Shown here in pieces: positions 1 to 38,683 of a DNA stretch of 38,683 nt. The notes beneath the pieces were generated by a model. That model searched no databases and was not told where the DNA came from. It worked only from the letters and a program-made list of their open reading frames with translations. Made by a program: the position numbers and the translations under genes. Source of the stretch: a virus; IMG/VR virus record IMGVR_UViG_3300023184_000281, positions 1-38,683 of that record. One strand, given 5' to 3'. Positions within the stretch are counted from its first letter, which is position 1; the number at the start of each line of letters is the position of its first letter.

Positions 1-127
1 CAAATCTCACAAAAGACTATCAAAATTTCTGGTACTCTTGATGCAGTAAACAAAGCTGGTCGTAAATCTGAAAAGGCTTACCAATTAGCTAAAGCATCTA
101 GTGAAATTAAACGTGATATGGAAGCAA
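1..127 (+). repeat. Terminal 127-bp exact repeat (other copy 38105-38231)
   Basis: Bases 1-127 are identical to 38105-38231. At base 128 (T here, C at 38232) the copies diverge, though both remain in the same capsid reading frame to the end of the window. The length of exactly 127 equals a commonly used largest assembly k-mer, which suggests a contig that wraps round a circular graph and runs on into a second allele. That is inference; a real duplication would look similar. Confidence 0.9.
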
Positions 128-702
128 TTCTTTTATCTAACCAAGCATCTGCTGCAGGTGATTCATCTACAGCTAGAAAACTTGGTGGTTTACAAGCATG
201 GTTAAATACAAGTTATTCAGGTGGCACTTCAGGAACTGCTGGTTCATTAGGCACTACAGCTCGTGTAACTGGTACTGACAGAGCTTTCACTGCTACACTT
301 CTTAACACAGTAATGCAATCTGCTTACACAGCAGGTGGTTCACCAACAATGTTATTAGTAACACCAGCTCAAAAGGTTGTTGCTTCTACATTCACTGGTA
401 TTGCAACTCGTTACAGAGATGTACCTGCTAACCAACAAGCTCAAATCATCAACGCTGCGGATGTATACGTTTCTGACTTTGGTATTATCCAAATCGTTCC
501 AGACCGTTTCATTCCTAACAGTGACTCTGATGACACAGCTTTCTTATTAGATACAGAAATGGCTGCAGTAGCTTACTTACGCCCATTCCAAACTAATGAG
601 CTTGCTCAAGTTGGTGACGCTGATTTAACTCAACTTTTAGTAGAATACACACTAGAAGTTAAGAACGAAGCAGCACATGGCATTATCTCTGATTTAACTT
701 AA
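1..702 (+). CDS. Major capsid protein, C-terminal part (allele A, 5'-truncated)
   Basis: The reading frame is open from the first base, so the gene enters from outside the window; the ATG at 118 is internal. It encodes the shell-forming subunit of the head, of the SU10-type major head protein family (DUF5309, HK97 fold), judged from the stretches KVVASTF-GIATRYRDVP and PDRFIPNSDSDD and the place in the genome. The same protein starts at 37862 near the right end; joining the two halves gives about 314 residues. It differs from the right-end copy mainly in a Gly/Ser/Thr-rich segment encoded at about 128-285, and hardly at all after that. A hairpin terminator follows the stop codon. Family assignment is from recognition of the sequence, not a search. 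Confidence 0.88.
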   Translation, partial: QISQKTIKISGTLDAVNKAGRKSEKAYQLAKASSEIKRDMEAILLSNQASAAGDSSTARKLGGLQAWLNTSYSGGTSGTAGSLGTTARVTGTDRAFTATLLNTVMQSAYTAGGSPTMLLVTPAQKVVASTFTGIATRYRDVPANQQAQIINAADVYVSDFGIIQIVPDRFIPNSDSDDTAFLLDTEMAAVAYLRPFQTNELAQVGDADLTQLLVEYTLEVKNEAAHGIISDLT

Positions 703-713
703 TCAGTTGGGTT

Positions 714-739
714 AGCCCTCTCACGAGGGCTTTCTCTTT
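714..739 (+). terminator. Rho-independent terminator after the capsid gene
   Basis: A 7-bp perfect stem (AGCCCTC / GAGGGCT) with a TCAC loop is followed by TTCTCTTT. It lies 12 bases after the capsid stop codon. It would cut transcription, at least partly, between the very strongly expressed capsid gene and the downstream tail genes. Confidence 0.8.
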
Positions 740-883
740 ATGATTGCTTATAAATGTAAATGGTTAAATGGTCATATGATGATGAATCGTATGATTAAAA
801 TTAGATGTTCAGATAAAAATGAACGTAGATACCAAAAAATAGATAGGCTCATAAAGAGAAATTCAAGATATTGGATAGGATAA
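740..883 (+). CDS. Small basic hypothetical protein (47 aa)
   Basis: An ORF of 47 codons fills the gap between the capsid terminator and the next gene and ends one base before the next ATG. The product is rich in Lys, Arg and Met, with two cysteines and no membrane segment. Its ATG lies immediately after the terminator tract and has no clear Shine-Dalgarno; the ATGs at 776-784 are alternatives. No family recognised; it could be non-coding filler. Confidence 0.35.
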   Translation: MIAYKCKWLNGHMMMNRMIKIRCSDKNERRYQKIDRLIKRNSRYWIG

Positions 884-884
884 T

Positions 885-1205
885 ATGACAGATAAAGTAA
901 TTAACAACGGAATTACCCAAACATCTTTCCATGATAATGGTGATGATTTGGTTATTGCACACTCACAAAACGTAACATCTATTATAGATGCTAACAAAGC
1001 AGAATATGCACAGTCAGATGAACATAAACGCTGGAGTGACCATTCTTTTGGTAACAAGGTAGCGTCTATTCCATTAGTAGTATTCCAAGAATTAGAGAAA
1101 CAAGGTATCACTCGTGGGCTAACTGTCATAGATATGCCACGATTTAAAGCATGGCTAAACAACCCAGACAACAGAGCATTTAGAACCCGAACAGGAAGAA
1201 TTTAA
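885..1205 (+). CDS. Conserved virion-region protein following the capsid gene
   Basis: A 106-residue soluble protein without membrane segments. The ATG is preceded by TAGGATAAT, a good ribosome binding site. The N-terminal part (HDNGDDLVIAHSQNV, then an Asn-Lys-rich helix) and the central KVASIPLVVFQELEKQGI resemble small proteins I have seen next to capsid genes in SU10-like and N4-like podoviruses, where function is unassigned. Its stop codon overlaps the start of the adaptor gene by one base (TAATG), so the two are probably translationally coupled. A head-completion role is plausible only from position. Confidence 0.7.
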   Translation: MTDKVINNGITQTSFHDNGDDLVIAHSQNVTSIIDANKAEYAQSDEHKRWSDHSFGNKVASIPLVVFQELEKQGITRGLTVIDMPRFKAWLNNPDNRAFRTRTGRI

Positions 1206-1831
1206 TGGCTATAACAAACTATACAGATTTGCAGTCAACGATTGCAGACTACTTGGCTCGTACAGATTTGACAACACAAATCCCATTATTTATTCAATTA
1301 GCAGAAAACAGATTAAGACGTGATTTGCGTATTAGACCTATGCTAAAAGTAGTGACAACAAGTACAACTGCTGGTGACCCAACTGTGGGACTACCTAATG
1401 ACTTTTTAGAAATGCGTGACTTACATATAGAATCAAGTCCTATTCAAACAATTGTGTATCAAAATCCAAGTAATTTCTTTAGAAACACAAAAGCATCTAC
1501 AGCGGATAGTGGTGCTCCTAAATTTTATACAGTTATGGGTTCAGAGTTTCAATTTGCACCTATCCCAGACTCTGCATATACACTCAAAATGGTTTATTAC
1601 GCATCACCTACCTATTTGAGTTCTACAGTATCATCTAATGTGTTTTTAGCTAATTCCCCAGACTTGTTGCTTTATGCAAGTTTAGGTGAAGCAGAACCGT
1701 ATTTGATGAATGATGCAAGAGTTGCAACATGGGCACAATTATACGATAGAGGTGTCAATTCATTAACAGTATCAGACAGTGCTGGTGAAAATCCATCTGC
1801 ACCAATGGTAATTTCATTAGCAACACGATAA
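1205..1831 (+). CDS. Head-tail adaptor protein (SU10 adaptor-like)
   Basis: A 208-residue protein starting MAITNYTDLQSTIADYLART, with FIQLAENRLRRDLRIRP following. That opening, and the later PNDFLEMRDLHI and FQFAPIPDSAYTLKMVYYA, match the adaptor (gp4/gp11-like) family of short-tailed phages. The adaptor forms the ring under the portal to which the tail nozzle and fibres attach. Position after the capsid and before fibre genes fits. Start codon overlaps the preceding stop. Homology is from pattern recognition only. Confidence 0.8.
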   Translation: MAITNYTDLQSTIADYLARTDLTTQIPLFIQLAENRLRRDLRIRPMLKVVTTSTTAGDPTVGLPNDFLEMRDLHIESSPIQTIVYQNPSNFFRNTKASTADSGAPKFYTVMGSEFQFAPIPDSAYTLKMVYYASPTYLSSTVSSNVFLANSPDLLLYASLGEAEPYLMNDARVATWAQLYDRGVNSLTVSDSAGENPSAPMVISLATR

Positions 1832-1841
1832 AGGAAAAATT

Positions 1842-2228
1842 ATGTCAGAAATGAGCAATTATTTAGAGAACGCTTTAATTAACGTAACTCTACGAGCAAC
1901 AGCTTACACAGCACCTACAACAGTTTATGTAGCATTATTTACAACAGACCCTACAGACGCAGGCACAGGTACAGAAGTAACTGGTGGTTCTTATGCTAGA
2001 ACATCAGTAACTTTTGGTGCACCTTCTAACGGTGTATCTACTAATTCTGCTGATGTTACATTTCCTACTTGCACAGCAGGTTGGGGAATAGTAACTCATT
2101 TAGGACTTTATGATGCTTCTACAGGTGGTAATTTACTTTACCATACTCCATTAGATGCTTCTAAAACAGTAGACACTGGTGATGTATTTAAAATCATTAC
2201 AAGCAATTTATCAGTTACATTAGCGTAA
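1842..2228 (+). CDS. Tail-fibre-associated structural protein
   Basis: A 128-residue beta-rich protein with the pattern YLENALINVTLRAT-YVALFTTDPTDAGTGTEV, GGSYARTSVTFGAPS, WGIVTHLGLYDA-TGGNLLYH. This is a widespread phage family usually found beside tail fibre genes and annotated as tail fibre or virion structural protein. The Shine-Dalgarno AAGGAAAAATT lies just before the ATG. Exact position in the particle is unknown. Confidence 0.72.
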   Translation: MSEMSNYLENALINVTLRATAYTAPTTVYVALFTTDPTDAGTGTEVTGGSYARTSVTFGAPSNGVSTNSADVTFPTCTAGWGIVTHLGLYDASTGGNLLYHTPLDASKTVDTGDVFKIITSNLSVTLA

Positions 2229-2269
2229 TTGTTTTTAATAACAAAACAATTTAGCATAAAGGAAAAAAC

Positions 2270-3952
2270 ATGGCATTAATTGTTAAAGATAGAGTTCAAG
2301 AAACCTCTACTACTACAGGCACAGGAGCTTTCACCCTTGATGGTGCACTTACTGGCTTTCAAACATTCTCTAGTGCTGTTGGTAATGGAAATACAACCTA
2401 TTACGCTATTGTTGGTACAGGCTCTGAATGGGAAGTAGGTCTAGGTACATATACTTCAGTAGGTACAAGTTTAGCTCGTACTACAGTATTAGCATCTAGT
2501 AATAGTGGAAGTGCAGTTAATTTTACTGCTGGTACAAAAAATGTATTTGTAACTTATCCTGCTACTAAATCACTTTATACTGATGCTTCTGGAAATGCAA
2601 TAGCTCTTGGTACTCCAGCTTCAGCTACGCTTACAAATGCTACAGGGCTACCTTTAACTACAGGTGTTACAGGAACTTTACCAGTTGCCAATGGTGGTAC
2701 AGGCATAACAAGTTTAGGCACAGGGGTTGCTACCTTTTTAGGTACTCCTTCGTCTGCTAATCTAGCATCAGCTGTTACAGATGAAACAGGTTCAGGTTCG
2801 CTTGTATTTGCAACATTACCTACATTTGGTTCTACAGGTATTAAATTAAGTGGCTCTACATCAGGAACTACTACAATAGTATCAGGAGCAACAGCAGGTA
2901 CATCTTCACTAACACTTCCTGTAGCTACAGACACATTAGTAGGTAAAGCAACTACTGACACACTAACAAATAAAACATTAACATCACCAGTTATTGCTAC
3001 TATTGTTAATACTGGTACTTTAACTTTACCAACATCTACGGATACATTAGTAGGCAAAGCTACAACAGACACACTAACTAATAAAACAGTTAATTTAACA
3101 TCTAACACTTTAAGTGGCACTACTGCACAATTTAACACAGCTTTATCAGACAATGATTTTGCTACACTTGCAGGATCAGAAACTCTTACTAATAAAACAT
3201 TAACAACACCAGTCATTTCAAGCATTACGAATACAGGAACTTTAACACTTCCAACATCTACAGATACATTGGTTGGTCGTGCTACTACAGACACACTTAC
3301 AAACAAAACACTTACATCACCCACACTAACAACACCAGCACTAGGCACTCCAGCATCAGGTACATTAACCAATTGTACTTTCCCTACTTTAAATCAAAAT
3401 ACAACTGGCACAGCTGCTGGATTATCAGCTACATTAGCTGTAGCTTCAGGTGGTACTGGTGCAACTACATTAGCTGGTGCTAATATTGCTGTAACAACTG
3501 CTGCTAATTCATTCACAGCTAAACAAACATTTACAGGTGCAACAGCTTCTTTAGCTTCTGCATTTATCAATGCTACTGAAACTTCAACTATCTCTGCTAC
3601 AGCAGCTACAGGCACTATTAACTATGATGTAACTACACAGTCTGTGTTATACTATACAACAAATGCAAGTGCGAACTGGACTGTAAACTTTAGAGGTTCA
3701 TCAGGCACATCTTTAGATACAGCAATGTCAACAGGTGAAGCTATCACAGTCGTATTCCTAGTATCACAAGGTGCTACAGCATACTATAACAACGCAGTTA
3801 CTATTGACGGTTCATCTGTCACACCTAAATATCAAGGTGGTACAGCATGGTCAAGTGGTAATGCTTCAGGTGTAGATGCTTATTCATACACAATTATTAA
3901 AACAGGTTCAGCAACATTCTCTGTATTCGCAGCTCAAACACAATTCAAATAG
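2270..3952 (+). CDS. Repeat-containing tail fibre protein
   Basis: A 560-residue Thr/Ser/Ala-rich protein. Residues 1-105 form an N-terminal module ([16 protein letters not shown], later [13 protein letters not shown]) typical of the particle-proximal part of marine phage fibres. Residues about 210-360 hold tandem units with the core [20 protein letters not shown], and about 455-560 form a C-terminal beta-rich domain ending [11 protein letters not shown]. The composition fits a trimeric beta-helical fibre. It is preceded by AAAGGAAAAAAC and followed nine bases later by the large glycine-rich fibre gene, so the two probably assemble together. Receptor unknown. Confidence 0.78.
2912..3340 (+). 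repeat. Tandem fibre repeats within the tail fibre gene
   Basis: Three full units and one partial unit encode [13 protein letters not shown](K/R)ATT then [11 protein letters not shown]; the units begin near 2912, 3017 and 3239, with the partial unit ([11 protein letters not shown]) near 3180. DNA identity between units is lower than protein identity, with many third-base differences, so this looks like an old, selected protein repeat and not a recent duplication. Confidence 0.75.
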
Positions 3953-3961
3953 GAATTAACA

Positions 3962-6900
3962 ATGTCATTATTGTCAAGACTAGCCGTACAAGCAGCAAGA
4001 GCTTATGGTATTCTATCGTCCGATAAAAACAAAGTAGCAGCATCTTATCTTGTTGTTGCTGGTGGTGGTGGCTCTGGCGGTGGAGGTGGTGGTGCTGGTG
4101 GTTATCAAACATCTACATTTTCATTATCTACACTCAATACATATTCTATTGCAGTAGGTGCTGGTGGAGCTGGTGTTGTATGTGTTGGAGGTGGAACTTC
4201 AGGTATAGCAGGCTCTAACTCATCTATATCAGGTACTGGTTTATCTACAGTTACTTCAGTAGGTGGTGGTTATGGTGGTGGTGGAGTTAATGGTGGCTCT
4301 GGAGGTTCTGGTGGTGGTTCAGGTTCATCAGGTAGTCTTGTTGGTGGTGGAAGTGGCACATCAGGTCAAGGTAATAATGGTGGAGGAAATGGTGGTTTTA
4401 CTTCATCTCCTTTCCCAGCAGGAGGTGGTGGTGGTGCAGGAGCAGTAGGTGGAACTGCAACATCAACTACACAAGCCGGTAATGGTGGTGTAGGTTTAGC
4501 ATCTTCTATTTCAGGTTCATCTGTATATTATGCAGGTGGCGGTGGCGGTGGATATTATGCTACTGGAGGAACTGCTACAACAGGTGGTACAGGTGGTGGC
4601 GGTGCAGGTAATAGTAATACAGGAAATGCTGTATCAGGTACAGCTAACACAGGTGGCGGTGGCGGTGGTACTGGTCCATCTTATTTAGGTGGCTCTGGCG
4701 GTTCAGGCATAGTCATCATATCTTACACATCTGCTACACCCAAATTCGTAGGTGGCACTCTTACTACTTCAGGTGGTAACCAAATACACACATTCACATC
4801 TTCAGGCACATTAAGCCCTCTTACACCTGTAACAGCTAGTTATTTAGTCGTAGCTGGTGGTGGTGGTGGTGGCAGACAATACGGTGGTCAAGGTTCAGCA
4901 GGTGGTGGTGGAGCTGGTGGTTATTTAACATCATCTACAACTTTATATTCAGGTGCTACTTATGTAGTTACAGTTGGTGCTGGTGGTGCTGGAGGTTCTA
5001 GTGCTGGTGCAGCTCCAAGTGGTAGTGACTCTTCATTATCAGGCACAGGCTTAACCACAGTAACTTCTACTGGAGGTGGTGGCGGAGCTGGTTCAAGTAG
5101 TTCAGGTGCAAGTGGTGGTTCAGGTGGTGGTGGACAAGGTGAAACTGCCCCTAAAACAGGTGGTAGTGGCACATCAGGTCAAGGTAATGCAGGTGGTGCT
5201 GGTGTAAATGCAGGTGGTGGTGGTGGCGGAGCATCTGCTGCTGGTACAAGTGCTGTATTACAAGTAGCTGGTGTTGGTGGTGCAGGAACATCATCTAGCA
5301 TATCAGGCTCTTCTGTAACATACGCTGGTGGCGGAGGTGGTGGCGGTTATGGTACTCAATCAGGAGGAACTGGTGGTGCTGGAGGCGGTGGAACAGGACA
5401 AACAGGAAGTAGCACAACTTTAGCAAGTTCAGGCACAACTAATTTAGGTGGTGGAGGTGGAGGTGCGGCTTATGTTGCAACAGGTAATTACAATGGTGCA
5501 TCAGGCGGTAGCGGAACAGTTATTATCTCATACGCTGGCTCACAAGTATTTAACGGTGGTCTAGTCACATCATCAGGTGGTAATACTATCCACACATTTA
5601 ACGCTACAGGTGCTTTAACACCATTAACAAATAACCTAAATAACTCATTAAGATTTAGAGCTAGTGCTTCTGCATCTTTATCAAGAACTCCAACTATTGC
5701 TGGCAATCAACAAAAATGGACTTGGTCAGGATGGGTAAAAAGAGGAACATTAGGCGGAACATATAATCAAATATTTGGAACAATTACAGGTGCAACTGAT
5801 GCTACTTATTTAGCTTTAACTTTTGGTGGAAATAGCGTTGCAGATAACTTAACATTTCAAGGTGCAAATACAGTTTATAGACAATCAACTCAAGTATTTC
5901 GTGACCCTTCAGCTTGGTATCATATTGTTTGTTCAATAGATACAACACAAGCAACTGCTGCTAATAGAATTAAATTATATGTAAATGGAAATGAAATAAC
6001 CACTTTTACTACAAACAACAATCCATCACAAAATGCTAATCTTATTATTAATAGTGTTGTTGCTCATCAAATATTTAAAGAAAATTATTCAAGTATTTAT
6101 ACTGATGGATATTTAACCGATGTAAATTTTGTAGATGGACAACAATTAGAACCATATTACTTTGGTAACAATGACGCTAACGGTGTATGGAAACCAATTT
6201 TATATAAAGGCACATACGGAACTAACGGTTTCTACCTAACATTTGGTAATACAACATCTACCACAACATTAGGCTACGATAGTTCAGGTAACGGTAACAA
6301 TTGGACAACTAACAACATTAGCTTAACAGCAGGCACAACCTATGATGCTATGACTGATGTCCCTACTAATACAAGTGCGACTGTGGCTAATTACCCAACA
6401 CTTAACCCACTTGTTAGACCATATTCTGCTAATACAGATATTATTAGTGCAGGTAATTTAAAAGCAAGTTCAACTTCTGGTCCTAGTGGTTCACAAGGTG
6501 CAACAATGGCGTTTACTTCAGGTAAATACTATTTTGAAGCAACTGCAACCACTGTAAGTGGTGCTAATGTTACATGGATAGGTGTATGTAATAACCTTAC
6601 TTATTATTCTTTAGGAACATGGACTTCAGCGTTTGTTCGTGACTATGGATATACTTATGCAAGTAATGGTAAGTCATATACTAATGCAACACCTAGTGGA
6701 ACAACATACGGTGCAACTTATACTAGTGGTGATATTATTGGTGTAGCTATTGATGCAGATGCAGGAACTATGACATTCTATAAAAATGGCACAAGTCAAG
6801 GCACAGCATTTACAGGAATGTCTTATACAGGCGGATATGTATTTGGTTGCACAGAAGATAATAGCAATGTTGTTGACTTTAACTTTGGACAAAGACCATT

Positions 6901-7978
6901 TTCATACACACCACCAAGTGGCTATGTAGCACTAAACACATATAACCTACCTACTCCTACTATATTACAGGGTAATAAGTATATGGATGCAACTCCATTT
7001 ACAGGAACATCAGGTGCTCAAACTATAGTAAATCAAGGTCAATTTAAACCTGATTTGGTTTGGGTTAAATCAAGAAGTAATGCTCAAGATCATTATTTAA
7101 TGGACTCTGTTCGTGGTGGCACAAAGTTATTAAGGACAAGTACTACAGGTGCAGACTCTACATCTACATCACCTGCTTTTATAACATCATTTAATTCAAA
7201 TGGTTTTTCAAGTGATTCAGCTTCACTACTTACAAATGCTTACACTTATGTAGGTTGGCAATGGCAAGCTGGTCAAGGCTCTAGTGCATCTAATACAGAT
7301 GGAACTGTAACTTCAACAGTAAGTGTTAATACTACAGCAGGTTTCAGTATTGTTAAATATGTAAATCCAGCTTCAGGCAGTTTTACTATTGGTCATGGAT
7401 TAGGTGTTGCACCTAAAATGATTATAACTAAATCTACTGATACTGTTAGCCCATGGCCAACATGGTTTACAGGATTTACTAATGGCGAATATGTCAACTT
7501 AAATACAACTGCCGCTAAAGCATCACAAACTAACTATTGGGGAACAGCAGTTCCAACTTCCACAGTTTTTGGTAATACTGTAGGAACAACATGGAATTCA
7601 GGTGTTAATGTTATAGCTTATTGTTTTGCAGAAATAGCAGGGTTTAGTAAGTTTGGTTCTTACACAGGTAATGCTTCTACTGATGGTCCGTTTGTGTATC
7701 TTGGATTTAGACCTAAATTTATTATGATTAAATCTTCATCTGGTGTTCAAAGTTGGCATATAATTGATACTGCTCGTTCTACTTATAATTTAGCTGGTGA
7801 AGGGTTAGAACCAAATACTTCTGCGGCTGAATATACACCTGCATCTTCTGGTTTTCCAATGGACATATTAAGCAATGGTTTTAAAATTAGATATGCAACC
7901 GAACCAAATTTGAGTGGAGGTACATACACCTACATGGCTTATGCCGAGAATCCATTTAAGAATAGTAATGCCCGATAA
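3962..7978 (+). CDS. Large glycine-rich tail fibre/adhesin with LamG-like and SPRY-like domains
   Basis: A 1338-residue protein, the largest in the window. Two glycine-rich domains (about residues 28-280 and 290-555) each open with SYLVVAGGGG and end with G(I/T)VIISY followed by GGN-IHTF. A LamG/concanavalin-like jelly-roll follows (about 558-735, with WSGWVKRGTLGG, WYHIVCSID, IKLYVNGNEI). Next is a SPRY-like domain (about 850-985, YYFEATATT to VVDFNFGQRPF). The C-terminal third has three related segments of the type FKPDLVWVKS, VAPKMIITKS and FRPKFIMIKS, each followed by a Trp/Asp motif, as in the DUF7483 family. Polyglycine domains and lectin-like folds are typical of phage receptor-binding tips, so this is the likely host-recognition protein. 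Domain limits are by eye. Confidence 0.82.
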   Translation: MSLLSRLAVQAARAYGILSSDKNKVAASYLVVAGGGGSGGGGGGAGGYQTSTFSLSTLNTYSIAVGAGGAGVVCVGGGTSGIAGSNSSISGTGLSTVTSVGGGYGGGGVNGGSGGSGGGSGSSGSLVGGGSGTSGQGNNGGGNGGFTSSPFPAGGGGGAGAVGGTATSTTQAGNGGVGLASSISGSSVYYAGGGGGGYYATGGTATTGGTGGGGAGNSNTGNAVSGTANTGGGGGGTGPSYLGGSGGSGIVIISYTSATPKFVGGTLTTSGGNQIHTFTSSGTLSPLTPVTASYLVVAGGGGGGRQYGGQGSAGGGGAGGYLTSSTTLYSGATYVVTVGAGGAGGSSAGAAPSGSDSSLSGTGLTTVTSTGGGGGAGSSSSGASGGSGGGGQGETAPKTGGSGTSGQGNAGGAGVNAGGGGGGASAAGTSAVLQVAGVGGAGTSSSISGSSVTYAGGGGGGGYGTQSGGTGGAGGGGTGQTGSSTTLASSGTTNLGGGGGGAAYVATGNYNGASGGSGTVIISYAGSQVFNGGLVTSSGGNTIHTFNATGALTPLTNNLNNSLRFRASASASLSRTPTIAGNQQKWTWSGWVKRGTLGGTYNQIFGTITGATDATYLALTFGGNSVADNLTFQGANTVYRQSTQVFRDPSAWYHIVCSIDTTQATAANRIKLYVNGNEITTFTTNNNPSQNANLIINSVVAHQIFKENYSSIYTDGYLTDVNFVDGQQLEPYYFGNNDANGVWKPILYKGTYGTNGFYLTFGNTTSTTTLGYDSSGNGNNWTTNNISLTAGTTYDAMTDVPTNTSATVANYPTLNPLVRPYSANTDIISAGNLKASSTSGPSGSQGATMAFTSGKYYFEATATTVSGANVTWIGVCNNLTYYSLGTWTSAFVRDYGYTYASNGKSYTNATPSGTTYGATYTSGDIIGVAIDADAGTMTFYKNGTSQGTAFTGMSYTGGYVFGCTEDNSNVVDFNFGQRPFSYTPPSGYVALNTYNLPTPTILQGNKYMDATPFTGTSGAQTIVNQGQFKPDLVWVKSRSNAQDHYLMDSVRGGTKLLRTSTTGADSTSTSPAFITSFNSNGFSSDSASLLTNAYTYVGWQWQAGQGSSASNTDGTVTSTVSVNTTAGFSIVKYVNPASGSFTIGHGLGVAPKMIITKSTDTVSPWPTWFTGFTNGEYVNLNTTAAKASQTNYWGTAVPTSTVFGNTVGTTWNSGVNVIAYCFAEIAGFSKFGSYTGNASTDGPFVYLGFRPKFIMIKSSSGVQSWHIIDTARSTYNLAGEGLEPNTSAAEYTPASSGFPMDILSNGFKIRYATEPNLSGGTYTYMAYAENPFKNSNAR

Positions 7979-8000
7979 TAGAATTTAACAGGAGAAACAC

Positions 8001-8357
8001 ATGGCACATTTCGCACAACTTAACGCAGAAAACCTAGTAACACAAGTGATTGTAGTTGCTAATCAAGACACAGCCGATCAAGACGGTGTAGAGAACGAAG
8101 CTATAGGCATTGAGTTCTGCACTAACTTACTTGGTGGTAAATGGGTTCAAACATCTTACAATGGTAACATCCGTAAAAACTACGCTGGGGTTGGTTATAA
8201 GTATGACGCTACACTAGATGCTTTCATTCCACCACAACCTTTTGCCTCATGGGTTTTAGATGACAAAGCACAATGGAAAGCACCTATAGACTATCCTACA
8301 GAAGAAGGTAGATTTACTTGGAATGAAGCAACATTAACTTGGAAAGAATTAGTTTAA
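8001..8357 (+). CDS. Conserved tail-region protein of aquatic phages
   Basis: A 118-residue protein with MAHFAQLNAENLVTQVIVV, KWVQTSYNGNIRKNYAGVGY and DAFIPPQPFASWVLDD. These motifs belong to a family common next to tail fibre genes in marine phages and cyanophages, whose function is not established (fibre assembly or structural). The ATG has a strong AGGAGAAACAC ribosome binding site. No membrane or signal segments. Confidence 0.75.
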   Translation: MAHFAQLNAENLVTQVIVVANQDTADQDGVENEAIGIEFCTNLLGGKWVQTSYNGNIRKNYAGVGYKYDATLDAFIPPQPFASWVLDDKAQWKAPIDYPTEEGRFTWNEATLTWKELV

Positions 8358-8367
8358 AGGATAAATA

Positions 8368-8721
8368 ATGTTTGGTATAAGTGCATTTTCAAAAAGTCCA
8401 TTTAGTTCAGTAAGTGCATCAGGCATTGTATATGCAAATATTGTATGTAGTGCTCAAGTAGTAGTTACTACTACAGTAGACTTATTTGATAACATAGCAA
8501 CTATTACCGCTACTGCTGTTGTTTCTGCTATTGGGAAAATGATATTAGCTGGAAAAGCAAGTATAAATGGAATAGCAACTGTAACAGTTAATGCTAATAC
8601 AGTATTTGCAGCAAAGGCTTCAATTAACGAAACAACTACTATTACAGCAAAAGCATATAAGCAAGGCGAAGAATGGACAACTGTAACAGCAGGCTCTAAC
8701 ACATGGTTACAACAAGGATAA
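8368..8721 (+). CDS. Hypothetical tail-region structural protein
   Basis: A 117-residue protein beginning MFGISAFSKSPFSSV and ending with WTTVTAGSNTWLQQG. The middle is a low-complexity Ala/Thr/Val region with alternating hydrophobic residues, consistent with beta structure. The opening and the terminal NTWL(x)QG resemble small proteins seen between fibre genes in marine phages. Shine-Dalgarno AAAGGATAAATA. Its stop is three bases before the next start, so it sits in the fibre operon. Function unknown. Confidence 0.65.
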   Translation: MFGISAFSKSPFSSVSASGIVYANIVCSAQVVVTTTVDLFDNIATITATAVVSAIGKMILAGKASINGIATVTVNANTVFAAKASINETTTITAKAYKQGEEWTTVTAGSNTWLQQG

Positions 8722-8724
8722 AAA

Positions 8725-9468
8725 ATGGCAAAGACAAAAATTAGTGAATATGATGCAACCGCAGGAAATAATACTGATATAAACAGTATTAACATAGATG
8801 AGGGTTGCTCACCTTCTGGTATCAATAATGCTATTCGTGCATTAATGTCACATCTAAAAGCGTGGCAAGGTGGCACAAGTGGTGATACACTTCCTATAGC
8901 ATCTGGCGGTACAGGACAGGTTACTGCATCTACTGCAATCAACGCCTTATTGCCTACACAAACAAGTAACTCTAGCAAATATTTAACTACAGACGGTTCT
9001 GTAGCATCTTGGGGTTCAGTTGTTACATTTACTTCTGGTATGATTTTAATGTGGTCTGGAACAATTGCTACTATTCCTAGTGGATGGTATTTATGTAATG
9101 GTTCTAATAGTACTCCAGATTTACGCAATAGATTTATTATTGGTGCATATTCAGATACATCTAGTGTTGCATATTCAACAGTTACAGGCTCTAATACACA
9201 AACTGGTGGTACTAAAGACGCTATTGTAGTAAGCCATACTCATACTGCAACAGTTACAGACCCAACACACGTACATACTTATGGTAATGCACAACGAGTT
9301 CAAGTTGGTAATGACAATGGTACAGCTTATGATGGACAAAATGGTGCTTCATTTAATACAACAGCCGCTTCAACAGGAATTTCAGTATCTAATAGTACAG
9401 CAGGTTCTAGTGGTACAGACCAGAACTTACCTCCTTACTTTGCATTAGCATTTATTATGAAGGCTTAA
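8725..9468 (+). CDS. Tail collar domain fibre protein
   Basis: A 247-residue protein. The N-terminal 90 residues (MAKTKISEYDATAGNNTDIN, then LPIASGGTGQ) resemble the attachment part of short fibres. From about residue 108 comes a phage tail collar domain (SGMILMWSGTIATIPSGWYLCNG, then TPDLRNRFIIGA), followed by a His-rich segment (VVSHTHTATVTDPTHVHTYG) that in this family binds metal ions in the fibre shaft. The end, QNLPPYFALAFIMKA, is the usual family end. Probably a short fibre or fibre tip involved in host attachment. Confidence 0.85.
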   Translation: MAKTKISEYDATAGNNTDINSINIDEGCSPSGINNAIRALMSHLKAWQGGTSGDTLPIASGGTGQVTASTAINALLPTQTSNSSKYLTTDGSVASWGSVVTFTSGMILMWSGTIATIPSGWYLCNGSNSTPDLRNRFIIGAYSDTSSVAYSTVTGSNTQTGGTKDAIVVSHTHTATVTDPTHVHTYGNAQRVQVGNDNGTAYDGQNGASFNTTAASTGISVSNSTAGSSGTDQNLPPYFALAFIMKA

Positions 9469-9469
9469 T

Positions 9470-11113
9470 ATGCCTATACGCAGATTACAATTTACAGAAT
9501 GGAAGCCAGACCAACCAGCTATTGGTGATAGTCTTAATGACGCTAAAAATGTTGTTCCTGTATTAGCAGGGTATGCTCCATTTCCTAGTGCATCTAATTT
9601 ATCTAACGCAGCTAGTGAAAGTCTTAATAATGTATTTGTAGGTAAGATTGGTGATACAGTTCAGTTATTTGGTGGTGGTGCTTCTAAACTATTTAAGTTT
9701 GATACTGCTAGTCTTGCATTAACAGATGTGTCTAAAACTGGTGCTTATGGTGGAACTATTCGTTGGCAATATGCACAATTTGGTTCTATATTATTAGCAG
9801 CTAATTATCATGAACCTATACAGGCATGGAGTTTAGGTGTTTCTAGTACATGGCAAGATTTAGGTACATATGTTAATGGTACTTATACTAGAACAGGTAC
9901 AACTGTTACAGTTACTACAACTACTGCACATGGTTTAACTACCAGTAGTACATATAAGATTTACTTTAAATCAGGTGGTGCATTATCTGGTAACTATGTT
10001 ATTACATCTACAAGCTCAACAACATTTACTTTAACTACTGCAGCTAGTGGCACTATTGCTACAAGCAATATGAGTGTATATACATCATCAGCACCTATTG
10101 CTAAATATGTAACTGTAGTTCGTGATTTTGTAGTATGTGCAAATATATTAGATACACCTAATAAATTGCAGTGGAGTGATATTGCAAATGAACAAAATTG
10201 GAGTTCTGGAAGTGCATCCCAATCAGACTTTCAGCTAATTGCTGACGGTGGAAACATTACTGGTTTAACAGGTGGTGAAATTGGTATTGTATTCCTAGAA
10301 AAAGCTATTTACCGTATGCAGTATAGTGGTAGCCCTTACTTCTTTGAATTTAACGCTATATCACGCAATCTTGGATGTATTGAAGGTAACTCTATAGCAC
10401 AATATGGTGGTATGTCTTACTTCTTATCAGATGATGGATTTTATTCATGTGATGGTAAAACAATTACCCCAATAGGTGTAGAAAAAATAGATAGATATTT
10501 CTATTCTACATTTAACCTTGCTAAATCTGACACTATGTCAGCAACAATTGACCCTATTCGTAAACTTGTTATTTGGAACTATCCTACAGTAACAGGCGGC
10601 AATGCACTTATTATATATAATTGGCAACTTAATAAATGGTCAAGAGGTGAAACAGATACTACTTATGTAGCTTCTGCTGCATCTACAGGAGTAACACTAG
10701 AAGGTATTGGTACTCTATATCCTAGCATTGAAACAGTGCCAGCATCACTAGATGACCGTATCTGGGCTGGTGGTAAGTACGTTCTTGCAGGTGCTAGAGG
10801 TGCTTATATCGTTACATTTACAGGTGCTAATACTACTGCAAACATTGTATTATCTGACTTTGAAGATGGTTATAACTCTGTAGTTAAACTTGCTAGACCT
10901 ATTATTGATAATGGTGCAGCTAGTGTTTCTGTAGCTTCAAGACGTAAACTAGATGATAACATTACATTTACAACTGCTGTTTCTTCTGGTGAAGGTGGTC
11001 GTGTACCATTAAGAAATGCAGGCAGATGGCATAGATTAAGCGTAACACCTACAGGAAGTTGGACAACAGCTATTGGTATTGACGTAGACACTGAACCACA
11101 AGGAAATAGATAA
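9470..11113 (+). CDS. Tail nozzle/stabilisation-type protein
   Basis: A 547-residue beta-rich protein. It begins MPIRRLQFTEWKPDQPA and contains NAKNVVPV-type and GYAPFPS motifs, a DRIWAGG segment and SDIANEQNWSS. These are features of large proteins lying after the adaptor in podoviruses (P22 gp10-like or T7 gp12-like nozzle position). Such proteins close the portal channel and form the tail tube. It starts two bases after the collar fibre gene and its stop overlaps the next ATG by one base. The assignment rests on length, position and partial pattern, so the exact family is uncertain. Confidence 0.65.
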   Translation: MPIRRLQFTEWKPDQPAIGDSLNDAKNVVPVLAGYAPFPSASNLSNAASESLNNVFVGKIGDTVQLFGGGASKLFKFDTASLALTDVSKTGAYGGTIRWQYAQFGSILLAANYHEPIQAWSLGVSSTWQDLGTYVNGTYTRTGTTVTVTTTTAHGLTTSSTYKIYFKSGGALSGNYVITSTSSTTFTLTTAASGTIATSNMSVYTSSAPIAKYVTVVRDFVVCANILDTPNKLQWSDIANEQNWSSGSASQSDFQLIADGGNITGLTGGEIGIVFLEKAIYRMQYSGSPYFFEFNAISRNLGCIEGNSIAQYGGMSYFLSDDGFYSCDGKTITPIGVEKIDRYFYSTFNLAKSDTMSATIDPIRKLVIWNYPTVTGGNALIIYNWQLNKWSRGETDTTYVASAASTGVTLEGIGTLYPSIETVPASLDDRIWAGGKYVLAGARGAYIVTFTGANTTANIVLSDFEDGYNSVVKLARPIIDNGAASVSVASRRKLDDNITFTTAVSSGEGGRVPLRNAGRWHRLSVTPTGSWTTAIGIDVDTEPQGNR

Positions 11114-11436
11114 TGGCTCGTAGTGATATGTACAAGGGTTTAAACCCTACTGGTGCAGACCCTCGTGAAATAAGTGAAGTAACTAATGGTGTATTAAATG
11201 GTAAAACAAATAATACTGGTAATGTTACTTTAAATGCTAGTAGTGCTACTACAACAACAATTTCTGATGAACGTATAGGTTATAATAGTATTATCATGCT
11301 TATGCCTACAACAGCCAATGCAGTTGCATCTTTAACTAATGTTTATGTGAGTGCTAGAGCAAAAGGCAGTGCTACATTGACACACTCTGCTAACACAAAT
11401 ACAGATAAAACATACGGATATATTATAGTAGGATGA
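11113..11436 (+). CDS. Hypothetical virion protein
   Basis: A 107-residue protein rich in Thr, Asn and Ala, beginning MARSDMYKGLNPTGADPREIS. The second half (TTTISDERIGYNSIIMLMP to GYIIVG) looks like a small beta sandwich. Similar short proteins lie in podovirus tail operons. The start overlaps the preceding stop (TAATG) and the stop overlaps the following start (ATGA-type), indicating coupled translation. No function assigned. Confidence 0.6.
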   Translation: MARSDMYKGLNPTGADPREISEVTNGVLNGKTNNTGNVTLNASSATTTTISDERIGYNSIIMLMPTTANAVASLTNVYVSARAKGSATLTHSANTNTDKTYGYIIVG

Positions 11437-11831
11437 TTCTTAATTATATTCCTAAAGACCAATTAAGGTCACATTGGAACTATGTTAAACATGGTCTTGA
11501 AATAGTTCGTTCTAAAGGTCATCCACGTTGGATAGTAGAAGATGTCTACTGTGACTGTTACGAAAATCGTTCTATGTTATTTATAGCTATTCACAACAAA
11601 CAACCTTATGGCTTTGTTGTATTGCAACCTATTGGTCAAACAATGCACGTTTGGGCAGCATGGTCTACTATTAATGATGAAGTACTCTTTCAACAAGCAT
11701 GGCAAGAAATACAACAAATAGCAAAACAAGGCGGTAAAACAGAAGTTACATTCACATCTGGTCGTAAGGGATGGGAACGCAAAGTAAAACAAATGAATTT
11801 TAAACCAACAACTTGGACATTCACTCTTTAA
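11433..11831 (+). CDS. GNAT-like protein of the tail/ejection region
   Basis: A 132-residue protein. The order of elements fits the GNAT acetyltransferase fold: an N-terminal helix (MILNYIPKDQLRSHWNYVKHG), strands (SMLFIAIHNKQPYGFVVLQ), a conserved Trp-rich strand (MHVWAAWS), a helix (FQQAWQEIQQIAKQGG) and a final strand after GRKGWERKVKQMNF. Proteins of this type lie at the same position in several podoviruses (T7 gp13 region), where catalysis has not been shown; no clear acetyl-CoA-binding Q/RxxGxG/A loop is visible. A catalytic role is therefore doubtful. Confidence 0.6.
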   Translation: MILNYIPKDQLRSHWNYVKHGLEIVRSKGHPRWIVEDVYCDCYENRSMLFIAIHNKQPYGFVVLQPIGQTMHVWAAWSTINDEVLFQQAWQEIQQIAKQGGKTEVTFTSGRKGWERKVKQMNFKPTTWTFTL

Positions 11832-11841
11832 GGAAAGCAAT

Positions 11842-12963
11842 ATGAAATTATTAAATTTATCTAACTGGCTAACATCATTAGTTGAGTCATTTACATTTTA
11901 TGGTGGTGGAGGTTCAGGTGGTGGTACATCTACAACTACAACTGGTATTGACCCATCTATTCAACCTTATGTAACTGATATTTTAAGTAAAGGTCAAGAA
12001 CTTTATAATAGCAATAATCCACAGTATTATGCAGGTCAAACTTATGTTTCACCTTCTGCCCAAACAACACAAGCACTTAATACTGCACAAGGTATTGCTA
12101 CTGGTGGGAATCCATTACTAAATACTGCTCTTCAACAACAAACAGATGTTGCTGGAGGTGCTTACTTACAAAACAATCCATATTTTAACCAAGCTATGGC
12201 TGGTGCTGCACAGGGTGCAACAACATCATATAATGATGCTATTAAAGCTGCACAGTCTGGTGCTTCTGCATCTGGTCGTTATGGTTCTGGTGTATCTGCT
12301 GATATTCAAAATCGTGCTGCAACTACATTAGGTCAAACACTTGCTAATAAGTATGGTGATTTAGCTTATGCAAATTATGCTGGTGAACGTGGTATGCAAA
12401 ATAATGCTGCTCAAAATGCACCTGCGTTAAGTCAGGCACGTTACCAAGATACAAACCAACTTATGAATGTTGGTAAAATTAATGAAGATTATCAAAATCA
12501 AGCATTACAAGCAGACATTAACCGTTTTAACTTTGGTCAAAACCTTCCGTACCAAAAACTACAAAACTACGCTAATCTTATTAATCAAGCTCCTGCTGGC
12601 ACTGTATCTACTACACAATCACAGCAATCTGGTGGAAAGATAGTATGTACAGCTATGAATCAAGCATACGGTTTTGGTTCATTCCGTCAAACTATCTGGT
12701 TACAACATTCAGCTACAATGCCTAATGCTAAAACAATTGAAAAAGGTTATCACAAACTATGCCTTCCAATAGTAAATTTTGCGTTTAATGCAAATCCAAC
12801 ATGGACTCGCAATATTGTACGCAAAATTGCAGAACATATTGCTAGACATAGAACTGCTGACTTATGGAAAGAAATGCGTGGTAAAAAACGTGACCCATTA
12901 GGTCGTTTATATCGTGCAATTATTGAACCAATGTGTTATTTAGCAGGTAAGGTAGGTAAATAA
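11842..12963 (+). CDS. Internal virion/DNA-ejection protein candidate
   Basis: A 373-residue protein. It has an N-terminal region with a glycine cluster (GGGGSGGG), a long Ala/Gln/Asn-rich helical region (residues about 60-260), and a distinct basic C-terminal part from about residue 265 (KIVCTAMNQAYGFGSFRQ, IWLQHSATM, GYHKLCLPIV, WTRNIVRKIAEHIARHRT). That C-terminal module is common in phage injection-type proteins. It is the first of four consecutive large genes that look like ejection proteins. Shine-Dalgarno AAGGAAAGCAAT. The role is inferred from composition and position. Confidence 0.6.
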   Translation: MKLLNLSNWLTSLVESFTFYGGGGSGGGTSTTTTGIDPSIQPYVTDILSKGQELYNSNNPQYYAGQTYVSPSAQTTQALNTAQGIATGGNPLLNTALQQQTDVAGGAYLQNNPYFNQAMAGAAQGATTSYNDAIKAAQSGASASGRYGSGVSADIQNRAATTLGQTLANKYGDLAYANYAGERGMQNNAAQNAPALSQARYQDTNQLMNVGKINEDYQNQALQADINRFNFGQNLPYQKLQNYANLINQAPAGTVSTTQSQQSGGKIVCTAMNQAYGFGSFRQTIWLQHSATMPNAKTIEKGYHKLCLPIVNFAFNANPTWTRNIVRKIAEHIARHRTADLWKEMRGKKRDPLGRLYRAIIEPMCYLAGKVGK

Positions 12964-13673
12964 TGAGATTATTTAATTGGATTAATCCTATATGGGTTAT
13001 TGATAATTTTTTAACAACGCAATTTGATCCAATTACTGCTACAGCAGCAGCTACAGTTGCTGCGGAAGCAGCAGCTCCAACAGCAGCAATGGTAGCACCT
13101 AGTATTTTAGCAGGCACAGGCAGTGCTTTAACAGGTGCTGGTATGATGACAGCAGGTGCTGATTTAGTTGCACCGTCATTATTAACTGCTGGAAGTAGTG
13201 GTCTTTTAGGTGGGGTAGGTACTGGGTTAGGTGCTATGAGTGGTGCTAATTCTTTATTAAATCTTAATAATGAAGCTAATATTCCTATGTCTGCATATAC
13301 TACAACACCTATGGGTATAGAATTAACTTCAGCTCCAACAAATCAAACACTAGGCAATGGATTGTCTTATGAAATTAATCCATATACAGTAGCTATGGGT
13401 GGCTCTGATTCTGCTATGCAACAATACTCACCATCACTTATGGACAAATTAGCTGCAACAGGATCAAATACATTTGATTGGATGAAAGCAAATCCAATGG
13501 CAACTCTTGGTGCTGGTAAAATGTTTGCTGATTTTAAAAACCCACCAAAACCACCAATGGTTCATGCTCCCTCTGCTGGAATAAATAGAGGAAGTGCTAG
13601 TAATTATCAACCAATAAATGTTGGTGAAATACCACAACTTAAATACCCGCACTCATTATTATTAGGATACTAA
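12963..13673 (+). CDS. Ala/Gly-rich internal virion protein candidate
   Basis: A 236-residue protein. A short N-terminal hydrophobic segment is followed by an Ala-rich stretch (residues about 20-45) and Gly/Ala/Leu-rich sequence to about residue 95, then a more polar C-terminal half with repeated MGxxL and Pro-rich segments (KNPPKPPMVHAPSAG). Low-complexity Ala/Gly helices that can enter membranes are typical of phage ejection proteins. The start overlaps the previous stop by one base. No specific family recognised. Confidence 0.55.
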   Translation: MRLFNWINPIWVIDNFLTTQFDPITATAAATVAAEAAAPTAAMVAPSILAGTGSALTGAGMMTAGADLVAPSLLTAGSSGLLGGVGTGLGAMSGANSLLNLNNEANIPMSAYTTTPMGIELTSAPTNQTLGNGLSYEINPYTVAMGGSDSAMQQYSPSLMDKLAATGSNTFDWMKANPMATLGAGKMFADFKNPPKPPMVHAPSAGINRGSASNYQPINVGEIPQLKYPHSLLLGY

Positions 13674-13674
13674 C

Positions 13675-15366
13675 ATGGGATTATTAGATCTATTTAGCAA
13701 CTCATCTGAACCTTCATCTGGTGGAGGATTTTTAAATTCTTTACTTGGAACTAGAGTGCCAGAATTTTTAAAAGCAAATTTAACTGAAGATGAATTAAAG
13801 GCATTACAAAATCAATCTAATATTTCAACTGGTGTTGGTGGATTGGAAGGTTATGCGTCACAACTTTATCAAAATAAATCTCCAATACAAAAAATATTAG
13901 GCGTTGTTACTGGTGCTTCTACAGGTAGACAATCTCCATATACAACAACACAACAAAACCTTATCACTGGATTACAAGGCACTAAACTAATCCAAGATGT
14001 TACAAAAGGTAAAGTTGAAAATCAATTATTAACTGATAAATATTCTGCTGCTCAAAGATATATTTCTTTACATCCAGAACTAAAAGATCAAATGCAAATT
14101 GACCCAGAAGGTACTATTAAAATAGTTATGGAAGGCATGACTCCTAAAGCACCTACTAGATCTGAATCAGTATATGACTTTATTAAAGCACTTAATCTTA
14201 ATCCTAACAATCCAGTAGATGCTGCAAAAATACTTCAATTTCAATTAGGTGGAATGAATTTAAAAGATGCTGTTGATGCTCAAACTAAAATAGCAACTCT
14301 TGGTGCTGAATTTCCTCAAGCTGCTGGAAAAATTACAGCACAACCTAAAACTCAACTAGATGTTGTTAGAGAAATTCTTAAATCAACAATTAATAATCAA
14401 CCACAAACAAATGTATCTTCAGTTAATCCTGCAATAAATCCTGCAATCAACCAACCAGTAAATATTAATGTTCCATCTACAGATATGTTTCCAACATCTC
14501 AAGAACAAAATATTTATCAACAAAATACAAATGTTCCAGTACCAACTGTTCCAGTAAAAACTACTCCAGTACAAAAACCAACTCCAGTGTCTTCAGTAAC
14601 ACAACGAGTGCCTAATGTACCACCAACTGAAATTACTATATCTGGTGGTGGAGCTAAACCTATTGTTCCAGAAAATATACAACCTTCAGAAAAATATCAA
14701 AATGAAAAACTTACAACAAGAAATACCGATACATCAAAATTAAGAAACAATATTAATAATAATAATTCTATTCGTGAAGATATAGAAGCATTAAAACAAC
14801 ATTCAGGATCAAAAATGTTATTTAGTGCTGGTGGTGGTATTAAAGCTGAATTATCTAGAGAAGGTGGAGCAGCTCAAAGACTATTAAATAAAATAACATC
14901 TGCTGGTACAGTTAATGAACTATTAAATATGAAAGAAACTGGTCCTAACGGTGCTACGCCATTTGGTCAATTAAATGGTGGTGAATTACAAATCATGAAA
15001 GATAAATTTAGTATATTAAAATCTGGTGCTAATTTTACTGAATCAATGAATGCATTACAAACTATTGGTGATTTATTAGATAAAGCAGAAGGAAGTTCAA
15101 GAGATTTATATAAAATAAATTATGGTAATTATGGTGATAAATATATTCCAAATAAATTACAAGTTCAAATTGTATTGCCTACCGATGAAAACACTCCTCC
15201 AAGAACAGCAACTCTTGGAAGCGTTATACAAGGTCAATCTTTAAATAATCCAAATATTAAAAAAGATTATTATTATTACATAACACCTGATAAACAATTA
15301 CATACAGTACTTAAAAGTGATAAAACTCCATACACTAGAGCAGATAATTTAAAGAGACAAAATTAA
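13675..15366 (+). CDS. Internal virion protein candidate with Pro/Gln/Asn-rich linker
   Basis: A 563-residue protein in three parts. The N-terminal domain (1-240) is helical and contains ALQNQSNISTGVGGLEGYAS and an YISLHPEL motif. A disordered linker (about 245-345) is rich in Pro, Val, Thr, Gln and Asn. The C-terminal domain (about 350-563) contains SGSKMLFSAGGGIKAEL and NELLNMKETGPNGATPFGQL. The latter part is reminiscent of T7-like and N4-like internal core proteins, but I cannot name a family. It lies one base after the preceding stop. Role inferred from the run of similar genes. Confidence 0.55.
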   Translation: MGLLDLFSNSSEPSSGGGFLNSLLGTRVPEFLKANLTEDELKALQNQSNISTGVGGLEGYASQLYQNKSPIQKILGVVTGASTGRQSPYTTTQQNLITGLQGTKLIQDVTKGKVENQLLTDKYSAAQRYISLHPELKDQMQIDPEGTIKIVMEGMTPKAPTRSESVYDFIKALNLNPNNPVDAAKILQFQLGGMNLKDAVDAQTKIATLGAEFPQAAGKITAQPKTQLDVVREILKSTINNQPQTNVSSVNPAINPAINQPVNINVPSTDMFPTSQEQNIYQQNTNVPVPTVPVKTTPVQKPTPVSSVTQRVPNVPPTEITISGGGAKPIVPENIQPSEKYQNEKLTTRNTDTSKLRNNINNNNSIREDIEALKQHSGSKMLFSAGGGIKAELSREGGAAQRLLNKITSAGTVNELLNMKETGPNGATPFGQLNGGELQIMKDKFSILKSGANFTESMNALQTIGDLLDKAEGSSRDLYKINYGNYGDKYIPNKLQVQIVLPTDENTPPRTATLGSVIQGQSLNNPNIKKDYYYYITPDKQLHTVLKSDKTPYTRADNLKRQN

Positions 15367-15367
15367 T

Positions 15368-16993
15368 ATGGCTAATTCAGACTTATATTTATCAGATAAA
15401 TCAATTCCATTAGAAACTAATGTTAAATTAAAACCAATAGAAGTAACAGCTAAAAGATTGCCTAATGAAGATTTACAATTAGGACCTGCTGTACAACAAC
15501 CAACTACTTTTGATGCAATGAATCTTATTTCTAATCTTGGACCAAGTGGAGTGCAATATATACAAGATATTGCTACACCATTTATTCATCCAATAGATAC
15601 TGCTCGTGGAATAGGAACATTGACAAGTGGATATGGTCAATTAGCAAAATCATCATTAACAGGACAAGAAGCACCAGACAATGAAAACGTTAACGCTGCA
15701 AGAGCAGTTAATCAATTTATGTCTAATAGATATGGCGGAAAACAACAATTTTTAAATACATTAGAAAATGATCCAGTTGGTGTATTAGGGGATGTTTCTA
15801 GTTTATTTACTATGGGTGGTGGATTATTAGGCAAAGCTAAACTTGCTAGTGAAGCAAATTTAATATCAAAAACTGGCAAATTATTAGATCCAGTTTCATT
15901 ATTGCAAAAAGGTGTTGATATTACTGCACCACAAGTTGCCTCTTTCTTATCTCAAAAACCTGCTGAAGCATACAGAGTAGCATATCGTGCAGGTAAAACA
16001 GGCGGTCAAGATCTTGCTGACTTTAATGCCGCTATTGGTGATAAATTACCACAATCTGAAATAGTATCTAAATACAAAGAAGCTGAAAAAGCATCTAGAA
16101 ATATTGCACAAGATGAATATAAAAAATTAAAATTTGGTGATCAATTTGAACAAGGTTGGGCTGACGATAAAACTAAATTAGATTTTGGTTCTATTAAAAA
16201 TCAATTTAATGATATGAAAAAAGGTATTCAATTAAGAGGGCAATCTACATTAGATTTATTACCTGCTCAACAAGCTCATTTAGATGATTTATCAAATCTT
16301 ATTGATACATATGCTAAAAAACCATCTTTACATACATCTGAAGGTGTAGATTTATTTAAGAAAACAGTTAATGAAAAATTAAATCGTATAGACAGTCCGT
16401 CTGCTGCAGTGTCAAATATTTATGGCAAAACAGCAGAAAATGCATATAAATTAATTTCTAGTGAAAATAGAAGATATGCTCCATCTATGAAAGCATATGA
16501 AAATGCTATGAATACATTAGATGAAATTCATAGATCTATAGGAAACAATGAAGTTCCTCCCGCAAGTTTATTAAATAAATTTAATGGTTTATTAAAAGAA
16601 TCTGGTCCTGCTGAATACAGAATGGATTTAATGAATAAATTAAAAGAAAGAACTGGTATAGATATTATGCCAATGATAGCTGGTCAAGCATTAAAAGATC
16701 CATTAGCATCTGGTGCTGCAAAATACATTGCACCTGCTGTGGCTGCTGGTAGTGGTGTAGGTGTACATTTACTTGGTGGCGGTGCACCATTAACTGCTGC
16801 AACTATTGCTACAATTATGGCAGGTACATCTCCATATGTATTAGGTCAAGGATCTAAATATGCTGGAAAAGTTGGCAGGTATGCTACTGCTGACAGAGTG
16901 CGTGGTGCTGGTGTTTTAGGTAATGTATTAAGTAAAACTACAGATCAACCTTTTTATGGCTTATTACAAGAGCCAGATTTATCACAACAATAG
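15368..16993 (+). CDS. Internal virion/ejection protein candidate with membrane-active C-terminus
   Basis: A 541-residue, mostly helical protein. Residues about 40-170 hold DTARGIGTLTSGYGQLAKSS and GVLGDVSSLFTMGGGLLGKA, which recur in large phage membrane-spanning or injection proteins. The middle is charged and coiled-coil-like. Residues about 455-500 (AAGSGVGVHLLGG, then TAATIATIMAGTSPYVLG) are hydrophobic and Gly/Ala-rich, long enough to cross a membrane. This fits a protein ejected with the DNA that lines a channel through the cell envelope. The spacing of one base from the previous gene supports a common operon. Confidence 0.6.
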   Translation: MANSDLYLSDKSIPLETNVKLKPIEVTAKRLPNEDLQLGPAVQQPTTFDAMNLISNLGPSGVQYIQDIATPFIHPIDTARGIGTLTSGYGQLAKSSLTGQEAPDNENVNAARAVNQFMSNRYGGKQQFLNTLENDPVGVLGDVSSLFTMGGGLLGKAKLASEANLISKTGKLLDPVSLLQKGVDITAPQVASFLSQKPAEAYRVAYRAGKTGGQDLADFNAAIGDKLPQSEIVSKYKEAEKASRNIAQDEYKKLKFGDQFEQGWADDKTKLDFGSIKNQFNDMKKGIQLRGQSTLDLLPAQQAHLDDLSNLIDTYAKKPSLHTSEGVDLFKKTVNEKLNRIDSPSAAVSNIYGKTAENAYKLISSENRRYAPSMKAYENAMNTLDEIHRSIGNNEVPPASLLNKFNGLLKESGPAEYRMDLMNKLKERTGIDIMPMIAGQALKDPLASGAAKYIAPAVAAGSGVGVHLLGGGAPLTAATIATIMAGTSPYVLGQGSKYAGKVGRYATADRVRGAGVLGNVLSKTTDQPFYGLLQEPDLSQQ

Positions 16994-17004
16994 AAAGTTT
17001 ATTA

Positions 17005-17214
17005 ATGTCTAATGAAATTGACCCATTTGAGTACGGCAAACTAACCGCACAAGTTCAATCTTTACAAGATAAAGTAGATAGCATGGAAACAGATATAAAG
17101 TTGCTCCTAGAGCTTGCCAACAAGTCTAAAGGTGGCTTCTGGGCAGGTATGGCTATTGCTTCTGCTATCGGTGGCTTTATTACTTTTGTAACTAATCATT
17201 GGCTAGGAAAGTAA
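17005..17214 (+). CDS. Small membrane protein with coiled coil (holin-like/XhlA-like)
   Basis: A 69-residue protein. Residues 8-40 form a heptad-containing helix (YGKLTAQVQSLQDKVDSMET), followed by one C-terminal transmembrane helix (GGFWAGMAIASAIGGFITFV) and a short HWLGK tail. This architecture matches haemolysin XhlA-type and related accessory lysis proteins. It opens the lysis region. A structural membrane anchor is the alternative. Confidence 0.65.
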   Translation: MSNEIDPFEYGKLTAQVQSLQDKVDSMETDIKLLLELANKSKGGFWAGMAIASAIGGFITFVTNHWLGK

Positions 17215-17215
17215 A

Positions 17216-17545
17216 ATGAAACAATTACTCATGGCAATAACTTTATTGTTGCTTTGGGTGTTTCTTTATAATTACGCAGAAGCTAAAGAACTTGTAAAAG
17301 AAATGAGCATGGCTACAGAAGCAGGTGAAATAGTATTAACTTCTGAAGAATGTATCTTTAAAAAACAAGGTTTACAAGGTTATGACTACGCTGCTTATGC
17401 AACTGAAAAAGGTCATCCTAACCATGAAGGTTGTTGGAAGTCTGACAGCTATGAAGGTAAGCACGCAGTCTATATATTTTTCCCAGAAATCAACCAAACA
17501 GCAGTATTTGATGCAAAGTTATTTCAACCTAAAGCTAATATATGA
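17216..17545 (+). CDS. Exported hypothetical protein with signal peptide
   Basis: A 109-residue protein. Residues 1-24 are a classic signal peptide or anchor (MKQLLMAITLLLLWVFLYNY, then AEA before the likely cleavage). The mature part of about 85 residues is small and has two cysteines (ECIFKK and EGCW) that could form a disulphide in the periplasm. Its position between a holin-like gene and a protease suggests an envelope role, possibly in lysis or exclusion. The stop overlaps the next start (ATGA). Confidence 0.6.
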   Translation: MKQLLMAITLLLLWVFLYNYAEAKELVKEMSMATEAGEIVLTSEECIFKKQGLQGYDYAAYATEKGHPNHEGCWKSDSYEGKHAVYIFFPEINQTAVFDAKLFQPKANI

Positions 17546-17901
17546 GTTTTATTACTGAACAAAATATTGCCAATCTTTATTCTGTTTTAATAGAGTTTCC
17601 TATATTTGACGAATATAAACTTCCGCCTGCATCTAAAGTGGATTTTGTAATTGTGCATGATGACAGTATGTGTGGACAATATGAACCACCAGAACAAGGT
17701 GAGCCACATATCATTACCATTAGCACAGCACGTCATTCTTATTTGTATCCTGTCCTTATGACATTATGCCATGAAATCATTCATATGTGTGTTTATTTAG
17801 ATTCACCTAAAACAGAAAAATATACTAGCCATAAAGGTTTATTTTTAAAATTACAAAAACGTGTAGCCAAAATGTATGGCTTTGACCCAAAGGAATTATA
17901 A
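17542..17901 (+). CDS. SprT-like zinc metallopeptidase domain protein
   Basis: A 119-residue protein with the zinc-protease motif HEIIH at residues 77-81 in the context TLCHEIIHMCVYLD, and a candidate third ligand at His97 (TSHKGLFLKLQKRVAKMYG). The spacing fits SprT/WSS1-like proteases, here reduced to the catalytic core. No signal peptide, so it would act in the cytoplasm. Phage SprT-like proteins are common but their targets are unknown. It overlaps the upstream gene by four bases. Confidence 0.72.
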   Translation: MSFITEQNIANLYSVLIEFPIFDEYKLPPASKVDFVIVHDDSMCGQYEPPEQGEPHIITISTARHSYLYPVLMTLCHEIIHMCVYLDSPKTEKYTSHKGLFLKLQKRVAKMYGFDPKEL

Positions 17902-18404
17902 TGACTTTAGACGAATTTTTAAAGCAATATAATTTACCACCACAACAAGCTAGTATAGGTAATGAAAATTTAAACGTAAATGCTTATGCTAATCCTACAT
18001 TTGGTGGCAATGTTAATGCAGCAACAGAACTTCCTATTGGTTTATTAAGTGCTACTATTGGCAAAGAACTAAATAAACCATCTTACAAAGATTATGCTAT
18101 TACTAAAGATAATTTAAAAGGTGGTTTATTAGATACTAAAGGCAATACTTCACCATATGGCGAATATATAACTAATGATATTAAAGCTCAAATTACAGGT
18201 GGTAAAGACCCTAATGTTAGCGGAGCATATTCAACTGATATTGCAGGTGGTAGAGGAACTGTTGGCGGTCAATATGACGCATCTGGGTTATCTGCTCATG
18301 CAGACTATGAAAAACAATTAAGAGATAATTTTTTATTAAAATTATTTGGTAATATTAGCCCTTATGATAGGTCAATGGGGTTTCAGATAGGTAAACAATT
18401 TTAA
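17901..18404 (+). CDS. Hypothetical protein
   Basis: A 167-residue protein rich in Gly, Asn, Tyr and Ala, without membrane segments. The central part has repeated short motifs with alternating Gly and aromatic residues (NAYANPTFGGNVN, GGRGTVGGQYDASGL), suggesting a beta-rich fold. The C-terminus (DNFLLKLFGNISPYDRSMGF) is more hydrophobic. Start overlaps the preceding stop by one base. No family recognised; it may be a virion or envelope-associated protein. Confidence 0.55.
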   Translation: MTLDEFLKQYNLPPQQASIGNENLNVNAYANPTFGGNVNAATELPIGLLSATIGKELNKPSYKDYAITKDNLKGGLLDTKGNTSPYGEYITNDIKAQITGGKDPNVSGAYSTDIAGGRGTVGGQYDASGLSAHADYEKQLRDNFLLKLFGNISPYDRSMGFQIGKQF

Positions 18405-18413
18405 GGAGCTTTA

Positions 18414-18800
18414 ATGTTTAATTTAATTAGTTTAATCTTACCTGCTTTAGTCCCAGCATTTGCTGACGGTGCTAGAGGTCTTATAGCCAAGTTTACAGGC
18501 GGTGCAGGTGGACAACCACAAAACATTACAGAACGCATAGAGCTTATGAAAGCAGAAGCAGAGAAGTTACAGGCTTTAGCGTCACTAGATAACCCTACTG
18601 GCGAACCTTCTAAATGGATAATAGACCTTCGTGCTTCATTCAGATATATCATTATTAGTGCTATCATGGTGTTTACTGCTATTGTAGTATTCAACCCTGA
18701 TATTGTAGGTGCTGGTGTAGTAGCAGTATTCCTTGATATGACTGGAGCTTGTATGTCTTTTGTTATTGGCGAAAGAATGTACCTGACACTTAAAAAATGA
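18414..18800 (+). CDS. Holin of the 3-TM GTA-holin family
   Basis: A 128-residue protein matching the family of three-transmembrane holins first described in gene transfer agents. It has an N-terminal hydrophobic helix (LISLILPALVPAFADGARG), a KFTGG loop, an amphipathic helix (RIELMKAEAEKLQALASLD), the conserved WIIDLRASFRY, and two closely spaced hydrophobic helices (IIISAIMVFTAIVVF, then GVVAVFLDMTGACMSFVIGE). It would assemble in the inner membrane and release the endolysin. It has a strong AAGGAGCTTTA ribosome binding site, and its TGA overlaps the next ATG. Confidence 0.85.
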   Translation: MFNLISLILPALVPAFADGARGLIAKFTGGAGGQPQNITERIELMKAEAEKLQALASLDNPTGEPSKWIIDLRASFRYIIISAIMVFTAIVVFNPDIVGAGVVAVFLDMTGACMSFVIGERMYLTLKK

Positions 18801-18955
18801 TTGTATTAAACATATTAAATTTTATTGGTTTAACTATACTTAAATTTTTAATTGTAGCATTGTTATTTGGTGCTATGGGATTATCTATTATCTTTATGTA
18901 TGTTATGCAATACTTAACACAAGCCTTACATTATGTAGATAAAAATGTTAATTGA
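18797..18955 (+). CDS. Micro membrane protein of the lysis cassette (52 aa)
   Basis: An ORF beginning at the ATGA overlap with the holin stop codon and ending 11 bases inside the following hydrolase gene. Residues 2-37 are almost entirely hydrophobic (LNFIGLTILKFLIVALLFGA, followed by a second hydrophobic stretch), giving one long or two short membrane helices, and a polar tail ALHYVDKNVN. The overlaps on both sides argue that it is translated. It may be an accessory holin, antiholin or spanin component; no family recognised. Confidence 0.65.
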   Translation: MIVLNILNFIGLTILKFLIVALLFGAMGLSIIFMYVMQYLTQALHYVDKNVN

Positions 18956-19334
18956 AGTAAAAAGATATGAATTTAATGATACCTATACTGTAGGTAGAAT
19001 GTATCTCAACAATGTTTATTTCTGTTACACCCTAGAAGACGTAGTTAGAAAGGGAGCTAAAGTAAATGGACAAACAGCTATTCCTGCTGGGACTTACGAT
19101 GTTATTATTGATGACTCTGCTAGATTTGGCAAACCTATGCCTCATATTTTAAATGTGCCTAATTTTACAGGGGTGCGAATACACTCTGGTAATACATCTA
19201 AAGACACAGATGGATGTATTTTGTTAGGTCATACCTATGCAGGTAAAGATTTCATAGGAAATTCTAAACTAGCATACGATGTGTTCTTTAATAAACTTAA
19301 AGAAGATAAAACTGCATCTATTACTATTTCATAG
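18945..19334 (+). CDS. DUF5675 protein, probable endolysin or cell-wall enzyme
   Basis: A 129-residue protein of the DUF5675 family. It contains GRMYLNNVYFCYTLED, AIPAGTYDVIID and FTGVRIHSGNTSKDTDGCIL. His80 and Cys91 in the HSGN-(x)-DGC arrangement resemble the catalytic His and Cys of YkuD-type L,D-transpeptidases. In many phages without a recognisable lysozyme, this gene follows the holin, as here. It probably modifies or cleaves peptidoglycan, though the reaction is not established for the family. No signal peptide; export would depend on the holin. Confidence 0.8.
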   Translation: MLIEVKRYEFNDTYTVGRMYLNNVYFCYTLEDVVRKGAKVNGQTAIPAGTYDVIIDDSARFGKPMPHILNVPNFTGVRIHSGNTSKDTDGCILLGHTYAGKDFIGNSKLAYDVFFNKLKEDKTASITIS

Positions 19335-19368
19335 TATATAATAGGTAAACTCATAACCAAAGGTTAAT

Positions 19369-20106
19369 ATGAAAATATTACTTATTGATATAGAAGTAGC
19401 ACCAAATACTGCTCATGTCTGGGGTATTTTTGACCAAAACATCTCTATTAACCAATTACTAGAATCATCTTATACCCTTTGCTACGCAGCCAAGTGGTAT
19501 GGTGAATCTAAAATCATGTTTGACTCTATTCAAAAATCTGGCAAACAAAAGATGCTAGACTCTGTGCATAAACTTCTTGACGAAGCTGATGCCATAGTCC
19601 ACTACAACGGTTCTAGGTTTGACATACCCATACTACATAAAGAGTTTTTATTAGCAGGTATGAACCCTCCAGCACCTTCTAAACAGATAGATTTACTTCA
19701 AGTAGCTCGTAGACAGTTTAGATTTGTTTCTAATAAACTAGATTATGTATCACAGGCTTTAGGACTTGGTGCTAAAACAGCACATGAGGGTCATACGCTA
19801 TGGTTAAAGTGTATGAATGATGACCGTAAAGCATGGAAGACAATGGAAGAATACAATAAGAATGACGTTATTCTTTTAGAGAAAGTGTATAACCGTTTTA
19901 AAGGGTGGATTAAATCACATCCTAATCACAATGCTTATTCTACAAGCATGGTATGCCCAAGTTGCAATTCTAGTAAATTACATAAACGTGGGTTTGCAAT
20001 TACAGCTACACGACAATATCAACGATACCAATGTTCGGAGTGTGGGTCATGGAGCAAGTCTGTGAAATCAGAAAAGAATTACAACGAATCAGTTACCAGC
20101 ATATAA
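19369..20106 (+). CDS. DEDD-family 3'-5' exonuclease with C-terminal zinc finger
   Basis: A 245-residue protein in two parts. Residues 1-185 are an RNase H-like DEDDy exonuclease: Asp7/Glu9 in LLIDIE (Exo I), Asp85 in NGSRFDIPIL (Exo II), and a YNKNDVILL motif around 162-170 (Exo III). Residues about 190-232 form a zinc ribbon (CPSC from 196, CSEC from 222, with basic RGFAITATRQYQRYQ between), like those in transposases and DNA-binding proteins. It probably degrades or trims DNA or RNA during replication or recombination. No polymerase domain is present. ATG preceded by AAAGGTTAAT. Confidence 0.82.
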   Translation: MKILLIDIEVAPNTAHVWGIFDQNISINQLLESSYTLCYAAKWYGESKIMFDSIQKSGKQKMLDSVHKLLDEADAIVHYNGSRFDIPILHKEFLLAGMNPPAPSKQIDLLQVARRQFRFVSNKLDYVSQALGLGAKTAHEGHTLWLKCMNDDRKAWKTMEEYNKNDVILLEKVYNRFKGWIKSHPNHNAYSTSMVCPSCNSSKLHKRGFAITATRQYQRYQCSECGSWSKSVKSEKNYNESVTSI

Positions 20107-20114
20107 GGAAAATA

Positions 20115-20282
20115 ATGAACATTCAGCAATTATGTGAGCATATGGTAGGCAAAATGGTAGTAGAAGCAGAAGCCTACTACGGTGAAAACGTGCTTATTAT
20201 AATGTTAGACGATGGTAGCCACATAGAAATTAGTGGTGATGACCTATCTGTTTATTCAGAAGTACCAGAATTAGACGATTAA
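20115..20282 (+). CDS. Small acidic hypothetical protein (55 aa)
   Basis: The ATG at 20115 has a good AAGGAAAATA ribosome binding site just after the exonuclease stop; longer readings of this frame overlap the exonuclease and are unlikely. The protein has a compact beta-type pattern (NVLIIMLDDGSHIEISGDDLSVYSEV) and an acidic end (PELDD). It is the last rightward gene before the convergent leftward operon. No family recognised. Confidence 0.65.
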   Translation: MNIQQLCEHMVGKMVVEAEAYYGENVLIIMLDDGSHIEISGDDLSVYSEVPELDD

Positions 20283-20309
20283 ACCCCTTTTAAACGCATT
20301 TTAAGGGGT
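20283..20309. terminator. Hairpin between convergent operons
   Basis: A 7-bp perfect stem (ACCCCTT / AAGGGGT) with a 13-base loop begins immediately after the stop codon at 20282, where rightward and leftward transcription meet. There is no clear T run on the rightward side and only TTTAA on the leftward side, so termination efficiency is uncertain. The location is what favours a terminator role. Confidence 0.5.
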
Positions 20310-20345
20310 CTACCACGCATTATTTATATAAGTTGATACCTACCT

Positions 20346-20468
20346 CTATACGCAAATAACAATCCCATTAGAACCTATTTGGCAAGTTGTATGACCCAAA
20401 GCCTTTTCTGTTCCCCAAATAGCTAACGCTGCCATCACAATAATAAATACCAAATATATTTTATTCAT
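20346..20468 (-). CDS. Micro protein with signal peptide or membrane anchor (40 aa)
   Basis: Read leftwards, a GAGGA Shine-Dalgarno sits seven bases before the third of three consecutive ATGs, at 20468. The product starts MNKIYLVFIIVMAALAIWG, a clear hydrophobic N-terminus, and ends with a short tail containing two cysteines (HTTCQIGSNGIVICV). The start lies inside the end of the DUF3310 gene. It could be a lipoprotein-like or disulphide-bonded envelope peptide; no family recognised. It is the last gene of the leftward operon. Confidence 0.6.
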   Translation of the reverse strand: MNKIYLVFIIVMAALAIWGTEKALGHTTCQIGSNGIVICV

Positions 20469-20736
20469 CATCATTCCTCACTAATTGAGCTTCAACTTCA
20501 GGTGGGTTGACTACTTCTTCATTTCTTAAAGTTTCAATCAACTTGTGCCTAAACCATTCTGACTTGGCTAAATCACCTTCAATATCACCCTTAAACGGAT
20601 AACGTAAGTCATATTTCATCTTTGTGCCTTTTAGATAACCTACAAATTCTTCTTTAGTGAGTCTGCTTTCAATGACATCTATTGTTTCTATACCGCCTTG
20701 TACATAGTGCGGTGGTCTATTTACCATATCAACCAT
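20461..20736 (-). CDS. DUF3310 (SaV-like) protein
   Basis: A 91-residue protein of the DUF3310 family: NRPPHYVQGGIETIDVIES near the N-terminus, then FVGYLKGTKMKYDLRYPFKGD and a segment of paired acidic and basic helices. The family is widespread in phage early regions and sometimes fused to nucleotide-metabolism enzymes; its role is not established (a nucleotide kinase-related activity is sometimes annotated). An AAGGGGATAGTT ribosome binding site precedes the ATG at 20736. The MetValAsn at 20727 is an alternative start. Confidence 0.8.
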   Translation of the reverse strand: MVDMVNRPPHYVQGGIETIDVIESRLTKEEFVGYLKGTKMKYDLRYPFKGDIEGDLAKSEWFRHKLIETLRNEEVVNPPEVEAQLVRNDDE

Positions 20737-20738
20737 AA

Positions 20739-20846
20739 CTATCCCCTTATAAAAAATAAATCAATTAATGCGTAACATCCATAAGCAAACCAAATCATAC
20801 TACCAATAGCTAACAACCATACTATAACATCTAATATTTTTTGCAT
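20739..20846 (-). CDS. Micro membrane protein (35 aa)
   Basis: A 35-codon ORF begins exactly after the upstream stop codon (TAAATG on the minus strand) and ends inside the ribosome binding site of DUF3310. The product is a single transmembrane helix (ILDVIVWLLAIGSMIWFAYG) with a short FFIRG tail. There is no independent Shine-Dalgarno, so translation would depend on coupling. The exact fit between its neighbours is the main support. Confidence 0.55.
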   Translation of the reverse strand: MQKILDVIVWLLAIGSMIWFAYGCYALIDLFFIRG

Positions 20847-21068
20847 TTATAAACCAGTAACAAAGCGACTACTGTCATATTTTTTAACATTGGTTACCTT
20901 AATAATATTAGCGGTATCTGGAATAAGAGGTGTAATAGTCACATTGTGCATCTTGGACTTTAAGTCTTTAAACCAAAACATCTCTCTAGGTTCTGATGCC
21001 ATAAGCCCAGACCATACAAGTTTATTATCTGCGTCAAACTCTTCTACAAGATAAGCTAATGGTTGCAT
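20847..21068 (-). CDS. Hypothetical protein (73 aa)
   Basis: A 73-residue soluble protein beginning MQPLAYLVEEFDADNKLVWS, with a conserved-looking core WSGLMASEPREMFWFKDLK. A similar layout, where a request or prompt domain of about 70 residues starts with a MxPxAYxxE-type motif, occurs in many phage early regions without function. It starts on the stop codon of the SleB-type gene (TAATG), so it is cotranslated with it. Confidence 0.6.
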   Translation of the reverse strand: MQPLAYLVEEFDADNKLVWSGLMASEPREMFWFKDLKSKMHNVTITPLIPDTANIIKVTNVKKYDSSRFVTGL

Positions 21069-21448
21069 TAATAAAATACCATCCTTCCTATGTGTGTTTT
21101 TTTCCTTTTACCAAACCATTCTTTTTTTGGCGGTATCGAGTCATCATGGAAATATAAAGCGTCTGCAACTGGGTTTGTATATTTATGATGAACAATTGTA
21201 TTAATAACCAAAAGTTTAGTCTCCAAATACGCCCTTTCATCAACTGGATGGTGGGTTTCATCTTGCACAGCAAACTGATTATTAGCGTAAACAACAGAAC
21301 ATACAGAATAACCCCAACGACCACTACGCAACCTATTGCGAATAACATTGATGACCCCTACCTTTTCTTCTAATGAACGAGTATTGACCTCATGATACAC
21401 CGCAGTAGCATAACATGCAACATCTAACTCTAAATTATGAATATCCAT
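21068..21448 (-). CDS. Cell wall hydrolase, SleB/Hydrolase_2 type
   Basis: A 126-residue protein with the core of the SleB/CwlJ lytic transglycosylase-like domain: ACYATAVYHEVNTRSLEEKV with the probable catalytic Glu20, then INVIRNRLRSGRWGYSVCSVV and the end motif ADALYFHDDS. The domain is minimal, without signal peptide or peptidoglycan-binding repeats. It lies in the leftward early operon with recombination genes, not in the lysis region. It may help lysis, or locally open the wall; both are inference. Start and stop overlap neighbouring genes by one base. Confidence 0.78.
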   Translation of the reverse strand: MDIHNLELDVACYATAVYHEVNTRSLEEKVGVINVIRNRLRSGRWGYSVCSVVYANNQFAVQDETHHPVDERAYLETKLLVINTIVHHKYTNPVADALYFHDDSIPPKKEWFGKRKKTHIGRMVFY

Positions 21449-21780
21449 TATGGTTTGTAAGTATTATACACAATAGGATGTACCACTTCTGGCGTTAAAA
21501 TATCCACAATTTTTTTTCTAATAGAATCTTTATGTATATTAACTATAAAACAACATAGGTCTAATAAATCGCTATTAGTAAATAACCATTTAATAGCGTC
21601 TATCCTGCTATCTGCATTAATCTGATGGTCATATTTTGTATTTTTACTTAAGTCAAAATTAGGTCTTTGCCTATATAAAGCATCTTCTACTGCTTTCATA
21701 AGAATACATGTCATTAACTTACCTTCTGGGCTATGTGCCAACATACTGTTATCATCGTTATCAATTATATCTTCTAACAT
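21448..21780 (-). CDS. Hypothetical protein (110 aa)
   Basis: A 110-residue mostly helical soluble protein with an acidic N-terminus (MLEDIIDNDDNSM). The core motif KYDHQINADSRIDAIKWLFTNS resembles a module seen in phage proteins where a variable domain precedes a short DNA-binding-like helix pair, but I cannot name a family. It lies immediately downstream (in the leftward sense) of the pqqA insertion. An AGGAGGCAAT ribosome binding site precedes the ATG. Confidence 0.6.
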   Translation of the reverse strand: MLEDIIDNDDNSMLAHSPEGKLMTCILMKAVEDALYRQRPNFDLSKNTKYDHQINADSRIDAIKWLFTNSDLLDLCCFIVNIHKDSIRKKIVDILTPEVVHPIVYNTYKP

Positions 21781-21829
21781 ATTGCCTCCTGATTTTCCTT
21801 AGGGTTATATAATTACTTTCTTATTGACT

Positions 21830-21860
21830 TTGCCTGTAAAAACCACGAAAATTGTATACA
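21830..21860 (+). promoter_or_regulatory. Candidate promoter for pqqA
   Basis: TTGCCT at 21830-21835 and TGTATA at 21853-21858 are separated by 17 bases; TATACA at 21855 is an alternative -10 with longer spacing. The -10 region contains the palindrome TGTATACA. It lies 35 bases before the pqqA start and points the right way. Both hexamers are imperfect, so this is a suggestion. Confidence 0.4.
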
Positions 21861-21894
21861 CAAGCAAACTGCTTGGACTTTTAAGGACATTATC

Positions 21895-21966
21895 ATGTGG
21901 ACAAAACCATCAGCAACTGAAATGCGTTTCGGCTTTGAAGTAACTATGTACGTTATGAACAAGTAG
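21895..21966 (+). CDS. pqqA: PqqA, precursor peptide of the cofactor PQQ
   Basis: A 23-residue peptide beginning MWTKPS and containing RFGFEVTMY, the hallmark of PqqA. Glu15 and Tyr19, with three residues between, are the pair that PqqE (with PqqD) cross-links and that becomes the PQQ skeleton. Bacterial PqqA peptides are typically 22-29 residues with the same W(T/K)KP start and E(V)T(M/L)Y core, so this copy looks complete and functional. AAGGA at 21883-21887 lies seven bases before the ATG. The gene is the only rightward gene inside the leftward operon; no pqqB, C, D or E is present, so it would depend on the host's enzymes. It would be expected to supply extra precursor to a PQQ-making host. 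The gene is too short for routine gene callers. Confidence 0.93.
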   Translation: MWTKPSATEMRFGFEVTMYVMNK

Positions 21967-21982
21967 TGTGTATAGTGTGTAT

Positions 21983-22010
21983 GGGGATGCTCCTAAAAAG
22001 GAACATCCTC
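21983..22010. terminator. Hairpin after pqqA, overlapping the end of the SSB-like gene
   Basis: GGATG / CATCC and TCCT / AGGA, separated by one C-A mismatch, form a stem of about ten pairs with an AAAA loop. It starts 16 bases after the pqqA stop. There is no T run, so it is at best a weak terminator or RNA-stabilising structure. It also covers the last codons of the leftward gene ending at 21993. Just before it is a tandem AGTGTGTAT repeat (21965-21982). Confidence 0.4.
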
Positions 22011-22223
22011 ATCTACTGCTTCTTGCTTTGGTTTAACATCACCCTCTTTTAACTGTACAGAGCCACTAATAAACTTACCTTTAGCACTCTCTCTAATCCA
22101 TCCACTAATTCTAAACTCAATCCCATCTACGTTAGCATTGCCTGTGTAGTCTGGTCGTTTTGGATTATCGCCTTTATCATTCTTAAATAAAGTAAACGTA
22201 TTTGTATTATCATATTCTGCCAT
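21993..22223 (-). CDS. Small single-stranded DNA-binding-like protein with SSB tail
   Basis: A 76-residue protein. The body (NTFTLFKNDKGDN, then GNANVDGIEFRISGWIRESA, GKFISGSVQLKEGD) has the alternating strand pattern of a minimal OB-like domain. The C-terminus is a flexible stretch ending DEDVPF, very close to the DDDIPF tip by which bacterial SSB recruits repair and replication proteins. It lies in the same operon as YqaJ exonuclease and ERF annealase. An SSB role is inferred from tail and context; the body is shorter than a standard SSB fold. Confidence 0.65.
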   Translation of the reverse strand: MAEYDNTNTFTLFKNDKGDNPKRPDYTGNANVDGIEFRISGWIRESAKGKFISGSVQLKEGDVKPKQEAVDEDVPF

Positions 22224-22224
22224 T

Positions 22225-22425
22225 TTATTTCCTTTGTGTTTTATAAAAGTTTGCTACTGTGCTACCTGTAAAGTTATCAGGATGACGTTTAATTAATTGA
22301 CCAATAACTTTATCTAATCTTTCCATGTACTCTTCTTGCTTTTCTAAAGACAGTTCATCAAATGTTTGTGCATGTAATCCACTAGATGCTTTAATTAATG
22401 CTTGTCTTTCTATATCGTTAAACAT
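22225..22425 (-). CDS. Hypothetical protein (66 aa)
   Basis: A 66-residue charged helical protein (MFNDIERQALIKASSGLHA, EEYMERLDKVIGQLIKRHP). It is placed between the exonuclease and the SSB-like gene; its start codon overlaps the exonuclease stop by one base. It may be an accessory of the recombination proteins. No family recognised. Confidence 0.6.
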   Translation of the reverse strand: MFNDIERQALIKASSGLHAQTFDELSLEKQEEYMERLDKVIGQLIKRHPDNFTGSTVANFYKTQRK

Positions 22426-23027
22426 TACTTAATCTCCTTAAGTTTATTAATTACATTATCTACTTCTTTTAAAAACTCCTGTACTTCTGTTTCTAATTCT
22501 TTTTGATATACAGGGTCTGCCTCTATACGTTTTACAAATATCTGTAAATGCTTTGGAAACATTGGGTGGTAACTAACAAAATCACACCACTTACGACCTG
22601 TCACCAAAAGTTGAAACTGTACTTGAGGGACGTACTTACTTGGAATGTCTTGTGTCATCAATGTCTCAGTATGCGTACTTCCCATAGGACACTTAATTTC
22701 AAGAATACCATCATCACCTACCATACCATCAGGACTAGCACCAGCTTCCAAAGTGGGATGCTTGACAAATCCCACCTCTTCCACTTCCCCATGTTCTTGC
22801 ACATACCTTTCCCTAGCAAATTGCTCCCTATCTATACCGTCTTGCATTGCTTGGTTAATATAGGACTCTTGCCTTTCTCCAGTCAATCTTTCGCTTACTA
22901 ACTGAATCTTGTAGTTACGTCTAGACGCAGATTCACCACTCTTAATCTTTGCTAGCACATCAGCCACACGACTGGCTGTAACCAAACCGAGCCTCGCTTG
23001 AAACCACTCTTGGGAAAGTTGTTCCAT
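22425..23027 (-). CDS. YqaJ-type recombination exonuclease
   Basis: A 200-residue protein of the YqaJ/lambda-exonuclease family. The N-terminal motif (EWFQARLGLVTASRVADV) is the family's opening. The PD-(D/E)xK nuclease site is Asp100 in GASPDG and Glu110-Ile-Lys112 in ILEIKCP, followed by YVPQVQFQLLVTG. It would resect double-stranded DNA ends 5'-3' to give single strands for the annealase encoded directly upstream. The length is typical. Translation is coupled to ERF (stop and start overlap by one base). Confidence 0.9.
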   Translation of the reverse strand: MEQLSQEWFQARLGLVTASRVADVLAKIKSGESASRRNYKIQLVSERLTGERQESYINQAMQDGIDREQFARERYVQEHGEVEEVGFVKHPTLEAGASPDGMVGDDGILEIKCPMGSTHTETLMTQDIPSKYVPQVQFQLLVTGRKWCDFVSYHPMFPKHLQIFVKRIEADPVYQKELETEVQEFLKEVDNVINKLKEIK

Positions 23028-23446
23028 TAGATAAAGTCCTCTGCTTTAGTATCTTTCATCTTAATAACTGCACCTGCACTAGAATCAATAGCGTCATGCT
23101 CTACAATCTCAAAAGCATTAGTCCATAAATATCTACGCAAGTAAGTTTGTACTGCACCTAAATTCTGAACCTCATGGCAACCTTTTAAGGCAGCACTTGA
23201 CATAGGGCATTTAAACTCAATGAATTGTGTAGCATCATTCATATCTGTAATAGTCAATACTGCAATGTCTGTATAAAATGTAACTGTGCCACAGATACCT
23301 ACCTCATTACAAATCTCTTGAATGGTAGGTAAAAAATCACCTAACTCAAAATACTTGTATCCAGCAAATTTATTATGACCAGATTTCTTCAGGTCTGCTA
23401 CTTGTAACTTTAATCTTGCTTGCATTAATTTACTGTGTATGCTCAT
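23027..23446 (-). CDS. ERF-family single-strand annealing protein
   Basis: A 139-residue protein starting MSIHSKLMQARLKLQVADL. The start at 23446 is chosen because GGGGAG lies eight bases before it; a longer reading would overlap the upstream gene. ERF-type motifs are GHNKFAGYKYFELGDFLPTI, then NEVGICGTVTFY and a conserved end GCHEVQNLGAVQTYLRRYLW with the AFEIVEHDA segment. It anneals complementary single strands during phage recombination, with YqaJ as partner. The protein is shorter than P22 Erf, lacking the C-terminal domain. Confidence 0.88.
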   Translation of the reverse strand: MSIHSKLMQARLKLQVADLKKSGHNKFAGYKYFELGDFLPTIQEICNEVGICGTVTFYTDIAVLTITDMNDATQFIEFKCPMSSAALKGCHEVQNLGAVQTYLRRYLWTNAFEIVEHDAIDSSAGAVIKMKDTKAEDFI

Positions 23447-23627
23447 CGTCTTCTCCCCTGTTACATAATTTAACGTCTCTAATACTTCCTTTTGGTGTTG
23501 CTCCATCATCACTTGGTCGTAATGTTGTCTTTGGCTCATTTGCTTTCTCCCATTTGTCGTTAGACTCTTTAAGCTCTGCTGTGCATCTGCGTAATTCTTT
23601 TACTACGTTTTCTAAAGTAAGCGACAT
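23430..23627 (-). CDS. Hypothetical early protein (65 aa)
   Basis: A 65-residue protein beginning MSLTLENVVKELRRCTAELK, an amphipathic coiled-coil-like helix, followed by a polar, probably disordered tail (KTTLRPSDDGATPKG, NRGEDDEHTQ). The ATG at 23627 is preceded by GGGGAT at eight bases, so I prefer it to the upstream TTG. The end overlaps the ERF start by 17 bases. No family recognised. Confidence 0.6.
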   Translation of the reverse strand: MSLTLENVVKELRRCTAELKESNDKWEKANEPKTTLRPSDDGATPKGSIRDVKLCNRGEDDEHTQ

Positions 23628-23743
23628 ATAAAATATCCCCAAAATATTACTGTAAAATATCCTATCACATAATAAAACTTTTGTGTAAACTTTTTTTGTA
23701 GCCTGTCATTAGTAATAATTCTCATAAATCTATCTATATTCAT
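23612..23743 (-). CDS. Micro membrane protein, first gene of the leftward operon (43 aa)
   Basis: A 43-codon ORF with a strong Shine-Dalgarno (AGGAG, six bases before the ATG). The N-terminal half is basic (NIDRFMRIITNDRLQKKFTQ) and the C-terminal half is a hydrophobic helix (FYYVIGYFTVIFWGYFICRL). It starts about 25 bases after the -10 of the leftward promoter and overlaps the next gene by 16 bases. It would be made very early; an inner-membrane role such as superinfection exclusion is only a guess. Confidence 0.68.
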   Translation of the reverse strand: MNIDRFMRIITNDRLQKKFTQKFYYVIGYFTVIFWGYFICRLL

Positions 23744-23767
23744 ATCTACTCCTACACTAGAACAGTC

Positions 23768-23796
23768 ACTATACTCTTAGTCAATATATATGTCAA
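23768..23796 (-). promoter_or_regulatory. Leftward early promoter (PL-like)
   Basis: Read leftwards, TTGACA (23796-23791) and TATAGT (23773-23768) are separated by 17 bases, close to the sigma-70 consensus. Transcription would start near 23761, just before the leftward operon. A second TTGAC overlaps the spacer. The -35 is the mirror image of that of the rightward promoter. Confidence 0.75.
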
Positions 23797-23839
23797 CAAG
23801 TATTTTAATAGGGGGGTATTTATCCGACTTTTATATTAG

Positions 23840-23868
23840 TTGACATGATTTTATATACATGTTAATAT
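23840..23868 (+). promoter_or_regulatory. Rightward early promoter (PR-like) with overlapping operator-like palindrome
   Basis: TTGACA (23840-23845), 17 bases, TAATAT (23863-23868): a near-consensus sigma-70 promoter ahead of the Cro-like gene. An imperfect palindrome TTGACATG-N10-CATGTTAA (23840-23865, one mismatch) covers the promoter and is a candidate operator for the Cro-like protein. GTTGACA here and TGTCAAC at 23791 form a perfect inverted repeat across the divergent region. Confidence 0.75.
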
Positions 23869-23896
23869 GCCTTTACGTTAAATAAAGGAGATAAAA

Positions 23897-24088
23897 ATGA
23901 CGTATCAAGAGGCTGTATCATACTTCAAAACAAAATACCAAATGGCAAAAGCATTAGGTTTAACAAGACAAGCTGTGCAGCATTGGTCTAAAAATTTAGA
24001 TAAGCCAATTCCAGAGTTGCGTGCATATCAAATTAAAGATATTCTTGTTAAGCTAGGAGACAATAATGCGAATAAAGAATTGGGATAA
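23897..24088 (+). CDS. Cro-like repressor
   Basis: A 63-residue protein resembling P22-type Cro: MTYQEAVSYFKTKYQMAKAL, then GLTRQAVQHWSK as the recognition helix (residues about 14-33) and PELRAYQIKDIL after it. It starts eight bases after AAAGGAG, directly downstream of the rightward promoter, as cro does in lambdoid phages. It probably binds the palindrome over that promoter and tempers early transcription. No partner repressor gene is seen across the divergent region. Confidence 0.82.
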   Translation: MTYQEAVSYFKTKYQMAKALGLTRQAVQHWSKNLDKPIPELRAYQIKDILVKLGDNNANKELG

Positions 24089-24674
24089 GTTTAATTATTA
24101 CAATGTTTCTAATCCAAAATATCGTAAAGAGATGACATGGTTTAAAATTTATGGTAGGGATATTTTAAATAATTTAGATTGGTTTTTGTTATCTTCAGAG
24201 CAAAAAGCAACTATTTTTGAACTATGGTGTTTAGCTAGTCAAGATGAAGGCAATTTGCCTAGTGTTGATATTATAGCATTTAGGCTTCGTAAAGATAAAG
24301 ACTATATAATCAATGCTTTAGAAACTTTAAAAGATTGGCTCTGCACTTCGTCTGCCCTTCGTCCGCCCTTTGTCTGCCCTTCGTCCGCCCCAGATAAGAT
24401 AAGAGAAGATAAGATAATATCTATTGTGCGGTTTGAAGATTTTTGGAAAGAGTATCCAGTCAATAGAAAAGTAGGTAAAAAACCATGTATGGAAAAATGG
24501 GGCAGCAAGGGATTGGATAATATTGCTGACAAAATTATGTCTCATGTTAAAACTATGAAACAAACTAAGTCATGGAAAGAAGGATTTAATCCAGCACCAT
24601 TAACATACATTAATCAAGAAAGATGGGAAGATGATAATACACCTAAACGAAATGTATGGGATAACGCATTATGA
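24066..24674 (+). CDS. Replication initiator, O-like, carrying the origin
   Basis: A 202-residue protein. The N-terminal part (MTWFKIYGRDILNNLDWFLL, EQKATIFELWCLASQDEGNL, IIAFRLRKDKDYIINALETL) is a winged-helix-like DNA-binding domain as in phage replication proteins. A low-complexity linker around residues 94-120 is encoded by the iterons. The C-terminal part (FEDFWKEYPVNRKVGKKPCMEKWGS and WEDDNTP) resembles the helicase-contacting end of phage DnaT/O-type proteins. It overlaps cro by 23 bases with a good AGGAGA site, and its stop overlaps the helicase start. It should open the origin and load the helicase. Confidence 0.75.
   Translation: MRIKNWDKFNYYNVSNPKYRKEMTWFKIYGRDILNNLDWFLLSSEQKATIFELWCLASQDEGNLPSVDIIAFRLRKDKDYIINALETLKDWLCTSSALRPPFVCPSSAPDKIREDKIISIVRFEDFWKEYPVNRKVGKKPCMEKWGSKGLDNIADKIMSHVKTMKQTKSWKEGFNPAPLTYINQERWEDDNTPKRNVWDNAL
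24346..24417 (+). other. Candidate replication origin: four 11-bp iterons and AT-rich unwinding element
   Basis: Four contiguous 11-bp direct repeats CTT(C/T)GTC(T/C)GCC lie at 24346, 24357, 24368 and 24379. Immediately after are five 5-base units, GATAA or GAGAA (24393-24417), giving a strongly strand-biased, easily melted stretch. Since 11 is not a multiple of three, the repeats do not repeat the protein, so the conservation is at DNA level. Iterons inside the O gene followed by an A-rich element is the arrangement of the lambda origin. Confidence 0.75.
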
Positions 24675-25591
24675 ACATAGGTGATGTTATAGATTCATTA
24701 ACAGTTAATCAATCTGTTATTACTAACTACTACCAACAAAAGGAATATGAACATGCAGAATTTAAAGTTAAGGATACGTCTGTGTTTACTGACGATGTCT
24801 TGCGATATTTTAATACTGAAATACATAGTGGCAAAACATTGGGATTTATTAAAACGGAAGATTCATTTAGAGTAAGACCAAGCGAGTTAACTGTGTTGAC
24901 AGGAGTATCTGGTCATGGTAAGTCTATGTGGCTATCACAAGTTATATTGTCTCTTATGGCACAAGGAACTAAATGTTTAGTCTCAAGCCTAGAAATGCGT
25001 CCAGTGCTTTCTCTTGCACGAATGATTACTCAAACTTTAGGTTCACCAGAACCAACAGATGAATTTATAACTAAATTTTGTGAACGTGCAAAAGATAAAT
25101 TATATATTTATGACCAGATGGGCTCAACATCTAGTGAAGATATGATTGCTACATTGTATTGGGGCAAACACATTTTAGGTGTACAAGTATTTGTGATTGA
25201 CTCATTGATGAAGATGTCAGATATTTCAGAAGATAATTATGAGAAACAAAAGTTGTTTATAGATCGACTTGCTGTTACTTGCAGAGATTTAGAAATTCAT
25301 GTATTCTTAGTAGCACACACTAGAAAGATGGCAGATGAATCAGAGATTCCAGATGCTACTCACATTCTTGGTTCATCACATATACGAAATTTATGCGATA
25401 ACATAATTTGTGTTTGGCGTAACAGAAACAAAGAGCGTGAAGTAGAAAACAATGAAAAGACAGAAGATGAATTAAAGAAAATACCAGACGCTATGATTTT
25501 TGTTCAGAAGCAGCGTAACTATCAATTTGAAGGTAAGTTTTGTTTTTGGTTTGACCCTAAAGGATTGAAATACAAAGAATCACCTAGATGA
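24671..25591 (+). CDS. DnaB-like replicative helicase (helicase domain only)
   Basis: A 306-residue RecA-fold ATPase. The Walker A motif is GVSGHGKS (residues about 77-84), Walker B is VFVIDSLMKM (about 172-181), and there is a conserved VAHTRK arginine/histidine motif and GSSHIRNLCDNIICVWRNR toward the end. It lacks the N-terminal domain of DnaB and any primase, so it resembles the short phage helicases of the T7 gp4/DnaB type that use host DnaG primase. It is encoded directly after the initiator (overlapping ATGA), as lambda P follows O. Confidence 0.85.
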   Translation: MNIGDVIDSLTVNQSVITNYYQQKEYEHAEFKVKDTSVFTDDVLRYFNTEIHSGKTLGFIKTEDSFRVRPSELTVLTGVSGHGKSMWLSQVILSLMAQGTKCLVSSLEMRPVLSLARMITQTLGSPEPTDEFITKFCERAKDKLYIYDQMGSTSSEDMIATLYWGKHILGVQVFVIDSLMKMSDISEDNYEKQKLFIDRLAVTCRDLEIHVFLVAHTRKMADESEIPDATHILGSSHIRNLCDNIICVWRNRNKEREVENNEKTEDELKKIPDAMIFVQKQRNYQFEGKFCFWFDPKGLKYKESPR

Positions 25592-25764
25592 CCATAAATG
25601 ATTTTATAAAAGAATGTAAGAAATTATTTGGTGATGATATTGCTTACAAAGCAACTTCCAAAGATGGTGTAGTATTTAAAAATAAATGGAGAGACAGTTA
25701 TGATACGATGGAGTCTAAATCAACAGAACCTAAACAATTTATTCGAAAAAATAAAAGCACTTGA
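25588..25764 (+). CDS. Hypothetical protein between helicase and NinB (58 aa)
   Basis: An ORF of 58 codons starting at the ATGA overlap with the helicase stop. It encodes MTINDFIKECKKLFGDDIAY followed by a polar, basic tail. Its last 65 bases overlap the start of the ninB gene in another frame. The overlap with the helicase stop and the lack of another gene for 110 bases are in favour. No family recognised. Confidence 0.55.
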   Translation: MTINDFIKECKKLFGDDIAYKATSKDGVVFKNKWRDSYDTMESKSTEPKQFIRKNKST

Positions 25765-26053
25765 CTTTACTAAACGATGGAAAGTAAACATTAGTGAAGA
25801 GAAAACGGTCAGGTCTCTTGAATCCAATGAGAGATTATGGGCGTTGTATAATTCCATAGGTAATTATTTGGGAGAAGACGCTTCTACAATACATGAGCTT
25901 ATGGGGTATAAGTTTTTAAGAGAACAACGTGAAATATGTGGTAATCCTGTAGAGCTTATTAAATCAACTACAAAATTAGATTCTAAACAAATGGTGGAGT
26001 ATCAAGAAAACATTGAACGTTGGGCTAGTCAGTTAGGTTGGAGCTTTGAGTAA
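25700..26053 (+). CDS. ninB: NinB-like recombination protein
   Basis: A 117-residue protein of the NinB family (Orf of lambda): SNERLWALYNSIGNYLGEDASTIHELMGYKFL with the helical core, and a C-terminal IERWASQLGW. NinB/Orf binds single-stranded DNA and SSB and replaces RecF/O/R function for phage recombination. It is found here just after the replication genes, as in lambda. The start at 25700 is the first ATG; upstream GAGAGACAG is a weak ribosome binding site. Confidence 0.82.
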   Translation: MIRWSLNQQNLNNLFEKIKALDFTKRWKVNISEEKTVRSLESNERLWALYNSIGNYLGEDASTIHELMGYKFLREQREICGNPVELIKSTTKLDSKQMVEYQENIERWASQLGWSFE

Positions 26054-26339
26054 TTACAGAAACAAAAAACTACTTGAATTAGTTCGTGAGTTTCCATGTG
26101 CTATGTGTGGAAGAGAAGATGGCACAGTATGTGCTGCACACTCTAATCAACAAAGAGATGGCAAGGGCACAGGAATTAAGGCTCATGATTATCGCATCGC
26201 TAGTCTTTGTTATGCTTGCCATGATATGATAGACAATCATAAAGAGTTAAGTAGAGCAGACAAGGTAGAAGCATGGGAGTCTGCTCATCGTAAAACTATA
26301 GGATTGTTATTTGATAAGGGGTTAATTAAAATTGGGTAA
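26046..26339 (+). CDS. HNH-like nuclease of the YbcO/DUF1364 type
   Basis: A 97-residue protein with zinc-binding CAMC (Cys18, Cys21), VCAAHSNQQRDGKGTG as the catalytic loop (His32), and CYACHDMID (Cys55, Cys58, His59), matching the compact nuclease family that includes E. coli YbcO and is present in lambdoid ninB regions. It probably cleaves branched or nicked DNA. The start is a TTG at 26046, overlapping the ninB stop. Confidence 0.75.
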   Translation: MSNYRNKKLLELVREFPCAMCGREDGTVCAAHSNQQRDGKGTGIKAHDYRIASLCYACHDMIDNHKELSRADKVEAWESAHRKTIGLLFDKGLIKIG

Positions 26340-26541
26340 AGGTTCTACAAGAAGACCGTTGTTAATTTCTGAAACAGAAATAGAAAACAATTGGAACAAA
26401 ATATTTAAACGAAAAGAAAATAGCCCTGACGTATCACCTCACGCTTATGAATATGAATTAAACAAATCTACAGGGGAAGTAGAAAAGCGTTTTATAGAAG
26501 GAACATCTAAACCTAACGAAAGTCAATTTGATGGCGACTAG
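26332..26541 (+). CDS. Conserved phage early protein (69 aa)
   Basis: A 69-residue basic/acidic protein beginning MGKGSTRRPLLIS with a TTG start at 26332. The MGKG-RRP-IS-xE-xNW-xIF pattern (EIENNWNKIFKR) recurs in small proteins of many phage genomes, which supports the TTG as start. Function unknown. It overlaps the previous gene by eight bases, so it belongs to the same operon. Confidence 0.65.
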   Translation: MGKGSTRRPLLISETEIENNWNKIFKRKENSPDVSPHAYEYELNKSTGEVEKRFIEGTSKPNESQFDGD

Positions 26542-26845
26542 CCCAACGCAGTTAAGTCTTAAGAAGTTAAGAGCAGAAGGATACCTTGTAGCTATTACAG
26601 AAAAATTTAATCACTTTTGTAAAATTCGCCAAGACATGTGGGGTTGGTGTGATCTACTTGCTGTAAAAGAAGATGAAGTGTTAGCAGTGCAAACTACCAG
26701 TTATACAAATATTTCTGCAAGAGTTAAAAAAATTGCTGATAGTGATACGATAGGGATAGTAAGAAAAGCTAACATAAAAGTGAACGTGCATGGGTGGCGT
26801 AAGGTTGGCAGTCGTTGGGAATGTAAAGTGGTAGATGTATCATAA
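26531..26845 (+). CDS. Putative PD-(D/E)xK-like nuclease/resolvase
   Basis: A 104-residue protein beginning MATSPTQLSLKKLRAEGYLV. The core DMWGWCDLLAVKEDEVLAVQTTSYTNISARVKK has an Asp, then a Val-Leu-Ala-Val-Gln strand, which is the layout of restriction-endonuclease-like phage nucleases (VRR-NUC or Holliday-junction resolvase-like). The usual Lys of the ExK motif is missing (QTT), so activity is uncertain. It lies among NinB and YbcO-like genes, where resolvases are common. It starts just before the preceding stop (overlap). Confidence 0.6.
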   Translation: MATSPTQLSLKKLRAEGYLVAITEKFNHFCKIRQDMWGWCDLLAVKEDEVLAVQTTSYTNISARVKKIADSDTIGIVRKANIKVNVHGWRKVGSRWECKVVDVS

Positions 26846-26853
26846 GGAAAAAT

Positions 26854-27186
26854 ATGCAAGCCAAAAGTAGAAGTTATAATGTAAGAGGTCGGTTAATCAA
26901 TCTAGAAAAGATGCGTAGTCTTATTGTAGAAACCATTGGAGATAGAACATTAACCATTGAAGAGTTATCTAAAGACATGGGCATGGAACGTAGAAAAGTT
27001 CAATATGTTTTGCTTAACATGAAAAATTTAGGTATGTTGAATTGCGTTAAAGATGGAAAGTTATTTAAATATTTTAAACCTTATGCTCACCCATTACAAA
27101 TGATATTTCACCCTATGCCAGACTTTAGCGACAGGATTAAAGGCATTTATATTCATACAGAAGAGGAAGCCAATGCACATAGATAG
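26854..27186 (+). CDS. Winged-helix DNA-binding protein
   Basis: A 110-residue protein. Residues about 15-60 fit a winged helix: MRSLIVETIGDRTLTIEELS, then KDMGMERRKVQYVLLNMKNL with a wing-like YFKP. It probably regulates the switch to late expression or binds phage DNA, since it lies directly before the Q-like gene and overlaps it. The ATG follows AAGGAAAAAT. No exact family recognised. Confidence 0.6.
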   Translation: MQAKSRSYNVRGRLINLEKMRSLIVETIGDRTLTIEELSKDMGMERRKVQYVLLNMKNLGMLNCVKDGKLFKYFKPYAHPLQMIFHPMPDFSDRIKGIYIHTEEEANAHR

Positions 27187-27499
27187 GCTTAAACAAATTT
27201 TAGATGATTGGGCATTGTGGCATAAGACTCCAAGTCATCGTTTAGGATACCCTAGCAAGTCTTTAGGCATGATTTCAGGCGGTGAGTCTACTAGCGATGC
27301 TTTTGAGGATATGGTAGGGCAGATGGATATGACTAATGTTAGGACAATAGATGCAATTATAGATAGCTTACCCTCCAAACAAAAAGAAGCAATTTATACA
27401 AGGTATTTGAAAACTCGCAAATCTCTCAATTATGAGCATGAATTAGAAATGGGTATAGATAACTTACTAACTATAGCTTCAAGGCGTATAGTCGCTTGA
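27173..27499 (+). CDS. Q-like late antiterminator
   Basis: A 108-residue protein. The features of the Q-type antitermination family are the WALWHKTPSHRLGYPSKSLG motif, a middle acidic region, and a C-terminal helix-turn-helix-like IDAIIDSLPSKQKEAIYTRY resembling sigma region 4. It would modify host RNA polymerase stalled at the late promoter just downstream so it passes terminators. The stop lies inside the -35 of that promoter, as in lambda where Q directly precedes PR'. A sigma-factor-like regulator is the alternative. Confidence 0.72.
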   Translation: MHIDRLKQILDDWALWHKTPSHRLGYPSKSLGMISGGESTSDAFEDMVGQMDMTNVRTIDAIIDSLPSKQKEAIYTRYLKTRKSLNYEHELEMGIDNLLTIASRRIVA

Positions 27500-27524
27500 C
27501 ACGAGCATTTAATTATGATATAAT
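27496..27524 (+). promoter_or_regulatory. Perfect sigma-70 promoter (PR'-like late promoter)
   Basis: TTGACA (27496-27501), exactly 17 bases, then TATAAT (27519-27524): both hexamers match the consensus in full. The -35 overlaps the stop codon of the Q-like gene. The predicted start is near 27531, giving a leader of about 40 bases before the terminator at 27569. Position, strength and leader length match the lambda late promoter. Confidence 0.88.
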
Positions 27525-27568
27525 CACGTTATTGGATAACTCTCGCCCATAATCTCCGTAGCATCTTT

Positions 27569-27597
27569 AAGCCCTTGTAAATAAAGGGCTTTTTTTA
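27569..27597 (+). terminator. Terminator of the short leader (tR'-like)
   Basis: A perfect 8-bp stem (AAGCCCTT / AAGGGCTT) with a 7-base loop is followed by a run of seven or more T. It lies 45 bases beyond the promoter -10, so unaided transcription would yield a short RNA of about 65 bases. With Q it would be passed. Confidence 0.88.
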
Positions 27598-27608
27598 TTG
27601 GATAAAAT

Positions 27609-27773
27609 ATGAAAAAATCTGCAGCTACAAAGAAAATTGGTAAAGTAATGAAAGAATACGGTGCTGGTAAACTACATTCTGGCTCAAAAATGGGCAAAGT
27701 AGTCACTAGCCAAAAACAAGCAGTAGCTATTGCGTTATCTGAAGCTGGAAAATCTAAACCTAAAAAAAAGTAA
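27609..27773 (+). CDS. DUF6496-type small basic protein (54 aa)
   Basis: A 54-residue Lys-rich protein with the DUF6496 signature: KVMKEYGAGKLHSGSKMGK, then QKQAVAIALSEAGK and a poly-Lys end. The family is found in phages and bacteria and may bind nucleic acid. It is the first gene after the late terminator, so it is probably expressed through antitermination. Too short for most gene callers, but matches the family over its whole length. Confidence 0.75.
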   Translation: MKKSAATKKIGKVMKEYGAGKLHSGSKMGKVVTSQKQAVAIALSEAGKSKPKKK

Positions 27774-27786
27774 AATTTTCAAAAAA

Positions 27787-27969
27787 TTAGAAATTTCCTG
27801 ACTGAATTAAGTCATCCCCTAAAAAGTTTTCAAAAGTTTTTAAATCAATTCTCTGCATTTGTAATTGCAAATGATAATCATTCTCATTTAGGCTTTCGGG
27901 CATAATTAGCCCCTTAAGCCGCTTAAGCTTTTTAAAAAATAGATCATTCATAGGCTTTTCGCATAGCAT
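27787..27969 (-). CDS. Hypothetical protein (60 aa), last gene of the leftward accessory block
   Basis: A 60-residue basic N-terminal helix (MNDLFFKKLKRLKGL) followed by an acidic C-terminal half. AAGGGCT lies a few bases before the ATG, a variant of the start motif of this block. It ends 13 bases from the convergent DUF6496 gene. No family recognised. Confidence 0.5.
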   Translation of the reverse strand: MLCEKPMNDLFFKKLKRLKGLIMPESLNENDYHLQLQMQRIDLKTFENFLGDDLIQSGNF

Positions 27970-27989
27970 TAGCCCTTATAAATAAATAT

Positions 27990-28019
27990 AATAAAAAAAT
28001 AAGCCCTATAAATAGGCTT
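27990..28019 (-). terminator. Leftward hairpin with T run
   Basis: Read leftwards, AAGCC / GGCTT forms a 5-bp stem (28019-28001) followed by ATTTTTTTATT. It lies between the GP88 gene and the last gene of the block. The stem is short, so it may only attenuate transcription. Confidence 0.45.
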
Positions 28020-28068
28020 TAAAGCTTTAAAAAATTAATTCATATAGTAAGCCCTTAATAAAAGATAA

Positions 28069-28088
28069 AAGGGGCTAAAAAGCCCCTT
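28069..28088. terminator. Strong hairpin after the GP88-family gene
   Basis: An 8-bp perfect stem AAGGGGCT / AGCCCCTT with a 4-base loop lies 20 bases beyond the GP88 stop codon on the minus strand, with TTATCTTTTATT downstream in that direction. The stem is built of the same GGGGCT element used in the start motif of this block. Confidence 0.7.
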
Positions 28089-28107
28089 AAAATTGATTTT
28101 AACCCTA

Positions 28108-28845
28108 TTAAATAGCTAAAATAGGTATAGTTTTTATAATAAAGCCGCTTGTATCCTTTTTAGCCTTGCCCTTAGCATATAAGCCTAAAATAGTATTTTT
28201 AGGGGCTAAAAATGTTAGATCGCTTTCATCACCGTTTAATACTGGTAAACCCATAAAATAAGCGGGTAAATTTTGATCCGAAAAGACAGCCGCTAACCTT
28301 AAGCCTTTTTTAATTGCTATCTCATTAAACTTTTTAAATTCTGGTTTATTGGAATAGCTAAAAGTAAGATCATAATTTTTTGGTAAACTGTCACGATAAG
28401 GGCTTTTCGTGTAATCATAAAACTGTAGATCGCTAAAAATCTCAAAAATTGTGACATTGTTTAATTGTTTACCCATAAATTCATAATTAAAGCGGATATT
28501 TTCAAATTCAATATCGCTTAAGCCATTAAGCCTTATCACTGGTATTAAACCGTTTTTAATAGCTGTCTTTTTTAAAGCATGTATTTCAACGGATAATTGA
28601 TGCATAAATGCATTAATGTCATTATGAAATAATTTTGTACGCTTAAGCCTTGCATTTTGTACATTATTAAAAATGCCCCTGCCTGCCGTGTTTAAACATG
28701 CATTAATACATCCTGCCGCTTTAGCGAAAGGGCAAATATTTTTACCGCCTAAAGTATATGGGGCTAAATACATAATCCCAGTAAGATAACCCTTTTTAAG
28801 CCCTTTTATTGTTTTTGTATCCTGATTAATAGATAATAATTTCAT
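28108..28845 (-). CDS. GP88-family (gene product 88) protein
   Basis: A 245-residue protein of the phage 'gene product 88' family. It begins MKLLSINQDTKTIKGLKKGY, has the hallmark YLAPYTLGGKNICPFAKAAG, then CINACLNTAGRG with Cys38, Cys46 and Cys50, and further on RTKLFHNDINAFMHQLSVEI and FTFSYSNKPEF-like strands. The three conserved Cys suggest a bound metal or iron-sulphur cluster, but the family's activity is unknown. The start at 28845 follows AAAAGGGTTATTCT; longer readings lack a ribosome binding site. It is the largest gene of the leftward accessory block. Confidence 0.8.
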   Translation of the reverse strand: MKLLSINQDTKTIKGLKKGYLTGIMYLAPYTLGGKNICPFAKAAGCINACLNTAGRGIFNNVQNARLKRTKLFHNDINAFMHQLSVEIHALKKTAIKNGLIPVIRLNGLSDIEFENIRFNYEFMGKQLNNVTIFEIFSDLQFYDYTKSPYRDSLPKNYDLTFSYSNKPEFKKFNEIAIKKGLRLAAVFSDQNLPAYFMGLPVLNGDESDLTFLAPKNTILGLYAKGKAKKDTSGFIIKTIPILAI

Positions 28846-28930
28846 AGAATAACCCTTTTTTAGAATTGTAATTGTAAAAGGCAAAATATAGCCCTAAAGC
28901 CTTCAATGGTTTAAAGGCTTTAAGATATAT

Positions 28931-29116
28931 TTAAATAGGCTTCCCGCCTAAAGCTTTTTTTATTATTTCGTTAGCTAATTTTTTGGTATGACATAAAAAA
29001 TACCGTTGATTAATTAAGCCGCTATCCTTATATTTGAATAATTCATTCATAAATAACATTAAGCCTTTATTATCAAAGCGGGCTATTTTTTTAGATTGAA
29101 AATCAATAATATACAT
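28931..29116 (-). CDS. Hypothetical protein (61 aa)
   Basis: A 61-residue basic protein (MYIIDFQSKKIARFDNKGLM, KKLANEIIKKALGGKPI). AAAGGGCATTAATT precedes the ATG and includes the end of the upstream gene. It looks like a small alpha/beta protein. Between this gene and GP88 (28846-28930) I see no further ORF. No family recognised. Confidence 0.6.
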   Translation of the reverse strand: MYIIDFQSKKIARFDNKGLMLFMNELFKYKDSGLINQRYFLCHTKKLANEIIKKALGGKPI

Positions 29117-29118
29117 AA

Positions 29119-29358
29119 TTAATGCCCTTTCGGTAAAATCATGCCAATTTTTGCATTTTCTTCAATTGCAAAATCGGTTGCAAATTTTACTAGATCATTA
29201 ACAGCCTTTTCGCTAGGGGCATAATAATAAATACAATTCATTATGGATGATAATAAACCCGCTAACATTGTATGATCTGGATTTTCGTTTATTAATGATA
29301 ATTCTTCTAAAGCATTAAGCCCTGCATTGTAACCAGTATCAAAGTTTTGATTAATCAT
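29119..29358 (-). CDS. Hypothetical protein (79 aa)
   Basis: A 79-residue mostly helical acidic protein (MINQNFDTGYNAGLNALEEL, TMLAGLLSSIMNCIYYYAPS, VNDLVKFATDFAIEE). The start is preceded by the full block motif AAAGGGGCTTAAA. The end ILPKGH overlaps the ribosome binding site of the next gene. No family recognised. Confidence 0.62.
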   Translation of the reverse strand: MINQNFDTGYNAGLNALEELSLINENPDHTMLAGLLSSIMNCIYYYAPSEKAVNDLVKFATDFAIEENAKIGMILPKGH

Positions 29359-29369
29359 TTTAAGCCCCT

Positions 29370-29555
29370 TTAAATGTACTCATGATCAATAATAATATGC
29401 CAATAAATAGCATCACCAAATTGATTAGCCTTATCGATAGCATCTATTAAAGTATCAAGCTCAGATGTATCAATACAATCAAGCCTTAATTCAAAGCATG
29501 GGATGCCTTTTTTGTCCTTATTAGTATAGCCTTTCATTATTGTATTTGCTAACAT
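29370..29555 (-). CDS. Hypothetical protein (61 aa)
   Basis: A 61-residue protein with a strand-helix-strand pattern (PCFELRLDCIDTSELDTLID, AIDKANQFGDAIYWHIIIDH). AAAAGGGCTTAAT precedes the ATG. Part of the leftward accessory block; function unknown. Confidence 0.6.
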   Translation of the reverse strand: MLANTIMKGYTNKDKKGIPCFELRLDCIDTSELDTLIDAIDKANQFGDAIYWHIIIDHEYI

Positions 29556-29566
29556 ATTAAGCCCTT

Positions 29567-29809
29567 TTATAAAATTGCATTAATTAAAGTATTTAAATCT
29601 TTTTGCTTTTTGGTATGAATGACTGGCTGCCATTCATTATTGATAAAAGCTTGATCGATATCATGACTATATATTGATCCAATTTCATTAAATATACCTT
29701 TTACATCAGCATAACGTATATTACCTTTTTTGTTATCTATTAAAACAGCCCCAAAGCCATTTTTTAAGATTATTTGAGTACCTTTTTTAAGATCATTAGT
29801 ATTTAACAT
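29567..29809 (-). CDS. Conserved phage hypothetical protein (80 aa)
   Basis: An 80-residue protein whose beginning (LKKGTQIILKNGFGAVLIDN, then KKGNIRYADVKG and GSIYSHDIDQAF, ending NEWQPVIHTKKQ) matches a small beta-barrel-like family that I know as widespread in proteobacterial phages and plasmids without assigned function. The start at 29809 is chosen because TATAGGGGCTTAAAA precedes it; the longer reading to 29866 overlaps the micro membrane protein gene. Confidence 0.7.
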   Translation of the reverse strand: MLNTNDLKKGTQIILKNGFGAVLIDNKKGNIRYADVKGIFNEIGSIYSHDIDQAFINNEWQPVIHTKKQKDLNTLINAIL

Positions 29810-29811
29810 TT

Positions 29812-29901
29812 TTAAGCCCCTATAATTAAGAATAAAAGAATCCAGCAATAAAACGATATAAAACAAAAAGCCAGTACAATAAAATTTTTAAGAGTATTCA
29901 T
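29812..29901 (-). CDS. Micro membrane protein (29 aa)
   Basis: A 29-codon ORF begins just after the preceding gene and ends in the motif (GGG GCT TAA) that also forms the ribosome binding site of the next gene. The product is one hydrophobic helix (FIVLAFCFISFYCWILLFLI). AGGGAAGAATCATAATT precedes the start. Fits exactly between neighbours, like the other micro genes of the window. Confidence 0.55.
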   Translation of the reverse strand: MNTLKNFIVLAFCFISFYCWILLFLIIGA

Positions 29902-29903
29902 AA

Positions 29904-30104
29904 TTATGATTCTTCCCTATTGATTGAAGAAAAATCACCATGCTTATTAGCTAGCATAGAATTATAATCAGCTAGCTCATCATCATATAAATGATCATCA
30001 TCGGGCTTTATGCTTATGCTGCAGGCATTACCACAAGTGATTATTTGAAGCCTTTTTGTATCATCAATGCTATTTAATGCTTGAATGAGTATTTTATTAT
30101 TCAT
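29904..30104 (-). CDS. Hypothetical acidic protein (66 aa)
   Basis: A 66-residue acidic protein (MNNKILIQALNSIDDTKRLQ, then ISIKPDDDHLYDDELADYNS). AAAAAAGGGGCATATTAAA precedes the ATG. Acidic, compact composition is common among phage proteins that bind and inhibit host factors, but no function can be assigned. Confidence 0.6.
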   Translation of the reverse strand: MNNKILIQALNSIDDTKRLQIITCGNACSISIKPDDDHLYDDELADYNSMLANKHGDFSSINREES

Positions 30105-30105
30105 T

Positions 30106-30309
30106 TTAATATGCCCCTTTTTTAAATTGATTTGGTGCTATTGAATCCCATATTTGAAAATTATGATCGTATATCATAGCTAATTTACGTAAAGTATCCT
30201 TTTCGCTTGATCCAGTCATATACGCTTGATGATCATCGCTATAATTGTAATACCAATCATGCTTTTCTAATGCTGCTATATATTGCTTTAAGCCTTGCAT
30301 TGTATTCAT
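30106..30309 (-). CDS. Conserved phage/plasmid small protein (67 aa)
   Basis: A 67-residue protein beginning MNTMQGLKQYIAALEKHDWY. The HDWYYNYSDDHQAYMTGS and KLAMIYDHNFQIWD motifs are known to me from small hypothetical proteins in many proteobacterial phages and plasmids. The start at 30309 follows AAAGGGGCTTAAA, and the last codons (KKGAY) overlap the ribosome binding site of the next gene. Function unknown. Confidence 0.65.
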   Translation of the reverse strand: MNTMQGLKQYIAALEKHDWYYNYSDDHQAYMTGSSEKDTLRKLAMIYDHNFQIWDSIAPNQFKKGAY

Positions 30310-30310
30310 T

Positions 30311-30472
30311 TTAAGCCCCTTTATTAAATGTATTAAGAATTGAGACAGCATCCCTTAAAGGTATATTAAAAACAGCCTTAATGGTTGCAGCGTCTATTAA
30401 TGTATCCTGCTGCCTTGCATTGTATAAAGTATTCATTATCCAGTCATACTTTAATTGTGATTGATTAGTCAT
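30311..30472 (-). CDS. Hypothetical protein (53 aa)
   Basis: A 53-codon ORF with AAAGGATATAACACT before the ATG. It encodes MTNQSQLKYDWIMNTLYNAR, then a helical segment to NTFNKGA; the last three codons plus stop (AAA GGG GCT TAA) are themselves the ribosome binding site of the following gene. No family recognised. Confidence 0.6.
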   Translation of the reverse strand: MTNQSQLKYDWIMNTLYNARQQDTLIDAATIKAVFNIPLRDAVSILNTFNKGA

Positions 30473-30508
30473 AGTGTTATATCCTTTATATAGTAAGTAA
30501 GTATTAAT

Positions 30509-30844
30509 TTATAGTAAATTCAAGTTTACGTCAATAGGTTTATCGGAATTATAAAAAGGGTTTATGTAATTATGCCCTAATGTATAACGGCTATATGATC
30601 TTATTTTGCTGCTCTTATTAGTATGCAATGTTTTAAACTTATATTTAATACCTTTATCATCTAATGCTTTTAAATAGGTTGATAGATCGCAATCTTCTTC
30701 CAAATATGCGAATAGATCATTCTTAAGTATATGTAAATAAGAATAGGTGCTTATCTTATCGGCAATATTAAGTTTATGTAGCTCGGTTAACGGTACTTTA
30801 GCCCATCCGTGACTAGGATCGGTATAAATAGTGATTGATTTCAT
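30509..30844 (-). CDS. Conserved phage hypothetical protein (111 aa), first gene of the leftward accessory block
   Basis: A 111-residue protein beginning MKSITIYTDPSHGWAKVPLT, with KISTYSYLHILKNDLFAYLEEDCDLSTYL and HTNKSSKIRSYSRYTLG. The DPSHGW and YLEEDCD motifs are recognised from a family common in proteobacterial phages and plasmids, of unknown function. AAGGGGCTATT precedes the ATG. As the first gene behind the promoter it would be the most strongly expressed in the block. Confidence 0.72.
   Translation of the reverse strand: MKSITIYTDPSHGWAKVPLTELHKLNIADKISTYSYLHILKNDLFAYLEEDCDLSTYLKALDDKGIKYKFKTLHTNKSSKIRSYSRYTLGHNYINPFYNSDKPIDVNLNLL
30512..30529. repeat. 18-bp operator-like repeat, copy 1
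   Basis: TAGTAAATTCAAGTTTAC, an imperfect palindrome with GTAAA / TTTAC arms. It lies at the 3' end of the first gene of the leftward block, about 40 bases before the next gene. Copy 2 at 30865-30882 differs at two central bases. Confidence 0.7.
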
Positions 30845-30864
30845 AATAGCCCCTTAATGTTTAA

Positions 30865-30882
30865 TAGTAAATAAAAGTTTAC
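30865..30882. repeat. 18-bp operator-like repeat, copy 2
   Basis: TAGTAAATAAAAGTTTAC, between the leftward promoter -10 and the first gene. Position just downstream of a promoter suits a repressor or activator binding site. Confidence 0.7.
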
Positions 30883-30888
30883 ATGCTT

Positions 30889-30916
30889 ATCTTAGATTAT
30901 TAATGCATGATGTCAA
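30889..30916 (-). promoter_or_regulatory. Promoter of the leftward accessory block
   Basis: Read leftwards, TTGACA (30916-30911) and TAAGAT (30894-30889) are 16 bases apart. The -35 is perfect and the -10 is weaker (four of six). It lies 45 bases before the first gene, and the operator-like repeat sits just downstream. Confidence 0.6.
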
Positions 30917-31020
30917 CGGCTAAATTGTAAATGAATTGTAACAGTTTAAAGCTTTAAGCATAAACCATGCCAGCTTTAAGAATACCCATTAAATAAATAT
31001 GTATACAATATTAAGGATAT

Positions 31021-31512
31021 ATGATAGATAAACCAATTGAGAATGAGACTCATTCGCATTTAGATAACGTGCAGCCTGATACTATGCCCGATGCATTAAA
31101 GCAGGATGATATAAGCATGAATGCTAGTAACAGTGTAGACGCTGCATTGATCCCTGAGATCATTGATGCTAAGGATAAAGGCGGACGACCCCCGCACCTT
31201 CCAGATGCGACCACCCGAAGTAAGGTATTCATGTTATCTACAGTAGGGACACGCCACGAAGATATTGCCACAGTACTAGGCATTAGTGCAGATACCTTGA
31301 CTAAGTATTACAATGATGAATTAGCTAAAGGTCGTATTGAAGCCAATGCTTCTGTAGCAGAGACCTTATTCAAACAAGCTAAAGAAGGCAACACGACTGC
31401 TATGATATTCTGGTTGAAGTCTAGAGCTAAGTGGAAAGAAACATCACAACATGAGATTAGTGGCAACCCTGATGGTAGTCCTGTAGAAGTAAAGATTATT
31501 ACAGGAATATAA
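31021..31512 (+). CDS. Terminase small subunit
   Basis: A 163-residue protein. A polar N-terminal region (about 45 residues) is followed by the motif GGRPPHLPDATTRSKVFMLS, a helix-turn-helix (GTRHEDIATVLGISADTLTK, YYNDELAKGRI), and a helical oligomerisation region (ANASVAETLFKQAKEGNTTA, MIFWLKSRAKWKET). This is the typical architecture of small terminases, which recognise phage DNA for packaging. Shine-Dalgarno AAGGATAT. It starts the late rightward region with the accessory block immediately upstream on the other strand. Confidence 0.85.
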   Translation: MIDKPIENETHSHLDNVQPDTMPDALKQDDISMNASNSVDAALIPEIIDAKDKGGRPPHLPDATTRSKVFMLSTVGTRHEDIATVLGISADTLTKYYNDELAKGRIEANASVAETLFKQAKEGNTTAMIFWLKSRAKWKETSQHEISGNPDGSPVEVKIITGI

Positions 31513-31595
31513 GACCCCCCCACCCTTATTTTTAAAAAAACGAAAAACCCTAGTTATTTAAAACGCCAGTACCCCAAATTTTTATAGGATATAAA

Positions 31596-31985
31596 ATGGA
31601 AGAGTTTAAGAACGACACATCACCAGATAAGATTATAAACATATTTGCACTCATGTGCCTGCATGCTGTAACCAATGGTCATATTAACCACTGGCGTGCC
31701 AAAACCTTTTCTATACACTCTGCCCTAGGCGAATTCTATTCGGAGCTTGGTGAGCTTATAGATGGATTTGTAGAGGCATATATGGGTAAGTATGGTGTAT
31801 TAGAAGATTACACAGAGTTTTATAGTCTTCCTAGTAAAGACCCTATTGAAGAATTGATGCAGTTGTCTGACGCTGTGAAAGAAGTTCGTGCTAAACTACC
31901 ACAAGATTCAGAATTGCAAAACCTAGTAGACGAAATTGCTGACCTTATTGATTCAACACTTTACAAAGTTAGATTCTTAAAATGA
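31596..31985 (+). CDS. DUF5856-type helical protein
   Basis: A 129-residue helical protein. The motifs HINHWRAKTFSIHSALGEFY and LGELIDGFVEAYMGKYG match the DUF5856 family of phages, in which paired His and Glu residues recall a ferritin/Dps-like four-helix bundle; metal binding is not demonstrated. TAGGATATAAA precedes the ATG. The gap 31513-31595 before it contains only a C-rich tract and AT-rich sequence. Confidence 0.72.
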   Translation: MEEFKNDTSPDKIINIFALMCLHAVTNGHINHWRAKTFSIHSALGEFYSELGELIDGFVEAYMGKYGVLEDYTEFYSLPSKDPIEELMQLSDAVKEVRAKLPQDSELQNLVDEIADLIDSTLYKVRFLK

Positions 31986-32128
31986 AAAACGGATTATACG
32001 CAAACATTAACGCTAAACAAAAAAGGATAGCTGAAGGTTCTGGTGAGAAAATGCGTAAGGTAGGTACTAAAGGTGCACCTACTGCTAAAGCATTTAAACA
32101 ATCAGCAAAAACGGCTAAAAAGAAATGA
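31982..32128 (+). CDS. Small basic phage protein (48 aa)
   Basis: A 48-residue Lys/Ala-rich protein (MKNGLYANINAKQKRIAEGS, then GEKMRKVGTKGAPTAKAFKQ). It begins at the ATGA overlap with the preceding stop and ends at the ATGA of the next gene. The same small protein lies before terminase genes in many marine phages. The basic composition suggests nucleic acid binding; function unknown. Confidence 0.72.
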   Translation: MKNGLYANINAKQKRIAEGSGEKMRKVGTKGAPTAKAFKQSAKTAKKK

Positions 32129-32421
32129 GTGCTGCTTGGCAAAAGAAAGAAGGCAAGAATCCTAAAGGCGGTCTCAATGCCAAAGGTCGTGCATCTTACA
32201 AAGCTGAAACAGGCGGTACTTTAAAAGCACCTGTAAAATCTGGTGACAATCCTAGACGTGCATCATTCCTAGCTCGTATGGGTAACAACGCAGGACCAGA
32301 ACATAAACCTAACGGTGAGCCAACAAGATTATTACTATCCCTAAAGGCTTGGGGTGCTTCATCTAAAGCAGATGCCAAAGCAAAAGCAAAAACTATTTCA
32401 GCAAGGAATAAAAAGAAATGA
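32125..32421 (+). CDS. DUF6321-type protein
   Basis: A 98-residue basic protein with KEGKNPKGGLNAKGRASYKA, then GGTLKAPVKSGDNPRRASFL, ARMGNNAGPE and a Lys/Ala end. This is the DUF6321 family found near terminase genes of marine phages. The arrangement, with two overlapping ATGA junctions, indicates coupled translation. Function unknown; DNA binding is plausible. Confidence 0.75.
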   Translation: MSAAWQKKEGKNPKGGLNAKGRASYKAETGGTLKAPVKSGDNPRRASFLARMGNNAGPEHKPNGEPTRLLLSLKAWGASSKADAKAKAKTISARNKKK

Positions 32422-32885
32422 ACTGTCCTATAGCCACACATGATATTTTACTTAATCTCAAACATAGAGATTGGGCATTTAAGAACGTAGGATATGGTCC
32501 AGTAAACCCAGACATAGAAGATAAAGTATTTTGGGCTAAACGTGCAGACGAATGGGCTACTACACCAGAGATTGCTAAACAATCACGCTGTGGTAACTGC
32601 TCTGCCTTTATACAAACACCAGAAATGATGCAATGTATTGTTGAAGGTGTAGCAGGTGATGAGCCTGTAAACGAATCTTATGCACCAGAAGTCATTGCTT
32701 CTGCTGAACTAGGATACTGTGAACTATTTGACTTCAAGTGTGCAGCAGACAGAACTTGCTCTGCATGGCTAGTAGGTGGTCCAATTAAAACATCACTTAC
32801 ATCAACACAAAAGAAAATGCTTATGATGGCTAAATTTGAAAACGGTAACAAAGAACAATATAATACAGGAGATAATAATGAGTAG
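32418..32885 (+). CDS. Cys-rich conserved phage protein
   Basis: A 155-residue protein. The central CGNCSAFIQTPEMMQC and later ELGYCELFDFKCAADRTCSAW contain six of its seven Cys residues, arranged as a putative metal- or Fe-S-binding site. The family is frequent just before the large terminase in aquatic phages; function unknown. The stop codon overlaps the next gene by eight bases. Confidence 0.65.
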   Translation: MNCPIATHDILLNLKHRDWAFKNVGYGPVNPDIEDKVFWAKRADEWATTPEIAKQSRCGNCSAFIQTPEMMQCIVEGVAGDEPVNESYAPEVIASAELGYCELFDFKCAADRTCSAWLVGGPIKTSLTSTQKKMLMMAKFENGNKEQYNTGDNNE

Positions 32886-33195
32886 CATACGATTAGATGA
32901 CAATAGAAATGTAGTAGACGCTTATGTGCCTAGTACAACACAAATATTTGCAGTAGGTAATACTACAGCCGCTTCAACAGCATTTGGTGCAGGTGTAACT
33001 TTAGTAAGAGTAGCTGCTTCACTTGGTCATTGCCATGTATCTTTTGGTACAGCACCTACAGCTTCTATCACAACAAGCATGATGATTCCTACAAACTCTG
33101 TAGGTATATTCAAAGTTAATGTCGGTGATAAGATGGCATACATTAAAGATGCTGCTGTAACTTCATCAACATTATCTGTCACGGAACTAGCATAA
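32878..33195 (+). CDS. Small beta-rich structural protein candidate
   Basis: A 105-residue protein beginning MSSIRLDDNRNVVDAYVPST. The start at 32878 is chosen because AGGAGATAATA directly precedes it. The beta-type pattern (TLVRVAASLGHCHVSFGTAP, then MIPTNSVGIFKVNVGDKMAYI) recurs in phage proteins near terminase and capsid genes and could be a decoration or head protein. No experimental role is known to me. Confidence 0.65.
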   Translation: MSSIRLDDNRNVVDAYVPSTTQIFAVGNTTAASTAFGAGVTLVRVAASLGHCHVSFGTAPTASITTSMMIPTNSVGIFKVNVGDKMAYIKDAAVTSSTLSVTELA

Positions 33196-33226
33196 AAAAA
33201 TAAACCTTAAGGAGCGATGACCCTAT

Positions 33227-34498
33227 ATGGAGTCGCAAAACAAAACATTAGATACAGGTTATAGACCACGAGTACCACAAAAACTTATACACAATGCTGT
33301 AAAAGATAATCGCTTTGTGGTAGTGGTAGCACATAGACGTATGGGTAAAACAGTATCAGCCATAAACCAGCTTATACATTCTGCCCTTACATGTACTAAA
33401 AAAGACCCACGCTATGCTTATGTAGCTCCAACATACAATCAATCCAAGAGAATTGCATGGGACTACCTTGTAAACTATACTAGACCTCTTGGTGCAAAGG
33501 TAAACATTGCTGAACTTCGTGTTGATTTTATGGGTAGACGTATCTCACTATACGGTGCAGATAACCCAGACTCACTTCGTGGTATTTACCTCGATGGTGC
33601 AGTAATTGACGAAGTAGGTAACATAAATCCATCTGTCTTCAGTGACATTATCCGACCTGCGTTGACAGACCGACTAGGTTTCTGCGTTGCTATGGGTACT
33701 CCCAAAGGCAACAATCACTTTAGAGGGTTGCGAGATAGGGCTGCTGAAGGTGCAGGATGGAAATTACTAGAATTTAAGTCTTCTGATACAAAAATTCTTA
33801 ACGAACAAGAGTTAGCTGCAGCAAAAGTTGAAATGGGTGAAGATAAATTCAACCAAGAGTTTGAATGTTCATTTAATTCCCCAGTAGAAGGCTCTTATTA
33901 CTCTAAATTAATAAACGAAATTGAAGAAAAAGCACACATGACCGAGATTCCTCGTGATGATTTGTGCAGAAGTTACACTGCATGGGATTTGGGAATGTCA
34001 GATTCTACTGCAATATGGGTAGCACAGCTAACTGGTAAGGAAATTAGACTTATTGACTACATGGAAAATCATGGTCAAGGTTTAGAGTACTATGTTCAAT
34101 GGTTAAAAGACAATGACTACATGCACTTTGAGCATATCTTGCCACATGACGTAGAAGTTCGTGAATTAGGCACTGGAAAATCTCGTAAGGAGACTTTAGA
34201 AGATGCTGGACTTCATATTATTACTTGCCCTCGTCTTAATGTTGCTGATGGCATACAAGCTGCTAGACGAATAATCCCTAGATGCTGGTTTGACCCTAAA
34301 ACTAAACAAGGTTTAGATGCTCTTCGTAACTATCGTAGGCACTATGACGAGAAAAGAGCAGTCTTCCATGATAGACCATTACATGATTGGTCATCACACG
34401 CTAGTGACGCTTTTAGATACCTTGCAACAGGTTTAAACGATGCACCTGCAGAAGAATGGAATAGACCTATTAACGTAAACACAAATTGGATAGTATAA
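33227..34498 (+). CDS. Terminase large subunit
   Basis: A 423-residue packaging motor protein. The ATPase part has a Walker A variant AHRRMGKT (residues 35-42), a Q-like YAPTYNQSKRIAW, and a Walker B GAVIDEV (about 123-129). The RNase H-like nuclease part has Asp in AWDLGMSDSTAIW (about 251), HDVEVRELGTGKSR, and the final DWSSHASDAFRYL (about 386) acidic residue. It cuts and pumps DNA into the head with the small subunit encoded 2 kb upstream. ATG at 33227 follows AAGGAG at 13 bases; an ATG at 33217 is out of frame and short. Confidence 0.93.
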   Translation: MESQNKTLDTGYRPRVPQKLIHNAVKDNRFVVVVAHRRMGKTVSAINQLIHSALTCTKKDPRYAYVAPTYNQSKRIAWDYLVNYTRPLGAKVNIAELRVDFMGRRISLYGADNPDSLRGIYLDGAVIDEVGNINPSVFSDIIRPALTDRLGFCVAMGTPKGNNHFRGLRDRAAEGAGWKLLEFKSSDTKILNEQELAAAKVEMGEDKFNQEFECSFNSPVEGSYYSKLINEIEEKAHMTEIPRDDLCRSYTAWDLGMSDSTAIWVAQLTGKEIRLIDYMENHGQGLEYYVQWLKDNDYMHFEHILPHDVEVRELGTGKSRKETLEDAGLHIITCPRLNVADGIQAARRIIPRCWFDPKTKQGLDALRNYRRHYDEKRAVFHDRPLHDWSSHASDAFRYLATGLNDAPAEEWNRPINVNTNWIV

Positions 34499-34500
34499 CA

Positions 34501-36570
34501 ATGGCAAAAGCAAACAAATCTGGTTATATAATGGATGAAAGCAAACTTAAAGCTATTCTAGAGTCTGAAATCTGGAGTTCATTAGGTTTTATTCAGTCTG
34601 AAACCACAGGCGAAAGACAACAAGCATTAGAGTACTACTTACGCAGACCTTATGGTAACGAAGTAGAAGGAAAATCTCAAGTTGTTACTGGTGAAGTAGC
34701 AGAAGCTGTTGATGGTGCATTGCCACAACTTATCCGTATCTTTACATCCTCTGAAAACATTGTGCAATTTGACCCTGTTAAAGAAGGCGATGAATATTTA
34801 GCCAACCAAGCTACTACATATGTCAATCACGTCTTTTATAAAGACAATGATGGTTTTAGTGTGCTACATAATTGGTTTAAAGACGCACTTCTTGAAAAAG
34901 TAGGCGTTGTTAAAGTATATTGGGATGATGAAACAAACATAACCAAAGAAACATACAAAGGTTTAACCGATGATGAGCTTGCACTTATCATGCAAGACCC
35001 AGAAGTAGAAATTATTAGCGTAGATTCTAAAGAAAATTTAGATGAAAACTTAAATCCTAATAGTCCTATACCTACACACAATGTTAAATTAAGAAAAACT
35101 GTTCGTAATGGTACAGTTCGTGTAGAAAACGTACCACCAGAAGAATTTATTATTTCTAAACGTGCTAGAAACATTCAAGAATCAGGTTTTTGTGCTCATC
35201 GTAAGATGATGACACGTTCAGAATTGATTGCAATGGGTTTTGACCCTAAAGTTGTTGAAGGTTTAGCTACTGGAAATGCTTTAGAGTACTCTCCAGAAAG
35301 AATTGCTCGTTATACTCGTGGTGAACAACCTACTGACATGATGTCACAAGACCATTCTATGCAATTGTGTGAAGTATATGAGTGTTATATTAAAGTAGAT
35401 TACAATAATGACGGTGTTGCAGAACTTCGTAAGATTGTATACGCATCTAATGAGATTTTAAGTGATGAGGATTGTGATTACATTCCATTTCACTCTATCT
35501 GCCCATTACCAATACCACATAAATTCTTTGGTAACTCATTAGCAGACAGAACAATGGACTTGCAACTTATCAAGTCTACAATTACACGCCAAATGTTAGA
35601 CAACCTTTACCTAACAAACAACTATCGTGTGGGTGCAGTAGAAGGTCAAGTTAATCTTGATGATTTACTTACATCTACAGCAGGTGGTGTAGTGCGTATT
35701 AAGAATCCTAATGCACTTGTACCATTAACTGTGCAATCTAGTGCAGCACAATCATTCCCAATGCTTGAATACTTAGATAATGTTCAAGCTAAACGTACAG
35801 GAGTATCAGACCAACAACAAGGTCTTGACCCTAACGCATTACAAAACACTACAGCTACAGCAGTATCAACTATGTCATCTGCAGCTAACGGTAAACTAGA
35901 ACTTATTGCTCGTATCTTTGCAGAAACAGGTGTTAAATCATTATTCCAATCTATTTTTAGATTGCTTTGCAAATATCAAAAACAAGAAAGAACTATTCGT
36001 ATTGCTGGAAAATATATTCCATTTAATCCTCGTGAATGGTCAGAACAATATGGTATTGCTATTAATGTAGGGTTAGGTAATGGCTCAAGAACTGACCAAC
36101 TTGCTACGTTACAAATGATTCTTTCTAAACAAGAACAAATTATTCAAGGTTATGGTGCTTCTAATCCACTTGTTAATCTTAAACAATATCGTGATACTTT
36201 AGCTCGTATGATTCATATGGCTGGTTTTAAAGATGCTTCTGGTTTCTTAAATGAAATTACTCCAGAACAATTAGCTCAATTATCTCAACCACAACAAAAA
36301 GAACTTGATTCTAATGTACAAGCTACACAAATACTTGCACAGGTTGAAAAAGAGAAAGCTCAATTAAGAGCACAAACCGAAATGGCTAAGTTAGCATTAG
36401 AAAAACAACAAATGGAATTAGATAATGCTCGTAAGCAATTAGAATTGCAACAACAAGCATTTAAGATTCAAGCTGATGCAGCAAACAAAGCACAACAAAC
36501 TAAACAAAATCAAACTAAAACAATAGTTGATGCACTTTCACAAGTAAAAAATATGCAAAAAGGAATGTAA
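34501..36570 (+). CDS. Portal protein (SU10/phiEco32-like)
   Basis: A 689-residue protein of the SU10-type portal family: SEIWSSLGFIQSETTGERQQ, YYLRRPYGNEVEGKSQVVTG, EVAEAVDGALPQLIRIFTSS, then VENVPPEEFIISKRA and FGNSLADRTMDLQLIKSTIT. It forms the dodecameric ring at one head vertex. The C-terminal 120 residues are a Gln/Lys/Ala-rich coiled coil (VEKEKAQLRAQTEMAKLALE), like the portal barrel. I prefer the ATG at 34501; a TTG at 34486 overlaps the terminase end. Confidence 0.92.
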   Translation: MAKANKSGYIMDESKLKAILESEIWSSLGFIQSETTGERQQALEYYLRRPYGNEVEGKSQVVTGEVAEAVDGALPQLIRIFTSSENIVQFDPVKEGDEYLANQATTYVNHVFYKDNDGFSVLHNWFKDALLEKVGVVKVYWDDETNITKETYKGLTDDELALIMQDPEVEIISVDSKENLDENLNPNSPIPTHNVKLRKTVRNGTVRVENVPPEEFIISKRARNIQESGFCAHRKMMTRSELIAMGFDPKVVEGLATGNALEYSPERIARYTRGEQPTDMMSQDHSMQLCEVYECYIKVDYNNDGVAELRKIVYASNEILSDEDCDYIPFHSICPLPIPHKFFGNSLADRTMDLQLIKSTITRQMLDNLYLTNNYRVGAVEGQVNLDDLLTSTAGGVVRIKNPNALVPLTVQSSAAQSFPMLEYLDNVQAKRTGVSDQQQGLDPNALQNTTATAVSTMSSAANGKLELIARIFAETGVKSLFQSIFRLLCKYQKQERTIRIAGKYIPFNPREWSEQYGIAINVGLGNGSRTDQLATLQMILSKQEQIIQGYGASNPLVNLKQYRDTLARMIHMAGFKDASGFLNEITPEQLAQLSQPQQKELDSNVQATQILAQVEKEKAQLRAQTEMAKLALEKQQMELDNARKQLELQQQAFKIQADAANKAQQTKQNQTKTIVDALSQVKNMQKGM

Positions 36571-36798
36571 TTGAATATACAAAACATTCAAAACATTCTT
36601 AAAGATGACGATTTTAAATCAGTCTTACAAATGATGATTGATAGTCATATGCAACAAATTATAAACTCTAATGACTCAGATAAAGAAATTAGAGAGCAGT
36701 CCTATTATAAAATAGCTGCTATAAAAGAATTAATCGGTAGTCTTGAAGCCATTGCAGCAGGTCAAGCAATAGCTGAGAACCGATTTAAGATATTGTAG
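36571..36798 (+). CDS. Small conserved protein between portal and scaffold (75 aa)
   Basis: A 75-residue helical acidic protein (MNIQNIQNILKDDDFKSVLQ, then EIREQSYYKIAAIKELIGSL). It starts with TTG at 36571 directly after the portal stop; AAGGA lies eight bases before. Small helical proteins at this place occur in SU10-like phages; no function known. Confidence 0.65.
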   Translation: MNIQNIQNILKDDDFKSVLQMMIDSHMQQIINSNDSDKEIREQSYYKIAAIKELIGSLEAIAAGQAIAENRFKIL

Positions 36799-36847
36799 AT
36801 AATTCTACATTTGGTACACCTCCCATAGAGGTAATATAGGAAAATAA

Positions 36848-37849
36848 ATGAGTGAAAACACCATGACTCCAGAAAATTCTGGAAGTGGCACGCTTACTGT
36901 AAGTCAAGCAGCCAATGCGTTTGAAGGTCTAATGGACACCCCAGCTAACTCTTCGGAGCAAAGAGCAGGTGAACTAGAAGCTGAACAAGCACTGGAGCAA
37001 GAAGCAGAGCCACAACAAGAAACTGAACAAGTAGAAGAAGTTGTTGAGGATAATGCTGAAGTACAAGAAGATGACAGTCAAGAAGAAGAGCCTTCATATG
37101 TAATTAAAGCCGCAGGGGAAGAAAAAGAAGTACCTCTATCTGAATTGATTAAAGGTTATCAGCTTGGTGCTGACTATACAAAAAAAACTACCGAAGTAGC
37201 AGAACAACGTAAGCTAGTGGAAGCTGAACGTGGTGCTATTGAGGAAGCCAAGTATGCTCGTGATTCATATGCTCAACGTTTGCAAGCAGTAGACCAGTTT
37301 CTAACTTCGCAAATGCCACAAGAGGATTTACAATCCCTTAAAGAAAATGACCCTATAGGATATGCAGTAAAAGTTGCTGAACTTTCTGAAAAGAAAGAAC
37401 AACTACAGGCTATTAGAGCCGAACAAGGCAGAATTGCTCAAGAGCAACAATCTGACTATGCTCGTGCCATGTCTGATAGAGTTCAACAAGAAGCATCTAA
37501 ACTAGCACAAGTCCTACCAGAGTTTTCAGACCCAGCCAAAGGCGATAATGTCCGTAAGGAAATTCGCAATTATGGCAAGACGTTAGGATTTACTGAAGAG
37601 GAACTCTCACAGGTATATGACTCTCGTCATGTGCTCACTCTACACAAGGCAATGATGTATGACAAACTTCAAAAATCAAAGCCAGCTATTACCAAGAAAG
37701 TAAATGAAGCTCCTAGAATGTTAAGAGCAGGTACTTCTGGTGGTAACAAACAAAGTGATGCACAGAAACTAACACAACAAAAAACCCAGTTGCGTAACTC
37801 TGGTAAAGTCAGAGATGCCGCAGCTTTATTTGAACAATTATTAGAATAA
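36848..37849 (+). CDS. Scaffolding protein
   Basis: A 333-residue protein with an acidic Glu/Gln-rich N-terminal third (residues about 45-85), a KAAGEEKEVPLSELIKGYQL segment and a long charged coiled coil (residues about 115-200), then a basic Gly/Lys/Gln-rich C-terminus. This is the usual build of head scaffolds, which guide capsid assembly and leave the head. It directly precedes the capsid gene and follows the portal gene. AGGAAAATAA precedes the ATG. Confidence 0.85.
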   Translation: MSENTMTPENSGSGTLTVSQAANAFEGLMDTPANSSEQRAGELEAEQALEQEAEPQQETEQVEEVVEDNAEVQEDDSQEEEPSYVIKAAGEEKEVPLSELIKGYQLGADYTKKTTEVAEQRKLVEAERGAIEEAKYARDSYAQRLQAVDQFLTSQMPQEDLQSLKENDPIGYAVKVAELSEKKEQLQAIRAEQGRIAQEQQSDYARAMSDRVQQEASKLAQVLPEFSDPAKGDNVRKEIRNYGKTLGFTEEELSQVYDSRHVLTLHKAMMYDKLQKSKPAITKKVNEAPRMLRAGTSGGNKQSDAQKLTQQKTQLRNSGKVRDAAALFEQLLE

Positions 37850-37861
37850 GGACATTAACAA

Positions 37862-38683
37862 ATGGCAACGTATCAAACCTATACAGCTATCGGTCAAAGA
37901 GAAGACCTTTCAGATGTGATTTACAACATTTCTCCAACAGAAACACCATTCTTAAATTCAGTAGGCAAATCAAAAGCTACTGCTGTTTACCATGAATGGC
38001 AAACTGACTCATTAGCTGCGGTAAACACATCTAATTATGCAGTTGAAGGTGCAACAGCATCTGACGCTACAATGGGTGTAACAACACGAGTTGGTAACCG
38101 TACACAAATCTCACAAAAGACTATCAAAATTTCTGGTACTCTTGATGCAGTAAACAAAGCTGGTCGTAAATCTGAAAAGGCTTACCAATTAGCTAAAGCA
38201 TCTAGTGAAATTAAACGTGATATGGAAGCAACTTTGTTATCTAACCAAACTGCAGCTAATGGTAACTCTACAACAGCTCGTAATCTTGGTGGTTTACAAG
38301 CATGGTTAGCTTCTAACACATCAAACGGTTCTGGTGGTTCAGCAGGTGCTAACGGTACTACAGCTAGAACAACTGGTACTGATAGAGCTTTCACAGCTAC
38401 ATTACTTAACACTGTTATGCAATCAGCGTTCACAAACGGTGGTTCACCAACATTGTTATTAGTAACACCAGCTCAAAAAGTTGTGGCTTCTACATTCTCT
38501 GGTATTGCAACTCGTTACAGAGATGTACCAGCTAACCAACAAGCTCAAATCATCAATGCAGCAGATGTATACGTTTCTGACTTTGGTATCATCCAAATTG
38601 TTCCAGATCGTTTCATTCCTAACAGTGATTCTGATGACACAGCTTTCTTATTAGATACAGAAATGGCAGCAGTAGCTTACCTA
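37862..38683 (+). CDS. Major capsid protein, N-terminal part (allele B, 3'-truncated by the window end)
   Basis: 274 codons of the SU10-type major head protein (DUF5309 family). It begins MATYQTYTAIGQREDLSDVI with the N-arm typical of the family (YNISPTETPFLNSVGKSKAT, YHEWQTDSL), continues through TTRVGNRTQISQKTIKISGT, and runs off the window in TEMAAVAYL. It has a good AGGACATTAACAA ribosome binding site and follows the scaffold gene. From base 38105 on it corresponds to bases 1-579 of the window: identical to 38231, then a variant mainly in the Gly/Ser/Thr-rich segment (for example NTSNGSGGSAGANGTT here). Confidence 0.9.
   Translation, partial: MATYQTYTAIGQREDLSDVIYNISPTETPFLNSVGKSKATAVYHEWQTDSLAAVNTSNYAVEGATASDATMGVTTRVGNRTQISQKTIKISGTLDAVNKAGRKSEKAYQLAKASSEIKRDMEATLLSNQTAANGNSTTARNLGGLQAWLASNTSNGSGGSAGANGTTARTTGTDRAFTATLLNTVMQSAFTNGGSPTLLLVTPAQKVVASTFSGIATRYRDVPANQQAQIINAADVYVSDFGIIQIVPDRFIPNSDSDDTAFLLDTEMAAVAYL

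What the first reader, a model, noticed from the sequence alone, without database searches (positions are those of the whole stretch)
21895..21966. Phage-encoded PqqA: a PQQ precursor peptide gene in a virus
The 23-codon ORF encodes a peptide with the PqqA start (MWTKP) and the E-x-x-x-Y core (FEVTMY) that PqqE/PqqD cross-link to make PQQ. It has a clear Shine-Dalgarno at seven bases. No pqqB-E is present, so it would feed the host's own pathway. PqqA is consumed in making each PQQ molecule, and several methylotrophs carry more than one pqqA copy; extra precursor could raise PQQ supply for methanol dehydrogenase during infection. It could also act as a competitor for PqqD/PqqE. A gene of this size is missed by routine gene calling.
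Basis: partly seen in the sequence, partly recalled or inferred. Interest (0 to 1): 0.95.

Follow-up and report, generated by a model that had tools for sequence, protein, structure and literature searches.

The report
Methylotroph phages carry PQQ precursor gene

Summary
Window 21895-21966 (+) encodes MWTKPSATEMRFGFEVTMYVMNK: 43.3 bits against Pfam PqqA (cut-off 21.1), Glu15 and Tyr19 intact, AAGGA seven bases upstream.

The window is a virus record related to Venkman, a phage isolated on OM43 Methylophilaceae (TerL 72%). In the window's lineage 13 of 14 records covering the locus carry pqqA; flanks diverge while the peptide holds (pN/pS 0.07). Of 125 viral copies found by N-terminus alone, all keep Glu15, Tyr19 and length 23.

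Nine records of cultured methylophages (Venkman, P19250A, MEP301, MEP401/402, four Melnitz), spanning five terminase lineages, encode PqqA, unannotated. Their closest SAR11-infecting relatives give no hit. No pqqB-E or methanol dehydrogenase was found in the window; hosts have PqqE, XoxF and usually several pqqA copies. In wider P19250A-, MEP301- and MEP402-like families pqqA is often absent; the four such records inspected showed no remnant.

Best explanation: the phage supplies the one PQQ-pathway component consumed per cofactor molecule, sustaining methanol oxidation during infection. Expression and conversion to PQQ are inferred, not shown.

Viral PqqA itself was reported in 2020 (Lake Baikal). 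New here is its recurrence across methylophages, missed by annotation.

The parts
21895..21966 (+). pqqA, 23-aa PQQ precursor peptide MWTKPSATEMRFGFEVTMYVMNK, with Glu15 and Tyr19
21883..21887 (+). Shine-Dalgarno core AAGGA, seven bases before ATG
21824..21852 (+). Weak sigma-70-like promoter (TTGACT-17-GAAAAT), not above chance
21993..22223 (-). Single-strand DNA-binding protein, convergent neighbour
22425..23027 (-). YqaJ/RecE-type exonuclease; conserved neighbour used as the locus marker
21448..21780 (-). Hypothetical protein on the other side of pqqA; no PHROG match

Best explanation
The ORF is a functional pqqA carried as an auxiliary metabolic gene by a phage of Methylophilaceae. The peptide is made during infection, bound by host PqqD, cross-linked at Glu15-Tyr19 by host PqqE, and processed by the other host enzymes into PQQ for XoxF/Mxa methanol dehydrogenases. 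Shown here: the gene, its intactness, selection on it, its recurrence in methylophages, and the host pathway. Inferred: expression in infection, conversion to PQQ, and benefit to the phage.
For: Profile matches. Purifying selection amid diverging flanks. Reactive Glu and Tyr intact in 125 of 125 unbiased viral copies. PqqA in nine cultured methylophage records of five terminase lineages; no PqqA hit in SAR11-infecting relatives Mosig, HTVC008M and Hodr. Host PqqE in 12 of 13 genomes, a PQQ alcohol dehydrogenase over the cut-off in all 4 tested, pqqA in 13 of 13 with 1-12 copies but a single set of the other genes in published genomes (PMC4109929). PqqA Glu and Tyr are the residues cross-linked by PqqE (PMC10906245).
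Against: No transcript or peptide data. Promoter evidence is not above chance. pqqA is absent from many records in wider P19250A-, MEP301- and MEP402-like families, so it is not essential. That PqqA supply limits PQQ in these hosts is not demonstrated. OM43 cultures were given PQQ in the medium (PMC9004378), so the benefit may depend on conditions.
Confidence: 0.75

Rival explanations
1. The phage peptide acts as a competitor that ties up PqqD/PqqE and lowers host PQQ synthesis.
For: The N-terminal part that would bind PqqD is kept.
Against: A competitor needs no reactive Glu/Tyr pair, yet both are invariant in 125 of 125 viral copies selected by the N-terminus only, and the peptides match host substrate types, several exactly.
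Confidence: 0.05
2. Extra PQQ helps the phage by closing a PQQ-importing surface receptor (PqqU) and so excluding superinfecting phages.
For: PQQ blocks infection of E. coli by a PqqU-dependent phage (PMC12124388).
Against: The gene is shared by phages of several unrelated lineages, unlikely all to compete for one receptor. PqqU in Methylophilaceae and its use by these phages were not tested.
Confidence: 0.07
3. pqqA is a passenger picked up from hosts with many copies, with little effect on the phage.
For: Hosts have 1-12 donor copies; 8 viral copies are identical in DNA to a host-genome copy; presence is patchy in wider families.
Against: The window copy differs at 5 or more of 69 bases from every host copy sampled and sits at the same locus in 13 of 14 related records. 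pN/pS is 0.074. No decayed copies were seen where it is missing.
Confidence: 0.1

Closest known systems
Bacterial PqqA (PF08042 / TIGR02107), Methylophilaceae type
   Same: Length 23, W2, P5, ATEMRFGFEVTMY core, Glu15 and Tyr19, SD-led start; the peptide family overlaps host types exactly
   Different: Encoded in a phage genome, without pqqB-E; DNA differs at 5 or more of 69 bases from the host copies sampled
PqqA of Lake Baikal T4-like virus VP_266 (PMC7678222)
   Same: Virus-encoded PqqA in a predicted Methylophilaceae phage
   Different: A T4-like virus that also carries methanol dehydrogenase; the window is a Venkman/P22-like phage with no dehydrogenase found
Cyanophage psbA
   Different: psbA encodes a working subunit of a protein complex; PqqA is a consumed biosynthetic substrate. 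No homology is claimed

Membership tests
PqqA (PF08042, TIGR02107) | Score over curated cut-offs | tested here: met
   43.3 bits vs 21.1; 40 vs 20
PqqA (PF08042, TIGR02107) | Glu-x-x-x-Tyr pair that is cross-linked | tested here: met
   Glu15 and Tyr19 present; invariant in 125 of 125 viral copies
PqqA (PF08042, TIGR02107) | Short standalone translated ORF | tested here: met
   23 aa, SD AAGGA at seven bases; pN/pS 0.074. Translation itself not measured
PqqA (PF08042, TIGR02107) | Substrate of PqqD/PqqE, converted to PQQ | not testable with these tools
   Needs biochemistry or complementation
Viral auxiliary metabolic gene | Lies within a virus genome, not host DNA or a pqq operon | tested here: met
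   Syntenic with phage recombination genes in 13 of 14 relatives; present in isolate genomes; no PqqB-E
Viral auxiliary metabolic gene | Maintained by selection in phages | tested here: met
   pN/pS 0.074 in the lineage, 0.15 over 148 viral DNA versions
Viral auxiliary metabolic gene | Expressed in infection and alters host metabolism | not testable with these tools
   No expression data held

The most novel reading that the evidence does not exclude
Unrelated phages of aquatic methylotrophs have repeatedly taken up the consumable substrate of cofactor synthesis, and only that, making pqqA a hallmark gene of methylophages. PQQ precursor supply would then be a bottleneck of infection and an unnoticed viral control point on marine and freshwater methanol oxidation.
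Probability: 0.55. Interest if true: 0.82.

Novelty: new member of a known kind. Interest (0 to 1): 0.68.

Why it matters
Nine methylophage isolate records in five terminase lineages carry a gene that neither their annotation nor the papers on them that I could read mention. That points to a shared need of phages on methanol-oxidising hosts. The Methylophilaceae-type peptide also gives a short marker for linking unassigned viruses to methylotroph hosts. Cultured OM43 systems (H5P1 with Venkman or Melnitz) make the role directly testable.

Tried and rejected
A promoter common to phage pqqA: best sigma-70 matches barely exceed shuffles (39% vs 31% at 9 of 12). Acinetobacter 'phage' MD-2021a hits: the contig carries a pqqBCD-radical SAM cluster with other chromosomal-type genes, so I treat it as host DNA. 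Decayed pqqA in related phages: none found in the parts of G058, G053, G041 and G068 inspected. Universality in wider families: rejected. Hosts of the other viral PqqA types (L026, L033, L036) were not pursued. Methylophilales phages MEP431-434, Venkman EXVC038S and a few others exist in the taxonomy, but I did not find them as records, so they are untested and 'all isolates' cannot be claimed.

Full report
Observation. The 23-codon ORF at 21895-21966 (+) is real and is PqqA by two curated profiles. Its Shine-Dalgarno AAGGA lies seven bases upstream. The genome-level search gives one match, E=1.3e-11, while 14 control genomes give none.

Setting. The window is a 38,683-base virus record. Its relatives are the uncultured podovirus ctXG6705 (TerL 92%) and the cultured OM43 phage Venkman (TerL 72%, portal 58%). 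pqqA lies on the + strand, convergent with an SSB-exonuclease-Erf cluster on the - strand, with further - strand genes on its other side. I found no PqqB-E or PQQ alcohol dehydrogenase in the window.

Conservation in the lineage. Relatives were found by terminase, without reference to pqqA. Of 27 records over 12 kb, 13 have pqqA and 15 have the exonuclease. One of the 15, G014, is cut inside the exonuclease at the contig end. The other fourteen cover the locus and thirteen carry pqqA. The exception, G013, has an exonuclease only 58% identical, and its DNA looks richer in G+C by eye. The flanks diverge and gain indels, while the peptide varies only at positions 4, 6 and 7. pN/pS is 0.074; synonymous changes occur at, among others, Thr8, Arg11, Phe12, Val16, Thr17, Tyr19, Val20 and Asn22.

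Viral copies at large. A second scan used only N-terminal codons, so Glu15 and Tyr19 were not selected for: 125 of 125 viral copies keep both and have length 23. A PqqB-E search of the viral loci held at that point found only the Acinetobacter record L009, which I treat as chromosomal DNA. SD cores precede 247 of 249 viral copies against 20 after shuffling.

Cultured methylophages. A tblastn of 50,697 phage records found PqqA in Venkman (100%), ctXG6705 (96%, uncultured), P19250A and MEP301 (91%), MEP401 and MEP402 (87%) and four Melnitz isolates (77%). Five have no annotation under the match. In ctXG6705 and in Melnitz EXVC044M, the one Melnitz record I inspected, the annotated 'hypothetical protein' under it lies on the opposite strand. 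The window/Venkman, P19250A, MEP301, MEP402 and Melnitz terminases share at most weak similarity with each other (best between lineages E=1e-7 at 20% identity). Venkman's describers grouped it with P19250A by gene sharing (PMC8163748), and the exonuclease of the window is related to those of both, so independence of the early regions is less certain than that of the terminases.

Host specificity. Melnitz's nearest non-methylophage terminases are in SAR11 phages Mosig and HTVC008M (67-68%), and MEP301's is in SAR11 phage Hodr (42%); these gave no PqqA match. The N-terminal pattern scanned over species genomes returned records that are titled Methylophilaceae members or less precisely named proteobacterial bins. 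With the kinship to Venkman, this ties the window phage to that family.

Not universal. Among long records (30 kb or more) of relatives chosen by terminase, 5 of 9 P19250A-like, 5 of 7 MEP301-like and 1 of 5 MEP402-like carry pqqA; some may be incomplete. In four of the lacking records, inspected in part, no remnant is seen. The gene appears to be gained and lost as a whole, as metabolic cargo genes are.

Mechanism. Host genomes sampled have 1-12 pqqA copies. Twelve of 13 have PqqE above cut-off; the exception, G029, is a small single-cell assembly. All four tested have a PQQ alcohol dehydrogenase over the cut-off. Published Methylophilaceae genomes have 3-12 pqqA beside, typically, one set of the other pqq genes (PMC4109929). 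The Glu and Tyr of PqqA are cross-linked by PqqE with PqqD and the product is processed into PQQ (PMC10906245), so one peptide is consumed per cofactor. Hosts and phages thus both add copies of the same single component. The simplest reading is that peptide supply can limit PQQ, and that the phage keeps supply going while host expression declines. Expression, conversion and benefit are inferred. An inhibitor role is disfavoured by the invariant reactive pair. A superinfection role through PqqU is possible in principle (PMC12124388) but untested.

Novelty. Viral PqqA was reported in a Lake Baikal T4-like virus with methanol dehydrogenase (PMC7678222) and listed among viral genes in a 2026 reservoir study (PMC13188868). 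The papers on MEP301, MEP401/402, Venkman and Melnitz do not mention a phage pqqA in their main text; that on P19250A was not read. The window gene is therefore a new member of a known kind. The recurrence across cultured methylophages appears undescribed in the papers that I could search.

Noticed in passing
L009 (CAKLQF020000010.1, 104210-112263): A record named Acinetobacter phage MD-2021a carries pqqBCD, a radical SAM gene, polyphosphate kinase and other chromosomal-type genes; it is probably bacterial DNA in the phage collection.
   Followed up: partly
L395 (Venkman about 24565-27558) and L396 (MEP402 about 36615-37982): Venkman and MEP401/402, otherwise unrelated in terminase, share tail-fibre DNA at 76-83% identity, suggesting host-range gene exchange among OM43 phages.
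   Followed up: no
L146, L149, L206: Host-genome contigs of marine Methylophilaceae type carry two pqqA copies about 200 bases apart in tandem.
   Followed up: no
L012, L021, L026, L032, L033, L036: Viral contigs carry other PqqA types (for example [23 protein letters not shown]) without the ATEMRF motif, possibly from phages of other PQQ-making hosts.
   Followed up: no
MW202481 2067-2195 and MZ577097 76100-76195: Automatic annotation placed a 'hypothetical protein' on the strand opposite to pqqA in both records.
   Followed up: yes

Follow-up and report, generated by a model that had tools for sequence, protein, structure and literature searches.

Probable ribosome-binding motifs at gene starts and proposed gene and block exchange in an accessory block of a freshwater phage

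In a 3.1-kb accessory block of a tailed freshwater phage, most of the genes begin directly behind near copies of one short sequence, AAGGGGCTTAAAATG. We consider it likely, at odds of roughly three in four, that this start-associated element is a Shine-Dalgarno (SD) sequence often overlapped by a stop codon, that its spelling is set at the level of the block, and that both single genes and whole blocks are exchanged around it. The window, meaning the whole stretch of DNA that we analyzed, is a 38,683-base virus record, and the phage is kin to podovirus MW202481 from Manatee Spring. Its genes include an Erf-like annealing protein, a RecE/lambda-type exonuclease, SSB and NinB. A terminase scan of bacterial genomes for a host returned no relative.

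The block, encoded on the minus strand, consists of mostly small genes that run leftward. It is flanked on the left by 27173–27499, which matches a gene annotated as "antitermination protein Q" in a relative, and on the right by the small terminase gene (31021–31512). Dinucleotide usage sets the block apart from the remaining genome (δ* of 0.289), with edges near 27.4 and 31.0 kb. The block carries the following genes and control elements:

30889–30916, minus strand: probable block promoter, TTGACA-16-TAAGAT
30509–30844, minus strand: 111-aa block gene without a family; L313 has a homologue
30311–30472, minus strand: 53-aa block gene whose start lacks the motif, with homologues in blocks of the GGAG and GGGGT types
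30106–30309, minus strand: block gene, 67 aa
29904–30104, minus strand: 66-aa block gene with homologues in blocks of the GGAG type
29567–29809, minus strand: block gene, 80 aa
29370–29555, minus strand: block gene, 61 aa; 81% nucleotide identity to a gene in L206, a block of the GGAG type
29119–29358, minus strand: block gene, 79 aa; orthologues in every block type, with 72–79% nucleotide identity in the GGAG type
28931–29116, minus strand: 61-aa block gene with homologues in blocks of the GGAG and GGGGT types
28108–28845, minus strand: GP88 (PF17338, E = 5e-35)
28069–28088, minus strand: intrinsic terminator AAGGGGCTttttAGCCCCTT, 3' of GP88, whose stem repeats the motif core

We rejected a nuclease assignment for GP88, whose predicted fold is nearer to radical SAM enzymes, with a modest Z score.

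The preliminary description of this DNA listed eight motif-bearing starts. All seven from 30844 to 29116 hold, whereas the eighth, at 27969, is doubtful; only TAAGGGCTA lies upstream of it, with a spacer of 3 nt. It is probably a wrong start, to be replaced by an in-frame ATG at 27903 that has its own motif. From right to left, the sites are:

30842–30855, minus strand: motif AAGGGGCTATTATG, ahead of the first block gene (start 30844)
30307–30321, minus strand: exact AAGGGGCTTAAAATG motif, whose TAA ends the 53-aa gene before it
30102–30119, minus strand: motif AAGGGGCATATTAAAATG, whose TAA ends the gene before it
29807–29822, minus strand: motif TAGGGGCTTAAAAATG, whose TAA terminates a membrane-like peptide of 23 aa
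29553–29567, minus strand: motif AAAGGGCTTAATATG, ahead of the gene that is shared with GGAG-type blocks
29356–29370, minus strand: motif AAGGGGCTTAAAATG, exact
29114–29130, minus strand: motif AAAGGGCATTAATTATG, whose TAA ends the gene before it
28843–28859, minus strand: variant motif AAAAGGGTTATTCTATG (AAAAGGGTTATTCT), ahead of GP88 (start 28845)
27901–27915, minus strand: motif AAGGGGCTAATTATG, with the in-frame ATG at 27903

The start at 30472 (TAAAGGATATAACACT) lacks the motif. Besides the two exact copies of AAGGGGCTTAAAATG, allowing up to three mismatches yields nine copies, compared with 1.9 in shuffled sequences. The pattern GGGC(A/T)3-9ATG occurs at nine sense sites in the block, compared with 0.37 ± 0.61 expected under a first-order block model (maximum of 3 in 2000 simulations). 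Eight of these nine sites head plausible gene starts, and one (29322) lies inside a gene. Off the sense strand, the pattern occurs twice antisense within the block, and there is one further site elsewhere on the minus strand. Outside the block, the ribosome-binding sites are ordinary, as the preliminary description had stated: among 43 starts checked there, 9 have GGAG, 24 have GGAA or GGAT, and 1 has GGGG.

The near-identical 15-mers ahead of unrelated genes could in principle be copies of one ancestral gene head that spread through gene duplication within the block. Such an origin is very unlikely, as the open reading frames fall into separate families and the different families are dissimilar outside the motif (identity of 0.30–0.38 from −60 to −14).

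The motif is also enriched among relatives, with approximately 22 related contigs carrying it. A search with GP88 yielded 20 loci with at least 78% identity, which have the same block and motif. Scanning with the terminase revealed phages whose terminases are at least 92% identical and yet have different blocks at one place, in three mutually exclusive types. Type B, that of the window, has GGGGC starts and was found at 23 loci (one contig counted twice); GP88 is present in 20 of them, and the remaining three loci are fragmentary. Type A (29 loci) has GGAG starts, 5–17 in each locus, with no GGGGC start and no GP88. Type D (five loci) leans toward GGGGT and GAAAGG starts and likewise has no GP88. 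More distant phages have a type C block, in part with AAAGGGGTTTAA starts. Block types are scattered over the terL tree as if at random, with 13 changes of type compared with 11.8 for shuffled labels, indicating that either whole blocks or the terminase gene have been exchanged repeatedly. We propose that the block is exchanged as a unit, in one of at least three versions, between the antiterminator-Q-like gene and the small terminase gene. A few other lineages have repeated starts of their own, AAAGGAAACTAAAATG in L151 and AAAGGGCTAAAAATG in L181. In an exact motif scan of viral contigs, the matches listed were mostly scattered single ones.

The motif can be read as an SD sequence, AAGGGG, followed by C and TTAA. 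Pairing between AAGGGG and the standard 16S tail includes one G-U pair, in agreement with the wobble pairing noted earlier. For the block sites in the window, the predicted pairing energy ranges from −4.4 to −7.5 kcal/mol (mean of −6.0), calculated against an assumed standard tail, ACCUCCUUA, from which the real 16S tail of the host may differ. The distance from GGG(G) to ATG is 4–11 nt, mostly 5–7 nt, in keeping with the spacing of about 5–9 nt at SD sites. AAGGGG would thus act as an SD sequence at normal spacing. Because type B starts pair less strongly than GGAG-type starts (−5.95 vs. −8.36), translation strength alone does not explain the spelling.

The preliminary description regarded the conservation of the CTTAA part as unexplained, but most of it can now be accounted for. 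A C comes after nearly every G-run across the block: the 25 kb of block sequence sampled from ten relatives contains 2.81 GGGG per kb, and 2.57 of these are GGGGC. The TAA usually terminates the gene upstream; in 42 of 83 adjacent pairs, the upstream stop lies −4 to 6 nt from the next ATG. CTTA(A) is present at 48 of 56 sites with the upstream stop inside the motif compared with 12 of 37 with the stop outside, and TTA follows GGGC at 60 of 93 starts compared with 6 of 27 coding occurrences; these fractions come from related, non-independent contigs and are descriptive rather than proof. The gene calls in the relatives were made on partial contigs by a script that favors SD-like starts. After the stop codon and the C habit are taken into account, the remaining conservation is modest; the excess of TTA at starts and the 12 sites that have CTTA with the stop outside nevertheless count against our reading. 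In our model, the TAA of the preceding gene overlaps the motif in about half of cases, so that adjacent genes of the leftward operon would be translationally coupled, and a block-level spelling, never GGAG and with C after G-runs, would make each ribosome-binding site read (A)AGGGGC.

Conservation that exceeds a minimal SD sequence, with one version per block type, might instead point to a protein or RNA, specific to the block or to the phage, that binds the motif and regulates translation throughout the block. The terminator stem even contains AGCCCC, the complement of the motif core; however, the complementary word AGCCC is enriched in the coding DNA of the block generally. Flanking inverted repeats do not recur at the sites, no Rfam family matches, and stop codons together with blockwide word usage account for most of the extra conservation. 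The bound protein suggested in the preliminary description therefore finds no support, and we regard a bound factor of either kind as quite unlikely.

The SD-and-stop reading leaves gene exchange to be considered, and here the boundaries of homology are informative. In pairs of type B orthologues with the same left neighbor, similarity extends upstream (0.57–0.71). When the left neighbors differ, identity is 0.79–0.88 after the ATG, 0.64–0.80 in the motif and only 0.31–0.41 upstream of −14, so that homology is lost at the 5' edge of the motif. Unrelated type B genes have an identity of about 0.4–0.5 in the motif, which indicates that within one type the motif partly travels with its gene. Between types, the pattern is different. 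Genes common to several types keep their reading frame (72–81% DNA identity), whereas the start motif is that of the resident block. The gene at 29370–29555, absent from the other type B blocks sampled, is homologous to its L206 copy only from ATG to stop, each copy having the start site of its own block; the same holds for 29119–29358 and its GGAG-type copies. A gene transferred between types may thus acquire a motif of the recipient type, either through the crossover or through later editing.

These junctions agree with the earlier proposal that gene content changes at the motif. Recombination is a plausible cause of the joins: near-identical gene heads would allow genes to be gained, lost and reordered with a join in the motif or at its edge. 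The proposal went further, to the motif as a recombination hot spot, a specific recognition site driving cassette exchange in the block. The junctions of orthologues with different neighbors do lie at the motif, and the Erf-like protein, exonuclease, SSB and NinB of this phage could join ends at short homologies. However, GGAG-type blocks without the GGGGC spelling shuffle alike (732 pairs, 27 families), and a gene that has moved from one type to another is not accompanied by the motif of its donor. Moreover, tolerated joins must fall at gene boundaries in any case, and position alone is no sign of preference. The comparisons of homology support the view that genes are joined at the motif, whereas the idea that its spelling attracts the joins is unsupported, and a hot spot in that specific sense is unlikely.

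The spelling of the motif belongs to a wider private word usage. Across 25 kb of type B block DNA, GGAG/CTCC occurs 2 times compared with 63 expected, and GAAC/GTTC 3 times compared with 68, whereas GATC (184 vs. 50) and GGAT/ATCC (93 vs. 62) are enriched. Shuffling synonymous codons in 45 non-redundant genes gave the same picture for GGAG (0 vs. 10.8), GAAC (3 vs. 20), GTTC (0 vs. 9.4) and GATC (101 vs. 67.6). In the remaining genome, GGAG and GAAC are normal (110/114 and 222/200) and GATC is avoided; GCGC, GGCC, CCGG and CGCG are avoided genome-wide. Type A blocks avoid GTAC (0 vs. 17), CTNAG (1 vs. 34) and GATC. The two types are thus opposed, with GGAG and GAAC present in the GGAG type and nearly absent from that of the window, and the reverse for GATC and GTAC.

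T4 RegB cuts GGAG and GGAU in initiation regions, and an RNase of this kind acting on early mRNA would give the block a reason to avoid GGAG, which is indeed absent from the sense strand of the 25 kb (0 vs. 41.6 expected). However, the antisense word CTCC is nearly absent as well (2 vs. 21.6), although the antisense strand is invisible to RegB, and this depletion on both strands argues against a cause at the RNA level. GGAT is enriched even though RegB would cut GGAU, the remaining genome uses GGAG, and no RegB homologue was matched among the block proteins in Pfam or PHROGs. We consider RegB-type avoidance extremely unlikely. Simple host restriction avoidance of GGAG and GAAC was also rejected, since the rest of the same genome avoids neither word. 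Recent foreign origin as the only cause does not fit either, as orthologues with 72–81% identity already use the words of their respective blocks; the GGAG-type copies contain nine GGAG or GAAC sites, none of them shared, where about 3.6 would be expected, although the numbers are small. The word usage may reflect a mutational habit, a factor linked to the block or a recent origin in another genome. We also weighed a stronger version, in which the block versions are true alleles at a single locus, and something linked to the block itself keeps their start motifs and words distinct. Since blocks swap freely over one backbone, only DNA permanently linked to a block would be edited, and a block-encoded factor acting on DNA or on translation would suffice. 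We hold this version to be decidedly improbable.

Phage start-associated repeats have no agreed function so far. Finding different versions of a repeat over the same backbone, and even ahead of the same genes, separates the properties of a gene from those of its surroundings and makes function directly testable. Whole blocks that alternate, each spelling its ribosome-binding sites in its own way and forbidding its own set of words, amount to a natural experiment on how blocks of small genes are assembled.

Among known systems, a canonical SD sequence with stop-start coupling has the same pairing, spacing and upstream-stop overlap as the block motif, but the block has one uniform non-GGAG spelling and excludes GGAG from its coding DNA too. 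At phage mosaic junctions (discussed in PMC3029335), short shared boundary sequences lie where the homology of relatives begins or ends, as it does at the element here. In contrast to those sequences, the shared string in the block is the ribosome-binding site itself, and exchange between types occurs despite differing strings. In Citrobacter phage Mordin, a 26-bp repeat precedes the starts of eight hypothetical genes in one genome arm (PMC4611695); it is longer than the block motif and contains a GGAG-type SD sequence.

The preliminary comparison with mycobacteriophage start-associated repeats was apt. The start-associated sequences (SAS) of cluster K mycobacteriophages lie ahead of genes of different families, and their role is open (PMC3203893, PMC12699233). 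Like SAS, the block motif is a short asymmetric repeat in one orientation, directly upstream of many small non-structural genes that belong to different families; both overlap the ribosome-binding region and occur across related phages. The SAS consensus is GGGATAGGAGCCC (PMC3203893, PMC12699233), which differs from the block consensus, AAGGGGCTTAAAATG; GGAG is absent from the block. Half of SAS have upstream 17-bp inverted repeats (ESAS), whereas none recur upstream of the block sites. By consensus and by ESAS repeats, the block motif is not a member of SAS, but it works like SAS and the Mordin repeat; unlike SAS, its spelling switches with the type of block over the same backbone and even over the same genes.

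Further phage lineages, represented by contigs L151, L181, L260, L270 and L085, carry repeated start motifs of their own (AAAGGAAACTAAAATG, AAAGGGCTAAAAATG, AAAGGGGTTTAAATG). Within the window, the block also encodes a peptide below the length of the ORF list:

29901-29811 (approximate), minus strand: 23-aa membrane-like peptide, MNTLKNFIVLAFCFISFYCWILLFLIIGA-like

Resembling peptides of 28 aa are present in blocks with GGAG starts (A), GGGGC starts (B, as in the window) and GGGGT-leaning starts (D), and the gene that follows the 28-aa peptide differs from phage to phage.

We also analyzed short words. Across the whole genomes of the window and its relatives, with both block types, GCGC, GGCC, CCGG and CGCG are nearly missing and TCGA is depleted, a shortage that fits host restriction, as expected. 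GGAG-type blocks (e.g., contigs L003 8539-11146, L210 and L237) exclude CTNAG (1 vs. 34 expected) and GTAC (0 vs. 17 expected), and TTGACA recurs ahead of and inside their genes, with 17 occurrences in coding DNA vs. 5.2 expected.

Two candidate regulatory elements were noted in the window:

27496-27524, plus strand: perfect consensus sigma-70 promoter sequence, TTGACA-17(TG)-TATAAT, immediately after the Q-like gene
28925-28892, minus strand: in the gap separating gene 28931-29116 from GP88, a 15-pair hairpin with a T-rich stretch after it

If the former drove late transcription, the RNA made from it would cross the whole block antisense and reach the terminase genes. The hairpin is a possible attenuator.

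GP88, the PF17338 gene of the block (28108-28845, minus strand), retains three cysteines in all 36 sequences, arranged as CX7CX3C (positions 38, 46 and 50). Its AlphaFold model (pLDDT 86) gave no significant match in Foldseek; in a second-look structural alignment, the main matches were radical SAM enzymes. GP88 may represent an uncharacterised radical SAM family, the best match to the predicted structure being pyruvate formate-lyase activating enzyme, with a modest Z of 7.0.
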